A stretch of 64,000 bases of DNA from Halobacteriovorax sp. JY17 (GCF_002753895.1 NZ_NJER01000001.1:434001-498000); one strand, 5' to 3'; counted from the first letter of the stretch, positions 1 through 64,000 are shown. The notes: generated by a model not told the origin, from the sequence alone. Program-made: numbers and translations.

Positions 1-1
1 A

Positions 2-1543
2 AAGCTTCTACCTCTTGATGTTCGTAAAGAATTTCTTGCTGAAATTAATAAAGGAAGAAAAGACGGTGATATTAAAGTAAATGTAAAAGGTGAGGTTAAC
101 CCTGCTGATAGATTTATTTTAAATGCTTATATGCAAAAGTATAATGGTGATTGGACTAAGGTTATGAACAATCACGTAAAAATTAAGAGATTAATTCTTT
201 CTGAAAAAGACAGAGTCGGAATTGGAACTTTTCAACCAAAAGATGAGAAGAACCAAGATTCAACTGAATTAACAGGGGATATTAATTATAGAAAGATTGC
301 TCAATACGGTTCGGATTCAGATCCAAGAGCATTTAACTTTGATGGTGAATTTAATATTTCTAATAGAGGTATTGTAGAATTTATCGAAATGCTAAAGCTT
401 GACGTAGCTTTCCTGTATGATCTTCTTGGTGCTTCTCAGGAGCACTCAATTAAGCCAAAGAAATTTGCACAGACTGATATTGATGAAGTTATTCTTGGTC
501 ATACGAATGAGCCAGAATTTAGAAAACTTCAAAATAATGAATTCATGGAAGCTCTTAGAGATAGAACTGTTAAGATTGACGTTCCTTATATCTCAAGACT
601 TAGCAATGAAGTTAAAATCTATGAAAGAGATTTTAATGCTGAGAAAATTCCCCACGTTCATATCGCGCCTCACACTCTTGAGATGGCCGCAATGTGGGCC
701 GTGCTTACAAGGCTTGAAGAGCCTAAGAAGGCAGACCTTACAAAGCTTCAAAAGTTAAAACTCTACAATGGTAAAACTCTTCCTGGCTATAACGAAGAGA
801 ACGTTAAAGAACTTAGAAAAGAAGCAGTAAGAGAAGGTCTTGAAGGTATTTCTCCAAGATATATTCAAGATAAACTTTCAAATGCACTTGTTAAATACGG
901 GCACACTGGTTCATTAAATCCATTTATGGTCTTTAACGAACTAGAGTCGGGATTAAAGCATCATGGATTAATTAATAGTGCTGATCAATTAGATCATTAT
1001 AAAGAAATGCTTGCTGTAACAAGACAAGAGTATGAAGACATCGTTAAAAATGATGTTCAAAAAGCTATTTGCCTTGATGAAAGCGCTATTGAAACTCTTT
1101 GTGCCAATTATATTGATAACGTTAAGGCCTATACTCAGAAAGAGAAAGTTCGTAACAAGTATACGAATAAGCTAGAGGATTCTGACGAGAGATTCATGAG
1201 AGGTATCGAAGAGAAAATTGATATTGCTGAATCAAGAAAAGATGACTTTAGACGTGAAATAATGAATTACATCGGTGCTCTTGCTATCGAAGGTAAGACA
1301 TTTGATTTTAAAATGAACGAAAGACTTCATAGAGCGCTTGAGTTGAAACTTTTTGAAGATCAGAAGGATTCAATTAAGCTATCTAGCATTGTCTCTAAGG
1401 TTGTTGATAAAGAAACACAAGAGAAGATAGAAGTTATCAAGTCTAGACTTATTAAAAGTTACGGTTACTGTGAAATCTCTGCGACAGATGCTCTAAACTA
1501 TGTTGCAAGTATTTTTGCTAAAGGTGACTCGGCTAAGTCATAG
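2..1543 (+). CDS. prkA: PrkA-family serine protein kinase, C-terminal part (5' end outside window)
   Basis: The reading frame is open from base 2, so the gene starts upstream of the window. About 513 residues are visible of a family that is usually near 640. The protein matches the PrkA/YeaG family: the highly conserved run [20 protein letters not shown], then [26 protein letters not shown] and LLGASQEH are all present. The family has an N-terminal AAA+ module (mostly missing here) and a C-terminal kinase-like domain. In enterobacteria it is linked to starvation and stationary-phase stress; in Bacillus it is linked to sporulation. The next two genes, yeaH-type and spoVR-type, are its usual partners, which supports a cytosolic stress-signalling unit. 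The substrate cannot be deduced here. The first internal ATG (131) is not the real start because conserved sequence continues upstream. Confidence 0.95.
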
Positions 1544-1597
1544 CATAATAGCGAGCACAAACTCTGTGCTCGCATATTACTCCCAAAAGGAGATCTA

Positions 1598-2713
1598 ATG
1601 GATCACCCAGTCAAAAGAGATCATGCGCGATTTAGAAAAATAATTAAAGGTCGCATTCGTGATAATTTAAAGAAATATGTCTCCGGTGGAGAGATGCCTA
1701 TTCCTAAAGGAAAGGGTGTCTTCAAAGTTCCTATGCCTCAAATTGAAACTCCAAGATTTAAGTTTGGAGATAAGCAGCAAGGCGGAACTGGTCAAGGTGA
1801 TGGAGAACCTGGGGATCCAGTTGATGGGCAACAAGGTGACGGAAAGCCAGGACAGGGTGAAGTTGGAGATACAGAAGGAAATAAAGAACTTGAAGTAGAA
1901 CTAAGTGTTGAAGAGCTTGCAGCGATTCTTGGTGATGAACTTGAGCTTCCAAATATTGAACCTAAGGGAAAGAAGAGTTTAGAATCTACAACAAATAAGT
2001 ATTCTTCTATTGGAACAGTTGGTCCCGATTCATTAAAGCATTATAAGAGATCTTACCGTGAGGCCCTTAAGAGGCAAGTTGCTACGGGAACTTATGACAG
2101 TAAGAATCCTATAATCATTCCTATTAAAAGTGATATGCGCTACAGAAGCTCTAATACGACTGTTGAGTATGAGAATTCTGCGGTTGTTATCTATATGATG
2201 GACGTTTCAGGATCAATGGGTGATGAGCAAAAAGAAATTGTAAGAACAGAGAGCTTTTGGATAAACCTCTGGCTTAAGTCTCAGTATAAAGACATTGAGA
2301 TTCGCTATATCATTCACGACGCTACTGCCAAGGAAGTTGAAGAAGAAGTCTTCTTTAAAACTCGCGAGAGTGGGGGAACTCTTATTTCTTCTGCCTTAAA
2401 GCTTTGTCGTGAAATTATTCAAGAAGATTATAATTCAAGTGAATGGAATATTTATCCATTTCACTTTTCAGATGGTGACAATTGGTCAACAGACGATACC
2501 AAGCTTTGTTTAGAAATTTTGGATAAGGATATTTTACCAAACTCTAATGTGTTCTGTTATGGGCAAGTTGAAAGTCGCTATGGTTCTGGTCAATTTTATA
2601 AAGACCTGCACACTAAGTATGGAACTGATAATGAAAGCGTGATTCTTTCAAAGATTAAAAACAAAGATGCCATACTTGAGTCTATTAAAGATTTTTTAGG
2701 AAAGGGTAAGTAA
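1598..2713 (+). CDS. yeaH: YeaH/YhbH family (UPF0229, DUF444) protein with von Willebrand A-like domain
   Basis: 371 residues, somewhat shorter than enterobacterial YeaH (about 427). The N-terminus is basic ([22 protein letters not shown]), as in the family. A Gly/Gln/Asp-rich flexible linker lies at about residues 60-105. The C-terminal half has a von Willebrand A-type fold with the metal-site motif DVSGSM near residue 201 and later [13 protein letters not shown] and HFSDGDNW. An AAGGAG-type ribosome-binding site lies a few bases upstream of the ATG. The stop codon shares one base with the ATG of the spoVR-type gene, so the two are probably translationally coupled. In other bacteria this protein is co-transcribed with prkA and spoVR; its biochemical role is still poorly defined. 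Confidence 0.93.
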
Positions 2714-4230
2714 TGAATAGATCAAAGCCTATTCAAGGTGAACTACTAAGACTTAAAGAAGAAATTGAACAATATGCGATTGATTACGGCTTAACGTATT
2801 ATCCCGTCGTATTTGAAGTTTGTAATTACGATACTATTTGTATTTTAGCCGCTCAGGGTGGTTTTCCTTCTAGATATCCTCATTGGAGATTTGGAATGGA
2901 GTATGATCAACTTTCAAAAGGAAATATTTACGGATTTCAAAAGATTTACGAACTCGTTATTAACACTGATCCTTGTTACGCTTACCTTCTAAGTTCAAAT
3001 AGAATAGTGGATCAAAAACTTGTTATGGCCCATGTTTATGGTCACGCGGATTTCTTTAAGAATAATGCTTGGTTTAGAACTACTGATAAGCGCATGATGG
3101 ACGTTATGGCCAATCATGGAACTAAGATCAGAAAGTATATGAACCGTTATGGGCAAGATAAAGTTGAAATTTTCATTGATGCGGTTAACTCCCTTGAGAA
3201 CCTCTTAGATGTTAATGTTCTCTTTGAAACAGCAGAAGTTGTAAGAAAGAGAGAAGAGCTTGAGAAAACTGCCCACGAAGAAGAGCTTCGAGAGGATGAT
3301 GACGACGACGTAAGATCGAAAGTTTTAAAATCCTATATGAAATCTAAAGCGAAGAACGAGCTCTCTCCAGAAGAAGTCGTTGTTCCAAATGAAAAATATG
3401 ATTTTAAGAAAATGGATGCCAATGTAAAAGGAACTAGAGATATCATGAAGTTTCTTATGCAGAATGCTCCAATTGAAGAGTGGCAATCTGATATTATTGG
3501 TTGCTTAAGAGAAGAGGCCTATTACTTTCTTCCTCAGAGAATGACTAAAATTATGAATGAGGGGTGGGCAAGTTACTGGCACTCAAAAATAATGACAAAT
3601 AAGGCGCTTAAATCTTCAGAGATTATTGATTTCGCAGATGTTCACTCGGGTGTTATGGCCATGAGTCCAAAGAGTATTAACCCATATAAAATTGGAATTG
3701 AACTCTTTAGAGATATTGAGCACCGCTGGGACACTGGGAAGTTTGGGAAAGAGTATCTCGAATGTACAGATATGAAGAAGAAAGAGTCATGGGATATGAA
3801 ATTAGGACTTGGAAGAGAGAAAATCTTTGAAGTTAGAAAATCTCACAATGATATTACTTTCTTGGACGAATACTTTACTGAGGAATTTTGTCAGAGACAG
3901 CAGATTTTTACTTATAAATTTAACCCTAGAACGGGTCGTAATGAAATTGATACGAGGGACTTCCAAGGTATTAAGCAAAAGCTTCTGCAACAGCTTACTA
4001 ACTTTGGACAGCCTCTGATTGAAATTGAATCGAGCAATTATAATAACCGCGGTGAAATGCTCTTGCGCCATGTTCATCAAGGGGTTGACCTAGACTTAAG
4101 CTTTGCTGCAGATACGATGAAGAATATCTTTCTAATTTGGAAACGTCCTGTAAATATTGCGACAGTTACTGAAGAAAAGGAATATATCTACGTTTATGAC
4201 GGAGAAAGTTTTAAGCCGGTAAAAAGCTAA
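2713..4230 (+). CDS. SpoVR family protein
   Basis: 505 residues, the usual SpoVR/YcgB length. Recognisable family features are YYPVVFEVCNYDTICILAAQGGFPSRYPHWRFGMEY-type sequence near residues 25-65, MAHVYGHADFFKNNAWF at about 109-125, and MNEGWASYWHSKIM near residue 280. The conserved His and Glu positions suggest a metal-binding hydrolase-like fold, but no enzymatic activity is established for the family. It is the third gene of the prkA-yeaH-spoVR operon and begins one base inside the yeaH stop codon. A short acidic run (EDDDDDV) sits near residue 195. SpoVR is needed for spore cortex formation in Bacillus. In a non-sporing lineage like this one, a role in general stress or dormancy is more likely (inference). 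Confidence 0.95.
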   Translation: MNRSKPIQGELLRLKEEIEQYAIDYGLTYYPVVFEVCNYDTICILAAQGGFPSRYPHWRFGMEYDQLSKGNIYGFQKIYELVINTDPCYAYLLSSNRIVDQKLVMAHVYGHADFFKNNAWFRTTDKRMMDVMANHGTKIRKYMNRYGQDKVEIFIDAVNSLENLLDVNVLFETAEVVRKREELEKTAHEEELREDDDDDVRSKVLKSYMKSKAKNELSPEEVVVPNEKYDFKKMDANVKGTRDIMKFLMQNAPIEEWQSDIIGCLREEAYYFLPQRMTKIMNEGWASYWHSKIMTNKALKSSEIIDFADVHSGVMAMSPKSINPYKIGIELFRDIEHRWDTGKFGKEYLECTDMKKKESWDMKLGLGREKIFEVRKSHNDITFLDEYFTEEFCQRQQIFTYKFNPRTGRNEIDTRDFQGIKQKLLQQLTNFGQPLIEIESSNYNNRGEMLLRHVHQGVDLDLSFAADTMKNIFLIWKRPVNIATVTEEKEYIYVYDGESFKPVKS

Positions 4231-4256
4231 TCTTTATTGACGACAATACATGTTTA

Positions 4257-4288
4257 GAGGAAAATAGTTGTAATTCAACTCTTTCCTC
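4257..4288 (+). terminator. Hairpin between the spoVR-type and FecR-type genes
   Basis: GAGGAAA pairs with TTTCCTC, and inside it AGTTG pairs with CAACT around a TAATT loop, with a small asymmetric internal bulge. There is no U-run after it, so it is not a textbook intrinsic terminator. It sits 27 bases after the spoVR-type stop and ends 12 bases before the next ATG, so it could stabilise an mRNA end or lower translation of the next gene. Confidence 0.4.
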
Positions 4289-4300
4289 GGAATATGTCTA

Positions 4301-6142
4301 ATGATTAAGAAATATCTATTTGCACTTCTTTTACTTATTACAAGTCCTTCTTTTGCTAATACTAAAATAGCCACTGTTTCAAAGATTAGAGGGAAAGTTT
4401 CAGTTCTCTCTCCTGGAGATCATGAAGCGCATATTTTAAAGTTGAATGATGAATTAAGAGAAGACGCTTCAATAGTTACCTACGAGGGAGCTTTTGTTAG
4501 AATTCAGTTTAACGATGGTTCAAGTACATCTCTAGGGCCAAAGAGTAAGTTAATTGTTACCAAAATGGATGAGAAAGGCTCTGGAATTATTACTCTTCTT
4601 AAAGGCCAGCTTAGGTCTAAAATAATTCGCGAAAATAATGAGGCTAAGAAACACAAATTTCTAATTAGAACAAAGAGTGCAGCTCTTGGAGTTCGTGGAA
4701 CTGAATTTCAAACAATCTATAATCCAGAAAATAATATTACAAACCTTCTTACTTATGAAGGAGAAGTCGCAATCTCTAAAGGTGAGCATAAAATTTTGTC
4801 GGGGAGAGATTATACTGAAAGAGTAAAGGCCTTATCATCAAATAAATTAAGCCGTTCTCAGAAACATAGGCTTAAGAAGAAGTTAGTTGATGTGGTAGAA
4901 AACTCTCTAGAGTCTGATAAGGCCGTCGTTGTGAAAGGGGGACAGTTCTCAAGTTCTGTTGGTGGTGTGGAAGGAGTTACTCTTCCTGTGAATATTTCTC
5001 CTAAGCAATTAGATACTCTCTATGCAAATACTGAGCTTGTGCAGAAAGTAAATACGTCACAGAGTAGTGTCGTCACTACAGATAATAAAGCGTCTTCATT
5101 GAAGATTATTCCTCAAGAAGCTCCTAAAGAAGGTGTTTATGATAAGACTAATGCTAGGTATGCACAAAAATCTGGTGGCTTTATCGATCTAAACTCAGGG
5201 TTATATATTCCACCAGCAGGAAATGCTATTTTCTCACAAAGGCAAGGTGTCTACATCGCAAGTAATGTTGGAGGAGTTGATTCTCAAACAGGGCAATATG
5301 TCGCCCCAGAAGGTTTGGTACTAGATGCCAGGAAGGGGTTTCTCGCAAGGAATTCAGCATCAAAGGATAAGTTGCAAGAGAGAGTGGCGATGGCAAAGGG
5401 ACTTAATGATGTAATTGATAAGGATGTTGTCATTAGAGACTTTGAAGCGGGTGTTCCTGATAAGTACTACACACAATTAGAGCTTTTTACAAAGGATTCA
5501 ATTTCTCTAAAGCTAAGTTCAATCTCTAATACAATTGATCATTCAAATAGTGCAACTACTAATAGCAGAAGTATAAAGGAGACGGGAAAAGGTTTCTCAC
5601 TCATGTGGAATCATTCTTCAGGTGGAAAGTGGCAACCTGTCACCAATTTTCACTATAAGAATATTCGCTTTTCTGGAAGCGAACTAGGGGAGTTCTCTCA
5701 GGGAAGTTCAAGTCTATTTGGTATGGACGTAGGTATGCGAAGGTTTCTCTCTGAGAGAATTAACTTCAGTGCGATTCTAAAATTAAAGCAAAATTATTAT
5801 ACGTCGGCTTCAAACACTCTTGTCTATAGATTACAGAAGTCGACATTCACTAATCTTGAAATTGGTGGGCAGTACTTTATTATAAAGTCGAAGAGATTTG
5901 ATGTTGATTTAAATGCGGCCTTCGCCTTTGTTCCAAGTAAGACTGCTAGAGATGTTGAAATTGATAGTTCTACTTTGTTAACTCTTGGTGGTGGATTTAG
6001 GTATTGGTTGAGTCGTGGCACATGGATGAAACTAGGGCTTGAAAGTCAAAGTACCAGTTTTGATATTTCATCAAGTAATTATACAGCTACTGACGACAAT
6101 TCAATATTTGAAGTGGCCCTAGAGTTTGGATTTGTTCTCTAG
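4301..6142 (+). CDS. Exported FecR-domain protein with C-terminal beta-barrel-like region
   Basis: 613 residues. A cleavable signal peptide ends at about SFA-N. A FecR-type domain follows (about 25-155), with the typical stretch TKSAALGVRGTEF near residue 125. A linker region at about 280-350 holds two similar units, GGFIDLNSGLYIPPAG and GGVDSQTGQYVAPEG. The last 200 residues alternate hydrophobic and polar residues and end in FEVALEFGFVL, which looks like an outer-membrane beta-barrel or surface beta-domain. FecR domains of this type often act as periplasmic sensors or peptidoglycan-proximal beta modules rather than as true FecR regulators, and no sigma factor is adjacent. The 3' end overlaps the convergent next gene by four bases. 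The function is not known. Confidence 0.75.
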   Translation: MIKKYLFALLLLITSPSFANTKIATVSKIRGKVSVLSPGDHEAHILKLNDELREDASIVTYEGAFVRIQFNDGSSTSLGPKSKLIVTKMDEKGSGIITLLKGQLRSKIIRENNEAKKHKFLIRTKSAALGVRGTEFQTIYNPENNITNLLTYEGEVAISKGEHKILSGRDYTERVKALSSNKLSRSQKHRLKKKLVDVVENSLESDKAVVVKGGQFSSSVGGVEGVTLPVNISPKQLDTLYANTELVQKVNTSQSSVVTTDNKASSLKIIPQEAPKEGVYDKTNARYAQKSGGFIDLNSGLYIPPAGNAIFSQRQGVYIASNVGGVDSQTGQYVAPEGLVLDARKGFLARNSASKDKLQERVAMAKGLNDVIDKDVVIRDFEAGVPDKYYTQLELFTKDSISLKLSSISNTIDHSNSATTNSRSIKETGKGFSLMWNHSSGGKWQPVTNFHYKNIRFSGSELGEFSQGSSSLFGMDVGMRRFLSERINFSAILKLKQNYYTSASNTLVYRLQKSTFTNLEIGGQYFIIKSKRFDVDLNAAFAFVPSKTARDVEIDSSTLLTLGGGFRYWLSRGTWMKLGLESQSTSFDISSSNYTATDDNSIFEVALEFGFVL

Positions 6143-7560
6143 TCATCTTGACCCGGAGTAATTCTTACCAGCTCGCTATCGAGTTCTTCAATATCCCTCT
6201 GATCAACAGTGGGGAGTTCTTGAATGGGTTTCATATCTCCGAGAGACTTTAAGCTTTCAATTGAGTCAGCTCCCTCGTTAAGAATCGCTTCATCTCTTTC
6301 GAGGGTTTGACCAAGATTTTCCCAAGTCATTGTTTGCATGAGTATCCAACAGGCGAGACCGTCCATTGCACGACAAGCATAGTTTGAATACTGAATAAGC
6401 TGCTCTTGATTGTGTGCGCGAAGTCCGTTGTAGAACATTAATTGGTTGAGCTCAAATGGCATCTTCTCTTTATAGAGAATATTTAAAACATCCAATTGTT
6501 TCTGTGTTTCTCTAAATTTTTCTTGGCGCAGTTTAAAGAGTGTATGAAGAGTTAACTTCTTTCTCTCAGGCAGCGACTTCTTAATTAGCCTCTCTAAAAG
6601 TGTATTACCCTCTTCCCACTGTCCTAGAATCCATACGAGTGGAAGAGACCTTTCAATAGCGTTAAGAGAGTTCTTCTTTTTCTTAAGCGCCAATTTATAA
6701 TGCCCAAAAGCAAGTTCATACTTACTTCTTGAGAGATTGTAATTGCCTTTCATATTCTCTGAGTTTGGAGTTTCAATATCTTCAATGAAGCTCATTGCTT
6801 TTTCTTCATCTCCGGTTCTAAAGTAGAGTAGCCCTATGAGCTCTCTCGTTCTCTTTGATTTATAATAATCTTCAGGAATTGATTTTATTAACTTTAAGAT
6901 CAGATGTTCTTTATTTAAATAGATTCCTGTTTTTAACCAAATTCTTAAGAACTCTTGGCTTTGGAGAACGTACTGAGTGTCAGCGAATGAGCTACCTTTA
7001 AAGGACTCTTCTCTCGCAAATTTCAATCTAAATATCGTGTTAAGCCAGTAGTGGTCAGTCTCCGAATATTTGAAGGTAACTCTGAGACAACTATCAAACT
7101 CTCGGTAGAGGCCTTCTGTGATATTGAGTGCCATCATATTGATAATTTTTAGAATGCAAGTTTTCTCATAGTAGACATTTTCATTGAGAGCAACACTGTT
7201 TAGCGCCTCTAGAGACTTTTCATAGTCATCTGTGATGAAATTGATTAGGGCGAGGTATCTAGCTTTAATATATTTAATTGTCTTATTATTGTTATCCTCT
7301 AACTTATTTAGGTAATATTTTGCAGCATCAACGTCGCCACCAATAATTAGTTGCTTCACTCGTCTTAGCAAGACGAGATCATTTCTTCTTTTGGAAACGA
7401 GATTTCTTTGGTTGATTTCATCAACTTCTAGAGTGTCTAGAAGCTCCCAATCTGTTTCTAGCTCTTTAAGGTTGGACATATTAATAGCTAGCGGAGCATT
7501 TTGAGCAAACGCGGGAGTTGTAAACTGTATGAAAATAGTCAGAAATATTAATGTTTTCAT
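6139..7560 (-). CDS. Exported alpha-helical (TPR-like) protein of unknown function
   Basis: 473 residues with a signal peptide (MKTLIFLTIFIQFTTPAFA, cleavage after AFA). The mature part is almost entirely helical. Repeated A/L/Y spacing such as GDVDAAKYYLNKLED, TGDEEKAMSFIEDIE and YELAFGHYKLALKKK suggests degenerate TPR-type helical hairpins, so a periplasmic scaffold or protein-interaction role is plausible. It is convergent with the FecR-type gene (four-base overlap) and divergent from the 7622 gene, with which it shares a 61-base promoter region. I do not recognise a named family. Confidence 0.7.
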   Translation of the reverse strand: MKTLIFLTIFIQFTTPAFAQNAPLAINMSNLKELETDWELLDTLEVDEINQRNLVSKRRNDLVLLRRVKQLIIGGDVDAAKYYLNKLEDNNNKTIKYIKARYLALINFITDDYEKSLEALNSVALNENVYYEKTCILKIINMMALNITEGLYREFDSCLRVTFKYSETDHYWLNTIFRLKFAREESFKGSSFADTQYVLQSQEFLRIWLKTGIYLNKEHLILKLIKSIPEDYYKSKRTRELIGLLYFRTGDEEKAMSFIEDIETPNSENMKGNYNLSRSKYELAFGHYKLALKKKKNSLNAIERSLPLVWILGQWEEGNTLLERLIKKSLPERKKLTLHTLFKLRQEKFRETQKQLDVLNILYKEKMPFELNQLMFYNGLRAHNQEQLIQYSNYACRAMDGLACWILMQTMTWENLGQTLERDEAILNEGADSIESLKSLGDMKPIQELPTVDQRDIEELDSELVRITPGQDD

Positions 7561-7621
7561 ATAGTTAATATTTCGGGAGAAAAGACCGATATCTTAAGTA
7601 GAAATCAAAAATAGGTGCTTT

Positions 7622-9313
7622 ATGGTCAAGGAATGGATCATTTTTCTTATATTCTTACTAAGCTTGCAAGCTAAGGCGTTGGTGCCTCTTGAGAGTATCC
7701 TCTTGGGAGATTTTGAAGATAAGTATTCCAAAGAATCAGCAGACCCATTTGATTATCTCTTCTTAAAAAAAGTAGAACTGCCGGGGAAAATTTCTGAAAA
7801 AAGAGATTTAACTATCTATAGAGGCTACTACGAAGAGGGGATAAATCTCCAAAAGTCTTGTCGAGCTGATTATCAACTCTCATATCCAACTTCATGGCAA
7901 GAAGATCAAGTTAAGCGCAGTATTTTTGCGACACTTCAGTATATAGGGCTTGATATTTCTATTAGAGCAATTCCAAAGTACGCTAAGTATTTTGAGTTCT
8001 CTAGAGATGAGTATAGTAACCTTGTGGAAAATATTGTTGGAAATTATTGCTCAAAGAATTTAAGTATTATTAGTATTAAACAATTAAAGAGAAATTTTCT
8101 AAGCAAGTTTGATAATGAAAATACATTCGAACTTCCCGATGTCTCAAAGAACTCTTTGTTTCCAGAAAAACTTACAACTATTGCAACTCAAGATGATGTT
8201 AGAGAGAGGGAGTTTGTAAAAACTATTGATCTCTTTAAGTCTTTTTGCAGTTGGGGGGGAGATGTTGATAACTTAAGACTATTAGTTCCTTTCTTAAAGA
8301 ATCCTGTTATTTATGCTTCACTAATAAGACAACTTACTAATGAGAAGTTAGAGTGGAATAGAAATTCGAGGGACGTGTTTAAAATAAGAAATCAAAAAAC
8401 GGTTCAAGTTCTCTGCGAAGGATTAATATGTAGAAAATCTAATTCGATTGAGTTTAATAAGAAGTTTCCAACTTCTGTTGGACATAAGTCATTTGATGAC
8501 GATCTCTCTCGTTTATATTGTAAAGAGGCGAGGGACTATCAATACCTAATAAAAGGCCAGGCTCCTAAAATTTCTTCCATGATTAAGAAAATGACCTTTG
8601 ATGAAGAGAACCTTCTCATCTCACAATTTATCGCCTTACAGACGGGTGTACCTGCATTCTTTGTGAGAGCGAATAACTTCTCGTCAGCAAAGGAATTTCT
8701 TAGGGCAAGTGTTGACAAGACGTGGGACGATTGGGCGATGAATCAAGTGGATAAGTTTAAAGGTGAAGTTTACTTCGAAGAACCTCTTACAATGGAGCTC
8801 GTCGACCGCTCCCTTTATTATAAGAATTATCTTCCTGAATTTAAAGTTCTCTTTGATGTAAATTTAGGAGAGTTAGATAGAACGAACCAAATTGTTGGTA
8901 AGATAACGACTCACTTTAACTTAAATTTTTCACGTAAGTTTCTTCGTTGGGCAAGGCTTGAATATATCAATTTAGACCCAAGAGATGAAAAGAGAAAAGA
9001 AGAATTATTTTATAAAATGAAAATTAGAATAGCTCCTATCGTTAAAGATATTCGCACTAAATTTCCAACTCCTCCTTGGGATGGAGACTTAGATGTCATT
9101 ATTAGAAATGAAATTTTAGAACAGATTTCTAAATTTAGAGGTGGATTTTTTGATGAAGATGAGGCCGGAATGATGAAAATTCCTGTCATTATTAGTTTTG
9201 CTCCTTACGCTTTAAAGTACCTGCGTTATGAATATAATGTTGAACAAAATCAGAAAAAATCTAAACGAGATGAAAAGTTGTTTAAGCTAAATAGTATGGA
9301 AAATAAGCCTTGA
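7622..9313 (+). CDS. Exported protein of unknown function
   Basis: 563 residues beginning with a hydrophobic signal sequence (WIIFLIFLLSLQAKALV). The body is charged and mixed alpha/beta, with a few cysteines (CRADYQLSYP, NYCSKNLS, CSWGGDVDNL, LCEGLICRKS) that could form disulphides in the periplasm. No catalytic motif or named domain was recognised. It lies 61 bases from the divergent TPR-like gene and 37 bases before the sigma-factor gene, so read-through into the sigma gene is possible. It is probably a lineage-specific envelope protein (inference). Confidence 0.65.
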   Translation: MVKEWIIFLIFLLSLQAKALVPLESILLGDFEDKYSKESADPFDYLFLKKVELPGKISEKRDLTIYRGYYEEGINLQKSCRADYQLSYPTSWQEDQVKRSIFATLQYIGLDISIRAIPKYAKYFEFSRDEYSNLVENIVGNYCSKNLSIISIKQLKRNFLSKFDNENTFELPDVSKNSLFPEKLTTIATQDDVREREFVKTIDLFKSFCSWGGDVDNLRLLVPFLKNPVIYASLIRQLTNEKLEWNRNSRDVFKIRNQKTVQVLCEGLICRKSNSIEFNKKFPTSVGHKSFDDDLSRLYCKEARDYQYLIKGQAPKISSMIKKMTFDEENLLISQFIALQTGVPAFFVRANNFSSAKEFLRASVDKTWDDWAMNQVDKFKGEVYFEEPLTMELVDRSLYYKNYLPEFKVLFDVNLGELDRTNQIVGKITTHFNLNFSRKFLRWARLEYINLDPRDEKRKEELFYKMKIRIAPIVKDIRTKFPTPPWDGDLDVIIRNEILEQISKFRGGFFDEDEAGMMKIPVIISFAPYALKYLRYEYNVEQNQKKSKRDEKLFKLNSMENKP

Positions 9314-9350
9314 TTGTGTTATAAAGTCCCAAAACTTAAATAGCGAAAAT

Positions 9351-10382
9351 ATGACAAAGAAAAACCAAGACGATATTCAAAAATCTCCTTCTTCAATTGA
9401 AGTTCTTGATACTGAGGATCTCCTTAGCGAATCCGACAGAAAGACTCTTGCAGATATCGAAATAAGCCTTACTTCTCCAACTTCAGAATCTAGAGAATAT
9501 CTTCCCGTAATCACGCCGGGCTCTGATATTGTTCGCTATGATTCAAAAGTTGGAGATCCATTAAGCGCCTATTTAAAAGAAATTGCAAAGTATGATCTTC
9601 TAACGATTGAAGAAGAGCAGGAGTTGACGAAGAGATTAGTTGAAACTGGCGATATTGAAGTGGCCAAGAAACTTGTGGCCGCAAATCTTAGACTCGTCGT
9701 AAAAATTGCCATGGAGTATAGAAGCTCTTTTCAAAATGTCATGGATCTTATTCAAGAGGGAAATATTGGTTTAATGAAAGCCGTTTCAAAATACGATCCT
9801 GATAAAGGCGCTAAGCTTTCTTACTACGCGAGCTGGTGGATTAAATCCTATATCTTAAAATATATTTTAGATAACTTTCGTCTAGTGAAAATTGGAACAA
9901 CCAACGAACAGAAGAAACTCTTTTACAATCTTTTAAAAGAAAAAGATAAATTAGCAAAACAAGGAATAGAGCCTGGTCATAAATTGCTCTCAGAAAATCT
10001 TGGAGTCTCCGAAAAAGCGGTCGCTTTGATGGATCAGAGATTATCTAGTTCAGGTAGCGAGCTTAGCTTAGATACTCCACTGGGTCACGATAGTAGCTCT
10101 GGGGTCTTATCGGATCTTTTAGAAGATGAGGGTGAGGGTGATATCTCTGAAAAAATTGCAGACGCCCAAGGGTTGGAGTTATTGCAAGATAACTTAAAAG
10201 ACTTTGTCTCTGGCCTTAAAGAAAGGGATAGAGATATCTTTAAAAAACGACTACTTAGCGAGGTTCCTCCATCGCTTCAAAATATTGCTGATGAATACGG
10301 TGTGTCAAGAGAACGTATTCGGCAGATAGAAGAGCGACTCCTAAAGAATTTAAAGGTTTACATGTCTGAGTTTATCAGATAA
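9351..10382 (+). CDS. rpoH: RNA polymerase sigma factor, RpoH (sigma-32)-like
   Basis: 343 residues of a sigma-70 family factor. Region 1.2 is DPLSAYLKEIAKYDLLTIEEE. Region 2 is VAANLRLVVKIAMEYR, MDLIQEGNIGLMKAV and KLSYYASWWIKSYI. An RpoH-box-like motif follows, NEQKKLFYNLLKEKDKL. Region 4 ends with a helix-turn-helix, LQNIADEYGVSRERIRQIEERLL. The N-terminal 55 residues are an extra polar extension. The RpoH box favours a heat-shock type factor, and a sigma-32-like promoter is present upstream of the clpB-type gene at 38812. Upstream of the ATG there is only a weak purine tract, so translation may be inefficient or controlled. Confidence 0.85.
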   Translation: MTKKNQDDIQKSPSSIEVLDTEDLLSESDRKTLADIEISLTSPTSESREYLPVITPGSDIVRYDSKVGDPLSAYLKEIAKYDLLTIEEEQELTKRLVETGDIEVAKKLVAANLRLVVKIAMEYRSSFQNVMDLIQEGNIGLMKAVSKYDPDKGAKLSYYASWWIKSYILKYILDNFRLVKIGTTNEQKKLFYNLLKEKDKLAKQGIEPGHKLLSENLGVSEKAVALMDQRLSSSGSELSLDTPLGHDSSSGVLSDLLEDEGEGDISEKIADAQGLELLQDNLKDFVSGLKERDRDIFKKRLLSEVPPSLQNIADEYGVSRERIRQIEERLLKNLKVYMSEFIR

Positions 10383-10464
10383 ATTGCGCCAATAAGTTTA
10401 TATATCCTTCGACTCGGTTTCAATAATAACATTGCTACTTGGTTTTAGGTGATTTGGAGATTTT

Positions 10465-10743
10465 ATGCTTACAACTGAAGAAAAGAAAAATCTAGTTGCT
10501 GAATTTGGAACAGAATTTGGTAAGGGTGAGAAAGATTCTGGTAATGCTGCTGTACAAGTTGCACTACTTACTCACAATATCAATGGTCTTAAGTCGCACT
10601 TTGACAAGCACATTCACGATTACCACTCAAACCGTGGTCTTCTTAAAATGATTGGTCAAAGAAAGGCCCTTTTGAAGTATGTTCAAAGGAAAAATGCTGA
10701 CCAATACCAATCGCTAATTAAAAAGCTTGGTTTAAGAAAGTAA
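10465..10743 (+). CDS. rpsO: 30S ribosomal protein S15
   Basis: 92 residues, near the usual 89. Conserved S15 motifs are GNAAVQVALLTHNINGLKSH, the H-x3-H-x-Y-HSNRGLLKMIGQRKALLKYV block, and a C-terminal YQSLIKKLGLRK. It binds 16S rRNA in the small subunit. The start is supported by a GGAG site 8 bases upstream. A strong intrinsic terminator follows within 7 bases of the stop. pnp is the next gene, the classical rpsO-pnp arrangement. Confidence 0.98.
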   Translation: MLTTEEKKNLVAEFGTEFGKGEKDSGNAAVQVALLTHNINGLKSHFDKHIHDYHSNRGLLKMIGQRKALLKYVQRKNADQYQSLIKKLGLRK

Positions 10744-10749
10744 TGAAAG

Positions 10750-10781
10750 AGGGGAACTATTTGTTCCCCTTTTCTTTTTTT
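10750..10781 (+). terminator. Intrinsic terminator of rpsO
   Basis: The eight-base stem AGGGGAAC/GTTCCCCT with a TATTT loop is followed by a T-rich run broken by one C. It starts 7 bases after the rpsO stop and separates rpsO from pnp. Confidence 0.92.
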
Positions 10782-10921
10782 AGGCTTAAAATATAGAAAA
10801 CCCTGGATGGAAATAAAGCGCAAGGAAGTTAGAGGATATTTGAAATATTGGCGCTATTAAGAATCAAAATTTGAAATATCTTTTAAATTCCCTCTTTATT
10901 GAAATCCTTCACATTTAAAAG

Positions 10922-10943
10922 CTAATTAACAGGCGTTAATTGG
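10922..10943 (+). promoter_or_regulatory. Hairpin in the pnp leader next to the ribosome-binding site
   Basis: CTAATTAAC pairs with GTTAATTGG (one U-G pair) around an AGGC loop. It ends one base before the AAGGAG ribosome-binding site of pnp. In enterobacteria a pnp leader stem-loop is cut by RNase III and used for PNPase autoregulation; whether this shorter hairpin does the same is inference. The rest of the gap 10782-10921 shows no gene. Confidence 0.4.
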
Positions 10944-10955
10944 TAAGGAGAAATT

Positions 10956-13085
10956 ATGTTAAACGATAAGAAAGTTTATTCGTTGAACTATGGTGGCAAA
11001 GAAGTCACTGTTGAAACAGGTCGTCTTGCAAAGCAAGCTGATGGATCTGTACTTGTTAGCTGTAATGGAACTCAGGTTCTTGTTACTGTTTGTTCTGCTC
11101 ACGAAGTTAAAGATGGGCAAGACTTCTTTCCTCTACTAGTAGAATATACTGAAAAATTCTACGCAGCAGGAAAGTTCGTTGGTGGATTCTTAAAAAGAGA
11201 AGGTAGACCAGCAACTTCTGAAACACTAAACGCACGTCTTATTGATAGACCTCTAAGACCATTATTTCCTTCAGGATATATGTTTGACACTGTTGTTTCT
11301 TGTACAGTGCTTTCATACGGTGAAGAAGGTGATGCTGAAGTTTTAGCTGCTCTTGGAGCATCTGCTGCCCTTACTATTTCTGATATCCCATTCAATGGCC
11401 CAATTGGAACTTGTAAAGTTGGTAGAATTGACGGAAAGCTAGTGCTTAACCCTGCACAGACAGAGTGGGAAAAATCTGATCTTGAAATCGTAGTTGCCGC
11501 ATCTTCAGATGCAATTCTTATGGTTGAAGGTGAAGCTAAAATCGTTCCAGAAAAAGATGTTCTTGAAGCTATCTACTTTGGTCACGATCACATTAAAGAA
11601 TATGTAAAACTCATGGAACAAATGAGAAGTGAAATTGGTAAGCCTAAGAGAGAATTCATCTCTTCAGCTGCTAATGAAACTATGATGGCAAAAATGAGAA
11701 GTGACTTTGCTTCAACAGCTAGAACTTGTATTTCTACTGATGATAAAATGGAGAGACAAGCGGCGACGAGAGCTCTTGAAAAAGAAGTTAAAGCAGCAAT
11801 GGCAGCTTCTCCAGAGGCATTCGGATTAACTGAAGCTCATAGCTTTGGAAAAGAAGCTTACAAAGGTGTTGATGAGCTTCTCTACGAAATGATGAGAGCA
11901 GATATTCTCAATGAAGAAAAACGTATCGCTGGAAGAGGGATGACTCAGGTTAGAGAAATCGAAACTGAAACTAACCTTCTTGCAAATGTTCACGGTTCTT
12001 CACTCTTTACTAGAGGTGAAACTCAAGTAATGGCCGCGGTTACTATTGGTGGTAAGCACGGTGAGAAAATGGAAGATTCAATTAGAGGAACTGATTTCCA
12101 AAAATTCTACCTACACTACAACTTCCCTCCTTTTTCAGTAGGTGAGGCAAGAGGAGTTAGAGGTGTTGGACGTCGTGAACTTGGTCACGGAAACCTTGCT
12201 GAAAGAGCAGTAAAAGCAGTAATGCCTTCGCAAGAAGACTTTGCTTATACTACAAGAATCGTTTGTGAAGTTATGGAATCAAATGGTTCTTCTTCAATGG
12301 GTTCTGTATGTTCAGCTTCAATGGCACTTATGGATGCTGGTGTTCCTATCACTAATCCAGTTGCAGGTATTGCGATGGGACTTATTACTGATGGTGAGAG
12401 ATTTAAAGTTCTTACAGATATTCTTGGTGACGAAGATCACCTTGGTGATATGGACTTTAAAGTTGCTGGTACTGCTGATGGTATTACTGCAATTCAGATG
12501 GATATTAAGATTACGGGTCTTACTCGTGAGATCGTTGAGAAATCAATTGAGCAAGCGAAAGAAGGTAGACTTCATATTCTTGGAGAAATGGCGAAGACTA
12601 TTTCTACTAAGAGAGCAGAATTTAAAGACGGTGTTCCAAGAATCGTTACAACAAATATTCCAACTGACAAGATCGGTGCTCTAATTGGTCCTGGTGGAAA
12701 GAATATCAAGAAACTTCAAGAAGACTTCGATGTAACTGTTGAAATCACTGAAGAAGGTCTTGTTAAAGTTCTTGGTGCTGATACTGAAGTTCTAAATAAT
12801 TGTGTTGCTTCAATTGATCTCCAAATCAATGGTCCAGAAGTCGGAACTGTTTACGAAGCGGTTGTTGTAACAATTAAAGAATACGGTGCATTCGTTGATA
12901 TTATTCCTGGCGTATCTGGGCTCGTTCATATTTCTGAACTTGCTGATGATAGAGTTAAGGATGTTAGCGAGTACTTAAGTGAAGGTGATAAAGTTTCTGT
13001 TAAAGTTATCGAAGTTGATAGAATGGGGAGACTTAAACTTTCAGCAAAGGCCGTTAAGCCAGTAGAGAAGAAAGCAGATAAGTAA
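10956..13085 (+). CDS. pnp: Polyribonucleotide nucleotidyltransferase (PNPase)
   Basis: 709 residues, full length. PNPase degrades RNA 3' to 5' by phosphorolysis. There are two RNase PH-type domains; the second contains HGSSLFTRGETQVMAAVTIG, HYNFPPFSVGEARGVRGVGRRELGHG and GSSSMGSVCSASMALMDAGVP. A KH domain follows with the GxxG loop (DKIGALIGPGGKNIKKLQE), then a C-terminal S1 domain (YEAVVVTIKEYGAFVDIIPG and SGLVHISEL). The AAGGAG site 5 bases upstream supports the start. It forms the usual pair with rpsO, but the terminator between them suggests partly independent transcription. Confidence 0.98.
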   Translation: MLNDKKVYSLNYGGKEVTVETGRLAKQADGSVLVSCNGTQVLVTVCSAHEVKDGQDFFPLLVEYTEKFYAAGKFVGGFLKREGRPATSETLNARLIDRPLRPLFPSGYMFDTVVSCTVLSYGEEGDAEVLAALGASAALTISDIPFNGPIGTCKVGRIDGKLVLNPAQTEWEKSDLEIVVAASSDAILMVEGEAKIVPEKDVLEAIYFGHDHIKEYVKLMEQMRSEIGKPKREFISSAANETMMAKMRSDFASTARTCISTDDKMERQAATRALEKEVKAAMAASPEAFGLTEAHSFGKEAYKGVDELLYEMMRADILNEEKRIAGRGMTQVREIETETNLLANVHGSSLFTRGETQVMAAVTIGGKHGEKMEDSIRGTDFQKFYLHYNFPPFSVGEARGVRGVGRRELGHGNLAERAVKAVMPSQEDFAYTTRIVCEVMESNGSSSMGSVCSASMALMDAGVPITNPVAGIAMGLITDGERFKVLTDILGDEDHLGDMDFKVAGTADGITAIQMDIKITGLTREIVEKSIEQAKEGRLHILGEMAKTISTKRAEFKDGVPRIVTTNIPTDKIGALIGPGGKNIKKLQEDFDVTVEITEEGLVKVLGADTEVLNNCVASIDLQINGPEVGTVYEAVVVTIKEYGAFVDIIPGVSGLVHISELADDRVKDVSEYLSEGDKVSVKVIEVDRMGRLKLSAKAVKPVEKKADK

Positions 13086-13108
13086 TTTAAAATTATTTAA
13101 GTATAACT

Positions 13109-13133
13109 AGGGGACGTAATACGTCCCCTTTTT
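13109..13133 (+). terminator. Intrinsic terminator of pnp
   Basis: The nine-base perfect stem AGGGGACGT/ACGTCCCCT with an AAT loop is followed by TTTT. It separates pnp from dut, whose ribosome-binding site follows 4 bases later. Confidence 0.88.
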
Positions 13134-13148
13134 ATTGGAGAAATCACA

Positions 13149-13613
13149 ATGGTTCAGACAATTGAACTCAAAGTTTTAAAGCTAGAGCACTTTGATAACG
13201 ATCTTCCACTTCCAAAATACGAAACAGCAGGAGCAGCAGGTGCTGATCTTAGAGCTTCAATGCCTGGTAAAGAGAATATGACAATCTCTCCAGGAAAGAG
13301 AGTTCTTGTTCCAACGGGACTGAGTTACGAAATTCCAGAGGGTTATGAGGTTCAAGTTCGTCCAAGATCTGGAATGAGTCTTAAAACAAATTTATTGATT
13401 GTAAACAGTCCAGGGACGATTGACTGTGACTACCGCGGAGAGATAAAGATAATCATCGGAAATTTTGGTGATGAAGATGCTGTAATCGAACATGGGGACA
13501 GAATTGCTCAGATGGTGATTGCTCCTGTAACTCAGGCTACACTAGTAGAAACAGAAATTTTATCAGAAACCGACAGAGGGCACGGAGGATTCGGCTCTAC
13601 AGGTAAGAAATAA
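13149..13613 (+). CDS. dut: dUTP diphosphatase (dUTPase)
   Basis: 154 residues, the normal trimeric dUTPase length. It hydrolyses dUTP to dUMP and pyrophosphate, keeping uracil out of DNA and supplying dTMP synthesis. The five family motifs are present in order: AGAAGADLRA, RPRSGMSLK, GTIDCDYRGEI with the catalytic Asp, GDRIAQMVI, and the C-terminal RGHGGFGSTG arm. A GGAG site precedes the ATG. The following two small genes are closely spaced, so dut may head a three-gene operon. Confidence 0.98.
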   Translation: MVQTIELKVLKLEHFDNDLPLPKYETAGAAGADLRASMPGKENMTISPGKRVLVPTGLSYEIPEGYEVQVRPRSGMSLKTNLLIVNSPGTIDCDYRGEIKIIIGNFGDEDAVIEHGDRIAQMVIAPVTQATLVETEILSETDRGHGGFGSTGKK

Positions 13614-13628
13614 TTCAGGGAGTGAAAA

Positions 13629-13913
13629 ATGGATTTGTCTGTAAACTATAATAAGGCTACAAGTAAGACCGAGGCATATGAATTAGCGAAAGCTCAGATT
13701 ACGCCAGAATACGTAGATAAGTTTAATGTGAAGGCCGAGATCGAATATAACGAAGCGGCACATAGTATGAAAGCAACTGGAAAAGGATTCACACTAGATC
13801 TTCAATTTGAAGAAGATAGATGTGATGTTTCTCTCAAGTTGTCTCTCATTCTAAAACCTCTTAAGAAGAAAATCTTAGGAACTATAGAAAAGAAATTAGA
13901 AAAAAACGTTTAG
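13629..13913 (+). CDS. Small polyhydroxyalkanoic-acid-system-type (PHA_gran_rgn-like) protein
   Basis: 94 residues. The pattern is an N-terminal helix with A/Y/ELAK spacing, a central ATGKGFTLDLQFEEDRCDVSLKLSL strand region, and a final helix ILKPLKKKILGTIEKKLEKNV. This resembles the small PF09650-type family annotated as polyhydroxyalkanoic acid system proteins. The assignment is by eye and moderate only. It lies 15 bases after dut and 8 bases before the ferredoxin gene, so it is probably co-transcribed. No granule genes are nearby, so the PHA link should not be taken as function. Confidence 0.55.
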   Translation: MDLSVNYNKATSKTEAYELAKAQITPEYVDKFNVKAEIEYNEAAHSMKATGKGFTLDLQFEEDRCDVSLKLSLILKPLKKKILGTIEKKLEKNV

Positions 13914-13921
13914 AGGAAAGT

Positions 13922-14761
13922 ATGTATACAGCGACGCTAATGCCATCAGGTGAAAAAATAGTAATTAATGAAAAGAAATCTCTATTAGAGAACTTGAAAG
14001 ATAATGGGCATTATATTAAGTCGTCATGTGGTGGGCACGCTACTTGTACAGATTGTGCTGTTAAAGTTGTTACAGGTGAAGATAATGTGAATCCTCCTGA
14101 ATTTAACGAACTTCAACTGATGGGGAATGTCTTTCATATAACGAAAGAGAGACTCTCTTGCCAAACTTTTGTAACTGGTGATGTCACAATAGATATTTCT
14201 GCTCACGATAAGAAAGAAGATGAGAGAAGATTAAAGAATAAAACAGCGGCCTTCGCTAGTGCAAAGAAGTCAGGACCAAGAGTTAGAAAGAGAGAAGAGG
14301 TTGACGAAATTTTAAAAGAGCGTCAAGAGCGTTACGAACAAAAGAAAGTCGATGGACAGGATTGGCATAAGCACTGGGAAAAGGAAAAAGATCAGCCAGT
14401 AAAGAGATTTGGTGGTGGAAAGAGACCTAAAGAGTTTAGGACAGATCATATTGACCATGAAAGAGATGCTAAGCTTCGCGCAGAGGCCACTGAGAGAAGA
14501 CTTAAGAGAGAGCAATTTGAAAAAATTTCTCCAAGATCATTTAATGACTCTCTTAAGGACAAAACAAATAAAGATAAATTTCCTGTAAAAAAATCTGAAC
14601 AACAAGAAGATGCTAACTTCTGCTCAAGACCTGCGGCGAAGAGAGATAGGGAAGAGACGGCTCCAAGAGTCATTGAAAAAGCAGCTGCTCCTGTAGCATC
14701 AGAAGAGCGTCCACTAAGAGAAAATCCTGAGAGAAAGAGCTTTAGAAAGAAAAAGGACTAA
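13922..14761 (+). CDS. 2Fe-2S ferredoxin-domain protein with long charged C-terminal extension
   Basis: 279 residues. The N-terminal ~95 residues are a plant/adrenodoxin-type 2Fe-2S ferredoxin fold. The cluster ligands are visible as C-x5-C-x2-C in SSCGGHATCTDCAVKV (about residues 36-45) and a fourth Cys in RLSCQTFV. The remaining ~185 residues are extremely rich in Lys, Arg, Glu and Asp, with low predicted order and motifs such as KKRDREETAPR. Such a tail is absent from ordinary ferredoxins and could bind RNA, DNA or a partner (inference). It ends the dut operon, 64 bases before tRNA-Leu. Electron-transfer chemistry is likely; the partner is unknown. Confidence 0.8.
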   Translation: MYTATLMPSGEKIVINEKKSLLENLKDNGHYIKSSCGGHATCTDCAVKVVTGEDNVNPPEFNELQLMGNVFHITKERLSCQTFVTGDVTIDISAHDKKEDERRLKNKTAAFASAKKSGPRVRKREEVDEILKERQERYEQKKVDGQDWHKHWEKEKDQPVKRFGGGKRPKEFRTDHIDHERDAKLRAEATERRLKREQFEKISPRSFNDSLKDKTNKDKFPVKKSEQQEDANFCSRPAAKRDREETAPRVIEKAAAPVASEERPLRENPERKSFRKKKD

Positions 14762-14778
14762 TTTTCTTCGTTTGAGCG

Positions 14779-14807
14779 TTGCCAAATTACTCATTTTCAC
14801 TTATCTT
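14779..14807 (+). promoter_or_regulatory. Probable promoter of tRNA-Leu
   Basis: TTGCCA and TATCTT are separated by 17 bases. The expected start of transcription falls a few bases before the tRNA 5' end at 14825. This is a by-eye match to the sigma-70 consensus. Confidence 0.45.
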
Positions 14808-14824
14808 TTACTTTCAGTTTCTCT

Positions 14825-14908
14825 GCTCGGGTGGTGGAATGGTAGACACGCACGCTTGAGGGGCGTGTGTCGCAAGACGTGCTGGTTCAAGTCCAGTTCC
14901 GAGCACCA
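14825..14908 (+). tRNA. tRNA-Leu (anticodon GAG)
   Basis: 84 nt including an encoded CCA. The acceptor stem GCTCGGG pairs with TCCGAGC (one G-U), followed by discriminator A. The D stem is GTG/CAC. The anticodon stem is CACGC/GCGTG with loop TTGAGGG, giving anticodon GAG for CUU/CUC. A long variable arm with a GCAA loop is typical of class II tRNAs. The T arm is CTGG-TTCAAGT-CCAG. The 3' 25 nt lie inside the attachment repeat of the adjacent integrative element, which keeps the tRNA intact. Confidence 0.97.
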
Positions 14909-14930
14909 TTTAATTTCTTACATGAACAAC
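14884..14930 (+). repeat. Left attachment repeat (att) of the integrative element
   Basis: A 47-bp perfect direct repeat of 19246-19292. It starts in the T arm of tRNA-Leu, includes the CCA end and runs 22 bases further. The flanking bases differ on both sides, so the repeat is exactly bounded. This is the classical product of site-specific integration by a tyrosine recombinase into a tRNA 3' end. Confidence 0.95.
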
Positions 14931-14951
14931 TCTTTGAAGTTGTTTTTTTTT
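14925..14951 (+). terminator. Intrinsic terminator of tRNA-Leu spanning the att boundary
   Basis: AACAACT pairs with AGTTGTT around a CTTTGA loop and is followed by a run of seven T. The first six bases of the 5' arm are the last six of the att repeat; the loop, 3' arm and T-run lie in element DNA. Confidence 0.85.
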
Positions 14952-14981
14952 GCCAATAAAAATAGATTCTTATCTAACTCC

Positions 14982-16124
14982 CTATCCATTTCTGACATCA
15001 GTTATATTGTTCGTAGGTATATTATGGGCTAAAAATGGGCTAATTTCTTTTTTATCACTTACTAGGCCCATATATTGAATAGACTTTCTAAGATGATCTT
15101 TACTTAAGTGAGCGTATCGTTGAGTTACATCTATATCAGTATGGCCCATAATTTTTTGGAGGCTAAATATGTCTCCACCATTCATCATGAAGTGACTTGC
15201 AAACGTATGCCTTAAGTCGTGAAACCGTACTTTTCTCTCTATTCCAGCATTGTTTAGTGCTTTCTTCATTTTTCTATAGAAGTGACCGTAGGGGATTTCT
15301 ACACCGCTTAAAGTTGTGAAGACATATCCACCAATGGATTGCACTTTCGAGCTGAATTTAAGCTTTTCAAGTGTTGATCTAACTGTAGGAGTCATTGGTA
15401 TTATCCTAGCCCTTCCTCCTTTAGTATTATCCCTAATTCCATTTTTATCTCTTGTTCTTGAAACTGTAATTTGATCATTCTCAAAGTCTACTCTGTCCCA
15501 CTTTAGACCACAAAGCTCACCAAGTCTCATGCCTGTTCCTATTGCTACTTTAAACAAATGAATATACTCATTATGCTTGTTTGCCTCTAAGAATAAGTTT
15601 CCCTCTTCTTTAGATAAGAAGTTGGTAGGCCTTAGTTCTCCTTTTTCTTTAGGAAGATATTCGGCAGGAGAGTTCATTATATATGACTTCTTTTTTGCAT
15701 TTGCTAACATTGTTTTAAAGACACCAATTATATTGTTCCTCCCTTTTGCATTATTACCTTTTTCCCTAAGTTTATAGATAAAAGCCATAGCATCTTCTTC
15801 TTTTATTTCTTTGAGTTTAAACTCTTTGAAGAATGGGCGAATATGATTTCTTAGGATTCCTTCATAGATTTCTATTGTTCTTATTGTCCTGCTAGATTGC
15901 TGAACCTCACTAAACCACTCATCAGCATAATCATTAAAGCTTATATTTGCTTTGGACACTCTTTGTTGACCAAATAGTTTGATACTATCTTTCTCAATAG
16001 TCTTCTGTGCTTTCCATGTCTTAGCATCTGACTTTCTTGTAAACAAAGGACTTCGCTCTCTAGAGCCGTTAATATAGATACTTTCTCTATATTTCGTTCC
16101 ATTTTTTTGAACAATCTTTTCCAT
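14982..16124 (-). CDS. int: Tyrosine-recombinase integrase
   Basis: 380 residues. An N-terminal arm-binding (AP2-like) region with ESIYINGSRERS is followed by a SAM-like core-binding domain (about 60-160: FNDYADEWFSEVQQSSRTIRT) and a catalytic domain. Catalytic residues by position are R200 in GTGMRLGELCGL, K235 in NTKGG, H302 and R305 in FHDLRHTFASHF, H328 in MGHTD and Y337 in RYAHL, so the enzyme looks intact. It should cut and rejoin the 47-bp att core, integrating or excising the element. Its 3' end lies about 50 bp from the left att repeat and contains the left arm-site pair. Confidence 0.96.
   Translation of the reverse strand: MEKIVQKNGTKYRESIYINGSRERSPLFTRKSDAKTWKAQKTIEKDSIKLFGQQRVSKANISFNDYADEWFSEVQQSSRTIRTIEIYEGILRNHIRPFFKEFKLKEIKEEDAMAFIYKLREKGNNAKGRNNIIGVFKTMLANAKKKSYIMNSPAEYLPKEKGELRPTNFLSKEEGNLFLEANKHNEYIHLFKVAIGTGMRLGELCGLKWDRVDFENDQITVSRTRDKNGIRDNTKGGRARIIPMTPTVRSTLEKLKFSSKVQSIGGYVFTTLSGVEIPYGHFYRKMKKALNNAGIERKVRFHDLRHTFASHFMMNGGDIFSLQKIMGHTDIDVTQRYAHLSKDHLRKSIQYMGLVSDKKEISPFLAHNIPTNNITDVRNG
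15024..15043 (+). repeat. Left pair of putative integrase arm-type sites
   Basis: Two copies of ATGGGCTAA, spaced so that they repeat every 11 bp (15024-15032 and 15035-15043), 93 bp inside the left att repeat and within the 3' end of the integrase gene. A matching pair with the same 11-bp period occurs at the other end of the element. Confidence 0.7.
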
Positions 16125-16262
16125 AAAAACTCCGTTTAATTAGACCTTTTATGTTCTTTTATTCGTCTTGCTTTATTTGAATGTGAAAGAGCGTTCCTAT
16201 TGAAATATAAGTTTGTTGAATTTGAAACAATTAATTTAGTAAAGTTCATTTTTTATTACTCT

Positions 16263-16448
16263 CTATTCATTTGAATTAGTACTTAACCAGTTTTCGATTT
16301 TTTCTGGTCTAAAACGAATTGATCGGCCGACTTTTGAGAATGGAATTTTCCTGTAAAATACTAATCCTCTAACATGTGCCTCTGATGTATTTAAGATTTC
16401 AGCAACTTCTTTCACTTTTAGTAGCTTTCTCATTTTATCTTCCTTCAA
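16263..16448 (-). CDS. xis: Excisionase-like helix-turn-helix protein
   Basis: 61 residues (or 56 from the second Met). The sequence LLKVKEVAEILNTSEAHVRGLVFYRKIPFSKVGRSIRF is a winged-helix of the MerR/AlpA excisionase type, ending in RPEKIENWL. Such proteins bend att DNA and bias the integrase toward excision, or repress integrase transcription. The first ATG overlaps the end of the upstream nuclease-like gene by 14 bases, so the two are probably translated together. It lies 139 bases upstream of the integrase gene on the same strand. Confidence 0.85.
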   Translation of the reverse strand: MKEDKMRKLLKVKEVAEILNTSEAHVRGLVFYRKIPFSKVGRSIRFRPEKIENWLSTNSNE

Positions 16449-17031
16449 TTAAGTTTAAGATTTGATGGTAAGTGTTAATATTCAGAAGAGGGAACTTTTC
16501 AAATATCTCATCTTTCTCTAAACATTTGAAAACTGTAATAAGAAAAATATTTCTCATATTTCTTTTAATTGCTCTAGAATCATGTCTTGGAAGTGTAGAT
16601 AATTGTTTTATAAGTAGTTCGTTAATGTGGGTTTTGTTTACGTCTGAATTATCTATTGCAGTAACTATTATATTATAATTGAAAAATTCATTAATTTTCT
16701 TCTCATCATTTCTCATTTTAAATTCTCTATTATGTATTGAACCATCAATTTCAATTACGACTCCCATTGAAGGATTTTTCTTTGCTTTAATAGAAGACTT
16801 GAGGGAAGGAATATAGAAGTCACAACAATAGTTTCCTATCCAAAATGATCTATACACTTTTAACTTTGTTGCTTTTCTAAGTTTTGAGTAAAATTGATTT
16901 TCAAATGTTGTAACTGTTTTCTTGTATGAGTCACTTCGATCTGAGTTGATGTCGTCATAGACGCTCTTTAGCTTCTCATAAGGCATTATTAATTCAACTG
17001 CCTCTCTTGTTCTAATCTTTCTAAAATCCAT
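16435..17031 (-). CDS. PD-(D/E)XK (DUF559/Vsr-like) nuclease-type protein
   Basis: 198 residues. The middle region reads YRSFWIGNYCCDFYIPS...GVVIEIDGSIHN and is followed by RNDEKKINEFFNYNIIVTAI. This is the DUF559/very-short-patch-repair endonuclease pattern: D71 in CDF, E94-x-D96 in EIDG, H100, and a downstream D-x-x-K/N helix. A PD-(D/E)XK phosphodiesterase is therefore likely; the DNA target is unknown. The remaining N- and C-terminal parts are not recognised. It is placed upstream of, and overlapping, the excisionase-like gene. Possible roles are element processing or anti-phage/anti-competitor cleavage, but neither is shown. Confidence 0.7.
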   Translation of the reverse strand: MDFRKIRTREAVELIMPYEKLKSVYDDINSDRSDSYKKTVTTFENQFYSKLRKATKLKVYRSFWIGNYCCDFYIPSLKSSIKAKKNPSMGVVIEIDGSIHNREFKMRNDEKKINEFFNYNIIVTAIDNSDVNKTHINELLIKQLSTLPRHDSRAIKRNMRNIFLITVFKCLEKDEIFEKFPLLNINTYHQILNLIEGR

Positions 17032-17162
17032 AAATCTTCTCCTAAAATACAGATCACTTAACCTATGGATATAGATGATCTGTAATTACTAATAGTTAAG
17101 GCCTTAAAAGAGCTTCGAAAAAGCACTAGTAAACCTGCTCTGGTATTGTTATCTATTAGCTC

Positions 17163-17855
17163 GTGTTGCATAAGCTGCACAAAATTAAAAAAATAATGGG
17201 TTTTTCTCACGGAATTGTGACTATGGGCGTCTATTTAGATCAGAAAAATAAAAAAGCTGTTTTAAGACATCTGGAGAAGAGTATAGATGTAACTGACTCC
17301 TTAGTGGCCGATTATGAATCCCGAGTATTTGACTTAGATAAAGCTGAAATACTGATTAGAGAGTTTAAAGAGCAAATTTCTAAAAGTAGTGATATTTTAA
17401 AAAAGTGGAATAATGCCAAAGAACTTGAGTTTAGAGAAAAGTTATTTGATACATTAAACAGGGTTTATAACTCATCTGTTGAAGAGTATTTTGAAACATT
17501 TAGGAATGGTGAGACTCCAATGAGTATCTGTTTAAGTGTATATACTTTATTGGATTATTTAAAAGGACGAAATAGCAACTTTGAATGGTTTAGAGGAGAG
17601 CTATTACACCTATCAAGTAATAGGGATTACCTTACATACTTGAATATTCCTAAAGAGCCCCAATGTGACTCTCAGTGGGCTAGAGACCTTAAGGTTAGGC
17701 TTAAGAGAAAGATAACCTTTTTAAAGCAAGAGAAGTTTCATACAGTCCAAACGGACAGGATTAAAGAGATGAAACAGGTGTTTACTGATACCACTCTTAA
17801 GGAGTATGTCACAGAAATGAAACTTAAAATAAATAAGGAAGCTAAAGACCTTTAA
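17163..17855 (+). CDS. Unknown cytosolic protein carried by the element
   Basis: 230 residues from a GTG; in-frame ATGs at 17196 and 17223 are alternative starts and none has a clear ribosome-binding site. The protein is Lys/Glu-rich and helical, without signal peptide or membrane segment, and has probable coiled-coil stretches near residues 60-80 (RVFDLDKAEILIREFKEQ) and 175-215. No family was recognised. It is divergent from the nuclease-like gene and its 3' end overlaps the XRE regulator gene tail-to-tail by 14 bases. A cargo or regulatory role in the element is possible but unsupported. Confidence 0.6.
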   Translation: MLHKLHKIKKIMGFSHGIVTMGVYLDQKNKKAVLRHLEKSIDVTDSLVADYESRVFDLDKAEILIREFKEQISKSSDILKKWNNAKELEFREKLFDTLNRVYNSSVEEYFETFRNGETPMSICLSVYTLLDYLKGRNSNFEWFRGELLHLSSNRDYLTYLNIPKEPQCDSQWARDLKVRLKRKITFLKQEKFHTVQTDRIKEMKQVFTDTTLKEYVTEMKLKINKEAKDL

Positions 17856-18066
17856 AGATATCTTCTAGTTTTATTTTATATAACTTAGATAGTTTGACGA
17901 TTGTTAGGAGAGTCACATTCTTTCCTGTTTCAATTCTTTGAAGATGTCTCCAAGAAGGCCAGCCATGATCTTCTGTCTCTTCCAAAGTCCAACCCTTAAG
18001 ATTTCTTATGTCTCTTAATTTATTGCCAAGATTTTGTAGGAATAATCTATCTTCTTCTGTTTTCAT
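17842..18066 (-). CDS. XRE-family helix-turn-helix regulator
   Basis: 74 residues forming a single Cro/CI-type DNA-binding domain: LGNKLRDIRNLKGWTLEETEDHGWPSWRHLQRIETGKNVTLLTIVKLSKLYKI. No effector domain. It is divergent from the lipoprotein gene, and the 66-bp gap between them holds a 16-bp tandem repeat that could be its operator. A role as autorepressor controlling the element or its lipoprotein cargo is likely by analogy. Confidence 0.85.
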   Translation of the reverse strand: MKTEEDRLFLQNLGNKLRDIRNLKGWTLEETEDHGWPSWRHLQRIETGKNVTLLTIVKLSKLYKIKLEDIFKGL

Positions 18067-18089
18067 CTTAACATTTTTTCATTTACCCC

Positions 18090-18117
18090 CGATTAGTAGT
18101 ACACACGATAAGTAGTA
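18090..18117. promoter_or_regulatory. Tandem repeat, candidate operator of the XRE regulator
   Basis: CGATTAGTAGTA and CGATAAGTAGTA repeat with a 16-bp period in the gap between the XRE gene and the lipoprotein gene. Only one base differs between the two 12-mers. Position and length fit binding of a small dimeric repressor. Confidence 0.5.
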
Positions 18118-18132
18118 TTTTAAGGACGTTAC

Positions 18133-18525
18133 ATGAAGAAAATTACTCAATTATTACTATTATTAAGCCTTATTTCTTGTAGTACTGGCTATCATAAGCA
18201 GTCACTCTCAGGTGGGTATAATGATACACAATTAGCTGAAACGATCTATAAAGTAAGATTTAATGGAAATGGCTACACTAGCTTACCAAGAGTCCAGAGG
18301 TTTCTTCTTAGGAGGTATGCCGAACTAACTATTGAGAAGGGTTATGATTATTTTCTAGAGCTAAGTGCTGATGATTTATCAGATTACTCTATTGGTTCAT
18401 CTTGGGATAATGAGTCTGTTGATGTCACAACAAGGCATAGTGCTTCTGGAGTAATTAAGCTCTATAAAGCTGGTGAAGAACCTTCTAACGCATATAACCC
18501 ATATCTTATATTAAAGAAGAAGTGA
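18133..18525 (+). CDS. CC0125/CC1285-family lipoprotein
   Basis: 130 residues with a lipoprotein signal peptide (MKKITQLLLLLSLISC; lipobox LISC). The mature part has GGYNDTQLAETIYKVRFNGNGYTS followed by FLLRRYAELTIEKGYDYFLEL, the pattern of small lipoproteins annotated as CC0125/CC1285 family in many proteobacteria. It is anchored in the envelope with unknown function. It is the first gene to the right of the XRE regulator within the element and may be controlled by it. Confidence 0.7.
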   Translation: MKKITQLLLLLSLISCSTGYHKQSLSGGYNDTQLAETIYKVRFNGNGYTSLPRVQRFLLRRYAELTIEKGYDYFLELSADDLSDYSIGSSWDNESVDVTTRHSASGVIKLYKAGEEPSNAYNPYLILKKK

Positions 18526-18629
18526 GTAAACCTTAATACAGTATTAACGAGATAATTAGGGTTAACGAACCTAGAGTTCTGATAGATTCAGAGACTTCTC
18601 TCTACTTAAGCTAAATAGAAGGAACTAAT

Positions 18630-19099
18630 ATGAAGATTATTCTATTTCTATACATTCTACTGATTAACTTCTCTATTATGGGCAGTGGAGTGCATAATAC
18701 GCGGTAAAGAAGTTTTCAGCCAAGGAGAAGGCTTACTTAGCTTCTGTTCAAAAGGTTGCTTACAGCTGTTCTTATGAAGGCTCAGCGTCTTTAATTAAAA
18801 AGAGAAATGCCTCTAAATTTAAGTTTGAAGGTGACTCTGATAGCAATGCAGAGCATTCTGTAGGCTTTGTTATTATAGACGACAAGGCTTACATGTCTGG
18901 AGGTAAGGGGAAAATGGTAGAGTTGCATGAAATTGGAAAAGATAGTTATCTTGAAGTTATACCTAATGCTCCTTCAATTTTATGGAACTTTATTTCGAGT
19001 CACCATAGTAACCACTTAATTCAGATGAAGGCATTTGGTCTAGATGGTGGAGTTCTATCTTTCACAAACTCCTATAAGTGTATTAAAGCTACGAAATAG
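18630..19099 (+). pseudogene. Exported-protein gene broken by a frameshift
   Basis: An ATG at 18630 with a good ribosome-binding site (AGAAGGA) opens a signal-peptide-like sequence, MKIILFLYILLINFSIMGSG, that stops at 18705. Overlapping it, another frame is open from 18698 and codes 132 residues in protein-like sequence (AVKKFSAKEKAYLASVQK, then YSCSYEGSASLIKK) up to 19099, with no start of its own near the beginning. One missing base between about 18680 and 18700 would join them into a secreted protein of about 156 residues. The family is not recognised. A sequencing error is an alternative to true inactivation. Confidence 0.6.
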
Positions 19100-19104
19100 C
19101 TGTC

Positions 19105-19124
19105 ATGGACTAATCATGGGCTAA
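19105..19124 (+). repeat. Right pair of putative integrase arm-type sites
   Basis: ATGGACTAA (19105-19113) and ATGGGCTAA (19116-19124), again with an 11-bp period and in the same orientation as the left pair, 121 bp inside the right att repeat. One base differs between the two copies. Confidence 0.65.
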
Positions 19125-19245
19125 AATAGGTAATAAAATAAAACAAAACATAATAAAAGAACATTGAAGGTTGGTTGATTAGCACTGTGTTTATCATTAG
19201 TTACAGTGATGTATTGTTATGTTTAATTACTCTTTCTTTGTTATA

Positions 19246-19292
19246 GGTTCAAGTCCAGTTCCGAGCACCATTTAATTTCTTACATGAACAAC
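19246..19292 (+). repeat. Right attachment repeat (att) of the integrative element
   Basis: Identical over 47 bp to 14884-14930, containing the 3' 25 nt of tRNA-Leu including CCA as a fragment. It marks the right edge of the element. Confidence 0.95.
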
Positions 19293-19303
19293 CATAATAG
19301 GCT

Positions 19304-19333
19304 AGGCTAAAAGAGCCTGTTAGATTTCTTTTT
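19304..19333 (+). terminator. Weak terminator just beyond the right att repeat
   Basis: AGGCT pairs with AGCCT around a five-base loop, followed by a T-rich stretch ending in TTTCTTTTT. It probably served the tRNA before the element inserted (inference). Confidence 0.4.
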
Positions 19334-19376
19334 ATTTAGTGCTAATCTATGATCTGACTTCTTTTAAGTGAGATAT

Positions 19377-19898
19377 ATGAAAGTAGCTTTATTTACTCTA
19401 ATTATTCTTTTTCAGTTTCATTGTTATTCAAAAGTAAATATTACTATTAATAAAATCTCTAAGACTGATATGTTTCAAAGTTCAGTAGTATTAAAACAGT
19501 ATATGCCAACTAGAGAGGATGAGTCTAAAGAGTATTTTGTATCACTTACTGAATACCTTCCTCTTGTTGTTGACGAGATTGTTCCTCATTCTTCTCGTTA
19601 CTTTAAGCAAGATAAGACTCCATATCTAAAGTGGAACTGTCGTATTGGTTTGAGTAAGAAACAAGGTAAAATGTACTTTGATTTTAATGAAAATATTGTA
19701 AAGACTACTAAGCAGTATGAAGGAATGGCCAAAGGTAACTATATAAGTGGAATAGTTATAAATGGTCGTCTCGTTAATGTCTCAAATGAATATGGCAGCT
19801 TTAGACGTGTTCCTAAGCAACTTTATATAACTTATGCACTATTGGACAAGAATAAGGCTATTGAAGAGTGTAAGAAGTTAAATAACTCAGATTCTTAG
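19377..19898 (+). CDS. Small exported protein of unknown function
   Basis: 173 residues from the ATG at 19377, preferred over an upstream GTG (19368) because it places an AAGTGAG purine tract at a usable distance. A signal peptide is clear (MKVALFTLIILFQFHCYS). The rest is a soluble, Lys/Tyr-rich domain with two cysteines (WNCRIGLSKK and EECKKLNN). No family recognised. It lies just outside the right att repeat, so it belongs to the chromosome rather than the element, if the repeat is the true boundary. Confidence 0.6.
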   Translation: MKVALFTLIILFQFHCYSKVNITINKISKTDMFQSSVVLKQYMPTREDESKEYFVSLTEYLPLVVDEIVPHSSRYFKQDKTPYLKWNCRIGLSKKQGKMYFDFNENIVKTTKQYEGMAKGNYISGIVINGRLVNVSNEYGSFRRVPKQLYITYALLDKNKAIEECKKLNNSDS

Positions 19899-20215
19899 AT
19901 AAAAGAATACTCAGAAAGTTGTTTTCGGCTCTAATTTGTCACTATTTTTAAATATGCAAGCTCACCAAGGTCGTCTCCAAATAATCTCGTGTTCTGGACT
20001 TCAGCAAAGGCTAGGATTCTCAATTGCTTATTGTCTAAGTGTGAATAGCTTGGCCTAGATAAGCTTTTACAGCTATCGAAGTAATTCTTATTAAATAGCT
20101 GTAAAAAGGAAGTGTATAAAGTTTGTACATATACCTAGTATTTACAAACGATCCCTAGAGATCCTCTTTCGCTGCGATAATAGTTTAACTGTTTTTTGAG
20201 TTGAAAGGAAGATTT
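19899..20215. other. 317-bp gap with a long inverted repeat
   Basis: No convincing gene. A perfect 12-bp inverted repeat, TTTTACAGCTAT (20065-20076) and its complement (20095-20106), encloses 18 bases. There is no T-run on either strand beyond the arms. It lies about 110 bp before the protease start and could be an operator or an mRNA hairpin. Confidence 0.5.
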
Positions 20216-21016
20216 ATGAGGGTCATTATAAATAATGAATTATTGGTAGCAATTCTTAAAAGGTCTATTCTCTTATTGATTCTTCAGGCCTCACTACTAA
20301 TTAATAGCAGTTTGGCCAGTCGGTGTGAAAGAGGGGACCGGGAACTTACTCAAAGAAGTGAAATAATGCGAATTCGAAGTACTTTGAATGAAAAGGACTC
20401 TTCTTGTACAGCATTTCTTATTTCTAAATCATGCGCAGTTACAGCAGGTCATTGCTCTGATCACTTTGAGTGGGCGGAGTTCAATTTACCTGCTTCGTAT
20501 GGAGATGAAATTACTAATTCTTCTGCTGAAGATACTTATAGAGTTCGGAAAAAAACAGCTAATTACAACTTTGGCCAAACAGGGGATGACTACGCGGTTT
20601 TTAAACTAGAAAAAAACCAAGTAACAGGCCTCTACCCTGGAGAAGTATACGGATATTTAGAAATTAGTCATTCTAGGCCACTAAAAGGTGAGAGCATTCA
20701 GATAATAGGATACGGATTATCTTTTCAAGATGAGCACTCCTATCTTTCTCAAAAGTCTTCTTATGGAAATGTTACTAGTTCAGACTATAGGAGAGGTTAT
20801 CCTTTTATCGCGAATCTAAGTTCAGTTACATATGATGCAACAACCTCTGGAGGGGACTCAGGGGCTCCAATAATTAGAAATTCAGATGGAAGAGTCATTG
20901 GAGTTCATACGAAGGGGATGTGCTACTTTGGAGCTAGAAGAAATGGTGGCACGCTCTTTAAAGATCATAAGAAATTTACTAAAGCCGTTGAGTCCTGCTT
21001 AGAAAGCGAGCACTAA
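20216..21016 (+). CDS. Secreted trypsin/V8-like serine protease
   Basis: 266 residues from the ATG at 20216, which follows an AAAGGAAG site; an upstream in-frame TTG at 20201 would place that site inside the gene. The N-terminal hydrophobic segment (ILLLILQASLLINSSLAS) is a signal peptide. The catalytic triad of the S1 fold is visible: H79 in VTAGHCSD, D125 in GDDYAVFKL and S215 in SGGDSGAPI. Cysteine pairs around H79 fit a disulphide. It probably acts outside the cell or in the periplasm. A second S1-type protease lies at 32356. Confidence 0.88.
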   Translation: MRVIINNELLVAILKRSILLLILQASLLINSSLASRCERGDRELTQRSEIMRIRSTLNEKDSSCTAFLISKSCAVTAGHCSDHFEWAEFNLPASYGDEITNSSAEDTYRVRKKTANYNFGQTGDDYAVFKLEKNQVTGLYPGEVYGYLEISHSRPLKGESIQIIGYGLSFQDEHSYLSQKSSYGNVTSSDYRRGYPFIANLSSVTYDATTSGGDSGAPIIRNSDGRVIGVHTKGMCYFGARRNGGTLFKDHKKFTKAVESCLESEH

Positions 21017-21125
21017 TATAGTATACGAAGTTTAACGGTCTGGTATTGTCTAGAAATTATCTCTTTAAAATTTAGTTATTTTCTATTTACCCGATAAGTA
21101 ATCAAATACTTATTAAGAGAAATTA

Positions 21126-24100
21126 ATGAAAAAAGCTCCCATTCCAGATAATGATTTCGAACGCCTTGAAGCTTTAAGAAAGTATGAAATCTTAGATACC
21201 GATGTAGAGAAATCATTTGATCAAATAACAAAACTTGCAAGTGCTATTTGTGAGACTCCTATTGCTCTTGTTAGTTTAATTGATAAAGAGAGACAGTGGT
21301 TTAAGTCTCATCATGGATTGGAGGCGAGAGAGACTCCAAGGGATATTTCTTATTGTGGCCATGCGATTTTATCAGATGAAATTCTGATTGTTGAAGATGC
21401 TAGTGATGATCAGAGGTTTTGCGACAATCCTCTTCTAACTGGTGCCCCACATGTAAAGTTTTATGCAGGAGTTCCCCTTGTTGATGAGGAAGGGTTTAAG
21501 CTTGGAACTCTCTGTGTGATTGATCATAAATCCAAGAAATTAAGTGAAAAGCAAATAGAGAGCTTAGAGGCACTAGCTTCCAATGTAATTTCTCTGCTAG
21601 CACTTAGAAAGAAGAATATTGAACTTCATAAAGTTAAGGATCAATTTCAAGAGATTGAGAAAATGTCTTTGACTGGAGGATGGGAGTTAAATTTATCAAC
21701 ATCAGAGGTTATTTGGACGGATGAGGTTTATCGAATTCATGGAATAGAAATTGGGAAGCAGACTTCAAAAATAGACGGTCTCGGATTCTATGTAGGCTCT
21801 TCGAAAAAGAAGCTAGAGAGATTACTTGAGAATTGTATATCCAATGGCACGCCTTTTGATGATGTTTTCTCCTTTAAAGACAATTATGGAAATCATAAGT
21901 GGGTTAGATCTGTTGGAAGAGCTGTTCGAAATGAGGATAATGAAATAGATAGAGTTATTGGAACATTTCAAGATATTACGAGCTATAAAGTTAATGAAAA
22001 TAGGCTCAAAGAGTTAAATAACTACCTAGATATAAGTTTAGATAGTGCTAACCTTGGGCTTTGGGAATGGAATATAGAAGAGGACTTCATTAAATATGAT
22101 AGACGTTGGGCCAAGATGTTGGGGCTTGAGTTTAGAGATATTAAGCATTCAGTTAAGAGCTGGAGGTCGAGAATTCATCCGGATGATTTACCAAAAGTTA
22201 ATAAGAGAATTAGAGATTATTTAGATGGAGAGAGTGAGCGCTATAGAAGTGTTCATAGAATGAAGCATATTAATGGAGAGTGGATTTTCATACTAGATCA
22301 GGGAGTGATCACTAAGCGTAACTCTAAAGGTGTTCCAGTTAAGTTCATTGGAACTCATACTGATATAACGGAAATAAAGAAGAAAGAGAAGATTGATGTC
22401 TCTATCGAAAATATTCGAGAGAGGTATATTACTTTTAAAAACGATCATCAGAGTTTCTATGAGTATGTCTCTGAAACTTTCATGGATATATCGATGGGAG
22501 AAATTGGCTCTCTCGTTCAGTATGATTCTCAGATAGACCGGTTTCAGGAAATTTATTCATGCGGAAAGGAAAGAGTCGAAGAATCTGAAAGTAAACTTTC
22601 TGAAATTTATAAATTAATTATCAATTCAAGTGACCATTACCTTAGTGATTATGGGAAAGCCCCAAATAACTTAGTCGGAAAATTTAAATATATAGGAATT
22701 CCTATTCATAGATCAAAGAAAAGTGTTCTATTTCTTCTTATTGGAGGGAATAGGCTTGAATATAACTTATCTTTCTATGAGTATCTCTATCCACTTATTC
22801 AAGTAGTGAGTGAAATGATTGCTTATTTGAATTTAGAAAAAGAGAAAGATGAAAAAGAATACGAAAGGAATATTATTCTTGAGAGCACTGGTGTTGCTCT
22901 TTGGTCTTATTATCCTTTAGAGGAAAGGCTAGAGTGGGATACAAGTATGTACAATCTCTGGGAGACTTCTGCTGGAAAATATCAAAGTAACACTGAGATA
23001 TTTGCTCGACTTGTTCATCCTGATGATCTTAAAGGTGCTCTTGAAGAATTTAAAGACACTATTAAGTATCATGATAAATATGATACGAGCTTTAGAATTC
23101 TGACTTCTGATAATAAAGTTAAACATATTAAGGCCAAGGCCGATGTCATTAGAAATAGTGAGGGAATGGCGGTAAAGATTCTTGGAGTTAATTGGGACTC
23201 CACAAAAGATATAAATATTAAAAATGAATTAATCTCTGCAAAAGATGAGGCCGAAAGTTCTGCTAGAGCAAAGTCTCAATTTCTTGCAAATATGTCCCAT
23301 GAAATAAGAACACCGATGAATGGTATTTTAGGAATGGTTTCCTTATTGTCTGATACAAAACTAAATCAAGAACAAATCGAAATGATTGAGACAATTCAGT
23401 CGTCAGGAGATATCTTGATGACAATTCTCAACGATATTTTAGACATTAGTAAAATTGATGCAGGTAAACTTCATATAGAAGATAGGAGTTTTTCTTTAAG
23501 AGACTGCATAGAGCAAACGTTATATCTCTTTTCGAGTATTGCATCCGAAAAGAATATTTCTTTGTCTTCTGATATTAGTAAGAATGTTCCGAATTATTTA
23601 ATTGGTGATATAACTCGAATTAGACAAATTCTAGTAAACTTTCTCTCTAATGCTACAAAGTTTACGAGTAAAGGAGCAATTAGTATTAATGTTGATGGAG
23701 AGTGTCTATCAAACGAAAACTTTGAACTCTCTATCTCTGTTAAAGATAGTGGCATTGGGATTAAAAAAGATGCTCAAGGTAAATTATTTGAATCCTTTTC
23801 TCAGGCAGATGCTTCTACAACTAGAAAATACGGAGGCTCTGGATTAGGACTCTCTATCTGTGGAAAATTAGCGAGTTTGATGAAAGGAGAAATTTTATTT
23901 GAGAGCAAGTATGGCAAAGGATCAACTTTTACTTTTAAGGTCAATTTAAAGATTGGAAAGAAAAATGAAGGAACAATTATTGATCGAAAAATACATTTGA
24001 ATAATTCAGAAAGTTTTTCTAGTGAATATCCTCATAATATTCTCTTAGTTGAGGATAATCTTGTTAATCAAAAAATTGCATTAATGCTTTTAAAGAAAAT

Positions 24101-24398
24101 GGGATATGAGTGCGAAATAGCAAATAATGGTCAAGAAGCGGTAGATTTAATTATTAAAAATGGGCCAAAGTTCTATTCACTTGTATTGATGGATATGCAA
24201 ATGCCTGTTAAAGATGGTGTAGAGGCAACAATCGAAATTATAGGGAAGTTCTCTACTGATGCTCCTCCAATAATTGCAATGACTGCTAATGTTCTTGAAG
24301 AAGATAGAGAGTCTTGTAAGAATGCAGGAATGGTAGATTATCTAAGTAAACCCATTAAAATTGATCAATTAAAGAGAGTTCTCATTAGAAAGTTTTGA
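21126..24398 (+). CDS. Hybrid sensor histidine kinase / response regulator
   Basis: 1090 residues, cytosolic (no membrane segments). In order: an N-terminal GAF domain (about 20-160; ETPIALVSLIDKERQWFKS and FYAGVPLVDEEGFKLGTLCVID), two PAS domains with PAC motifs (about 175-290 and 300-420), a second GAF-like region (about 430-575), another PAS (about 590-710), then HisKA with the phosphoacceptor H725 in ANMSHEIRTPMNGI, a HATPase_c domain (N box LVNFLSNATKFT, DSGIGIKKD, GSGLGLSI), and a C-terminal REC domain with D1023 in VLMDMQMP. It senses an unknown cytosolic or diffusible signal. No dedicated output regulator is adjacent; a stand-alone REC protein sits at 36558. Confidence 0.95.
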   Translation: MKKAPIPDNDFERLEALRKYEILDTDVEKSFDQITKLASAICETPIALVSLIDKERQWFKSHHGLEARETPRDISYCGHAILSDEILIVEDASDDQRFCDNPLLTGAPHVKFYAGVPLVDEEGFKLGTLCVIDHKSKKLSEKQIESLEALASNVISLLALRKKNIELHKVKDQFQEIEKMSLTGGWELNLSTSEVIWTDEVYRIHGIEIGKQTSKIDGLGFYVGSSKKKLERLLENCISNGTPFDDVFSFKDNYGNHKWVRSVGRAVRNEDNEIDRVIGTFQDITSYKVNENRLKELNNYLDISLDSANLGLWEWNIEEDFIKYDRRWAKMLGLEFRDIKHSVKSWRSRIHPDDLPKVNKRIRDYLDGESERYRSVHRMKHINGEWIFILDQGVITKRNSKGVPVKFIGTHTDITEIKKKEKIDVSIENIRERYITFKNDHQSFYEYVSETFMDISMGEIGSLVQYDSQIDRFQEIYSCGKERVEESESKLSEIYKLIINSSDHYLSDYGKAPNNLVGKFKYIGIPIHRSKKSVLFLLIGGNRLEYNLSFYEYLYPLIQVVSEMIAYLNLEKEKDEKEYERNIILESTGVALWSYYPLEERLEWDTSMYNLWETSAGKYQSNTEIFARLVHPDDLKGALEEFKDTIKYHDKYDTSFRILTSDNKVKHIKAKADVIRNSEGMAVKILGVNWDSTKDINIKNELISAKDEAESSARAKSQFLANMSHEIRTPMNGILGMVSLLSDTKLNQEQIEMIETIQSSGDILMTILNDILDISKIDAGKLHIEDRSFSLRDCIEQTLYLFSSIASEKNISLSSDISKNVPNYLIGDITRIRQILVNFLSNATKFTSKGAISINVDGECLSNENFELSISVKDSGIGIKKDAQGKLFESFSQADASTTRKYGGSGLGLSICGKLASLMKGEILFESKYGKGSTFTFKVNLKIGKKNEGTIIDRKIHLNNSESFSSEYPHNILLVEDNLVNQKIALMLLKKMGYECEIANNGQEAVDLIIKNGPKFYSLVLMDMQMPVKDGVEATIEIIGKFSTDAPPIIAMTANVLEEDRESCKNAGMVDYLSKPIKIDQLKRVLIRKF

Positions 24399-24440
24399 TA
24401 GTTTTTATCTATCACTCGATAAGTTATTAATATTAGAATC

Positions 24441-24494
24441 TATATACTCCAAGTGTTAAATTACTTTTAACAACAAACCATAAAGGAGTATATA
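24441..24494 (+). promoter_or_regulatory. Leader hairpin covering the ahpC ribosome-binding site
   Basis: TATATACTCC (24441-24450) is perfectly complementary to GGAGTATATA (24485-24494), which contains the ahpC Shine-Dalgarno sequence and the first base of the ATG. Inside, TGTTAA and TTAACA (24454-24472) can form a second stem. In RNA this would hide the start site; in DNA it would be a dyad operator. Both readings are inference. Confidence 0.5.
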
Positions 24495-25060
24495 TGCAGA
24501 CTTTAATCAATTCAAAAATTCAAGAATTTAGTGTTCAGGCCTATCAAAATGAAGACTTCAAAACGGTCACAGAAAAAGATCTTCTAGGAAAGTGGTCAAT
24601 TCTATTTTTCTACCCTGCTGACTTTACTTTTGTTTGTCCAACAGAGCTTGGAGATATGGCAGATAGGTACGCTGAGTTCCAAAAAATGGGTGTAGAAGTT
24701 TACTCTATTTCTACCGATACTCACTTCACTCATAAAGCGTGGCACGACACTTCTGAAACTATTAAGAAAGTTACTTACCCAATGTTAGCTGATCCTACAG
24801 GAAAGCTTACAAGAGCATTTGGTGTTCATATTGAAGAGGAAGGACTTGCTTATAGAGGAACTTTTCTCATCAACCCTGCAGGAGAAATTAAGCTTGCTGA
24901 AGTTAATGATAACGGAATTGGAAGAAATGCTGATGAGCTTATGAGAAAAGTTCAAGCCGCTCAGTTTATAGCAGAGCACCCAGATGAGGTTTGTCCTGCT
25001 AAGTGGAAACAAGGTGGAGAGACTCTCAAGCCAGGTCTTGATCTTGTAGGTAAAATTTAG
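24494..25060 (+). CDS. ahpC: Alkyl hydroperoxide reductase subunit C (2-Cys peroxiredoxin)
   Basis: 188 residues, full AhpC length. The peroxidatic cysteine is C48 in PADFTFVCPTELGD, the resolving cysteine is C167 in DEVCPAKW. It reduces hydrogen peroxide and organic hydroperoxides in the cytosol using electrons from AhpF, which is encoded next. The start is fixed by AAAGGAG seven bases upstream. Expression may be limited by the leader hairpin just upstream. A terminator-like hairpin after the gene would give more ahpC than ahpF message. Confidence 0.98.
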   Translation: MQTLINSKIQEFSVQAYQNEDFKTVTEKDLLGKWSILFFYPADFTFVCPTELGDMADRYAEFQKMGVEVYSISTDTHFTHKAWHDTSETIKKVTYPMLADPTGKLTRAFGVHIEEEGLAYRGTFLINPAGEIKLAEVNDNGIGRNADELMRKVQAAQFIAEHPDEVCPAKWKQGGETLKPGLDLVGKI

Positions 25061-25075
25061 AGTTAAGAAAGTATT

Positions 25076-25101
25076 AGGGTCACAGCTTTAGTGGCCCTTT
25101 A
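25076..25101 (+). terminator. Attenuating terminator between ahpC and ahpF
   Basis: AGGGTCAC pairs with GTGGCCCT (one U-G) around AGCTTTA, followed by TTTATT. The T-run is short, so partial read-through into ahpF is expected. Confidence 0.65.
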
Positions 25102-25127
25102 TTAATCTCTAATAAAAAGGAATATAT

Positions 25128-26672
25128 ATGTTAGACTCACAGATATTAGATCAGTTAAAAAGTGTTTATGAAAAACTAGAAAATGATATTGAACTTGTAT
25201 ATTATCACTCAACTCATGGGAAGCAAGACGAGTTGGTGGAGATGCTTGAGGGGGTTGCCTCAACTTCTGATAGAATATCTGTTAGTCAAACTAAGGAGAC
25301 TTCTTCTGCGCCAGCTTTCTTTATAAAGTACAATGGTAGCGCCAACGGTATTTCTTTTAAGGGAATTCCTGGTGGACATGAGTTTACTTCGCTGATACTT
25401 GCCATATTAAATTCTGATCAAAAGGGAAAACTTCCTGATGCTGGGATTATTTCAAGGATTAAGAAAATAAAAGGAGAGATTAAGCTTAATACTTACATTT
25501 CTCTTTCTTGTGAAAACTGTCCTGAAGTTGTTCAGTCTCTAAATCTTATTTCGATTCTAAACTCTAATATCAGTCATCAAATGATTGACGGAGAGTTTGA
25601 GCAAGAAGAAATTGAAAGACTCAAAATTCAAGGAGTTCCAAGTGTGATGTTTGGGGACGAATTAATAAGTTCTGGGAAAACTAATCTATCTTCTCTTTTA
25701 TCAAAGTTAGAAGAGAAATTTGGAGTAGAAGATTCGTCGCCTGAAGATAAGGACCTTGGAGAGTTCGATGTCGTAGTTGTTGGAGGGGGGCCTGCTGGTG
25801 CTTCTGCTGCAATCTACTCCGCTCGAAAAGGACTCAAGACTGTTGTTATTGCTGAAAAAGTAGGTGGACAAGTTCAAGATACGAAGGGGATAGAAAATCT
25901 CATCTCTGTTTCTTATACTGAAGGTCCACAACTTGCGGCAAAACTTGTTGAACATATGAATGAATATAATATTGAAATTCTTGAACACAGACTTGTAAAA
26001 AGTATTAATAATAATGGTGTTAAAGAGGTTTTACTTAATAGTGGAGAGTTTTTAAAAACAAAATCTCTTATTATCGCTACTGGAGCCAAGTGGAGAGAAC
26101 TTGGTATTGATGGGGAAAAAGAGTACACAGGGCGTGGAGTTGCCTATTGTCCTCATTGCGATGGGCCTTATTATAAAGGAAAGGATGTTGCTGTTATTGG
26201 AGGAGGAAACTCTGGGGTTGAAGCCGCAATTGATTTGGCCGGAATCGTTAAGTCGGTGACTCTCTTTGAGTTTCTTCCGGATTTAAAAGCAGATGAAGTA
26301 CTCGTGAAGAAATTAGAGTCTCTTTCTAATGTAAATATTATTAGAAACGCAAGAACTTCTAAAGTCGTTGGCGATGGAGAGAAGGTTGTCGCTCTTGAAT
26401 ATGAAAATAGAGAGAGTGGTGAATTTCATGAGCAAAGCTTAGATGGAGTCTTCGTTCAAATTGGACTAAGTCCAAATAGTTTCTTTGTTAAAGATATTAT
26501 TGAAACTAATAAGTTTGGTGAGATCGTCATTGATAATAAGTGTAGAACTAGTGTTAAAGGAATCTATGCCGCAGGAGATGTGACAACAGTTCCTTATAAG
26601 CAAATAATTATTTCGATGGGTGAAGGGGCGAAAGCAGCACTTGCCGCCTTTGAAGACAATATGACCTCTTAG
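25128..26672 (+). CDS. ahpF: Alkyl hydroperoxide reductase subunit F
   Basis: 514 residues, the normal AhpF length. The N-terminal half is the tandem glutaredoxin-like domain with the CxxC pair C128/C131 (SCENCPEV). The C-terminal half is thioredoxin-reductase-like: FAD site [10 protein letters not shown] at about 219, redox pair C341/C344 in [14 protein letters not shown](P)-binding [10 protein letters not shown], and the C-terminal FAD motif [15 protein letters not shown]. It passes electrons from NADH to AhpC. An AAAGGAATATAT leader contains the ribosome-binding site. The stop overlaps the convergent downstream gene by four bases. Confidence 0.97.
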
Positions 26673-27715
26673 AAGCTCTCTAAGAGGAAGTCTAAATCAT
26701 CTAGAAAGAGAGCTTCTGTTCTTAATCTAAGATAAGTTGGATAGAATAAATCTGGAGCACTAACTGAAAAGTCATGATACTTAGTGAGTGCTTCATCACT
26801 TCCATTTTTTAAATAGTAAACTATCGCTGCAAATGCTCTTGAGTTAAATGAATAGTTCCGAATATTTTCTAGGGCCATCTTTGAAAGCTGCTCAGTGCTA
26901 AAGTGATTTGATCTAAAAGAATAGCTTTGTAGCAGTTCATTGATACTAATAAGAGTCGGTGAGAGATAGTAAATAACTCCCATCTCTTTAGCACTTGGAT
27001 GCATAACGATCATATCTTCATCGTTGATTATATATTTACCCATATACTTTGTATAAAGGCCTCTTAGAATACTTCTTCTAAGAGCAATATTTCTAAAATC
27101 AAATCTCTTCGCGACAAAGAGCATCGCTAAACTCTCTGCAAATGATTCTGCCATATGAATACTGTGTGATTCAGTTGAGTATTGATCAGGAACAAAAGTT
27201 TCATCAATACAGTGAGAGAGCTCGTGATAGAGCGAGACTAGCTTAAGCTCTTTTAAGCTCAGTAAGTTCATAACTTTTTCAATCGTATTTTCAGGATAAG
27301 GGTTGAGCTCGTTTGTGATTCCAAGAATTCTCTTCACTTCTTCTCTGTGATCTGTTTTTGCTCCAGAGGGAAAGACTGCACAGAATTTATATTCACCAGA
27401 TTTTCTTCCTCTAAAAGGAAGAGCGCTCGCCGAATTATTTAAAACCGTGTGGTAGTCGAGAATAGTTTCCGCTTCAGATTTATCAACTATTAAATGAAAC
27501 TTTGATTTAACATAGGATGTAATAGTATTTATATCATTGTCTTTAGCGCCAGTAAGTAATGAACTTATGAGGCCTTTATCAAAAACTAAGATTGGATATT
27601 TAGAATAAGAATTAAATTCTTTATTAAGAGACTCTATCTCTGCACTTGTATCAAAGGCGAATGAGCTAAAGGACAGAGAAGAAATTAAAAGTAATTTTAA
27701 AAAATAATTCACCAC
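26669..27715 (-). CDS. Exported protein with zinc-peptidase HEXXH motif
   Basis: 348 residues with a signal peptide (YFLKLLLISSLSFSSFAF). Residues 161-170 read SLYHELSHCI, an HEXXH zinc-binding motif with H164, E165 and H168. A possible third ligand, E190 or E194, lies in HMAESFAESLAM about 25 residues later, as in gluzincin-type peptidases. This suggests a periplasmic or secreted metallopeptidase, but the family could not be named. Its ATG overlaps the stop of the upstream minus-strand gene by one base, so the two form an operon. Confidence 0.65.
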   Translation of the reverse strand: MVNYFLKLLLISSLSFSSFAFDTSAEIESLNKEFNSYSKYPILVFDKGLISSLLTGAKDNDINTITSYVKSKFHLIVDKSEAETILDYHTVLNNSASALPFRGRKSGEYKFCAVFPSGAKTDHREEVKRILGITNELNPYPENTIEKVMNLLSLKELKLVSLYHELSHCIDETFVPDQYSTESHSIHMAESFAESLAMLFVAKRFDFRNIALRRSILRGLYTKYMGKYIINDEDMIVMHPSAKEMGVIYYLSPTLISINELLQSYSFRSNHFSTEQLSKMALENIRNYSFNSRAFAAIVYYLKNGSDEALTKYHDFSVSAPDLFYPTYLRLRTEALFLDDLDFLLESF

Positions 27716-28047
27716 TACTTGCGCTTTATTTTCTTAGGAAGGAAGTCTTCGATTTCATCAATTAAGTACTTCATTCTTTGAGTGGTATCTTCTAATCGTT
27801 TTAATTGTGAGTGTATGAGAAGTATTCTATCTAATTGACCTAGCTTTTGTTGAATCGGTGCTTCTTCTTCAATTAGCTCGTCTTCATCATAAATATCATC
27901 TTCATTTGGTAAGTGAGAGAATTCATTTAGTAGTGCCTCAAGAGGATCGTTCTTCATAAGATCTTCTTTACTAGTAGTCGCAGGATAATTCTTAGCGGCA
28001 GGGAACATCACGAGGTTATCTGCTGAGTTTTGAATGCTTTCTTTCAT
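27715..28047 (-). CDS. Small acidic protein of unknown function
   Basis: 110 residues, no signal peptide. It is strongly acidic in the middle (NEDDIYDEDELIEEE) and ends in a basic tail (FLPKKIKRK). A coiled-coil-like stretch, DRILLIHSQLKRLEDTTQRMKYLIDEIEDF, covers residues 73-103. Translationally coupled to the HEXXH protein gene downstream. Not recognised. Confidence 0.6.
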   Translation of the reverse strand: MKESIQNSADNLVMFPAAKNYPATTSKEDLMKNDPLEALLNEFSHLPNEDDIYDEDELIEEEAPIQQKLGQLDRILLIHSQLKRLEDTTQRMKYLIDEIEDFLPKKIKRK

Positions 28048-28380
28048 TTCACTTCCAATTTAAATTCATTTATATAATTGCTAAATTTATGCCAAATTCT
28101 CTAATTACACTTTCAAACACTTAGAGAATTCTTCTTGACGGAAAGGGTGTCTAATTCTCTTAAATTGTCCGATTTTTAGTCACTTACATGAGTTTTATTG
28201 ACTCTATAGGCAGTGCTGTGTTCATTCTAGATGAGGTTTAAGTCTGGGAAAAGACAAGTGAATTAATTACAAAAGGAAGTGATTAAAACTTCGACAAAAA
28301 TTTCGGAAATAAATGCCTGATGGAAAGAGAGCAGTGAGGCTGAGATTATAGATAGGTGTTTAATTCATTTGGAGTTAGAA
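28048..28380. other. 333-bp divergent gap with an inverted repeat
   Basis: No gene seen. AATTCTCTAA (28095-28104) and its perfect complement TTAGAGAATT (28121-28130) lie 16 bases apart, and a close third copy, AATTCTCTTA, is at 28153-28162, flanking a TTGACG at 28135. This could be an operator and promoter for the divergent genes; the -10 box is weak. Confidence 0.4.
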
Positions 28381-28596
28381 ATGAGTGAAAAACCAGCATG
28401 CTTAAAATGTGTTCATTATAAGGCCTCTTGGGACCCTCAAAATCCAAGAGCGTGCAAGCTCTATGGGTTTAGTTCTAAATTCCTTCCTTCTCAAGTTGTT
28501 AAGAGGGAAACTGGTATAGATTGTCAGGGTTTTAGGTTAAGAGATCATTTTAAGAAAGAAAAAACTCTCGATCTCAATGACGATTCTCTTTGGTAG
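28381..28596 (+). CDS. Small four-cysteine protein
   Basis: 71 residues from the ATG at 28381, chosen because GGAG lies six bases upstream; an in-frame TTG at 28369 is less likely. Four cysteines are placed as CLKC...CKLYGFSSKFLPS...DCQGF, suggesting a small zinc-binding or iron-sulphur fold. Cytosolic. It lies 118 bp before the flagellar hook gene, but no functional link is shown. Not recognised as a named family. Confidence 0.65.
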   Translation: MSEKPACLKCVHYKASWDPQNPRACKLYGFSSKFLPSQVVKRETGIDCQGFRLRDHFKKEKTLDLNDDSLW

Positions 28597-28714
28597 TATA
28601 GATTACCGATATTACATAGTTTGACTCATTTGGTCGAACATTTTTTCCAGCTACATTTCAACTTCTAATTTTTGTAAAATATATTTAGAGAGTACTCTCA
28701 ACTGGAGCCTGACC

Positions 28715-29959
28715 ATGAGTCTATTTCAAAATCTAAACATCACTAGTAATACCTCAAATCAACTTGGAAAGAAGTTGGAAATTGTAGGTGATAATATTAA
28801 TAATGCTGGAACAAATGGTTTTAAAGGAAGTAGAGCTGAGTTTTCAGAGATGCTCAATACAGCTTCCATGGGAGCTGACGGAGGAAATCAAGTCGGTGCT
28901 GGTGCAGTGATGGATAACTCCACAAGAGACTTAAGTCAGGGAACTTTGGCCCACTCAAATTCTGCTACTGATTTGGCCATTGATGGAAATGGTCTTTTCG
29001 CGGTTGATACTCCTTTTGGTCAAGCTTATACAAGAGATGGCTCTTTTCACTTTGATAAAGAAGGCTTTCTAGTGACAAGTGATGGACATAAGGTTCTAGG
29101 TTTTAATGGTGATGAAGGAAAGGAAGCAAATGTAGTTGCACCTCTTCAATTGGCCAATGGGAATATGAACTCAACGGCAACTTCTAATGTCAGTCTTACG
29201 ATGAACTTAGATGCAAGAGAAGATGTGAAGGTCTTTGATCCGCAAAACCCTAGAGAGACTAGTAGCTTTGAGAGATCTATCACGGTTCTAGATGCTAAAG
29301 GTGAGCAGCAATCTCTTAATCTCTATTTTACAAAAACGGCTAATGGAAATTGGTCTTATAATGCCGTGGCAAAAGGTTCTGATTTAGAGCCCGCTGTTGA
29401 AGGAAATGTTCTTGTCGGAACAGGTACTGTAACTTTTGATCAAAAGGGAGTCATGCAAAATGATTCTGGATTAGAGGCGACAACAGTATTTAAAGGCGGT
29501 GAAGAGCAGACGATTAATTTTAGTTTAACAAGTAAGGGTGTAGCGACAACACAATTTGGAACTGACTCAAGTGTGAGCTCTAATGTTCGTGATGGAAGCA
29601 CTAGTGGCTCAGTGGTAGGACTTGGTTTTGATCAAGGCGGAGCGATGACCATTCGTTATGATAACGGAGAAAGTAGACAGCTTGGAAAAGTTGCCGTCGC
29701 AAAATTTACAAATGAGCAGGGGTTAAGAAAAATAGGTCAAAATCTCTATGTTGGAAATCAAACTTCTGGTCAAGTTTCTCTAGGACAGAGTGGAAAGAAT
29801 GGTAGAGGTGATATTAAAACAAATGCAATCGAGCAATCTAATGTTGATATTACTGATAATTTTGTCGACATGATGAAGACTCAGAAAAGTTTTTCCGCAA
29901 ACTCTCAGGCCATGGGTGCAATTGATAGTTTACTTCAGAACGTGATAGGTCTTAGATAA
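28715..29959 (+). CDS. flgE: Flagellar hook protein FlgE
   Basis: 414 residues, in the normal FlgE range. The N-terminal flagellar rod motif is clear (NLNITSNTSNQLGKKLEIVGDNINNAGTNGFK-type sequence), then the basal-body region LAIDGNGLFAVDTPFGQAYTRDGSFHFDKEGFLV, a central D2-type domain, and the C-terminal motif QSNVDITDNFVDMMKTQKSFSANSQAMGAIDSLLQ. It forms the universal joint outside the outer membrane. It appears alone here, away from a large flagellar cluster. The start ATG lacks a strong ribosome-binding site (GGAGCC is nine bases upstream). Confidence 0.93.
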   Translation: MSLFQNLNITSNTSNQLGKKLEIVGDNINNAGTNGFKGSRAEFSEMLNTASMGADGGNQVGAGAVMDNSTRDLSQGTLAHSNSATDLAIDGNGLFAVDTPFGQAYTRDGSFHFDKEGFLVTSDGHKVLGFNGDEGKEANVVAPLQLANGNMNSTATSNVSLTMNLDAREDVKVFDPQNPRETSSFERSITVLDAKGEQQSLNLYFTKTANGNWSYNAVAKGSDLEPAVEGNVLVGTGTVTFDQKGVMQNDSGLEATTVFKGGEEQTINFSLTSKGVATTQFGTDSSVSSNVRDGSTSGSVVGLGFDQGGAMTIRYDNGESRQLGKVAVAKFTNEQGLRKIGQNLYVGNQTSGQVSLGQSGKNGRGDIKTNAIEQSNVDITDNFVDMMKTQKSFSANSQAMGAIDSLLQNVIGLR

Positions 29960-30797
29960 TCATTGTTGTCGCAGTAAATTTAGCACCACCATTATCTGTA
30001 CTTTTATCTAAAGTTAATTCGAGTTTAGTTCTGTCATCAATTCTAGAAAAATCTTCTAAGTAGGCTTTCTTAAATGGAATTAGAATATTTTGAACTTTAA
30101 GAATATTCTCCATGGCAAATTCATTTGGCTCCATCTCGAATTGAATAGATTGATTTGATTTTTCTGTAATTTTATACTTATAAGCATCTTGGTAGAAAGG
30201 AGCATTTTCTAGGAAAACTTTCAGCAGATTTAAGCTCGTATTCTTCTTTTGATATTCACAAGAATGGACACCATGAAACTCTTCAACTTTAGAGTGCTTG
30301 GAGATGTCTTTGAATAAATCATCAGACAATTGGTCTCCATAGAAGTGATTTAAGAGATCACAAATGAAGAGAAAATTGATTTTATTATTTAGGTCAACAA
30401 AAATAAGGTCAGAGACTTTGACTTTCTGCAAAAAAAGATCAAATTGATCTTGTCCCTGTTTTTCACAGGTATACTTGATGATGGGGATGATTTCTTTAAC
30501 TGAAGAATAGGCGTGATTGAAGTACTTCTTAGGTAATTTAAAAACGTTCTTCTGTGTTTCAGAAGTTGGCTTAATCCCTCTGTCTATAAATCCAGTCCAC
30601 ACTGAGTCTGCTGGAATGTCGAGAACTTTACTTAATAGAAACCAGTGTTTAGCTGAGACTGAGCATTGAAAAGACTCTATTTTTGAAAGTGTTCCCTGCG
30701 TTATCCCAGTGATAGATGAAACTTCTGATTGAGTTATTCCCTTTCTCTTTCTCGCGCACATGATGATTTTAGATAGTCTTAATTCGTCAATTCTCAT
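29952..30797 (-). CDS. XRE-family regulator with a large C-terminal domain
   Basis: 281 residues. Residues 8-62 form a Cro/CI helix-turn-helix (IIMCARKRKGITQSEVSSITGITQGTLSKIESFQCSVSAKHWFLLSKVLDI). The other ~200 residues are an unrecognised mixed domain (ending LTLDKSTDNGGAKFTATTMII) that may bind a ligand or dimerise. It is convergent with flgE, overlapping its end by 8 bases, and divergent from sufE across 133 bp containing a 7-bp inverted repeat, TTTCACA/TGTGAAA (30850-30889). Confidence 0.7.
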   Translation of the reverse strand: MRIDELRLSKIIMCARKRKGITQSEVSSITGITQGTLSKIESFQCSVSAKHWFLLSKVLDIPADSVWTGFIDRGIKPTSETQKNVFKLPKKYFNHAYSSVKEIIPIIKYTCEKQGQDQFDLFLQKVKVSDLIFVDLNNKINFLFICDLLNHFYGDQLSDDLFKDISKHSKVEEFHGVHSCEYQKKNTSLNLLKVFLENAPFYQDAYKYKITEKSNQSIQFEMEPNEFAMENILKVQNILIPFKKAYLEDFSRIDDRTKLELTLDKSTDNGGAKFTATTMII

Positions 30798-30891
30798 ACT
30801 TTCTATTCTCTTTTCTGGTACTTTTGTCCTATGCTTTAATGTAGAACAATTTCACACAAATTCAACGGCTTTTAGACTTTTTTGTGAAACT

Positions 30892-30918
30892 TTGTTAGAA
30901 AGTGCCCATTACTATAAT
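30892..30918 (+). promoter_or_regulatory. Probable promoter of sufE-hemB
   Basis: TTGTTA and a perfect TATAAT box are separated by 15 bases, slightly short. Transcription would start a few bases before the AAGGA ribosome-binding site of sufE. Confidence 0.45.
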
Positions 30919-30930
30919 TTAAGGATTTAC

Positions 30931-31365
30931 ATGAATACCATTGATAACAGGGTCGAAGCGTTAGTAGAGAAGTTTTCTAATTTCACTAATTGGGAAGATA
31001 AGTATAAAGCAATTATAGGTCTAGGTAAGGAGTTGAGTGAGCTTCCAGAGGAGCATAGACTCGAATCAAATAAAGTAAAGGGTTGTCAGAGTCAGGTCTG
31101 GCTACATGCTGAGCTCCGTGGTGATAAAGTGGTTTTCATGGCCGATAGTGATGCCTCTATTGTTAAAGGAATTATAGCACTTCTCTTAAGTGTCTATTCC
31201 GACGCAACTCCTGATGAGATTCTTGCAACAAAACCTGAATTTCTAGAGACTATTGGTCTTAGACAACACCTCTCTATGAGTCGCGCGAATGGACTTAGTT
31301 CTATGGTTAAACAGATCTCTGTGTACGCGCTTGCATTTAAAACAAAGATTAGCTTAGGACTCTAG
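30931..31365 (+). CDS. sufE: SufE-family cysteine desulfuration protein
   Basis: 144 residues from the ATG at 30931, which has AAGGA six bases upstream; the frame is open further upstream without protein-like sequence. SufE features are LVEKFSNFTNWEDKYKAIIGLGKEL, the active-site region VKGCQSQVWL with C52, ADSDASIVKGIIALLLSVY and a final GLRQHLSMSRANGLSSMVKQI. It accepts sulphur from a SufS-type cysteine desulphurase for Fe-S cluster assembly. It precedes hemB with a two-base gap, suggesting co-expression of Fe-S and haem synthesis genes. Confidence 0.95.
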   Translation: MNTIDNRVEALVEKFSNFTNWEDKYKAIIGLGKELSELPEEHRLESNKVKGCQSQVWLHAELRGDKVVFMADSDASIVKGIIALLLSVYSDATPDEILATKPEFLETIGLRQHLSMSRANGLSSMVKQISVYALAFKTKISLGL

Positions 31366-31367
31366 TA

Positions 31368-32345
31368 ATGATGACGTATAGACCAAGAAGAAATAGAAGT
31401 TCAAAGAGTATTCGAAATCTAGTTAGAGAAAATATTTTAACGACTAATGACCTCATTGCTCCTCTCTTTGTTATCGAGGGGGAGAACTCGTCGATTGCTA
31501 TTGATTCTATGCCTGGTCAAGCGAGACTAAGTGTTGATCTACTAGTGAAAGAAGTTGTTGAACTTTGGAATTTAGGAATTCCATGTGTGTCTCTCTTTCC
31601 AGCGCTAGATGATTCTAAGAAAGATAAGTACGCTACAGAATCTTACAACGATAATGGACTCTTTCAAAGGGCCATAAGAGCAGTGAAAGAAGCTTGTCCT
31701 GAAATTCTTATTATGACTGACGTCGCAATGGATCCTTACTCAAGTGATGGTCACGATGGAGTTGTTGCGGACAATGGTGAAATTTTAAATGATGAAACTC
31801 TAGAAATTTTAGCCAATATGGCAATCTCTCAAGCGAGAGCAGGCAGTGATATCATCGGCCCTTCAGATATGATGGACGGGCGAGTAGGATATATTAGAGA
31901 TGCTTTAGATGATGCAGGTTTCACAGAGACTTTAATCATGTCTTATACTGCTAAGTACGCTTCAGCTTTCTATGGACCATTTAGAGATGCTCTAGACTCA
32001 GCACCTAAGAGTGGCGATAAGAAGACTTATCAAATGGATTATGCAAATAAGCGCGAGGCCATTAGAGAGACTATTCTAGACGAGCAAGAAGGGGCCGATA
32101 TCTTAATGGTAAAGCCCGGACTAAGCTATCTTGATATTATTAGTGATATGAGAGCAAATACAACTCTTCCAATTGCCGCTTATAACGTGAGCGGAGAGTA
32201 TGCCATGGTTAAGGCCGCTAGTGAGCGTGGTTGGATTGATGGTGAAGCTGTGATGATGGAAATGCTAATGGCCTTTAAAAGAGCGGGCTGCGATATGATT
32301 CTCACTTACTTCGCAAAAGAAGCCGCACTCGTTTTAAATAGATAA
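31368..32345 (+). CDS. hemB: Delta-aminolevulinic acid dehydratase (porphobilinogen synthase)
   Basis: 325 residues, full length. It joins two 5-aminolevulinate molecules to porphobilinogen in haem synthesis. The metal region reads TDVAMDPYSSDGHDGVV, without the three zinc cysteines, so this is the magnesium-type class. Schiff-base lysines lie in MSYTAKYASAFYGPFRDA and MVKPGLSYLD. The gene follows sufE almost without a gap. Its stop codon lies in one arm of a hairpin whose other arm holds the stop of the convergent protease gene. Confidence 0.97.
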   Translation: MMTYRPRRNRSSKSIRNLVRENILTTNDLIAPLFVIEGENSSIAIDSMPGQARLSVDLLVKEVVELWNLGIPCVSLFPALDDSKKDKYATESYNDNGLFQRAIRAVKEACPEILIMTDVAMDPYSSDGHDGVVADNGEILNDETLEILANMAISQARAGSDIIGPSDMMDGRVGYIRDALDDAGFTETLIMSYTAKYASAFYGPFRDALDSAPKSGDKKTYQMDYANKREAIRETILDEQEGADILMVKPGLSYLDIISDMRANTTLPIAAYNVSGEYAMVKAASERGWIDGEAVMMEMLMAFKRAGCDMILTYFAKEAALVLNR

Positions 32346-32364
32346 CCAACTTAGGTTATCTATT
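32337..32364. terminator. Bidirectional hairpin containing two stop codons
   Basis: An 11-bp perfect stem, AATAGATAACC/GGTTATCTATT, with an AACTTA loop. The hemB stop (32343-32345) lies in the left arm and the protease stop (32356-32358, minus strand) in the right arm. No long T-run follows, so termination may rely on convergent transcription as well. Confidence 0.55.
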
Positions 32365-33300
32365 AGATCTCTGATAAGATTTCTTAATTTCTGATTGTAG
32401 GTTTTCAACTTTTAAAATTTTGAAAACTTTCTCATCTGAATCTTTAGATTTTTCACTGTAGTGAATAGAGCGTAAGCAGTCTTTGTCCGTATAATAGAAA
32501 TCTTTCTTCCCTTGAATGAGTATACCTTCAACTAAACCGGTCTTATCATTAAAAACAGGTGAGCCACTATTTCCCATATAAGTATCAGTATTAGTAATGA
32601 AATAATTCTTGCTCTTTTTGAAAGCTCTAAATGGGTGGAGAAAGTCCGAAAGATTAATTCCACTCACCTTTGCACCGTCGGCAATTTTCATTGGAAGTCC
32701 CACTGGATGACCAATGACAACGAGGGGAGTTTTACTCTTGACCCTTCCTGAGATTCTCATTTTTAATGGCTCTCTTTCTTCTACTGGTCTATCGAGTTGA
32801 ATGAGGGCGTAATCTTTAACACTCTTTGAGCTCGTCACAAGTTTTCTATCAATGATTTTCTTGCACGCATAAGTATTTTCTTTTTTGATAGTCTTTGTTC
32901 CCTTCACGTAGTCAAAGATCCAAGTATTTTCTTTACATTGAGTTTCATCATTCACACAGTGACCAGCTGTTAGAAGAAGGTCGGGGCCAACGAGAAAAGC
33001 AGTACATGTTGGAAGTGTGACTTGTTCACTAAATGGTTCTTCCTTGCAAACATTATAATAAAGTCTCATGGGAAGTTGTTTGAAGTCGAATTCTTCAGAG
33101 TTAAATTTCGATGGAGTTAAATTCTTACTCCAAACCATTCCCGCCACAGAGGCAGAGGCATCTACAAAGCGTTGGTCTGAGAACTCCTGACTTTCTACGC
33201 GATTGTCTTCACCGTAAACGACTTTTGGAGCTCCAAAAGTAGAAGTTGTTAGAAGAGCACAGGTCATTATCAATAGGGAAAAGCAGCGCTTTAAATTCAT
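32356..33300 (-). CDS. Secreted V8/trypsin-like serine protease
   Basis: 314 residues with a signal peptide (FSLLIMTCALLTTSTFGA). The S1-type triad is H114 in LLLTAGHCVND, D163 in VKDYALIQLD and S245 in YMGNSGSPVF. The GNSGSPVF form and short core resemble V8/glutamyl endopeptidase types more than vertebrate trypsin. A propeptide-like stretch (residues 25-75) precedes the catalytic core. It probably acts in the periplasm or outside the cell, where a predatory or saprophytic cell would need proteolysis (inference). It has its own promoter region facing the MBL gene. Confidence 0.88.
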   Translation of the reverse strand: MNLKRCFSLLIMTCALLTTSTFGAPKVVYGEDNRVESQEFSDQRFVDASASVAGMVWSKNLTPSKFNSEEFDFKQLPMRLYYNVCKEEPFSEQVTLPTCTAFLVGPDLLLTAGHCVNDETQCKENTWIFDYVKGTKTIKKENTYACKKIIDRKLVTSSKSVKDYALIQLDRPVEEREPLKMRISGRVKSKTPLVVIGHPVGLPMKIADGAKVSGINLSDFLHPFRAFKKSKNYFITNTDTYMGNSGSPVFNDKTGLVEGILIQGKKDFYYTDKDCLRSIHYSEKSKDSDEKVFKILKVENLQSEIKKSYQRSNR

Positions 33301-33432
33301 TAATCCTCCGAAGAATGAAGTGTAGAGGAATCTAAAAATGGAAACAATGCGATGTGTAATGTTTTCTTCGAGAGAACTTATTGACTAAGGGCTAAGTCTT
33401 GATTTTTACTTAAGGTTTCACGGAGTTTGCAA

Positions 33433-34152
33433 ATGGTATTTTCAAAAGAAATTTCAGTAAGACCATTATTTGAAAAAGAGTCATCTACTTACACATATAT
33501 TGTTTATGATAACGAGAGTTTAGATGGTCTTATTATCGACCCAGTGAAAGAAACTTTTGAGCGCGACCTAAGAATTATTAAAGAGCTTGGGCTTAAGATA
33601 CATTGGACTCTTGAGACCCACTTACACGCAGATCATGTGACAAGTGCTTATAGCTTTTCAAAAGAATTAGGGGCCAAGATAGGGCTCTCTCAACGTGCTC
33701 TTGTAGATTGTACTGCCGCAACTTGCCTCAACGATGAAGAGGTGGTGAAAATTTCCAAGAATTTAAGTTTTAAATTTCTAGAAACGCCGGGACATACGAA
33801 TTGTTCGGCTTCAATTCTAGTAGATAATTTTCTTTTCTCTGGAGATACTCTCTTGATTAGAGGTTGTGGGCGTACGGACTTTCAAGAAGGTTCTAATGAA
33901 TCACTTTATAAGAGCGTTAGAGAAAAACTCTTCACATTAAGTGATGAAACCATAGTTTTCCCGGGACATAATTATGGGGGAGAGTTTATGACAACAATTG
34001 GTGAGGAGAAGAAGTATAATCCTCGCTTAAAGTTAACAAATACACTTTCTGATTTTTCTGAAATTATGGATAATTTAAACCTTTCATATCCTGCAAAAAT
34101 TGATATCGCTCTTCCTTCAAATAGACTGTGTGGAAAGGAAGTTAATTCATGA
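33433..34152 (+). CDS. ETHE1-type persulfide dioxygenase (MBL-fold)
   Basis: 239 residues from the ATG at 33433 (GGAG lies about 8 bases upstream; an in-frame TTG at 33427 is less likely). Metallo-beta-lactamase fold with ETHLHADHVT, the GHTNCSASILV region, FSGDTLLIRGCGRTDFQEGS and VFPGHNYGG. The RGCGRTDFQ signature is typical of ETHE1 persulfide dioxygenases, which use mononuclear Fe(II) to oxidise glutathione persulfide to sulphite. No rhodanese domain is fused. The stop overlaps the next ATG by four bases. Confidence 0.88.
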   Translation: MVFSKEISVRPLFEKESSTYTYIVYDNESLDGLIIDPVKETFERDLRIIKELGLKIHWTLETHLHADHVTSAYSFSKELGAKIGLSQRALVDCTAATCLNDEEVVKISKNLSFKFLETPGHTNCSASILVDNFLFSGDTLLIRGCGRTDFQEGSNESLYKSVREKLFTLSDETIVFPGHNYGGEFMTTIGEEKKYNPRLKLTNTLSDFSEIMDNLNLSYPAKIDIALPSNRLCGKEVNS

Positions 34153-34676
34153 AAATAATGACACTGATTCTTCTTCTATTTTCTATTGGGATAAATGCAA
34201 AAGAGTACACTGTAAAAAAGAGAAAGCTTTCTTTAAAAGTTTCCTTTGATATCAGTAGTGAGTATGAAGCTAAGTCGAAGTTCTTGAATACACCATTTCT
34301 TATTTGGAATAAGACTCTAAAGCATCACGGGCCAAGTATTGGCCTCTTTCCAATGCAGAAATTACCAAAGCACGCTCTTTCTACTAAAGCGTTAAGCTCA
34401 AATTTGAGTAGCTTTAAGAAAGAGAAAGAAGCTAATCTTAAAACACTGAAGGCGACAGATATTACTTTTGGTAAACTCGATTTAAAATCAGATAGGGCCA
34501 TTTATACATACCGCTACGTATTGCCAGGAAAGGTAAGCGTTTATTCAACAGAAGTTTTAATGAAGTGCTCTGGTAAGGGACTAAGAATTAAGAGTGTAGT
34601 AAAGAAAGCAGATTACGAAAAATTTAAACCAATGATTGATGGGTTCTTTAGTTCGGTGAAATGTCTTAAGAATTAA
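34149..34676 (+). CDS. Small exported protein of unknown function
   Basis: 175 residues, overlapping the end of the dioxygenase gene by four bases (ATGA), so translationally coupled. A signal peptide (MKIMTLILLLFSIGINA) is followed by a basic beta-rich domain ending in IDGFFSSVKCLKN. The FKPMIDGFFSSVKC ending resembles small periplasmic proteins that carry a stress- or toxicity-related fold, but no family was recognised. Its 3' end overlaps a small minus-strand gene by four bases. Confidence 0.65.
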   Translation: MKIMTLILLLFSIGINAKEYTVKKRKLSLKVSFDISSEYEAKSKFLNTPFLIWNKTLKHHGPSIGLFPMQKLPKHALSTKALSSNLSSFKKEKEANLKTLKATDITFGKLDLKSDRAIYTYRYVLPGKVSVYSTEVLMKCSGKGLRIKSVVKKADYEKFKPMIDGFFSSVKCLKN

Positions 34677-34798
34677 TATTCTCTTTTATCGGCTTTCACT
34701 TTTACAGGAACACGGCTCTTTTCTTGCTCTTCACGTTTCTTAATTTCAACAGCAATTAATGATCCCATGATAATTCCAGCGACAATAACGATTTCCAT
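34673..34798 (-). CDS. 41-residue single-span membrane protein
   Basis: Too short for ordinary ORF cut-offs. The ATG (complement of 34796-34798) is preceded by a strong GAGGAGG-type ribosome-binding site. The peptide begins MEIVIVAGIIMGSLIAVEIKK, a single hydrophobic span, followed by a highly charged tail (REEQEKSRVPVKVKADKREY). The N-out/C-in orientation expected from positive charges places the tail in the cytoplasm. Four-base tail-to-tail overlap with the upstream gene. Conservation in relatives would decide whether it is real. Confidence 0.6.
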   Translation of the reverse strand: MEIVIVAGIIMGSLIAVEIKKREEQEKSRVPVKVKADKREY

Positions 34799-34917
34799 TG
34801 GGCCTCCTCTTACACGCAATTCCATTATAGCGTATATTCAAACTTTTCGACAGTCTGAGCAATTTAGTTAAGGATTATTGGGCGAAATGTAGGTATTTGA
34901 CAGCTTTTGCCACGATT

Positions 34918-34938
34918 TTAGGGCGATTATGGCCCTAA
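34918..34938. other. Short perfect hairpin in the gap before the 35058 gene
   Basis: TTAGGGC pairs with GCCCTAA around seven bases. No T-run on the plus strand, and the rest of 34799-35057 shows no gene. Confidence 0.35.
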
Positions 34939-35057
34939 TGCACTGTAAATTAGAGATGTTGAATCACTGTATTATTCTTAAAACTTAGCTCTTACACCTT
35001 TTGAGAATCAGAAATACTTGGTATCATTTAAAAATATATAATTTTCAAAGGTAAAAA

Positions 35058-36482
35058 ATGAGTTTTAATCAAACTTTAAACCCTGAGCAAAAAGCTCTTG
35101 AAATAAATCTTAATAATAAAATTTACGGAACTATCGCTGAAATTGGAGCGGGACAAGAAGTTTCAAGATACTTCTTTAGGGCCGGTGGAGCTGCGGGAAC
35201 GATTGCTAAAACGATCTCCGCTTACGATATGATTGTCTCTGATACAATTTACGGAAAAGAAAAGAGTGGGCGCTATGTCTGCGAAGATAGAGTTCAAAAA
35301 ATGCTCGATAGAGAGTATGACCAATTAGAAGCGAGACTGCGAGAAGTACGCGGGAAAGATACTCAATTCTTCGCCTTTGCAGATACTGTTGCAGCGAAGA
35401 GTTTTAAGAGTACGGGAGATGGTCACGGTTGGCTCGGAGTAAAGTTCCAGCATAAGTTAGGAGCAAAGCCAAGTGAGTGTATCATTCACGTTAGACTTAA
35501 AGATAAAGAAAACCTTCAACAACAAGAAGTCCTAGGCATCATCGGTGTTAATTTAATTTACGCCTGTTTTAATCATGCACTGGATTCAATTTCTTTTGCG
35601 AACTCACTTGAGGAAAGACTTTCAAGCGAGAGGATTGAAATTGATATGATTCGAGTTTGTGGCGATGCTTTTAAAAATGTTGATAATAGAGTGTTATCCC
35701 TAGAGCTAGTGAAGAGAAATTTCTGTAAGGCCATCATGTTTGATTCTGATGGAAGTGCTATTCAAGCAACAGATGCCCTATATAAGCAGAATGTACTTGT
35801 CTGTCGTGGAAGCTTTAGACCACCAACATTTGTGAATATGGATATGTTGGACACAGGACTTACCAAGTTTAAAAATGATCTTGATAAAGAAGAGCATAAG
35901 AATATTATGGTTCTTCCTGAGATTAGTATGTCCAAGCTCAAAGAAAGGGGTCAGGTTGATAATGCGGACTTCTTGGCGAGAGTAGATATTCTTGCGGCCC
36001 TAGGGCATAAAGTTCTTATTACAAGTTTTGAAAACTACTTTGAACTTAATACCTATCTTGAAACTTATTCTAAGAGGAATGTTTCCTTTGTTCTAGGTGT
36101 TTATAATTTAGAGGAGATCTTTGACTTAACTAAGTATGAAGACTATTCCTTTGGCCCTCTGGCAGGTATAGGAGCTCTCTTTGGAAAGAGAACAAAACTC
36201 TATGTCTACCCAGGACACGACGAAGAAAATCCTGAAGTTAAAATAACGATCGAGAAAATAAAAGTTGATAAGAAGTTAACTTTTCTTCTCATGTATTTAA
36301 TGGAAAATGGATTACTAGTAGATATTGAAGATTATAATGAAAATTATAGTACGATTTGGTCAAGAACTGTTCTTCGAATGATTCAAGAAGGTGTTGATGG
36401 TTGGGAGGAGATGGTTCCTGCTCTTGTGGCAAAAACTGTTAAAAAGAAGTGTCTCTTTGGCGCAACTAAGTGTGATGTGTAA
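35058..36482 (+). CDS. Conserved-looking cytosolic protein of unknown function
   Basis: 474 residues, no signal peptide or membrane span. Gly-rich conserved-looking blocks include GTIAEIGAGQEVSRYFFRAGGAAGTIAKTISAYDM near the start, FKSTGDGHGWLGVKFQ, AIMFDSDGSAIQATDALYKQNVLVCRGSFRPPTFVNMDML, and FGPLAGIGALFGKRTKLYVYPG. These look like a nucleotide- or phosphate-binding enzyme, but I cannot name the family with confidence. AAAGGT precedes the ATG. A response-regulator gene follows 75 bases later. Confidence 0.75.
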   Translation: MSFNQTLNPEQKALEINLNNKIYGTIAEIGAGQEVSRYFFRAGGAAGTIAKTISAYDMIVSDTIYGKEKSGRYVCEDRVQKMLDREYDQLEARLREVRGKDTQFFAFADTVAAKSFKSTGDGHGWLGVKFQHKLGAKPSECIIHVRLKDKENLQQQEVLGIIGVNLIYACFNHALDSISFANSLEERLSSERIEIDMIRVCGDAFKNVDNRVLSLELVKRNFCKAIMFDSDGSAIQATDALYKQNVLVCRGSFRPPTFVNMDMLDTGLTKFKNDLDKEEHKNIMVLPEISMSKLKERGQVDNADFLARVDILAALGHKVLITSFENYFELNTYLETYSKRNVSFVLGVYNLEEIFDLTKYEDYSFGPLAGIGALFGKRTKLYVYPGHDEENPEVKITIEKIKVDKKLTFLLMYLMENGLLVDIEDYNENYSTIWSRTVLRMIQEGVDGWEEMVPALVAKTVKKKCLFGATKCDV

Positions 36483-36557
36483 TCTTTAAGAGATCTTAAG
36501 TCAGGCCATAAAGAAGATAATCCGATTATTGTTAAAACAATTTTAGGGATTATAGAT

Positions 36558-36965
36558 ATGGAAAAGAATACAATAGATTGTCTCATTATTGATGATGACC
36601 CAGGAATTTGCAGAGTGCTAAAGGCCTACTGTGAAAATCTTGGAGTCTTTAGAAATATCATAGTGGCCAACGATGGTGTGGCCGGTTGTAATAAACTTAG
36701 AAATCAGAAATTCGGCCTTGTTCTTCTAGATATCAATATGCCTAAGAAGAATGGAATTGATGTTCTCTTAGACTTTGGAAAAGATCATCTAAATGGTTTT
36801 GACGATGTAGTTATTGTCTCAGGTGAATTAGATAAAGATAAAATAACAGCAATCATGTCAGCTGGAATAAAGAGTTTTCTGATTAAGCCTTTTACGGAAG
36901 CTCAATTTCAAGAAAAGGTTCTCCCTATAATAAAGAAGAACCTGCAAGTTACCAAATCAAAGTGA
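36558..36965 (+). CDS. Single-domain response regulator (CheY-like)
   Basis: 135 residues forming one REC domain: acidic pocket DDDPG at the start, phosphoacceptor Asp in GLVLLDINMPKKNG, conserved Ser in IVSGELDKD and Lys in FLIKPFTE. No output domain is fused, so it acts by protein contact, as CheY does. It could take phosphate from the hybrid kinase at 21126 or another kinase; nothing here decides. The last 9 bases overlap the convergent MscS gene. Confidence 0.95.
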   Translation: MEKNTIDCLIIDDDPGICRVLKAYCENLGVFRNIIVANDGVAGCNKLRNQKFGLVLLDINMPKKNGIDVLLDFGKDHLNGFDDVVIVSGELDKDKITAIMSAGIKSFLIKPFTEAQFQEKVLPIIKKNLQVTKSK

Positions 36966-38669
36966 AATTTCGTCGTTGAGAGCTTTCCCACTTCTATGAT
37001 GCTTCGTACTCATTGGAGTTTCAGTAATCTTTGAAGCGAGATCTTTTCCGTAAACCAAGCTTTCAAAGTCACAACTGTCTAAGGCCTTTTGCTCTTCATT
37101 GAAAATATGAAGAGTTTGAGTTGGAAAGGCAAATTCTATTCCCAATTCTCTACCGAGGCGAAGGATATCAATGAGTAGTCTATGCCTCTCTTGAAGCTCT
37201 GCGCTCCAATCGGGAACGCGCCAGAAGAGGTAGAGGAGGATTTGAAGGCTAGAGTCTCCCATGGAATTAAAGTAGACATGGAAGTAATCTTTTCTTGTCC
37301 ACTTATGGGCGAGAATAATTTGCCTGATTCCTTCACAGAAGGCCTCAATCTTTTCAACAGGAGTATCATACTGAACTCCAATCTTTGTATTATATCTTCT
37401 GTAAGTTCTCTTTCCTAGATTATCAACACTCGCATTTATGAGCGATCCATTAGGAACTGAGATAATTGAGTCGTAGAATGTTTTAATTCGAGTTGACCTA
37501 AGTCCTACTTCAACAACTGTACCTTCGACTTTTGAGTCTATGACAATCCAGTCTCCAATGCTAAATGGGCGGTCGAGAAGAACAGTGAGAGAACCAAAGA
37601 GGTTAGAGATTGTATCCTTGGCCGCAAGAGCAAAGGCGATTCCCCCAATCCCGAGACCGGCCAAGATATTCTTCATGTCAATTGTTAGGGAGTCTCCAAT
37701 GAAGATAAGTCCAAAACAGTAGACAAGAAACTTAGCTGACTTTCTAATAAGAGGAATGAGGACATCATCAAATTTATTTTCTGATTCAAGGGCCTTCTTC
37801 TCTAGGTATTGGCAGATCACATCTACTACTTGTGACGTCGTAAAAACGGCCGCCACTGTAAAGGCGATATAGCCAATTCTAAGGAGTGGTCCCAAAATCG
37901 CATCAGGAAGTTCTAGTAACTCTAGACCGAAAATCCAAAAAATAGAAAAGAAGAAAAATCCTTGCGGTGAGAAAAATCCTTCTCTGTGTTGAGTGAAGTG
38001 AATATTCTGATTGGCAAAAATAGTCTTTACTCTTGCAATGATTAAGAGGCGGATAAGCTTTTCAAAAATATGACCAAAGAAGACTAGAGCAAAGAGAGCA
38101 ATCCACTGACCATTTAAGAGTAGAAAGGATCTTTGCGCAGTCCATGCAGGAAAGAATTTTTTAAGTTTTTCTTTCCATGAAGTAAGTTCGATAACACCTT
38201 TAGCAACAGAATTCTTTCGAACAGTTTGTTCAAATTCTTCAATACTAGCGAGAGTCTGAGGAGTGAAGCGCCATTTCTTATCTTTATCGAGTCCAATAGA
38301 AATTTCCAAGAAGGACTCTTTATTATTTTGAATAATTCTCTCTTGCTTATAAATCCAAAGAGTCTGTGTTTTTGAGACCTGTGGAATTTTACTAATGTCT
38401 ATGTATTCTAATCGGTCGAGTGTATTTATTAACCTCTTTGCCGCAAGTTTGGCGGTAGATTCTCTGGCGGTAGGATCGAGCTCAGATTGATTTAGCGCCA
38501 AGGTCGCTAGAGTGAGTCCTTCGTGATCACCTTTTTTAAATCCCTTCATCGTTTTTAAGAAGTAATTCATGGTGGATCTTGGAGATTCAAGACTTGCTGT
38601 TGGGTAGTTGGCGGCGAAAGAGTTTACATGAAAAATAATTATTGAGAAAAGAAGTATGATCTTAGTCAT
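36957..38669 (-). CDS. MscS-family mechanosensitive channel
   Basis: 570 residues. A signal sequence and about 165-residue periplasmic domain come first. At least four or five membrane spans follow (LLLNGQWIALFALVFFG, FFFFSIFWIFGLELL, IGYIAFTVAAVF and others). The pore helix and beta domain of MscS are clear: AGLGIGGIAFALAAKDTISNLFGSLTVLLDRPFSIGDWIVI, VEGTVVEVGLRSTRIKT, SVPNGSLINASV. It is larger than E. coli MscS (286 residues) and resembles the MscM-type/YnaI group. It should vent solutes during hypo-osmotic shock, in the inner membrane. Convergent with the response regulator. Confidence 0.92.
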   Translation of the reverse strand: MTKIILLFSIIIFHVNSFAANYPTASLESPRSTMNYFLKTMKGFKKGDHEGLTLATLALNQSELDPTARESTAKLAAKRLINTLDRLEYIDISKIPQVSKTQTLWIYKQERIIQNNKESFLEISIGLDKDKKWRFTPQTLASIEEFEQTVRKNSVAKGVIELTSWKEKLKKFFPAWTAQRSFLLLNGQWIALFALVFFGHIFEKLIRLLIIARVKTIFANQNIHFTQHREGFFSPQGFFFFSIFWIFGLELLELPDAILGPLLRIGYIAFTVAAVFTTSQVVDVICQYLEKKALESENKFDDVLIPLIRKSAKFLVYCFGLIFIGDSLTIDMKNILAGLGIGGIAFALAAKDTISNLFGSLTVLLDRPFSIGDWIVIDSKVEGTVVEVGLRSTRIKTFYDSIISVPNGSLINASVDNLGKRTYRRYNTKIGVQYDTPVEKIEAFCEGIRQIILAHKWTRKDYFHVYFNSMGDSSLQILLYLFWRVPDWSAELQERHRLLIDILRLGRELGIEFAFPTQTLHIFNEEQKALDSCDFESLVYGKDLASKITETPMSTKHHRSGKALNDEISL

Positions 38670-38748
38670 TTATCTACCTTAATTTGAGTCATTATCTCTT
38701 CTATTCTAGAGTTTTAAGAGTGCATTGAAAACAAAAAATCAGCAATAA

Positions 38749-38778
38749 CCCTTGACGTTAGTTAAACCCATACCATCT
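38749..38778 (+). promoter_or_regulatory. Sigma-32-like promoter of clpB-type gene
   Basis: CCCTTGACG is followed after 15 bases by CCATCT, close to the heat-shock consensus CCCTTGAA/CCCCATnT. The ATG is 34 bp downstream. An rpoH-like factor is encoded at 9351. Confidence 0.6.
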
Positions 38779-38811
38779 TTACTATGAGAAATATTAAACG
38801 AAGGAGTTTAT

Positions 38812-41187
38812 ATGAATAAATTTGATTCAATAGTTACTGGCTCTCTGGATATTGCTCAATCGGAAGCTCTAAAAAGAAAGCATACCTCCTTAAGTGCTGT
38901 GCATCTTCTATGGGGGCTTATAACTAATCCACAAACATTCTCTAAGAGAGAATTGTCTAAACATAAGAAAGACATTTCTAAGCTCTTAGATGAGCTTCCT
39001 ACGGTTTCAAATCCTATTGCCTTAGATCAGCTTAGACCGGACGCGAAACTTAGTGAGTGGCTGACCTACGCGTCTAGCGATGCTGTTCAAAGTGGAAGGG
39101 AATCTGTTACTGAAAAAGATCTCTTGAAGTTTCTCCCTAAAATTTTTCCTGAGTTAAATATTAACTACGATTCTTTTTCAAATAATGAAGAGGAGAGTGA
39201 GGTTCCAAGCTTTCTCATTAATCTCAACGAGCTTGCAGAGCAAGGAAAGTTAGATCCTGTTATCGGGAGAACTAAAGAGATTAGAGCTGTTATGGAAATT
39301 CTTGGGAGAAGGTCTAAGAATAACCCTATTCTGGTTGGTCCTGCAGGAGTTGGGAAGACTGCCATTGTTGAAGGACTTGCTGAGGCCATCGTAAAGGGGA
39401 ATGTTCCTGACGTTTTAGAGGGAAAGACTGTTTACTCCCTAGAGATGGGATCTCTAATGGCCGGAACAAAATTTAGAGGAGAGTTTGAAGAAAGACTACA
39501 AGGTCTAATTAAATTCTTAAAAGAAAAGGCCGGCGAGTGCATTCTCTTTATTGATGAAATTCATCAATTGGTTGGTGCGGGAAAAACTGATGGCGCCATG
39601 GACGCGGCTAATCTTCTAAAGCCTGCTCTTGCTAGAGGAGAACTTAACTGTATTGGGGCCACAACTGATGAGGAATACCAAAAGTATATTCTAGGGGATT
39701 CGGCACTAGATAGAAGATTTAGATCAGTTCCTGTCTATGAGCCGAGTACAGAAGATGCTGTGGAAATTCTTATGGGAGTTAGAGATAAGCTTGAAGCCCA
39801 CCACGGAATAAAAATTTCAGATGAAGCCGTCTATAATTCAGTCTTTCTCTCTGATCAATATATTAAGGATAAGAATCTTCCAGATAAGGCAATTGACCTT
39901 ATTGACGAATCAGCATCAGCGCTAAAGCTTTCTGCGGAGGCGATGCCTGCAAAATTAGTTGATCTTGAATCTCTCATTCGATCGAAGAAGATTTACTCTA
40001 AGTTTGAGAAGAACTCTTCTAAGGAAAAAGAACTTTCTAAAGAAATTGAAGTTCTAGAAAGAGACTTCTCAGAACAAAAATCTATTTGGGAAAGAGAAGT
40101 CTTCTCTATGAAACAAGTTTCAACTTTAAAAAGTGATTTAGAGAGATATAAATTTGAACTTGAACAAGCGGAGAGAAAACAAGACTACGAAAAAGCGTCT
40201 GAACTTAAGTACTCTGTTATTCCAGAGCTTGAAGCAGAACTAGAGAAGTGCGCTCATGAGTGGGTTCTTGGAGCAAAGGATATAGCCAATGTGATTTCCA
40301 GACAAAAAGGAATTCCTGTTGAAAAGATTTTAAAATCTAAACAAGAAAATATCTTGAAGGTGGAAGAATTTCTTAGAGCAAAAGTCTTTGGACAAGAAGA
40401 AGCTCTTCATGAAATCAGTGAAACACTCATCGCTTCTCATGCAGGACTAAGTGATCCTTCAAGACCTCTTGGATCTTTTCTCTTTATAGGCCCTTCTGGT
40501 GTAGGAAAGACTGAGACAGCGAAATCAGTCTGTGAGTATCTCTTTAATTCAGTGGATAATCTTATAAGACTTGATATGTCTGAATTCTCTGAAAAGCACT
40601 CTATCGCAAAACTTATTGGAGCGCCTCCAGGTTATGTAGGACACGATGAGGGAGGAGTTTTAACAGAAGCGGTGAGAAAGAGACCTTACTCCGTTATTCT
40701 CTTTGATGAGATAGAGAAGGCCCACCATGACTTCTCAGATATACTTCTTCAAATCTTAGATGATGGAAGGCTAACTGATAGTAAGGGAAGAACTATTGAT
40801 TTTAAAAATACTATTATCATGCTGACAACAAATTCAAAGAATATTGAATCTGATTTTAAACTAGAAGTTCTTGGAAGGCTTGATGCTCACTTAACTTTTA
40901 ATGAATTGAGCGAAAATGTGATGCATGAACTTGTAGCAAAACAAGTAAAGCTTTTAAATACTAGACTAAGCGAGAAAGAACTTTCAGTTAATTTAAGCCC
41001 TGAAGTGGTAGAGCAGATTGCGAAGAGAGGTTACGATCCACGTTACGGAGCACGACCACTACAGTCAGTCTTTAACCGCTTAGTGATTCGTCCTCTATCG
41101 AAACAGATACTTAGTGGAGATTTAGGTAGTGATAAAATCCAATTAAATTGGTCAGACGATTTAGAAGGACATATCACTTTTAGTTAA
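38812..41187 (+). CDS. clpB: ClpB-type AAA+ disaggregase with shortened middle domain
   Basis: 791 residues against about 857 for E. coli ClpB. The N-domain (about 1-130) has [21 protein letters not shown]-1 has Walker [14 protein letters not shown] (about 176-183) and [15 protein letters not shown]. The middle coiled coil (about 390-510) is shortened. AAA-2 has Walker [13 protein letters not shown] (about 560-567), [11 protein letters not shown] and [22 protein letters not shown]. No IGF/IGL ClpP-contact loop was seen, which favours disaggregase rather than ClpA/ClpC. The promoter has a sigma-32-like shape. The gene annotated here could also be labelled a generic ATP-dependent Clp ATPase. 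Confidence 0.85.
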
Positions 41188-41242
41188 ACTTTACAGGCGG
41201 ACAGAATTTGCTAGAATTAGAGAAAAGCTAACGAGGTGAATT

Positions 41243-41593
41243 TTGTCCGCTGATATTATTGAACTACAGGCCGGTGAGTATTTAATTAGAGAAGGTGAAG
41301 AAAGTGCTCAAATGTACTATCTTCAAAGTGGCTCTATGGCAGTTTATAAAGTCAAGGGTGGGGCTGAACACCAGATTGGAACAATCTATTCAGGGGAGCT
41401 TGTAGGAGAAATGTCTTTCTTAGATAAAGAACCTCGAAGTGCCTCTGTTAAAGCAATTAGTGAGGCCAAGCTCTTAGTTATCCCAGTTGAAAAATTTGAA
41501 AAGTATTTTAACGACCAGCCATCTTGGTACCGAGCTCTCATACATACTCTCTTAGAGAGGCTTAGAAAGGCCAATACAAGAATTCGTGTCTAG
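41243..41593 (+). CDS. Cyclic-nucleotide-binding domain protein
   Basis: 116 residues starting at TTG, supported by CGAGGTGA about 4-10 bases upstream; no ATG or GTG fits. It is a single cNMP-binding beta-roll: GEYLIREGEESAQMYYLQSGSMAVYKV, GTIYSGELVGEMSFLDKEPRSASVKAISEAKLLVIP. The phosphate-binding cassette contains GEMSFLDKEPRSASV, close to the usual GE-x-x-L-x(n)-R-A/S-A/S pattern. No DNA-binding or effector domain is fused, so it probably acts with a partner. It is convergent with the leucine-rich-repeat gene. Confidence 0.9.
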   Translation: MSADIIELQAGEYLIREGEESAQMYYLQSGSMAVYKVKGGAEHQIGTIYSGELVGEMSFLDKEPRSASVKAISEAKLLVIPVEKFEKYFNDQPSWYRALIHTLLERLRKANTRIRV

Positions 41594-41595
41594 AG

Positions 41596-42171
41596 TTAGT
41601 TAAACCAAATTTTATAATTTAAAAAGAGTTCATTTCTTACTTCTTCTGTGAAGCTATTTTGTTCAAGAGAAAGGTGATTAAGACCAGTGAGTTTTGTCAT
41701 ACTTTTTGGTATATTTTTTAATTGATTGCGATCAAGATTTATTCTCTTTAGTGAAGTCATATTTGAAATCTCTTCACTAATACTTTCAATACTATTTCCT
41801 GCGGCACTAAATTCTTCTAAATCTTTAAGAGAGTAGATCCAAAGGGGAAGGTTCTTTAGTTCATTAGAATTAAAATCGATGGTCTTTAGATGTGTACACT
41901 TTATTTGTATTTCAGGGATAAGCTCTATTTTTGAATTCTTTACCTTGAGACGCTCTAGGTTTTCTAATTGTAAAATAAAATTTGGAAAGATTTTTAATTC
42001 TGGACAATTGGCAATGAAAATTTTTAGGTGTTTCGTCTCTTCGATAATGTCGGGAAACTCTTCCATAGAGCCTCCCATTACTTCTAGTCCATCATAATTT
42101 TCTAAATCACTTAGCTTATCAATTGGAAATTCTCTTTCTCCTTTTCTTAATTTAATAAGCTTCGTGGCCAT
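41596..42171 (-). CDS. Leucine-rich-repeat protein
   Basis: 191 residues, no signal peptide. Five or six LRR units are visible, with the pattern LxxLxxLxLxxN: HLKIFIANCPELKIFPN, NLERLKVKNSKIELIPE, HLKTIDFNSNELKNLPL, DLEEFSAAGNSIESISE, SLKRINLDRNQLKNIPK, GLNHLSLEQNSF. The repeats form a curved protein-binding surface. The ATG shares one base with the stop of the large upstream exported protein, so the two are probably co-translated. Binding partner unknown. Confidence 0.85.
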   Translation of the reverse strand: MATKLIKLRKGEREFPIDKLSDLENYDGLEVMGGSMEEFPDIIEETKHLKIFIANCPELKIFPNFILQLENLERLKVKNSKIELIPEIQIKCTHLKTIDFNSNELKNLPLWIYSLKDLEEFSAAGNSIESISEEISNMTSLKRINLDRNQLKNIPKSMTKLTGLNHLSLEQNSFTEEVRNELFLNYKIWFN

Positions 42172-45100
42172 TAAAATTCCTTCTTCTCTTTCTTTTTAAG
42201 AAGAATTGGCATAGCACTCATTTTATATCTCTTAGAGAGGATTTGGAAAATACTTGTCTTGGCATTTAAGTTAATTCCATCAGTATTCTTGTAGACCTGT
42301 CCATCAGCACCAATATACGTTCCTGAGGACGATCCTCCTAGGCCATTGCTGCCATTATTAGAGGAGTTTCTACGTTGCTCATTCTCTCTCATTCTATTTA
42401 TAGCAGAGAGATCAATATCAGCTTCACTTACATCATCTGACTCAAGTCCGTTGAAGTCTAGTTCGTTAATATTGAAACTATCTCCTTTCTTCTTTCCTTT
42501 CTTGTCTCCAGCTGCTCCAGAGTTTGCTAGGAGGCCTTGATTTTGACCAGTAGTCGAAGAGCTTCCTTTCGCATTGGCATCATCAGCACTTCCATCTTTG
42601 TTCTTCTCTTCATCGCTTTCATTTTTATTTCTATCATTAAATCTACTTAGAGAATTACTATTCGATGAATCACTATTTAATCCACTATTAGAGTCTGAAG
42701 AACTTCCATTCTTACTCTTTGTGATTTTTGCTCCACTCTTAGAATTAAAGCTCTTAGAATTCTTTGAATTCTCTCCACTATTTGGAGTGGTGATTTTAAA
42801 AGAAGTTAATTTCTTTCTAATATCCGTGAGAGCACTACTTGAGTCTGACATTTTTCCAAACGAGTTCTTTCCTCCTTCTGAATCTCCCTTAGCAAATGAA
42901 TTCGCTCCATCAATGAGAAATTGAGAATTAGTTGAAAGATCTCCCGCAGAGAAAGATCCAAATTGAGGCATATTAAAACTAGTACAAGTATTAGCGGATT
43001 TACAAGCACAAGATTCATCTATACTCATCTCTCCATCACCAGAACCTGTCATACAAACATTTGGATTTCTCTTTATTGTCATGGCCGCATCTGTAATACC
43101 GGCGCTGACCTCCATGGCTTCTCTCGCTCTTTTTAGAAGTTCTGCGTATTTATTATTGATGGCCCGAACACTCGCAAGACCTTGAGTATTAAACTCGATA
43201 TTTTGAGTCAGCATATCGACAACTGATTTTAAATAAGCTGCTCTTGTCTCTGGAAGTGGGAAGCCTGTTTGTTCGATGAGCTTTCCATAAACCTCAGGAG
43301 AGTTCTTCTGCATATACTTTCTAAATCCAAGCATCATTGGCTGATTTGGATAGAGGTGCTCAATAGTTACAGGGCTCTTTCTTAAGTTTACTTTTAAAGA
43401 AGCATTATAAGTTTGTAATCTCCAAGCTCCAACTTTCATATTCAAGTATTGAGCGAAGCTTCCAGACTGATCGTGAAGACCAATTCCACTTTCAAGATTT
43501 ACTGCGAGAACTTTTGGAAACATCACCTCTGTAAGTTTGTCTCCAATACTTTCTGAACTATCTTTTAGATAGAGTCCCACTCTTTGTAGAAGCCCTAGCA
43601 TTTCTACTTTGCTTGGAATTCTCTCATCGTAGGCGAGGGATTGATTGGCGCCTTGGAGATTTCTTATCCACTCAATAGTTGTGGCTATCTTTGATTTAGA
43701 ATCAAGTTCCGGGTGGGTGACCTGTGCTGTCACCTGTTGCATAATCCTAGATTTTGGATAAATAAGAGGAATAGTTGAAGGTCTATTTAACATTTCAAAA
43801 TTCGCATCTTCTCCAGGGTAGTTACACATCATATGCGTGTGAATTCTCGCTTCTTGTAATTCTTTTTTCCACTTGGCTATATCTTGATTTGCTTTCGCCA
43901 AGTCTTTTCGGTACATGGCAAGTAGGGCGATGGCCGCAACAAGAGCTGCTGCTCTACAACCACAACAACCTGGACAGGTACTATTTATCGCCACAAGAAT
44001 TGCGATAATTGCTAAGTAGATTGTAATAGAACTTTGGGCCTTCTTCTTTTCTGCTTCTGCTTTTGCTAATTGAGCTTCAGCGGCAGCAACAAGTGAAGCT
44101 TTTGAAGTCACTTCCATTAAGGCCGCAGCGTGGGCCGACATAAATAATTTTAAGGCATCTTGTTGAGAACTAATTTTTGTCTCTGTGAACTCCGCTAACT
44201 TTCTATAAAGAGCGGCCATTCTTTCGATGGAAGCATATTGCTCATCTTCGTCGTCTGAAGCCACATTATCATTTTCAAAGAGTCCATCTTGACCGTCATC
44301 AGTTTTACAATTTGCAGTGGCATTATCTACTTTTAAATTTTGAAATTGTGGGTACTTCTTTCTATTGCTTGGCTGGGCCTGATCAGCTTTAATCGCTTCA
44401 AGAGAAACACATTTTAAAATACATTCTTTTGCAACCTTCGTGTAATCACTTGTGGTGTTTAGGTGGTTGGCAATATATGTTGCAGTTGCAGCTTTAAAGA
44501 GTGGGTAGGCACGAGACTTGACTCTAGAGAAATCTGCACACTTTAAATTTGTCATACCTGCTGAGGCCATAGAGAGAATTTCTAGGTTTGAGATCGTGTT
44601 TCTTCCTTTTTGAGTAGACTCATCTGGAGCGCCTTTGGCCCTTTCAAAAATAAGAAAGTCTGCGTTGTGCTCTGACTCTCTTTGTACTTCTGAAATTCTC
44701 TGTTCCGCTATTCTTAAATTTTCTTCGGCCGAATCTTCTTGGCTTTGGATTTTAGAAATAAGATCACGGTATTGCTTCTCTTGAATTCCTGCTTGAACTC
44801 GAGCTTTACCAACTGCTTTATCAGCATCTTTTACGGAGCCTGCACCATCGGTTAGAGCATTATGTCTGATCTCTGCTTTGAGTCTGTATTTTCTTGTTTG
44901 CAATTGTTGTAGAATAGAACTTTCTTTAAAGTGCTCTGCTCTAAGCATATTGAGTTTTGATCTATCGGCAGAACTTAGAAAAGATGGGTTATTACGATTT
45001 TGAAGAGAGCTTATTTGATTTTGAATTGAATCAACCTTTGCTTGTTGAGCGCTGATTTTTCCATCAATTTCTCTTCTTTCTTTTTCAAGAGCTTCTTGCT

Positions 45101-45521
45101 TTTCGATATTATTTGATTGCCCCGGCTCTTGAAGACCAATTCCTCCTGTCGCCTGATTCAAAGCAGAGCTACCACCATCTAGCGCACTTCCCTTTGCTTC
45201 AATTCCAGTAAAGACTTGATCAATTTCATTAAATCCTTGAGACATTAAGTTATTTCTATATTCTCTTTGAGCATCTCTATTATCTTCGGCAGCATTAAAC
45301 CCTGTCTCACACTTTGATAAATTTCCATCCACTGCATTTAAGGCATCATTTCTCTGGTGGGCCTGCTGATTACTCTTTACCTGTGACTCTTGCTTATTAT
45401 CTACTGTCGCACTTTCCACCGTTGATTGAGCGTAGATTGAGCCAATGTCATAGAGGAAGAGACTCCAGCAAATGGTGAGAGTGAGTAAGTCTTTTATGAG
45501 GATAAATTTTGACGCTTTCAT
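42171..45521 (-). CDS. Very large exported coiled-coil protein of unknown function
   Basis: 1116 residues with a signal peptide (LTLTICWSLFLYDIGSIYAQ). The N-terminal half is rich in coiled coils (QAKVDSIQNQISSLQNRN, ENLRIAEQRISEVQRESEH). A hydrophobic, Cys-rich hairpin, AIIAILVAINSTCPGCCGCRAAALVAAIALLAMY, sits near residue 500 and may insert in or bridge a membrane. A Ser/Asn-rich low-complexity linker (SKSFNSKSGAKITKSKNGSS...) occupies the last third. Cysteines appear in pairs elsewhere. Not recognised. Coupled to an LRR gene downstream. In a predator this could be an envelope-associated or secreted structural protein (inference). Confidence 0.75.
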   Translation of the reverse strand: MKASKFILIKDLLTLTICWSLFLYDIGSIYAQSTVESATVDNKQESQVKSNQQAHQRNDALNAVDGNLSKCETGFNAAEDNRDAQREYRNNLMSQGFNEIDQVFTGIEAKGSALDGGSSALNQATGGIGLQEPGQSNNIEKQEALEKERREIDGKISAQQAKVDSIQNQISSLQNRNNPSFLSSADRSKLNMLRAEHFKESSILQQLQTRKYRLKAEIRHNALTDGAGSVKDADKAVGKARVQAGIQEKQYRDLISKIQSQEDSAEENLRIAEQRISEVQRESEHNADFLIFERAKGAPDESTQKGRNTISNLEILSMASAGMTNLKCADFSRVKSRAYPLFKAATATYIANHLNTTSDYTKVAKECILKCVSLEAIKADQAQPSNRKKYPQFQNLKVDNATANCKTDDGQDGLFENDNVASDDEDEQYASIERMAALYRKLAEFTETKISSQQDALKLFMSAHAAALMEVTSKASLVAAAEAQLAKAEAEKKKAQSSITIYLAIIAILVAINSTCPGCCGCRAAALVAAIALLAMYRKDLAKANQDIAKWKKELQEARIHTHMMCNYPGEDANFEMLNRPSTIPLIYPKSRIMQQVTAQVTHPELDSKSKIATTIEWIRNLQGANQSLAYDERIPSKVEMLGLLQRVGLYLKDSSESIGDKLTEVMFPKVLAVNLESGIGLHDQSGSFAQYLNMKVGAWRLQTYNASLKVNLRKSPVTIEHLYPNQPMMLGFRKYMQKNSPEVYGKLIEQTGFPLPETRAAYLKSVVDMLTQNIEFNTQGLASVRAINNKYAELLKRAREAMEVSAGITDAAMTIKRNPNVCMTGSGDGEMSIDESCACKSANTCTSFNMPQFGSFSAGDLSTNSQFLIDGANSFAKGDSEGGKNSFGKMSDSSSALTDIRKKLTSFKITTPNSGENSKNSKSFNSKSGAKITKSKNGSSSDSNSGLNSDSSNSNSLSRFNDRNKNESDEEKNKDGSADDANAKGSSSTTGQNQGLLANSGAAGDKKGKKKGDSFNINELDFNGLESDDVSEADIDLSAINRMRENEQRRNSSNNGSNGLGGSSSGTYIGADGQVYKNTDGINLNAKTSIFQILSKRYKMSAMPILLKKKEKKEF

Positions 45522-45802
45522 AAGCAGTTCCAGTAAATAAGTTTATATACTTCTATTCTACGAACTTTAAGAATTTTATCCAATGGGAAATATCGGATTA
45601 TTCAGCAGTTAGCAGATAGTTTTATATAATTACAGTAGTTTAGAGTCATGTTCTTAGGCCACTCATTATGAAAAATTCTAAAAATGCTAGCCTTGAGAAG
45701 TTGGCAGCGTTATGGAGCAGATAGTGGCAAAGTGAGTTATATTTTTACTTTTTCCAATTACAATATAAACTAATGGAAATTATATTAAAGTTTGGAGTTT
45801 AT

Positions 45803-46201
45803 ATGAAAGTCTTATTTGTTTTACTTATCTCATTTTCCGCTATGGCCGTTGATTGTGGCAAAGAAATAGAGAAGCTCTGTGCAAATAATAAGAGCGACTT
45901 TGGAAAGTGTGTAAAAGAGAAAATGTCTGAACTTCCTGCTCAGTGTAGAACTGAAGTAAGTGGCTTTGCAAATATGGCACAAGATCTTGGTAACGGCTGT
46001 ATGGATGATTTGATGAAGTTCTGTCCAATCAATATGGGAGAGGTTAATGAATCTCTTGAGACAGCATCTTTAAAGCAAGCAGAATGCTTGAAGAAGAATA
46101 AGAGCAAATTCTCAGCAAAGTGTAATGCTGTTTTAAATAAACTCTCAAATGCTCTGGGTGGAAGTATTGAAGAAGGCGCGTCTTTAAAGAAGATTCGCTA
46201 A
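45803..46201 (+). CDS. Secreted Cys-rich (GLG1/Cys_rich_FGFR-like) protein
   Basis: 132 residues from the ATG at 45803, chosen because TTGGAG lies about 6 bases upstream; the frame is open back to 45773. Signal peptide MKVLFVLLISFSAMA. The mature protein has repeated Cys units of the GLG1/Cys_rich_FGFR type: DCGKEIEKLCANN, KCVKEKMSELPAQC, GCMDDLMKFCP, ECLKKNKSKFSAKC. Two disulphide-rich repeats are likely in the periplasm. The function of such bacterial copies is unknown. The 281-bp gap before it holds no clear gene. Confidence 0.75.
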   Translation: MKVLFVLLISFSAMAVDCGKEIEKLCANNKSDFGKCVKEKMSELPAQCRTEVSGFANMAQDLGNGCMDDLMKFCPINMGEVNESLETASLKQAECLKKNKSKFSAKCNAVLNKLSNALGGSIEEGASLKKIR

Positions 46202-46212
46202 TTTTATTTTAC

Positions 46213-46554
46213 CTATAAGTAACGAAGAAATTGATTCTGTTTATCGACTAGGATGCACTTCGGCTCTATTGGCTTATCGCTAAATTGAAATCCAATGATA
46301 ATGACTTCTTCACCTTTTTTGATGAGGTGAGCGGCTGCTCCGTTAATACAAATTTCTCCAGAGCGTGGTGTTCCTTTTATAACGTAAGTTTCTAGGCGTG
46401 CGCCTGATGTATTGGAGACAATGAGAACTTTCTGACCAGGCCATAAGTCTATCTTCTCTAGAAGGTCTGAGTCGATAGTAACACTACCAACATAAGAGAT
46501 ATCTGCTTCAGTGATAATGGCCTTATGAATTTTAGATTGCAGTAATTCCCGCAT
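46213..46554 (-). CDS. panD: Aspartate 1-decarboxylase
   Basis: 113 residues. It makes beta-alanine for pantothenate and CoA from L-aspartate, using a pyruvoyl group created by self-cleavage. The cleavage site is G23-S24 in ISYVGSVTID. Other family landmarks are LLQSKIHKAIITEAD at the start, ETYVIKGTPRSGEICINGAAAHLIKKGEEVIIIGF. Short at the C-terminus compared with E. coli PanD (126) but complete in fold. Convergent with the Cys-rich gene (11-bp gap). Confidence 0.96.
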   Translation of the reverse strand: MRELLQSKIHKAIITEADISYVGSVTIDSDLLEKIDLWPGQKVLIVSNTSGARLETYVIKGTPRSGEICINGAAAHLIKKGEEVIIIGFQFSDKPIEPKCILVDKQNQFLRYL

Positions 46555-46693
46555 TTTCTCTCCACTTAAAGTCTTCTATCGAAAACCCATTGAGTTTTAA
46601 TACTTTTGAGACAATCTTCCAAGATTTTTTTGAGAATTTGTTAAAATTTTCAAGGCCTTATGTGAGACAAGACCTTGAAATCTTAATTTTTAG

Positions 46694-47890
46694 TTAAAGA
46701 AGTTCGCTTGAATCTGTTATTCCTAAGAAGTAGAGAATACTAGTCATTGGACCATGACTCATATGCTGCTCAGCTTCTTTTCTCACCACTTCTTTGGCGT
46801 GAAAGGCGATCCCAAGTCCTGCTGTTGCGAGCATTGGAAGATCGTTGGCCCCGTCTCCAATGGCCACCACTTGTTCAAGAGAGATATTCTCTTGTTGAGC
46901 AATGAGTTTTACTAAGAGGGCCTTTTGTTCGGCGTTGATTATTGTTCCAAGGACCTTACCAGTAAGTTTTCCGCCGACTATTTCAAGCTCGTTAGCAAAG
47001 GCGTAGTCGAGGCCTAGTTTTTCTTTTAAAGCATTGGCAAAGAAAGTAAATCCACCTGAAATGACGGCGACTTTATAACCTAGCATTTTTATGGTGTGGA
47101 TGAAATCTTCTACACCCTGTGTGAGAGGAAGCTTGTCTAGTATATCTTGCATCTTTGAAGCTTCAAGACCTTCAAGCTTTGAAACTCTTTGAATTAAGCT
47201 TTCGTTGAAATTTATTTCCCCGTTCATGGCGGCTTCAGTAATCTCTCTTACTTCTTCACCAACTCCACAGGCGTCCGCGAGCTCGTCGATAACTTCGGTT
47301 TGAATAAGAGTTGAATCCATATCAAAGACGATGAGTCTCTTACTTCTTCTAAAGATATCATCTTTTAAGAAGGCCACATCGACTTTATGTCCATTAGAAG
47401 TTTTTAGAAGCTCTGCTTTCACTCCTTGGTAGTTAAGACCTACTGGAACCTGCGTTGAAATTTCAAGGGACTTAAATGCGTTTGGAGAAACTTTATCGAT
47501 ACGCTTAATATTTATTCCGTGTCCAGAAAGAATAGTTGCGATATCACACATGAAAGCCGCGCTAATTGGCTCAACACTAACGCAATTTAAAATAAATTTC
47601 TCAGTCTTATCTGACTTAGATTTAGGCTCAACAACTTTATAGTCGAGAGTGAGATTTAAATTATTGGCAGCAAAGAGAAGATCTTTTAAGACGTGGTCGT
47701 GTTCGTTATTTTCTTCACTAATATTAATAACAAAACTAAGAGACAGCAGTCCGTGTGTAACTGATTGACCCATATCTAGGAGAGAGTTATTAGTTGCTTT
47801 GATAATACTCATTAGCTCAGAGGTAATCCCAGGATGATCGGGACCGCTGACTTTGATTAGGACATCTTTTCCATTTAATTTCTGTGGCAT
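46694..47890 (-). CDS. serB: Phosphoserine phosphatase with N-terminal ACT domains
   Basis: 398 residues. Two ACT-type regulatory domains occupy about 1-175 (VLIKVSGPDHPGITSELMSII and FILNCVSVEPISAAFMCDIATILSGHGINIKRI). The HAD phosphatase domain follows with D190 and D192 in VFDMDSTLIQTEVIDELA, SGGFTFFA and AIGDGANDLPMLATAGLGIAFHAK. It completes serine biosynthesis from 3-phosphoserine. Its ATG overlaps the stop of pgsA by one base, so the two are translationally coupled. Confidence 0.96.
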   Translation of the reverse strand: MPQKLNGKDVLIKVSGPDHPGITSELMSIIKATNNSLLDMGQSVTHGLLSLSFVINISEENNEHDHVLKDLLFAANNLNLTLDYKVVEPKSKSDKTEKFILNCVSVEPISAAFMCDIATILSGHGINIKRIDKVSPNAFKSLEISTQVPVGLNYQGVKAELLKTSNGHKVDVAFLKDDIFRRSKRLIVFDMDSTLIQTEVIDELADACGVGEEVREITEAAMNGEINFNESLIQRVSKLEGLEASKMQDILDKLPLTQGVEDFIHTIKMLGYKVAVISGGFTFFANALKEKLGLDYAFANELEIVGGKLTGKVLGTIINAEQKALLVKLIAQQENISLEQVVAIGDGANDLPMLATAGLGIAFHAKEVVRKEAEQHMSHGPMTSILYFLGITDSSELL

Positions 47891-48573
47891 TATTCTTCCT
47901 TTGGCAAACCCTGAAATGCTTCGGCTTCTTTGGCGCTTAACTTTTCTTTTGTCTTTAAGGCCTTCGCTTCATTTCTGGCGTTCTTTAATTTCTTCATTGT
48001 ATTAAACGAGTAAAAACAAGCTGAGTAAAGAGAGAGAATGGAGGCAATGTAAATAAAAGCCGTTCCAAGCTCTGGAAAGGGAATTCCAAAAGGATAGTCA
48101 TAGGCAAAGAGCATCGGAATGGAAACCATTTGTAGTGCAGTCTTCCATTTTCCTGAATTATCAACAGGGACCTTGAAACCTTTTTCCATGGCGAGTAGCC
48201 TAAGAGCAGTGATGTAGATTTCTCTTAGAACAAGAATGATCACCAGAAGGGCAGGCATTCTTCCAAGGGCCTGTAAAAGAATGAGTGAGCTCACCACGAG
48301 AAATTTATCAGCAATAGGATCTAGAAAAGATCCAAAGACGGTAACGATTCCACGTTTTCTGGCAATATGGCCATCAAAGAAATCAGTAATCGAGGCCGCG
48401 ACGAATATCCATGCAGCGAAATATCCCAAGTGATAGTGATACCCTCTGAAAGCTTCAATATCTGTTGTGATAAGAAGTATTGAAGTGACAATAAGTGGGA
48501 TGAGGAGAACTCTAAAAATAGTTAATCTATTTGGTAGGTTATCAATATCCCATTCTGTATTATTTGAGTCCAT
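47890..48573 (-). CDS. pgsA: CDP-diacylglycerol--glycerol-3-phosphate phosphatidyltransferase
   Basis: 227 residues with several membrane spans. The CDP-alcohol phosphotransferase signature is present: D67-G-x2-A-R...G81-x3-D85-x3-D89 in DGHIARKRGIVTVFGSFLDPIADK. It makes phosphatidylglycerol-phosphate for phospholipid synthesis in the inner membrane. A basic, Lys/Glu-rich C-terminal tail (about 30 residues after the last span) is longer than usual. In an operon with serB. Confidence 0.93.
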   Translation of the reverse strand: MDSNNTEWDIDNLPNRLTIFRVLLIPLIVTSILLITTDIEAFRGYHYHLGYFAAWIFVAASITDFFDGHIARKRGIVTVFGSFLDPIADKFLVVSSLILLQALGRMPALLVIILVLREIYITALRLLAMEKGFKVPVDNSGKWKTALQMVSIPMLFAYDYPFGIPFPELGTAFIYIASILSLYSACFYSFNTMKKLKNARNEAKALKTKEKLSAKEAEAFQGLPKEE

Positions 48574-48752
48574 AAAAGACGTCCTTAAACTTTAGTTTTA
48601 CTTGATTATGCGCCTAGTATTTAGATATTTAAACCAGAAATATCCTTTTTTTCGATAATAATTACGCTTATCTCTGACTAAGGGCGATGTTTTCCACCTT
48701 ATAAAAATAATTAGAGCGAGATAGAATTATTTGTGTATATGAAGGAGAATTC

Positions 48753-49475
48753 ATGGATAGACATTTAAACCTAATTAAAACGGATTTTGAGCAAACAGAA
48801 AAGAGGATCTTTCCAAGATTTCCTTTTAATTACCTAACTTTTAAAAATTCTGGTAATGAACAATTTGTGTTTGAAATTAAAGATATTTCTTTTACTGGAA
48901 TGCAGCTCTCTCTTAAAGATGGTGGCCATTCTTTTACTTCTGATTCTGATATCAGCGGAATTCTTCACTGGCAAAAGGCTTCGCTGGAAGCTACGGGAAA
49001 AGTTAAGTGGGTAAGTGGGAAGAGAATCGGTGTTGAGTTTCATGTAGATGATTCTTTTGATTCTAGAGTTAGGGAATTTCTCTCCATAGATAATATGATC
49101 GATAGTCTTCGTCCAATTCACGAATTTTCTGCGGGTGTAGAGATGCCTGCTAATTTGAAATATTGGCTTCGCGCAGATGGACCATTTGAAGTATTCGTAT
49201 GGAGGCATAATGACGGAGAACTTGCTCGCTTTCAATTTCTTATGATGGAGAGATTTGTTGAGTGGGAAGATGGTGTTGGTGTGAAAACTGGCCGAATTCT
49301 TAGTAAGAGAGACCTAGATACTCCACTCTTTACTGAGGATGAACTTGTTTTTAGTGTGGATGAGGGTGTTAATAGTGACGCAATTAATTTTGCTCAAGAT
49401 ATTTTAGATAATATTGGGCCTGAGTTTCTCCCTGAAGAAGCGAGAGACTTTCTTAAAATGAAATTAAATTCTTAA
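48753..49475 (+). CDS. PilZ-domain protein
   Basis: 240 residues. The N-terminal PilZ domain (about 15-115) has EKRIFPRFPFNYLTF, DISFTGMQLSL and GKVKWVSGKRIGVEFH, the RxxxR and D/NxSxxG c-di-GMP-binding pattern. The C-terminal half is an unrecognised domain (about 120-240). An AAGGAG site 6-11 bases before the ATG supports the start. It probably responds to cyclic di-GMP, controlling motility, attachment or predation-like behaviour in this lineage (inference). Confidence 0.88.
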   Translation: MDRHLNLIKTDFEQTEKRIFPRFPFNYLTFKNSGNEQFVFEIKDISFTGMQLSLKDGGHSFTSDSDISGILHWQKASLEATGKVKWVSGKRIGVEFHVDDSFDSRVREFLSIDNMIDSLRPIHEFSAGVEMPANLKYWLRADGPFEVFVWRHNDGELARFQFLMMERFVEWEDGVGVKTGRILSKRDLDTPLFTEDELVFSVDEGVNSDAINFAQDILDNIGPEFLPEEARDFLKMKLNS

Positions 49476-49500
49476 GTCATTTAATAGGAGTACCGCGTGA

Positions 49501-51300
49501 TTAATCATTCGGTATCTCCTCTAATTTTTCGTCAATAACTTCCACTATCTCTTCATCTTCTATGAGTAAGCTGCGCTTAAAATTTTCAAGTTGATATTGA
49601 TGGACGAGATATTTTCCACTTCTTGAATCAATAATTTCGTAACGAGTTAAAGAATTGACTTCAAATTTATCTTGTAAATTGCGAATGGTCTGAACTTTAT
49701 TTGTCTCTAAGTCGATTACTTTAAGTTGATTTTCTTTACTGTAATTGTGAAGCGTTACTAAAACTTTTCTCTTATCTGCATGAAGATATTTAATCTTCAT
49801 TGGAGCTTCATCAATATGAAAACTTTCTTTCTTCATTTGATCTTTAGAGTCGTAGATATCTATTGTGACTCTCTTGTCTAGGGTGGCCTTTACGCTGACT
49901 AAGTAATCTCCTGTTATAGATGCAAAACCTGTTCGCCGAGTTTCTGAAGTGAGCATATAGAGATTTGAAATATAGTCATTAAGTTGACTTTGATTTGGAT
50001 ATTTATCAATGAGTAAACTTTTAGATTTTAGGTCTACAACTCTTAGTTCTGCCTCGGCCCAGCTCTTCTTGCAAAGATAGGCAATGGACTCGTTGAAGAG
50101 TATTGCGTCGCTAATACCTGCTTGGAAGCCATTCCAATTTGGTTCTGAGCGATTTGTTAAAGGGCCTATGCTTATTCCCGATTTTAACTCAAGACCTTTC
50201 TTTAAATAAACTTCTTCACCTCTATCTCCACAAGCTAATGTGACTAAGGTATCTTCCTCTAGTACTCTAGGCCCTTTTGTTAGATCGACTTGGTTCTCTT
50301 GGAGTAAGTATTGCTTTTCTTCAATCTCGTCTTGGATTTTTCTTTGTTCGTCTTTATTTAAACGAAGGGCCCTTCTGTGGCTGATTGGGTGGCGAGAATT
50401 TTGAGCTAAGGTTGTTGATATCTCGAGTTGAAGAGTAGAGTAGTTTCTCTGTTGCTCATCTGTAGGATTGTAAGTACTCCCTTGGAGAGAGCGACTTGTA
50501 ACGGCTTCAAGAACTTCCGTTAACTTTTCAATAATTTCATCGAGTGGGAGTGTTCCTAGGCGCTGTAATAATCCTTTTAGGTTTTCAGGGTCTGATGGGA
50601 ACTCTGACAATATCCAATTAAAAAACTTCTCAGAGACCGTAAGTATTCTTTCATTTCTCTGCTCTATTGCTGCTTCTGAATAATTTAATTTCAATTCACT
50701 TAAGTTGAATCGCTCTTCTAAGGTTCTCATTGAAGTGACTCTAATTTTACTAGACAGAAACTCCTCTGCTTCCTTAGTTGTTAAGTAAATCGCATTATTT
50801 TCTATGCTCTCCTGAGTATTAAGGTAGTTCTTAGGAAGTTCAAAGAATAATTTATCCCAATCTTTTACACTTGGAGTATTGTAGCTATCTTCATTTTCAT
50901 CTTGAGATAGAACACCTGGATCTAATAGAAGAAATATATCTTTCTTTGATAGGTAATTCTCAGAATTAATCTTGAGTAAGACCTTCGCTTGATATGGGTA
51001 GATCTTTCTTCTTTCTTTGTTTTGAATAATAACTTCTACAGACTCTTTCTCACCGTATGGAGTGATACATGCTTTATTTAATTGCTCATTGTGTTGCCAC
51101 TTGAGATGACTCTTTATTAGAGGAGATCCCATGAAGTTTGTAAGCTCCATTCTAAAGTCGTAATTAAAAGACATGCTATCTTCTACTCGGTCCATGAAGT
51201 CCAAGCAAGATAGCGTTTTTACCTGACCAGAGTCCGAAAAGCTAAAACCCATTGAGTTAAAGCAGGAGAGCACTAAGAATATTGTGATTAAATTTTTCAT
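49501..51300 (-). CDS. Large exported protein of unknown function
   Basis: 599 residues with a signal peptide (ITIFLVLSCFNSMGFSF). The N-terminal half is mixed and helical, the C-terminal ~250 residues have repeated beta-strand patterns (YLVSVKATLDKRVTIDIYDSKDQ, KIKYLHADKRKVLVTLHNYSKENQLKVIDLETNKV) that resemble a beta-propeller. No catalytic motif was seen. Periplasmic or secreted. A 25-bp gap separates its stop from the PilZ gene stop. Confidence 0.65.
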   Translation of the reverse strand: MKNLITIFLVLSCFNSMGFSFSDSGQVKTLSCLDFMDRVEDSMSFNYDFRMELTNFMGSPLIKSHLKWQHNEQLNKACITPYGEKESVEVIIQNKERRKIYPYQAKVLLKINSENYLSKKDIFLLLDPGVLSQDENEDSYNTPSVKDWDKLFFELPKNYLNTQESIENNAIYLTTKEAEEFLSSKIRVTSMRTLEERFNLSELKLNYSEAAIEQRNERILTVSEKFFNWILSEFPSDPENLKGLLQRLGTLPLDEIIEKLTEVLEAVTSRSLQGSTYNPTDEQQRNYSTLQLEISTTLAQNSRHPISHRRALRLNKDEQRKIQDEIEEKQYLLQENQVDLTKGPRVLEEDTLVTLACGDRGEEVYLKKGLELKSGISIGPLTNRSEPNWNGFQAGISDAILFNESIAYLCKKSWAEAELRVVDLKSKSLLIDKYPNQSQLNDYISNLYMLTSETRRTGFASITGDYLVSVKATLDKRVTIDIYDSKDQMKKESFHIDEAPMKIKYLHADKRKVLVTLHNYSKENQLKVIDLETNKVQTIRNLQDKFEVNSLTRYEIIDSRSGKYLVHQYQLENFKRSLLIEDEEIVEVIDEKLEEIPND

Positions 51301-51470
51301 AAGCTAAAAATAGCAGATAATCGAAGCGTTATTAGGAGACTATGGAATAAATTTAAGGAGTGTCATTATTTTATACACTTTACTTTTTGGTGGCTTGTGC
51401 GCGGCGTCTTGGAAAGCTCTTATAATCTGCACACAAAATCTTTTCAGTTGATGTTAAAAATCTTATACTT

Positions 51471-51510
51471 CTAATAATATCTATTATTTAAACTAATAAT
51501 TTATTATTAG
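51471..51510. promoter_or_regulatory. Tandem palindromes in the glpX leader
   Basis: CTAATAAT-TT-ATTATTAG (51493-51510) is a perfect dyad, preceded by a partial copy (CTAATAATAT...ATTATT, 51471-51488). It ends where the AGAGGAG ribosome-binding site of glpX begins. A perfect TATAAT box lies upstream at 51421. This could be an operator or a leader hairpin. Confidence 0.4.
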
Positions 51511-51524
51511 AGGAGCTCATAGGC

Positions 51525-52478
51525 ATGAACAGAAATTTAGCGCTTGAATTTGTAAGAGTAACGGAAATGGCAGCAATCGCATCGGCAAGATGGATGGGTC
51601 GTGGAGACGAGAAAGCTGCAGATCAAGCGGCAGTAGATGCTATGAGACAAATGCTAGATTCTGTAGAATGTCGTGCAACTGTTGTTATTGGAGAGGGTGA
51701 GAGAGACGAAGCTCCTATGCTTTATATCGGTGAAAAAGTTGGTTCTGGAAATGGACCAGAGCTCGATATTGCTCTTGATCCACTAGAGGGAACAACTGTT
51801 TGTGCTACAGGTGGTTATAACTCTATTTCAGTTATGGCCATTGCTGAGAAAGGGAAGTTTTTAAATGCTCCCGATACTTATATGAAGAAGATTGCTGTAG
51901 GTAGGGAAGGAAGAGGAATCGTTGATATTAACGAGACTGCGACTGAGAACTTAAAGAGATTAGCGGAAGCTAAGAAGTGTCGTATCCAAGATTTAACAGC
52001 AGTTATACTTGATAGAGAAAGACATTATGACCTAATTGAAGAAGTGAGAACAACTGGAGCTCGTATACAGTTAATCGGAGACGGTGATGTCGCCGCTTCA
52101 ATTGCTTGTTGTAATCCAAACTCAGGAAACGATATCTTATTTGGAACAGGTGGAGCGCCAGAAGGTGTTATTTCTGCTGCAGCACTAAGATGCATGGGGG
52201 GAGAGTTCCAAGGTATCCTGCAACCAAGAAATGAAGAAGAAATTCTTAGAGCGAAAGCAATGGGAGTTGATGATATTAATAAAGTATTCTCAATTGAAGA
52301 ACTTGCAAGTGGGCACGTAATGTTCGTAGCAACAGGTGTGACTACAGGAAATTTCCTAGATGGTGTACAATTTACTCCATGGGGAGCAAGAACTCATTCA
52401 ATCGTAATGAGAAGTAAGTCAGGGACTATTAGAAATATCTCTGCAGAGCACCACTTTGATACTAAACCGCGCTATTAA
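51525..52478 (+). CDS. glpX: Fructose-1,6-bisphosphatase, class II (GlpX)
   Basis: 317 residues, normal GlpX length. It hydrolyses fructose-1,6-bisphosphate to fructose-6-phosphate in gluconeogenesis, using Mn2+ or Mg2+. Family marks are ASARWMGRGDEKAADQAAVDAM, VVIGEGERDEAPMLYIGE and ALDPLEGTTVCATGG, followed by GDGDVAASI and GTGGAPEGVISAAAL. AGAGGAG upstream is about 12 bases from the ATG, slightly far. It is followed by two small genes and the YggS-type gene in close order. Confidence 0.97.
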   Translation: MNRNLALEFVRVTEMAAIASARWMGRGDEKAADQAAVDAMRQMLDSVECRATVVIGEGERDEAPMLYIGEKVGSGNGPELDIALDPLEGTTVCATGGYNSISVMAIAEKGKFLNAPDTYMKKIAVGREGRGIVDINETATENLKRLAEAKKCRIQDLTAVILDRERHYDLIEEVRTTGARIQLIGDGDVAASIACCNPNSGNDILFGTGGAPEGVISAAALRCMGGEFQGILQPRNEEEILRAKAMGVDDINKVFSIEELASGHVMFVATGVTTGNFLDGVQFTPWGARTHSIVMRSKSGTIRNISAEHHFDTKPRY

Positions 52479-52491
52479 TAAAGGATGATCA

Positions 52492-52917
52492 ATGGCAAGT
52501 GTAAGTCGTACAGAAACTTTTGATGTTGAAATTGAAAAACTCTACAGTGTAATCGTAGATTATAATTCATACCCTGATTTTGTAGACGGTGTGAGTAGTA
52601 TAAAAGTTCTAGAGCAAACAGATGCCGGGGCTAGAGTAGAGTATGGATTAAATCTTATTAAGAAATTTAAATATATTTTAAACCTTACTCATCAGAGTCC
52701 TACTTCAGTTTCATGGGAATTTGAAAGTGGTGATCTCTTTAAAAAGAATAATGGTTCGTGGGAATTAGTTGACCTTGGAAATGGACAAACTGAAGTGACA
52801 TATTCTTTAGATGTTGATGTTAAAGGTTTTGTTCCAAAATCTATTATTAGTAAACTCACAGATAGCTCACTTCCTGCGATGATGAAGTCGTATAGAGAAA
52901 GAGCAGCGTCTAACTAA
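52492..52917 (+). CDS. RatA/COQ10-family (SRPBCC) protein
   Basis: 141 residues with a START-like (SRPBCC) lipid-binding fold: SVSRTETFDVEIEKLYSVIVDYNSYPDFVDGVSSIKVLEQ, then WEFESGDLFKKNNGSWELVDLGNGQTEVTYSLDVD and a final helix VPKSIISKLTDSSLPAMMKSYRERA. In other bacteria this family is called RatA or ubiquinone-binding COQ10-like. A toxin role is doubtful here because no RatB-type partner is adjacent. Closely spaced to the next gene (11 bases). Confidence 0.85.
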   Translation: MASVSRTETFDVEIEKLYSVIVDYNSYPDFVDGVSSIKVLEQTDAGARVEYGLNLIKKFKYILNLTHQSPTSVSWEFESGDLFKKNNGSWELVDLGNGQTEVTYSLDVDVKGFVPKSIISKLTDSSLPAMMKSYRERAASN

Positions 52918-52928
52918 GAGAGGTAATT

Positions 52929-53255
52929 ATGTCTTCAAAGAATGAAAAAGATTCTCCTCTAGGTGATGTGATAAAGAAAGTTGTCTCTATTGGTGTTGGG
53001 GCAGCTTTTATGACTGAAGATACGGTAAAGAACCTCTTAGGTGACTTGCCTTTGCCAAAAGATATTATCTCCGGTCTTGTTCAAAACGCGAAGTCAGCAA
53101 AAGAAGATTTTTCAAATTCTGTTCGAGAAGAAATTTCTCAACATTTAAATAAAGTTGATCCAAAGAAAGTGATTGCCGAAGTCCTAGACGGATATGATAT
53201 TGAAGTGAACGCAAAGTTCTCTTTTAAGAAAAAGGCTAAGCAAGAGAATGAATAG
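52929..53255 (+). CDS. Small basic protein of unknown function
   Basis: 108 residues, no signal peptide. A central hydrophobic stretch (VIKKVVSIGVGAAFM) is too weak for a clear membrane span, and the C-terminus is basic (FSFKKKAKQ). The N-terminus is charged and probably flexible. Coupled to its neighbours: 11-base gap from the SRPBCC gene and 8-base overlap with the YggS-type gene. Not recognised as a named family, possibly a phasin-like or envelope-associated helper. Confidence 0.6.
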   Translation: MSSKNEKDSPLGDVIKKVVSIGVGAAFMTEDTVKNLLGDLPLPKDIISGLVQNAKSAKEDFSNSVREEISQHLNKVDPKKVIAEVLDGYDIEVNAKFSFKKKAKQENE

Positions 53256-53970
53256 AGAAGATCTTCTTAGTGCTCGCTTTAAAGAACTCAATACAAAAAT
53301 TCAGACGATTAAAAGTGAAGGTCATGAACCGCGCGTTGTCGCAGTTACAAAGTATAGTCCAGTTGATGATATTTTCATTTCTCATGACTTAGGTCATGAG
53401 GATTTTGGAGAAAATAGAGTTTTGGATCTACAAGAGAAGGCCGAAGAATTCGTTAAGAGAGGGATCTCTGACGTGAATTGGCACTTCATTGGTAATCTTC
53501 AATCTAATAAAATAAATAGGCTCTTAAAAATTCCAAACTTAAAGTATATCCATTCAATCGACTCTTTATCAATTCTGCAGTCGCTCCTTTCAAAGGAAGA
53601 TCAATTTAGAGGAGATAGGCTCGGACTCTTTCTTCAGGTTAATACTTCTGGGGAGAGTGAGAAACAGGGCTTTGCAAATTACGATACCCTGGCCGGTGCT
53701 ATAAATCTCTTTCTTGATGAACACGGCTCTAGAATATATCTAGCAGGACTTATGACCATGGGAAGAATTAGGACCGAAAATATTGAAGAAGATGCAAGAA
53801 AGTGTTTTAAGAAACTTAAGAGATATAAGAAGCGTCTTGAAGATGACTTTGGAGTCTATGATCTGAAGCTCTCTATGGGAATGAGTGGTGATTTTGAAAT
53901 TGCTCTAGAAGAAGGAAGTGACTTTATTAGAGTTGGTTCCGTTCTCTACAAGAGTCATGTGGATGTATAG
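53248..53970 (+). CDS. yggS: YggS-family PLP homeostasis protein
   Basis: 240 residues. TIM-barrel PLP-binding protein of the YggS/PLPBP family: RVVAVTKYSPVDDI with K35 as the PLP lysine, DFGENRVLDLQEKA, WHFIGNLQSNKINRLL, SIDSLSILQSL, LFLQVNTSGESEKQGF, LAGLMTMGR, LSMGMSGDFEIALEEGSDFIRVGSVLY. It helps control pyridoxal phosphate and amino acid balance in the cytosol. Its stop overlaps a GTG of the following short frame by one base. Confidence 0.96.
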   Translation: MNREDLLSARFKELNTKIQTIKSEGHEPRVVAVTKYSPVDDIFISHDLGHEDFGENRVLDLQEKAEEFVKRGISDVNWHFIGNLQSNKINRLLKIPNLKYIHSIDSLSILQSLLSKEDQFRGDRLGLFLQVNTSGESEKQGFANYDTLAGAINLFLDEHGSRIYLAGLMTMGRIRTENIEEDARKCFKKLKRYKKRLEDDFGVYDLKLSMGMSGDFEIALEEGSDFIRVGSVLYKSHVDV

Positions 53971-54134
53971 TGAATTACTTTGACTCGATTCAATATTCTA
54001 AGGAGTCATCGCCTGAAGTGGTAGAGGAATCGGAGTTTATCGAATGCTCGTTTCAAGGATTAGACTTATCGGAAGAGTCGTTGACTAGCTCATTGTTATC
54101 TACAGTATCTAATTATTGGAAGTCTCTCTTCTAA
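53970..54134 (+). CDS. Short pentapeptide-repeat-like frame, coupled to yggS
   Basis: 54 residues from GTG at 53970 (TAGTG overlap with the yggS stop). Acidic and Ser-rich. Residues 22-38 read EFIECSFQGLDLSEESL, which matches three pentapeptide-repeat units of the A(D/N)LXX kind, then the frame stops soon after. This looks like a short or eroded pentapeptide-repeat protein. Real expression is plausible from coupling, but the length makes the call uncertain. Confidence 0.4.
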   Translation: MNYFDSIQYSKESSPEVVEESEFIECSFQGLDLSEESLTSSLLSTVSNYWKSLF

Positions 54135-54270
54135 CTATTCGTATTTACTATAATTCTTGCTATGTAATATCTAACTTACTGGTTTTATAGGTTTGACATG
54201 GGTAGCTATTTCTAGTTACAACAGGGAAATAAAACTACTTTAAAAATTCTAGCAATGCCTGGAGGAAGAG

Positions 54271-55218
54271 ATGTCACAAAATACAGAAAGAAAAGTTCCT
54301 GAATTAAGCTTACTAAGTTATGTGAATGGGACAACTGCTGATCAAGTTAAATTCGTTGATGATATTATGATTGGGCTTAAAGATTATGGATTTATTGTTT
54401 TAAAAGATCACACTGTGGATCAGTCAAAAGTAGATAAGGCCTATGAGTACTTAAGCGAATTCTATGCACTTCCTTCTGAGATTAAGAAAAAGTACTCAGG
54501 CGATAACGGCGGACAACGTGGATATACTCCTTTTAAAGTTGAGCATGCAAAGAATAATGACAATCCAGATTTAAAAGAATTCTGGCATGTTGGGCGTGAG
54601 CTTGCAGCAACTTCTCAGTATAAAGGTGTCTATCCTGAAAATGTTTGGCCAACAGAGATTCCTGAGTTTAAAGAAACATTTCTACAACTCTATAACTCTA
54701 TGGATACTACTTCCGCAATTTTACTTGAAGCAATTGGACGTGGACTTGATGTTCCTGCAAATTTCTTCAATGAAATGATTAATGACGGTAATTCAATCCT
54801 AAGAGCAATTCACTATCCACCAACTAAAGGTGAAGATACGAAGAATTCAATTAGAGCAGCAGCTCACGAGGATATTAATTTAATTACAATGCTAGTTGGA
54901 GCAACGGAGTCGGGGCTTGAGCTTCTAGATCACGATGGGACTTGGCTAGCAGTTGATTCAAAGCCTGGAGAAATTGTTGTTGATACCGGGGACATGATGA
55001 GCAGACTTACTAACGATGTTCTTCCTGCAACTACTCACAGAGTTGTAAATCCAACAAATGATGGTTCTAGAAGATTCTCTATGCCTTACTTTGTTCACCC
55101 ACACTCAAAAGCGAATCTCTCTTGCTTATCAAGCTGTGTTGGAACTGGAGCGAAGTACGAAGATATTACAGCTGGAGACTTCCTAGTTCAGAGATTGAAA
55201 GAAATTGGTCTTTATTAG
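54271..55218 (+). CDS. 2-oxoglutarate/Fe(II)-dependent oxygenase, isopenicillin-N-synthase family
   Basis: 315 residues with the double-stranded beta-helix fold. N-terminal part: PELSLLSYVNGTTADQVKFVDDIMIGLKDYGFIVLKDH. Facial triad: H199 and D201 in AAAHEDINLITML and H256 in LPATTHRVVNP. The co-substrate arginine is R268 in SRRFSMPYF. Family members hydroxylate, desaturate or cyclise small molecules using 2-oxoglutarate and O2, or use O2 alone as isopenicillin N synthase does. The substrate is unknown. A hairpin after the gene (55237-55265) separates it from the diiron operon, so it may or may not belong to the same pathway. Confidence 0.9.
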   Translation: MSQNTERKVPELSLLSYVNGTTADQVKFVDDIMIGLKDYGFIVLKDHTVDQSKVDKAYEYLSEFYALPSEIKKKYSGDNGGQRGYTPFKVEHAKNNDNPDLKEFWHVGRELAATSQYKGVYPENVWPTEIPEFKETFLQLYNSMDTTSAILLEAIGRGLDVPANFFNEMINDGNSILRAIHYPPTKGEDTKNSIRAAAHEDINLITMLVGATESGLELLDHDGTWLAVDSKPGEIVVDTGDMMSRLTNDVLPATTHRVVNPTNDGSRRFSMPYFVHPHSKANLSCLSSCVGTGAKYEDITAGDFLVQRLKEIGLY

Positions 55219-55236
55219 TAATAACTTCAGATAGTT

Positions 55237-55265
55237 AGAGGGTGTACAAGTTCTTTACACCCTCT
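55237..55265 (+). terminator. Hairpin after the oxygenase gene
   Basis: AGAGGGTGTA pairs perfectly with TACACCCTCT around a nine-base loop, 19 bases after the oxygenase stop. No T-run on either strand, so it is a weak terminator or an mRNA 3' end stabiliser. Confidence 0.5.
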
Positions 55266-55338
55266 GTAACAATTCCACTTACTAAGTAATTATTTCTATT
55301 TACCTCTAAAATTACATAATTAAACTTTAGAGGTAAAT

Positions 55339-56343
55339 GTGAACTTTGATATCTACGATGAGCAGAAATTAGCTCGCCAATTACAAATTCAAAAGAAGAA
55401 GGCCTGGGATATTGAAACCGATATTAACTGGTCTCAGGGAATTGATCTTAGTAAATCATTCCTACCTTTAAATAATGTAAATACTCTCTTTAAAAATGCA
55501 ACACCTGAGCAGCTTCGAGTTATTTCGCAATTGATGGGACTCATTGTCGCTTCGACGATTTCTCAGCTTGAAAATGTTGCTTATAGATTAAAGGTTCCTG
55601 TTTGGGAAAACTTTCTAAGAAAGCATCCAGTAAACCCAGAGCTATTAGAACTCGGTGAACAGTTCTTTGAAGAAGAAAAGAAGCATTCAAGGGCCTTTAA
55701 TAAGTATATTGATCTCTTTGCTAGTGAAGTAAATATTGATCCAGTGGATTTAAAGAGATTTCTTCCAAAGGCACATAACACTGCTATTGAAAAAATTTAT
55801 ACACTCAATTCTAAAGTTGGTGGCATGGCCATGTGGTGGCTAATTTCTGCGGTAGAAGAAGAGTCAATCCTCTTCTATCACTTACTAAATGAAGTAAAGG
55901 AAAACGTTGATCCACTTTACTATAATTTACACCGCTGTCATTTTGAAGAAGAAGTAAGGCATAAGAGCTATGCTCATATGATGTTAGAAGTGTATAACGA
56001 ATTTGTGAATACTCCTTCGTCTTACGTCTTTAAGAAAGTAGATTTTATTCTAGCAGAAGTTCTAAATATGACTTGGACTTTTTCTCAGCTCTTAAAAGTT
56101 AAGGAGCTTAAAAAGTATAAGAATCACCATGAATTCTTCAATACTCTAAGTAGTTGTATGGATTTATTAGAAGGTAAGTCTCAACTAGATATCTTGTCGG
56201 CGCTCTTTCATTCAACGCCGTATATTTCTCATACGATCCATCTTTCAGAGCATGGGCATATAAGAGAATTATTAAAGAGATATAATACTAGTAAATTGCC
56301 ACTTCCTAACTCTAGGATTGGGGAGATTCTATGTACTGTATAG
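55339..56343 (+). CDS. AurF-type diiron oxygenase
   Basis: 334 residues, starting at GTG (an AGAGG tract lies about 6-10 bases upstream). Diiron ligands follow the AurF/CmlI pattern in a ferritin-like helical protein: E78 in SQLENVAY, E113-x2-H116 in EEEKKHSRAF, a glutamate in VEEESILFY (about 173-175), and H201-x3-E205-x2-H208 in HFEEEVRHKS. This H-x3-E-x2-H end distinguishes it from many other ferritin-like diiron proteins. Known relatives oxygenate aryl-amines, but the fold is used for other oxidations. It begins an operon whose next genes overlap: alpha/beta hydrolase and two desaturases. Confidence 0.75.
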   Translation: MNFDIYDEQKLARQLQIQKKKAWDIETDINWSQGIDLSKSFLPLNNVNTLFKNATPEQLRVISQLMGLIVASTISQLENVAYRLKVPVWENFLRKHPVNPELLELGEQFFEEEKKHSRAFNKYIDLFASEVNIDPVDLKRFLPKAHNTAIEKIYTLNSKVGGMAMWWLISAVEEESILFYHLLNEVKENVDPLYYNLHRCHFEEEVRHKSYAHMMLEVYNEFVNTPSSYVFKKVDFILAEVLNMTWTFSQLLKVKELKKYKNHHEFFNTLSSCMDLLEGKSQLDILSALFHSTPYISHTIHLSEHGHIRELLKRYNTSKLPLPNSRIGEILCTV

Positions 56344-57173
56344 ATTCTAAGTTTAGAAACGGGAAAGACATTTACTTCATTAATGAATGCTATGATGAAG
56401 ACCGAGATATTATTCTTATGGTACATGGTTTTCCTGATGACGCTTTTGGTTTTTCTGCTCAAATTGAGAGCTTGAAAGATAGATTTAATATCATTGCTCC
56501 ATTCATGCACAGTGTGCTCAATGGCGAAAGCACAAGTACTGAGAGAATAGCTCCTCGGGAGCTTATTCATGATGTTCTCTTTCTCTTAAAGGAAGTGAAT
56601 CCAACTGGTGAGAAGAGAGTTTTTCTCATGGGACATGATCTAGGATGCTTTACTTGTACAGCAATTGCTCAAATATCTCCTCATCAAATAAAGGGAATCG
56701 TCCATATTAATGGGTTAGGACTTCAGCAATTCTATAATAGAAGATTTAGCTTAAAGCAGTGGATGAAGTCTTCATATGTTCTATTCGCTCAATTTAATTT
56801 AGTAAGGCTCATTGTTTCTAAGTTCTTTCCGAAGCAATTTTTAAATATCATTTATAAATTATCTTATGTAGAAAAAGAGAATGACCTTTATAAGAAAGAT
56901 AAGAAAGTCTTCTCTTCTATCTATGTTTACAAGTATCTCTTTAAGAAAACGCTAGGACTTATTGGTTCACCAACAGTGAAGCTATCTGTACCGACACTAT
57001 TTTTATGGGGTAATAGAGATAACTTCTTAGAAATTCCAACACTAGATGAAGTTGATAAATTCTATGATAGCGCGCAGGTGAGAGTTCTTCCTGGAGGGCA
57101 TTGGATTCATCACTGTGCCAGCGAGAAAGTAAATAGAATCTTGCAAAACTGGAAAGGATTTAGTTATGAATAA
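56331..57173 (+). CDS. Alpha/beta hydrolase (epoxide-hydrolase/dehalogenase-like)
   Basis: 280 residues. VHGFPDDAFGFSAQI holds the oxyanion region. The nucleophile elbow is GHDLG at 101-105, so the nucleophile is Asp (D103), as in epoxide hydrolases and haloalkane dehalogenases. A conserved His lies in LPGGHWIHH near the C-terminus and acidic DN residues in LWGNRDNFLEI could complete the triad. A variable cap (about 130-200) would set substrate choice. It overlaps the diiron gene by 13 bases and the first desaturase by 8 bases, so the four genes are translated together. Confidence 0.85.
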   Translation: MYCIDSKFRNGKDIYFINECYDEDRDIILMVHGFPDDAFGFSAQIESLKDRFNIIAPFMHSVLNGESTSTERIAPRELIHDVLFLLKEVNPTGEKRVFLMGHDLGCFTCTAIAQISPHQIKGIVHINGLGLQQFYNRRFSLKQWMKSSYVLFAQFNLVRLIVSKFFPKQFLNIIYKLSYVEKENDLYKKDKKVFSSIYVYKYLFKKTLGLIGSPTVKLSVPTLFLWGNRDNFLEIPTLDEVDKFYDSAQVRVLPGGHWIHHCASEKVNRILQNWKGFSYE

Positions 57174-58053
57174 GTTTAAAAGAGATGAGTACTATCTATT
57201 AAGATATTCTATAATTCACTGTCTAGTCTTTCTTAGTTTATCAGCTTTACTATTTAATCTTAAGGGAATAGATCTTAGCTTTGATTTACAAATGGTGGAT
57301 GGATTACTAGTTATTGGGGGACTCTTTCTTTGTGGACTTCCGTCAGGTCTATTACATAATTGCGCTCACCGAAATGTTGGAGCGAGATGGTTTAATGACT
57401 TAGTTGGAGAGTTCCTAGGAACAGTAATGCTCTATGGTTATAGAGGATTTTCTCTGGGACATATGTTTCACCATAAATTTCCTGATAACCCAAAGTTCGA
57501 TCCACATCCTCCAAGAGGATATTCATTCTTAAGATTTGTGGTTTCTCCAATAGAGGCCACTCTTATAATTATTGAGAGGGCCTATTATGAAACTTTTGGA
57601 GAGAATAAGAAGTCAAAGACGATTTTACAGACTTCAAGATTAGTCTTTAATATTTCAATTCTCTTGAAGTTATCTTTTTGGTTCTTACTTTTTGGGGCAA
57701 AGGTATTTACACTTTTCTATCTAGTTCTCTATATTTCAAATATCTTTGTATTTGCTCATATTAACTTTGCTACACATATTGAAAATGAGAATGGAGATTC
57801 AGAAATTGTTAACTTAAATCATAATCTCTACTATAAAGCCGTAAATAGGATTTCCCTTGGCGGATACTTTCATAAGAATCATCACTTAAAACCTAGGGCG
57901 TTTAACCCGGCTAAGATAGAATTTAAAGAGAGTAAGAGCTTAGTTACTTATTGTCCTCCAATAGATCTAAAGACCCCAAAGAGAGGGCCTCTCCTATCGT
58001 TTACTTTTGTTAATGGTCTTGAAACTCTAACGCAGAAACTTAATTTGGATTAA
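57166..58053 (+). CDS. Membrane fatty-acid-desaturase-type diiron enzyme (first copy)
   Basis: 295 residues with three to four membrane spans. Three histidine boxes match the membrane-bound desaturase/hydroxylase family: H64-x3-H68 (HNCAHRN), H99-x2-H102-H103 (GHMFHHKF) and H236-x2-H239-H240 (HKNHHLKP), with an extra His in VFAHINFATHIEN. The NPKFDPHPPRG stretch after the second box is shared with the next gene. It oxidises an acyl or related lipid in the inner membrane. Overlaps the hydrolase gene by 8 bases. Confidence 0.87.
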   Translation: MNKFKRDEYYLLRYSIIHCLVFLSLSALLFNLKGIDLSFDLQMVDGLLVIGGLFLCGLPSGLLHNCAHRNVGARWFNDLVGEFLGTVMLYGYRGFSLGHMFHHKFPDNPKFDPHPPRGYSFLRFVVSPIEATLIIIERAYYETFGENKKSKTILQTSRLVFNISILLKLSFWFLLFGAKVFTLFYLVLYISNIFVFAHINFATHIENENGDSEIVNLNHNLYYKAVNRISLGGYFHKNHHLKPRAFNPAKIEFKESKSLVTYCPPIDLKTPKRGPLLSFTFVNGLETLTQKLNLD

Positions 58054-58055
58054 TT

Positions 58056-58862
58056 ATGAATAAGTATAGAAAAGATAGAAATTACTTCTTAAATTACTTT
58101 AATGCCAATATTCTCGTTTTTGGCCTCTTAAATATTTTCTTAATTCTATTTAAGAAGGGATTATTTGAAAATAATTTTGCAATTGAATTTCTTTTCGTCA
58201 TTCCTCTTGGACTAGTCTTTGGTCTTGTGATTGCGACAGCTTTTCATAATGCTAGTCATGGTAATATTAAACCAAGAGTTCTCAACACAATTATTGGAGA
58301 ATTTTGTGGGGCCTTCACTCTTGATGGAATGAGAAATTTTAAGGTGGGCCATATGCTTCACCATATTCATGCAGATGATCTAGAGCTTGATCCTCATCCT
58401 CCACACGGTCTCACTTTCTTTGAGTTTATTAAACTTTCTAAAGATAGAACAATTCAAGTTCTAATTAAAGAATACTATAAGCATCACGGAGAAACGGAAG
58501 AGTCTAAGAGTAATATTAAACTTCAAATTCTCTCTTATAAAGTTGGCGTTGCCTTAAAAATACTTTTTTGGTTTGCTCTCTTTGGTCCAGCTCTCTTTGT
58601 GACTTTCTATATTCCTTCTTTTATGAGCTACTTTTTTGGTTTTGCTCACTTAAATTATATTTCTCATGGAAATGATGAAGAAGGTGAAGGCGAAATTTTA
58701 AATCATGATGGGGGAGTCTTCTTTAGCGTGATGAATATGTTAACTTCAGGTGGTTACTATCATAAGAATCATCATAAGTATCCAGGTCTCTATAACCCTT
58801 CAAGATTGGATAAATTAAAATCTAATGCCAACAGAGAACTTAGAATTTACAATCCCAGTTGA
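58056..58862 (+). CDS. Membrane fatty-acid-desaturase-type diiron enzyme (second copy)
   Basis: 268 residues. Same architecture as the preceding gene, with histidine boxes at the same residue numbers: H64-x3-H68 (HNASHGN), H99-x2-H102-H103 (HMLHHIH) and H236-x2-H239-H240 (HKNHHKYP), plus LDPHPPHG. N-termini also correspond (MNKFKRDEYY and MNKYRKDRNY). It is therefore a tandem paralogue that has diverged, so it probably acts on a different position or substrate. Its 3' end overlaps the convergent outer-membrane protein gene by 48 bases. Confidence 0.87.
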   Translation: MNKYRKDRNYFLNYFNANILVFGLLNIFLILFKKGLFENNFAIEFLFVIPLGLVFGLVIATAFHNASHGNIKPRVLNTIIGEFCGAFTLDGMRNFKVGHMLHHIHADDLELDPHPPHGLTFFEFIKLSKDRTIQVLIKEYYKHHGETEESKSNIKLQILSYKVGVALKILFWFALFGPALFVTFYIPSFMSYFFGFAHLNYISHGNDEEGEGEILNHDGGVFFSVMNMLTSGGYYHKNHHKYPGLYNPSRLDKLKSNANRELRIYNPS

Positions 58863-59717
58863 TTGCTCGTCTCCTGTTGTAAATTCTTCATTGGCAACAA
58901 TATTTTCAATTTGAAGCTCAGCTATAAAAGCGTAAGATGCCTTATCTGGCGCAGTTTCATACCCAAGTCTAAAGTAGGGAAGAAGTGTGGCAGAGCCTGA
59001 TTTTGTACTATCTCCAACTTCTGTTGATGATTTTCCAATACCAGCTCCAAGACCTGCGTAGATATGACTTCTCGTATTTCTAATCTGATTGAAGTGATAA
59101 GTCACATCTCCTATGAGAAAATTTCTAGTCGAGGGAATTGATCTCTCTGGGTTAACACCTTTAGCAGTATCACTATCAAATCTTACACCGCCTCCAAATT
59201 CTAGATGCCTATTAATTCTTTTAGAGTAAGTGGCTTCAAGGTGGATTGATGTTCTAGATTCGAGTGATTCTGCTTGAACTTCTGAAGTTGATTGCGAGAG
59301 AGAAATACCCCAGGATGCCCTTAAGTTGACATAACCTCTCACAATATTTCTTAGATAGCTGTCCTCTTGTTTCTTCTCGACCTCTCTTAATTTAGAGAGT
59401 GCGACCTCACTCCAAATTCTTTCAAGAGAAGATGTGTAAGTGACAATTTCATTTATTTTAAATGGAACAGTGGCTTCCTTATCGATAAGACTCCAAAGAG
59501 AGTAGTATCTAGTCACTTCAGTTGCTCTGGCCGTAAAGGAAATATCTACAGTAGAGAAGAGTGAAATTTGACCTTTGGAAATTCCATAATCTCTTCCTTT
59601 TCTAATAACAAATGTCTTCTTTGTATTTGAAACTGATTGGACGATAACCAAATTCTCATTGGCCAGGGCCCATGAGCTAGAGAAAAATAAGAAAATTACG
59701 ATTAAATATTTATTCAT
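58815..59717 (-). CDS. Putative outer-membrane beta-barrel protein
   Basis: 300 residues with a signal peptide (YLIVIFLFFSSSWALA). The first part of the mature protein (about 20-110) is a small domain with NTKKTFVIRKGRDYGISKGQISLF. The rest alternates strand-like segments, such as ASWGISLSQSTSEVQAES, HLEATYSKRINRHLEFGGGVRF, HIYAGLGAGIG and LPYFRLGYETA, and ends in FSVGIRF, with a C-terminal Phe typical of outer-membrane barrels. Probably an 8-strand type barrel. The 3' 48 bases overlap the desaturase gene on the other strand, which is unusual in this window. Confidence 0.75.
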   Translation of the reverse strand: MNKYLIVIFLFFSSSWALANENLVIVQSVSNTKKTFVIRKGRDYGISKGQISLFSTVDISFTARATEVTRYYSLWSLIDKEATVPFKINEIVTYTSSLERIWSEVALSKLREVEKKQEDSYLRNIVRGYVNLRASWGISLSQSTSEVQAESLESRTSIHLEATYSKRINRHLEFGGGVRFDSDTAKGVNPERSIPSTRNFLIGDVTYHFNQIRNTRSHIYAGLGAGIGKSSTEVGDSTKSGSATLLPYFRLGYETAPDKASYAFIAELQIENIVANEEFTTGDEQSTGIVNSKFSVGIRF

Positions 59718-59981
59718 TAATTATATTGTAAGGTTGAAGTAGTAATTGATCAATTAGGTAATGCGTACCTTCTTTTTCTAAATGCCATATAAAGTAGGCA
59801 AAATGACGCCTCTAAGCGGAGTTCTTTTCTCGGTTATTTGTGAGCATCCCCTTAGAAATGCAGTAATTTCCACACAATTTTATAAAGTTATCTTTATATG
59901 CCTCAGAATTAGAGATAGGAGAGATTTTCTTAAAGATTAACCTTTAAGTTTCGATAAGTTGGTTAGAGTAATGGGAAGAGT

Positions 59982-62900
59982 ATGACAAAGTATTGGTTCA
60001 AAATTCTTTTACCACTTTTTGTTCTAGGCCTTCTTTCTTCATGCGTTGGAGAAAAAAAGGGAAAGAATCCAAAATGTGCAACGGGAACAGCTTTTGATAA
60101 GCTGAGCCAGAAGTGCGTTAATTTTGGTAAGGCCCCTACTTCGACTCTTGATGTTGTTAATCTCTCTGAAGATGATCCAATTACAACTTTTACTTTAAAA
60201 TATACAGATGACAACAATGACGATGCTTCAAGTTGTCAGGTTTTTGATAGTGAGTCTGATATCGAATTAAGATCTCCGCTTTTGTCGACGATTTATGCAG
60301 ATGTTGATGCATTGGTGAGTGAAGTTGCAAAGTGTGCAAATCATATCAATGCTATGACTTTTCCTGTAGAGAGTGCAAACTCTTTATCTCTTCTTGCTTT
60401 ATTAGAAACTGCTCGAGATGGAGTAAAATCAACGGATATTACTACTAGTATGGTAGCAGCTCTTAACCTCTTTGTGACAAGAGTGACTAACCTTGCTAAT
60501 TACTGCCAGTCCCTTTCAAGTCTACCAACCTCTCAATTCTACGGGGAATCAGCAGTAAACGAATTAATTGAAGTTTCAAAGAAGAAGGAGTGGATTGAGA
60601 ATAGATGTTATTGCGCAGGAGGCGTATGTTCTTCTGAAATTGTTCTTGGGAAAAACCTAAGCGGCTCTTACGGCGTATCATATAATATTTCAGATGGAGT
60701 AGATGGAACCTCTCTAACAAAGCAACTTGGTATTAACGTAGTGGCGGTCAATGATAGTCCTATAGCTAAAGATTTCTATGTAACTGGTAATGAGAGCACC
60801 ACAGTATCTGCTGCGCCAATTTCTTTTATTATCCCAGCAGCGAGAGATGTAGAAGATGATCTTTCTCCGTTCTTTAGTTACCAGCTTGTTACTGCTCCTA
60901 CAAACGGAGTTATTTCTGGTTGTGCTCTTGCAAATGATGGATCTTTAAGCACTGATAGAACTTGTATTTATACTCCTAATGACAATGACGCAGGAGTAGT
61001 TACTGCTGTTGGTAAAGAAAATACATTAACAATTCCAACTTCGGCAGCAAATAATAATTTAATTTTCACTTCAAACGTTATTGGCCCTCAGGGTAATGAC
61101 ATTGATATTAAACTCTCTCAACATCCTCTTCTTCAAACTGGTAGTAATGTTAAAGTTGAAGTAGTAGGTCGAGCGGTGACTGTTTATATTGAAGATAATG
61201 TCACTTTGATTAATGACATTATTACCGCAGTAAACAACGATATAGAAGCATCATCAATTGTGACAGCTTCTGCAACTAATGGAATTAACGAAGCTATGGG
61301 AACTACTGCTAGTAGTGACATGACTTCTGGTGGAGTAGCTGCTTTTGACAACTTTACTTACAAAGTAAGTGATGGACAGTCGTTGAGTCAGAATATCGGG
61401 ATCATTACGCTAGATGTATTTTTACAAGATGACCCTCCTGTCGCAGGAACAGTTCCAGCGGCTTCCTTAATATTTAATGAAGACACTACTCAAACGGTTA
61501 GGCTTTCTGTTACTGATTCTGAAGGTGATACCGCAACGGCCTGTAGCGTGACTCCTACAAACGCTAATATAGTAGTTAGTACTCCTTGTTTGTGTCCTGC
61601 GGGCGAACTTTATTGTGATGTAGGCTTAACTCCTGCAGAAAACTTTGTAGGAACGGCTCTATTTAACTGGACTATTACAACTACGGGGACGGCAGGTCCT
61701 CAGGCGTCTATAAGTAAATTATCTCCTGTAACCGTTAATAGTGTTAATGATGCTCCATTTGCTAAGAGTGTTGCTGTTGATTTAGGTGCAGAGTCTAGTA
61801 CTGCAACCCCTGATTCTTATATTTTTAATTTATCCGATAGTGGTGCTTCTCTTGGAGTTGATCTTGATGGGGATGCTCTAAATTATGAACTCACAAGCGC
61901 TCTTGGTGGAGCAACTTTGACGGGATGTATTTCTGGAACAGTCCTTCTTCCTGGAGCAAATTGTTCTTACACTCCTGCTGATGGAAATATGAACGGGGTT
62001 GCTACAAAGGCAACTAATACTTATGTTGTTGGCGGTGGAAGTATTGTTTTTGAAGCTCTTCACGCTGGAGAGAATATGAATGGTGTAGATATCATTATTC
62101 AGGACTCTGTCATTGCTGATAGTTTAGGAACATTTGTTTCTGTTGATAGTAATTCTGCTACAGATATTAATGTTAATGTCTTTATAAATTTAGGTGTAAC
62201 AACTCTTGCCGATATTTCAGCCGCAATTCTAGCGGATCCTTATGCAGGACAATTAATCGCGACTCCAACAGTGGTCCTGGGAACTACTCTTGCTACTGCT
62301 GGAACAATTACATTAGCAGGAGCTGTGAATGCTACAGATATTTTAGAATACAAAGTTACAGACTCTACTGGTGCTATTGCATATGGTTCAGTTCATTTAA
62401 ATTTAACAGTAACAGATGACTCACCAGTTGTTTGCCCTTATTCTGACTTTGTTGACGCTCCTGAGTGTGGTCTTGCTGGATGTCTTGGAACTACAACTCC
62501 AGTTTCTAATATTAAACCAAAGAGTATCGGTGTTCTCTATTATGATAAGGGATCAGCTGTTTGTTATAGAAGTACAGGTATTTCTTCAACTAATGATTGG
62601 GAAATTATCACTGACTTCACAAGTATTATTGAAAAGAAAGTCGTCAATCAAAATGGTTATGTTGAAATAGATAATATTAGAATTGATGAGGGGGGAGCAG
62701 ATACTGTTGAAGATGCAGATACTATCTCTATTAAAGACATCACAATTGCTGATGGTGGAATGGGACTAATTCCTAGAAAGTCCGCCAATATTCAAGTCTT
62801 CTATGATGGAGCTTCTGTTGCCCTCGCTCCGGCCGTTCCTGGAGTAGGTGTTCCTATGACTGGAACTCTTCCTGACGGTGCCGCTAGTTCAGATGAACTG

Positions 62901-64000
62901 CCAGTTAAAGTAAAAATCATTCCAAGTGATGGGGTTACTGGGACTGCTGTTGTAACAATTACTTTTACTGATGGTGTGAACGATGTGGATCTCGCCATTC
63001 CTGTTGAGATTACTGATGTCGCCGTTCAACATAAGGGATGGGCGAATATCGTGGCAATGGGTCCTAAGGTCGATAAGAGTGGAAATGTAAAAGATGCTAA
63101 TTATGTTTGTAATTATAGTGAAACAAAGTGCGATAGTGGAGAGTCTTGTTCTGGTGTAAGCGTTCCTACTGCCAATATTTCCGCCGACGAAGTAAACGCT
63201 ATCTACTACGAACAACCATCTGTTGCTAAGCCTAATGGGCAGTGCTACTACGCAAGTGCAACGGGAAATTCAAACTGGATTCCTTTCAATTCATATTGTA
63301 ACATGACGGCTAGCTACTACGATTCAGCTTGTTCAACTGCAACTTGCTTAGATAGTGCAGCACCTGCTGATGAACCAGAGAATCTTAACACATTCTTTAC
63401 AGACCTTCAGTACGATAGTGTTAATCAAATTGCACAGACGACTTGCTATAGATCTATTGGTAGAGCTCTTCCTTCTGGAGCAGCTCTAAGCCCAGCTCAA
63501 ATTGCAAACTCCTGGCAAGAGTATAAAGGGACAGGATCAGTTGAGCTCCGTTGGAATACAATGCTCTTAACAGGGACGGGAACAATTAGTGGTTTTAATA
63601 TTTTCAGAAGACTTTCTCTTGAAGAGTTTGATTACAAGAGACCAATTAATAAGAACCTAGTTACAGCTTTTACAAATCAGTATATTGATAATAGTTCTAA
63701 TTCTAAATTAGGACCTGTTCCAGATACTGTTTATTTTTATGAAGTTGTTCCTGTTGTTTCGACAGGTACGCCTGCGCAAAATGTTCAAATTAGATCTTCT
63801 GACTTTGATAAAATTGTTCTAAGAGTATTAGTACCTGGACAAAATAAAGTTCTTGTTCCAAGAGATATCGTAAATATCACTCAATGTGGTAAGTTGTTAG
63901 ACTCTTCGGGGTCTGGAAGTACCTACGAGTATGACTCAGGACTTCAAACCTTTACTTGTCCATACGAAGGTCCTGGAGATACTGGAGCAGTTTCTGGTTC
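59982..64000 (+). CDS. Giant lipoprotein with cadherin/Ig-like repeats (3' end outside window)
   Basis: The frame is open from the ATG at 59982 to the window edge, at least 1339 residues. The start has a GGGAAG tract a few bases upstream. A lipobox (LLPLFVLGLLSSC) makes it a lipoprotein, anchored at the outer membrane. Repeated units carry cadherin/VCBS-like marks: NVVAVNDSPIAKDFYV, DGQSLSQNIGIITLDVFLQDDPPVAG, VNSVNDAPFAKSVAVD, DSPVV and similar linkers, each following an Ig-like beta sandwich of about 110-200 residues. Cysteines occur in scattered pairs. Such proteins are adhesins or surface binders in marine and predatory bacteria; the ligand is unknown. Confidence 0.9.
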   Translation, partial: MTKYWFKILLPLFVLGLLSSCVGEKKGKNPKCATGTAFDKLSQKCVNFGKAPTSTLDVVNLSEDDPITTFTLKYTDDNNDDASSCQVFDSESDIELRSPLLSTIYADVDALVSEVAKCANHINAMTFPVESANSLSLLALLETARDGVKSTDITTSMVAALNLFVTRVTNLANYCQSLSSLPTSQFYGESAVNELIEVSKKKEWIENRCYCAGGVCSSEIVLGKNLSGSYGVSYNISDGVDGTSLTKQLGINVVAVNDSPIAKDFYVTGNESTTVSAAPISFIIPAARDVEDDLSPFFSYQLVTAPTNGVISGCALANDGSLSTDRTCIYTPNDNDAGVVTAVGKENTLTIPTSAANNNLIFTSNVIGPQGNDIDIKLSQHPLLQTGSNVKVEVVGRAVTVYIEDNVTLINDIITAVNNDIEASSIVTASATNGINEAMGTTASSDMTSGGVAAFDNFTYKVSDGQSLSQNIGIITLDVFLQDDPPVAGTVPAASLIFNEDTTQTVRLSVTDSEGDTATACSVTPTNANIVVSTPCLCPAGELYCDVGLTPAENFVGTALFNWTITTTGTAGPQASISKLSPVTVNSVNDAPFAKSVAVDLGAESSTATPDSYIFNLSDSGASLGVDLDGDALNYELTSALGGATLTGCISGTVLLPGANCSYTPADGNMNGVATKATNTYVVGGGSIVFEALHAGENMNGVDIIIQDSVIADSLGTFVSVDSNSATDINVNVFINLGVTTLADISAAILADPYAGQLIATPTVVLGTTLATAGTITLAGAVNATDILEYKVTDSTGAIAYGSVHLNLTVTDDSPVVCPYSDFVDAPECGLAGCLGTTTPVSNIKPKSIGVLYYDKGSAVCYRSTGISSTNDWEIITDFTSIIEKKVVNQNGYVEIDNIRIDEGGADTVEDADTISIKDITIADGGMGLIPRKSANIQVFYDGASVALAPAVPGVGVPMTGTLPDGAASSDELPVKVKIIPSDGVTGTAVVTITFTDGVNDVDLAIPVEITDVAVQHKGWANIVAMGPKVDKSGNVKDANYVCNYSETKCDSGESCSGVSVPTANISADEVNAIYYEQPSVAKPNGQCYYASATGNSNWIPFNSYCNMTASYYDSACSTATCLDSAAPADEPENLNTFFTDLQYDSVNQIAQTTCYRSIGRALPSGAALSPAQIANSWQEYKGTGSVELRWNTMLLTGTGTISGFNIFRRLSLEEFDYKRPINKNLVTAFTNQYIDNSSNSKLGPVPDTVYFYEVVPVVSTGTPAQNVQIRSSDFDKIVLRVLVPGQNKVLVPRDIVNITQCGKLLDSSGSGSTYEYDSGLQTFTCPYEGPGDTGAVSG

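Follow-up and report, generated by a model that had tools for sequence, protein, structure and literature searches.

An operon of Halobacteriovorax that joins an AurF-fold diiron protein and an epoxide hydrolase-type enzyme to two membrane desaturase-family proteins

A four-gene operon of Halobacteriovorax sp. JY17 encodes an AurF-fold diiron protein, an alpha/beta hydrolase of the epoxide hydrolase (EH) type, and two membrane di-iron desaturase-family proteins (Des1 and Des2). The enzyme families are known; their combination is an uncharacterized variant, a new arrangement in a real, conserved operon. Across Bdellovibrionota, the true core consists of the diiron and EH genes, and the tail genes that follow them are interchangeable. 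With somewhat less than even confidence, we propose that the four genes form one transcription-translation unit for the stepwise oxidation of a hydrocarbon chain, likeliest the fatty-acyl chain of a lipid, by way of an epoxide and a diol. The operon lies in the analyzed stretch of 64,000 nt (here, the window; G+C content, 36.6%) of a 3.47-Mb genome in 5 contigs. The host is a marine predator of the Bdellovibrionota, and members of the genus Halobacteriovorax are predators of other bacteria.

Operon layout and distribution across Bdellovibrionota

The genes and the features at their upstream boundary are as follows.

55237..55265, + strand: perfect inverted repeat with 10-bp arms at 55237-55246 and 55256-55265, read directly from the sequence
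55221..58836, no strand: segment missing as one block at the same site in the congener G004 (blastn)
55339..56343, + strand: diiron gene; ORF with GTG start, 334 aa, AurF-fold diiron protein
56331..57173, + strand: EH gene; ORF, 280 aa, alpha/beta hydrolase of the EH type
57166..58053, + strand: Des1 gene; ORF, 295 aa, membrane di-iron desaturase-family protein
58056..58862, + strand: Des2 gene; ORF, 268 aa, membrane di-iron desaturase-family protein

The diiron and EH genes overlap by 13 bases, the EH and Des1 genes overlap by 8 bases, and the Des1 and Des2 genes are separated by 2 bases; a preliminary description of overlapping or nearly touching genes at 55339-58862 was thus correct in its coordinates, both overlaps, and the gap. 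The GTG start codon of the diiron gene (55339) is preceded by a purine-rich site. Judging from locus coordinates, the 13-base overlap is present in five genomes (G001, G003, G002, and G023 among them) and the 8-base overlap in four (G001, G003, and G002 among them), and this conservation is consistent with translational coupling. Promoter-like sites in the region occur at no higher frequency than in shuffled sequence and are therefore uninformative on transcription.

Relatives keep or lose the four genes as one block. With the G004 genome, the blastn alignments of the flanks stop at 55220 and resume at 58837, with nothing of 55221-58836. The two flanking genes in G004, an upstream 2-oxoglutarate (2OG) dioxygenase gene (92% identical to that in the window) and the downstream gene (79% identical), stand about 50 bases apart, with the four-gene block gone. 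Because G004 keeps these flanks without the block, and because the 2OG gene and the operon lie on separate contigs in the same-genus genome G002, the 2OG gene is a neighbor outside the unit. The inverted repeat stands between the 2OG gene and the operon and has no T-run; a similar hairpin exists 3' of the same 2OG gene in G004, a genome without the operon.

The four-gene order was found in 10 of the 369 Bdellovibrionota genomes searched (G000, G001, G003, G002, G023, G039, G101, G102, G107, and G108). The operon has window-like flanks in G001 and G003 and unrelated neighbors in G002 and G023. Ten genomes that differ in their flanks share these four families in one order, which is far more than chance would give. 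The preliminary description had suggested this search, with a failure of the four genes to co-occur in relatives to count against an operon; they do co-occur, and together with their loss as a block this gives good support to the earlier view that the genes are likely made together. The distribution is patchy, with a clean absence from the congener G004.

An alignment-based scan of the genomes gave 25 loci, whereas a contig scan with the window diiron protein alone gave no relatives. In total, the phylum search yielded 31 diiron loci in 30 genomes, and an EH gene lies directly 3' of the diiron gene in every one of the 31, with the EH in G286 and G322 detected by six-frame search only. These two had been candidates for loci without EH, which the six-frame search rejected. 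Likewise, the diiron gene of G039 is not broken, the apparent break being a stretch of N in its assembly. Behind the diiron-EH pair, there are (i) two desaturase genes in 10 loci, (ii) one desaturase gene in 2 loci (G017 and G125), (iii) genes for an M24-family metallohydrolase and a short-chain dehydrogenase (SDR) in 16 loci, and (iv) a contig end in 3 loci. The M24 metallohydrolase of the alternative tail has all five metal ligands intact. A Des1/Des2-type pair together with M24-SDR occurs in none of the 31 loci; in G286, M24-SDR is followed by a distant PF00487 protein, and G002 has two diiron loci, one of each of the two-desaturase and M24-SDR kinds. In the diiron-protein tree, the two-desaturase version forms a single clade (support, 89/97).

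Families and active sites of the four proteins

The diiron protein matches the Pfam AurF family (PF11583) at 39.0 bits (cutoff, 29.6), with some relatives scoring under this cutoff, and matches PF10118 marginally (35.3 bits; cutoff, 33.2), with relatives L034 and L022 at 18 to 20 bits. Its predicted metal ligands (E78, E113, H116, E173, H201, E205, and H208) are kept by essentially every complete relative and include the E-x2-H (E113-K-K-H116) and H-x3-E-x2-H (H201, E205, H208) patterns that had been noticed earlier. The gaps between successive ligands are 35, 3, 57, 28, 4, and 3, compared with 35, 3, 57, 27, 4, and 3 in AurF. The AurF positions used here are partly from PMC12101540 and partly those that we take to be the ligands.

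Since a profile search of the PDB with the diiron family did not find AurF or CmlI, folds were compared. The solved folds nearest to the AlphaFold2 model (pLDDT 89) are those of CmlI (Z 17.9, 273 residues) and AurF (Z 16.8, 284 residues), followed by R2-like oxidases (15.7), a CmlI-first ranking that depends on a second structural aligner, as Foldseek ranked RNR R2 and R2-like oxidases first, with E values of 0.004 or worse. The diiron protein has the fold of AurF and CmlI and the same seven ligands at nearly AurF spacing; however, it is 12 to 14% identical to them, has E replacing D at second-shell positions, and is partnered by an EH and membrane desaturases with no antibiotic pathway. The earlier label of AurF-type N-oxygenase is therefore apt for the fold and the ligands; N-oxygenation does not follow from it, given the great sequence distance from AurF and CmlI and the occurrence of PF10118 kin in lipid-oxidation neighborhoods. 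The halogenases CylC and NocO are also AurF-like diiron proteins that act on acyl chains with three His ligands. CylC-type dimetal halogenases are defined by the motifs QExxH and HxxDExxH (PMC12101540), whereas the diiron protein has E112 and HxxEExxH; all 36 sequences have E or D, and never Q, at position 112, just ahead of E113, and carrier-protein genes do not lie nearby.

The EH gene product matches Abhydrolase_1 at 54.2 bits, well above the cutoff, and its best solved relatives in a profile search are epoxide hydrolases (5ng7, E 4e-36; 4io0, E 1e-25). It has every epoxide hydrolase catalytic residue: the nucleophile D103, D230, H257, the lid tyrosines Y149 and Y200, and an HGFP oxyanion motif, with the triad and both tyrosines aligning with the Bacillus megaterium enzyme (BmEH). 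The Asp nucleophile, which the preliminary description had pointed out, is conserved in 35/35 sequences, as are Y149 and HGxP; Y200 is conserved in 33/33 and H257 in all 32 sequences that reach it, and position 230 is D in 31, E in 2, and N in 1. An epoxide-opening role, formerly a guess, thus gains good support from the predicted active site. The enzyme shares the Asp nucleophile, His, acid, HGFP, and both lid tyrosines with soluble epoxide hydrolases such as the metagenomic EH 5ng7 and BmEH. It differs from them in that its gene is always paired with that of a diiron oxygenase and in having Leu after the nucleophile (GHDLG; L or I in all nine proteins aligned), where most have Trp. Because of this Leu, it lacks the Trp that stands right after the Asp nucleophile of haloalkane dehalogenases. 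The best NCBIfam match is EphD, an EH-SDR fusion (PRK05855/NF004514), at 50.6 bits against a cutoff of 455. Mycobacterial EphD resembles the M24-SDR version, in which EH and SDR are separate genes, but the window EH is unfused (280 aa) and its operon has no SDR.

That two membrane desaturases follow was also borne out, with FA_desaturase (PF00487) scores of 73.5 (Des1) and 62.8 (Des2) bits against a cutoff of 29.7. The histidine boxes of Des1 are HNCAH, HMFHH, and HKNHH, and all histidines of the three desaturase boxes are invariant in 24/24 sequences. Sequence searches with Des1 and Des2 gave no PDB match. The AlphaFold2 model of Des1 (pLDDT 88) resembles AlkB (Z 10.2) and the stearoyl-CoA desaturase SCD1 (Z 8.7), so that histidine boxes and fold are shared with membrane fatty acid desaturases, AlkB, and SCD1. 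In contrast to these, Des1 and Des2 are short (268 to 295 aa) and fall below every NCBIfam equivalog cutoff (16 to 19 bits versus 475 to 500 for the DesA delta-5 desaturase and CrtR hydroxylase models). Sequence of this family alone cannot separate desaturation from hydroxylation, and either may be the reaction here. Des2 forms its own clade across genomes (support, 100/99) and is an old paralogue of Des1; the separate lineages indicate a duplication older than these genomes. Of the two further desaturases of the genome, this tree includes the one that the desaturase model recognized; its root is uninformative because both of its two outgroup rows are long-branched. Des1 and Des2 were inherited together with the four-gene version as old paralogues.

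Related gene sets on plasmids

Neither the window diiron protein nor Des1 had a match in the plasmid search. PF10118 proteins, annotated as predicted metal-dependent hydrolases, have the ligand pattern ExxH, E, HxxEExxH, and they too occur with EH-SDR fusions and M24 proteins. On a plasmid of the actinomycete Dietzia (NZ_CP099713), four consecutive genes encode an M24 protein, an EH-SDR fusion, a PF10118 protein, and a flavin/[2Fe-2S] reductase of the PDR/VanB type; plasmids of another actinomycete, Embleya, and of Burkholderia have the M24, EH-SDR fusion, and PF10118 genes together, in Embleya with the reductase as well. The Dietzia and Halobacteriovorax M24 proteins are 35% identical, and hhalign matches PF10118 with the window diiron family as a distant relative (Prob 87, E 4e-6), with the ligands from E113 on in register. 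These loci, the profile alignment, and the M24 identity indicate that a diiron oxygenase, EH, SDR, and M24 recur together in three phyla. The PF10118 proteins differ in their QExxH motif (Q88-E89 is invariant across eight of them), where the window family has E or D before E113, and the plasmid loci examined lack desaturases, with the PDR-type reductase adjoining in 2/3. Neighbors of PF10118 diiron proteins include reductases, SDRs, an acyl-CoA ligase, and EphD-like EH-SDR fusions, and one related plasmid locus has beta-oxidation and acyl-CoA ligase genes close by. PtmU3 was considered as a PF10118 relative and rejected, being an amidohydrolase-superfamily protein.

The desaturase tail is a Bacteriovoracales variation on this wider module. 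It is possible, although we would put it at somewhat below an even chance, that several phyla share an undescribed oxidation module. A diiron oxygenase of the AurF/PF10118 type and an EH would be its obligatory partners, the first to oxygenate and the second to open, and its tailoring enzymes would be interchangeable: a pair of membrane desaturases in predators of the Halobacteriovorax type, M24 and SDR elsewhere. In the predators, its product would be an oxidized polyunsaturated or diol lipid new to bacteria.

Proposed chemistry and alternatives

From sequence comparison, the operon unit, the families, the predicted active sites as intact, and the obligate diiron-EH pairing can be taken as established. 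The substrate, the order of steps, the products, and the source of electrons are what we infer. In the likeliest order, Des1 and Des2 would give the chain double bonds (or hydroxyls); the AurF-fold diiron protein, a soluble oxygenase, would add oxygen with O2 and electrons, probably as an epoxide; and the EH, by way of an ester intermediate at Asp103, would open the epoxide to a vicinal diol. An acyl substrate is suggested by the desaturase family, the PF10118 neighborhoods rich in lipid-oxidation genes, and the lack of a squalene/phytoene synthase in the genome. Counting against the proposal, the operon lacks genes for a redox partner, an acyl ligase, and a carrier protein, the M24 hydrolase and SDR of the alternative tail are not obviously lipid chemistry, desaturase-family sequence does not tell desaturation from hydroxylation, the best structural matches of the diiron model seem to be the arylamine oxygenases CmlI and AurF, and a ligand set of three His and four Glu has been described as largely unique to N-oxygenases (PMC12101540). 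The earlier guess of an oxidized lipid or fatty-acid-derived metabolite was reasonable: the single operon and epoxide opening have gained support, and a lipid product is still conjecture.

Because its ligand set has so far been typical of N-oxygenases (PMC12101540), the main rival is that the diiron protein acts, like AurF and CmlI, on an amine borne by a lipid or by an amino-acid derivative, in which case the desaturases and hydrolase would tailor the acyl part or remove an ester. Nearly AurF spacing of the seven ligands (4 Glu, 3 His) and the ranking of CmlI and AurF as top folds agree with this, and the M24 metallohydrolase, with its intact metal site, could free an amine. Nevertheless, PDB profile searches miss AurF and CmlI, an obligatory epoxide hydrolase partner is unexpected, and PF10118 proteins with the same ligand pattern occur in lipid-oxidation neighborhoods; we consider N-oxygenation unlikely. 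Still less probable is a catabolic or protective role, in which oxidized, unsaturated, or foreign prey lipids are broken down or detoxified and no product is built. Hosts that prey on bacteria, the patchy distribution with a clean absence in a congener, and the PF10118 plasmid locus near beta-oxidation and acyl-CoA ligase genes would fit such a role, but the operon has no beta-oxidation or uptake genes and has two desaturases, which are anabolic in most known settings.

Modification of a carotenoid, hopanoid, or other isoprenoid by CrtR-like membrane hydroxylases would agree with the weak score of Des2 against CrtR, the model for beta-carotene hydroxylase (19 bits; cutoff, 475). It is very improbable: an SQS_PSY gene is absent from the genome by a search that was positive in 7 control genomes, which disfavors a carotenoid or hopanoid substrate. 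A further reading would have an acyl chain undergo CylC-type radical halogenation, with the alpha/beta hydrolase then displacing the halide. It has precedents in CylC and NocO, AurF-like enzymes that act on acyl-ACP (PMC12101540), and in the hydrolase fold of haloalkane dehalogenases. With E or D in all 36 sequences in place of the CylC glutamine, and with the Leu of GHDLG and EH lid tyrosines in place of a dehalogenase Trp, we regard it as the most improbable of these readings.

If acyl-chain oxidation by way of an epoxide is true, it would widen the known reactions of the AurF fold past N-oxygenation and halogenation, and the operon is a small, testable gene set in which epoxide chemistry meets an AurF-fold diiron enzyme. 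A fixed pair of diiron and EH genes whose tails can be exchanged offers a clear route to the common first step. The lipids of predatory bacteria have received little study, and the operon also points to an unrecognized lipid or metabolite in these organisms. In agreement with the preliminary description, no pathway with this set was found in the open-access literature on AurF together with epoxide hydrolases, on PF10118, on EphD and M24, or on Bacteriovorax desaturases. The electron donor would come from elsewhere in the genome, which has one protein with an NAD_binding_1 reductase domain, encoded outside the operon.

The M24-SDR version and a related plasmid gene set

In the M24-SDR version, the diiron-epoxide hydrolase (EH) pair is followed by an M24 metallohydrolase and a short-chain dehydrogenase (SDR) instead of the desaturases.

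L015 6788-7657, and relatives: M24 protein beside the diiron-EH pair
L105 8584-9432: distant PF00487 desaturase after the M24-SDR version in genome G286

Because all five metal ligands (D120, D131, H203, E255, and E268) and H78 are kept, the M24 proteins adjoining the pair appear to be active metallohydrolases, in a context where these would not be expected. The PF00487 gene of G286 ties desaturation to the M24-SDR version too.

Genes for M24, an EH-SDR fusion, and a PF10118 diiron protein adjoin one another on actinomycete and Burkholderia plasmids, apparently as an uncharacterised module, which a PDR/VanB reductase joins in Dietzia and Embleya.

L080 (Dietzia plasmid) 30-4646: M24, EH-SDR fusion, and PF10118 diiron genes, adjacent
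L079 4695-9609: the same three, adjacent
L081 6875-10600: the same three, adjacent

Additional genes at desaturase loci of relatives

L014 4274-5422: fifth gene in G023, Acyl_transf_3 membrane acyltransferase
L025 4912-6521 (= L096 6435-8044): second desaturase pair in G108, divergent

In G023 the acyltransferase gene and the 3' end of Des2 share 17 bases, which may hint at acyl-group transfer of the product. The second desaturase pair, found in one genome, is transcribed away from the four-gene operon.

Flanks of the operon in the window

54271-55218, +: 2OG-Fe(II) dioxygenase (DIOX_N and 2OG-FeII_Oxy domains)
58815-59717, -: outer-membrane barrel-like gene, convergent with Des2
about 59983-64000, +: very long repeat-rich lipoprotein-like surface protein, start only, continuing beyond the window end

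The dioxygenase, immediately 5' of the operon, brings the types of non-haem iron oxygenase here to three. Its conservation within the genus (82-93%) is above that of the operon, and its gene is retained where the operon is missing. On the other side, Des2 and the barrel-like gene have 48 bases of their 3' ends in common (58815-58862), and long ORFs also occupy the position equivalent to that of the surface-protein gene in G001 and G003.
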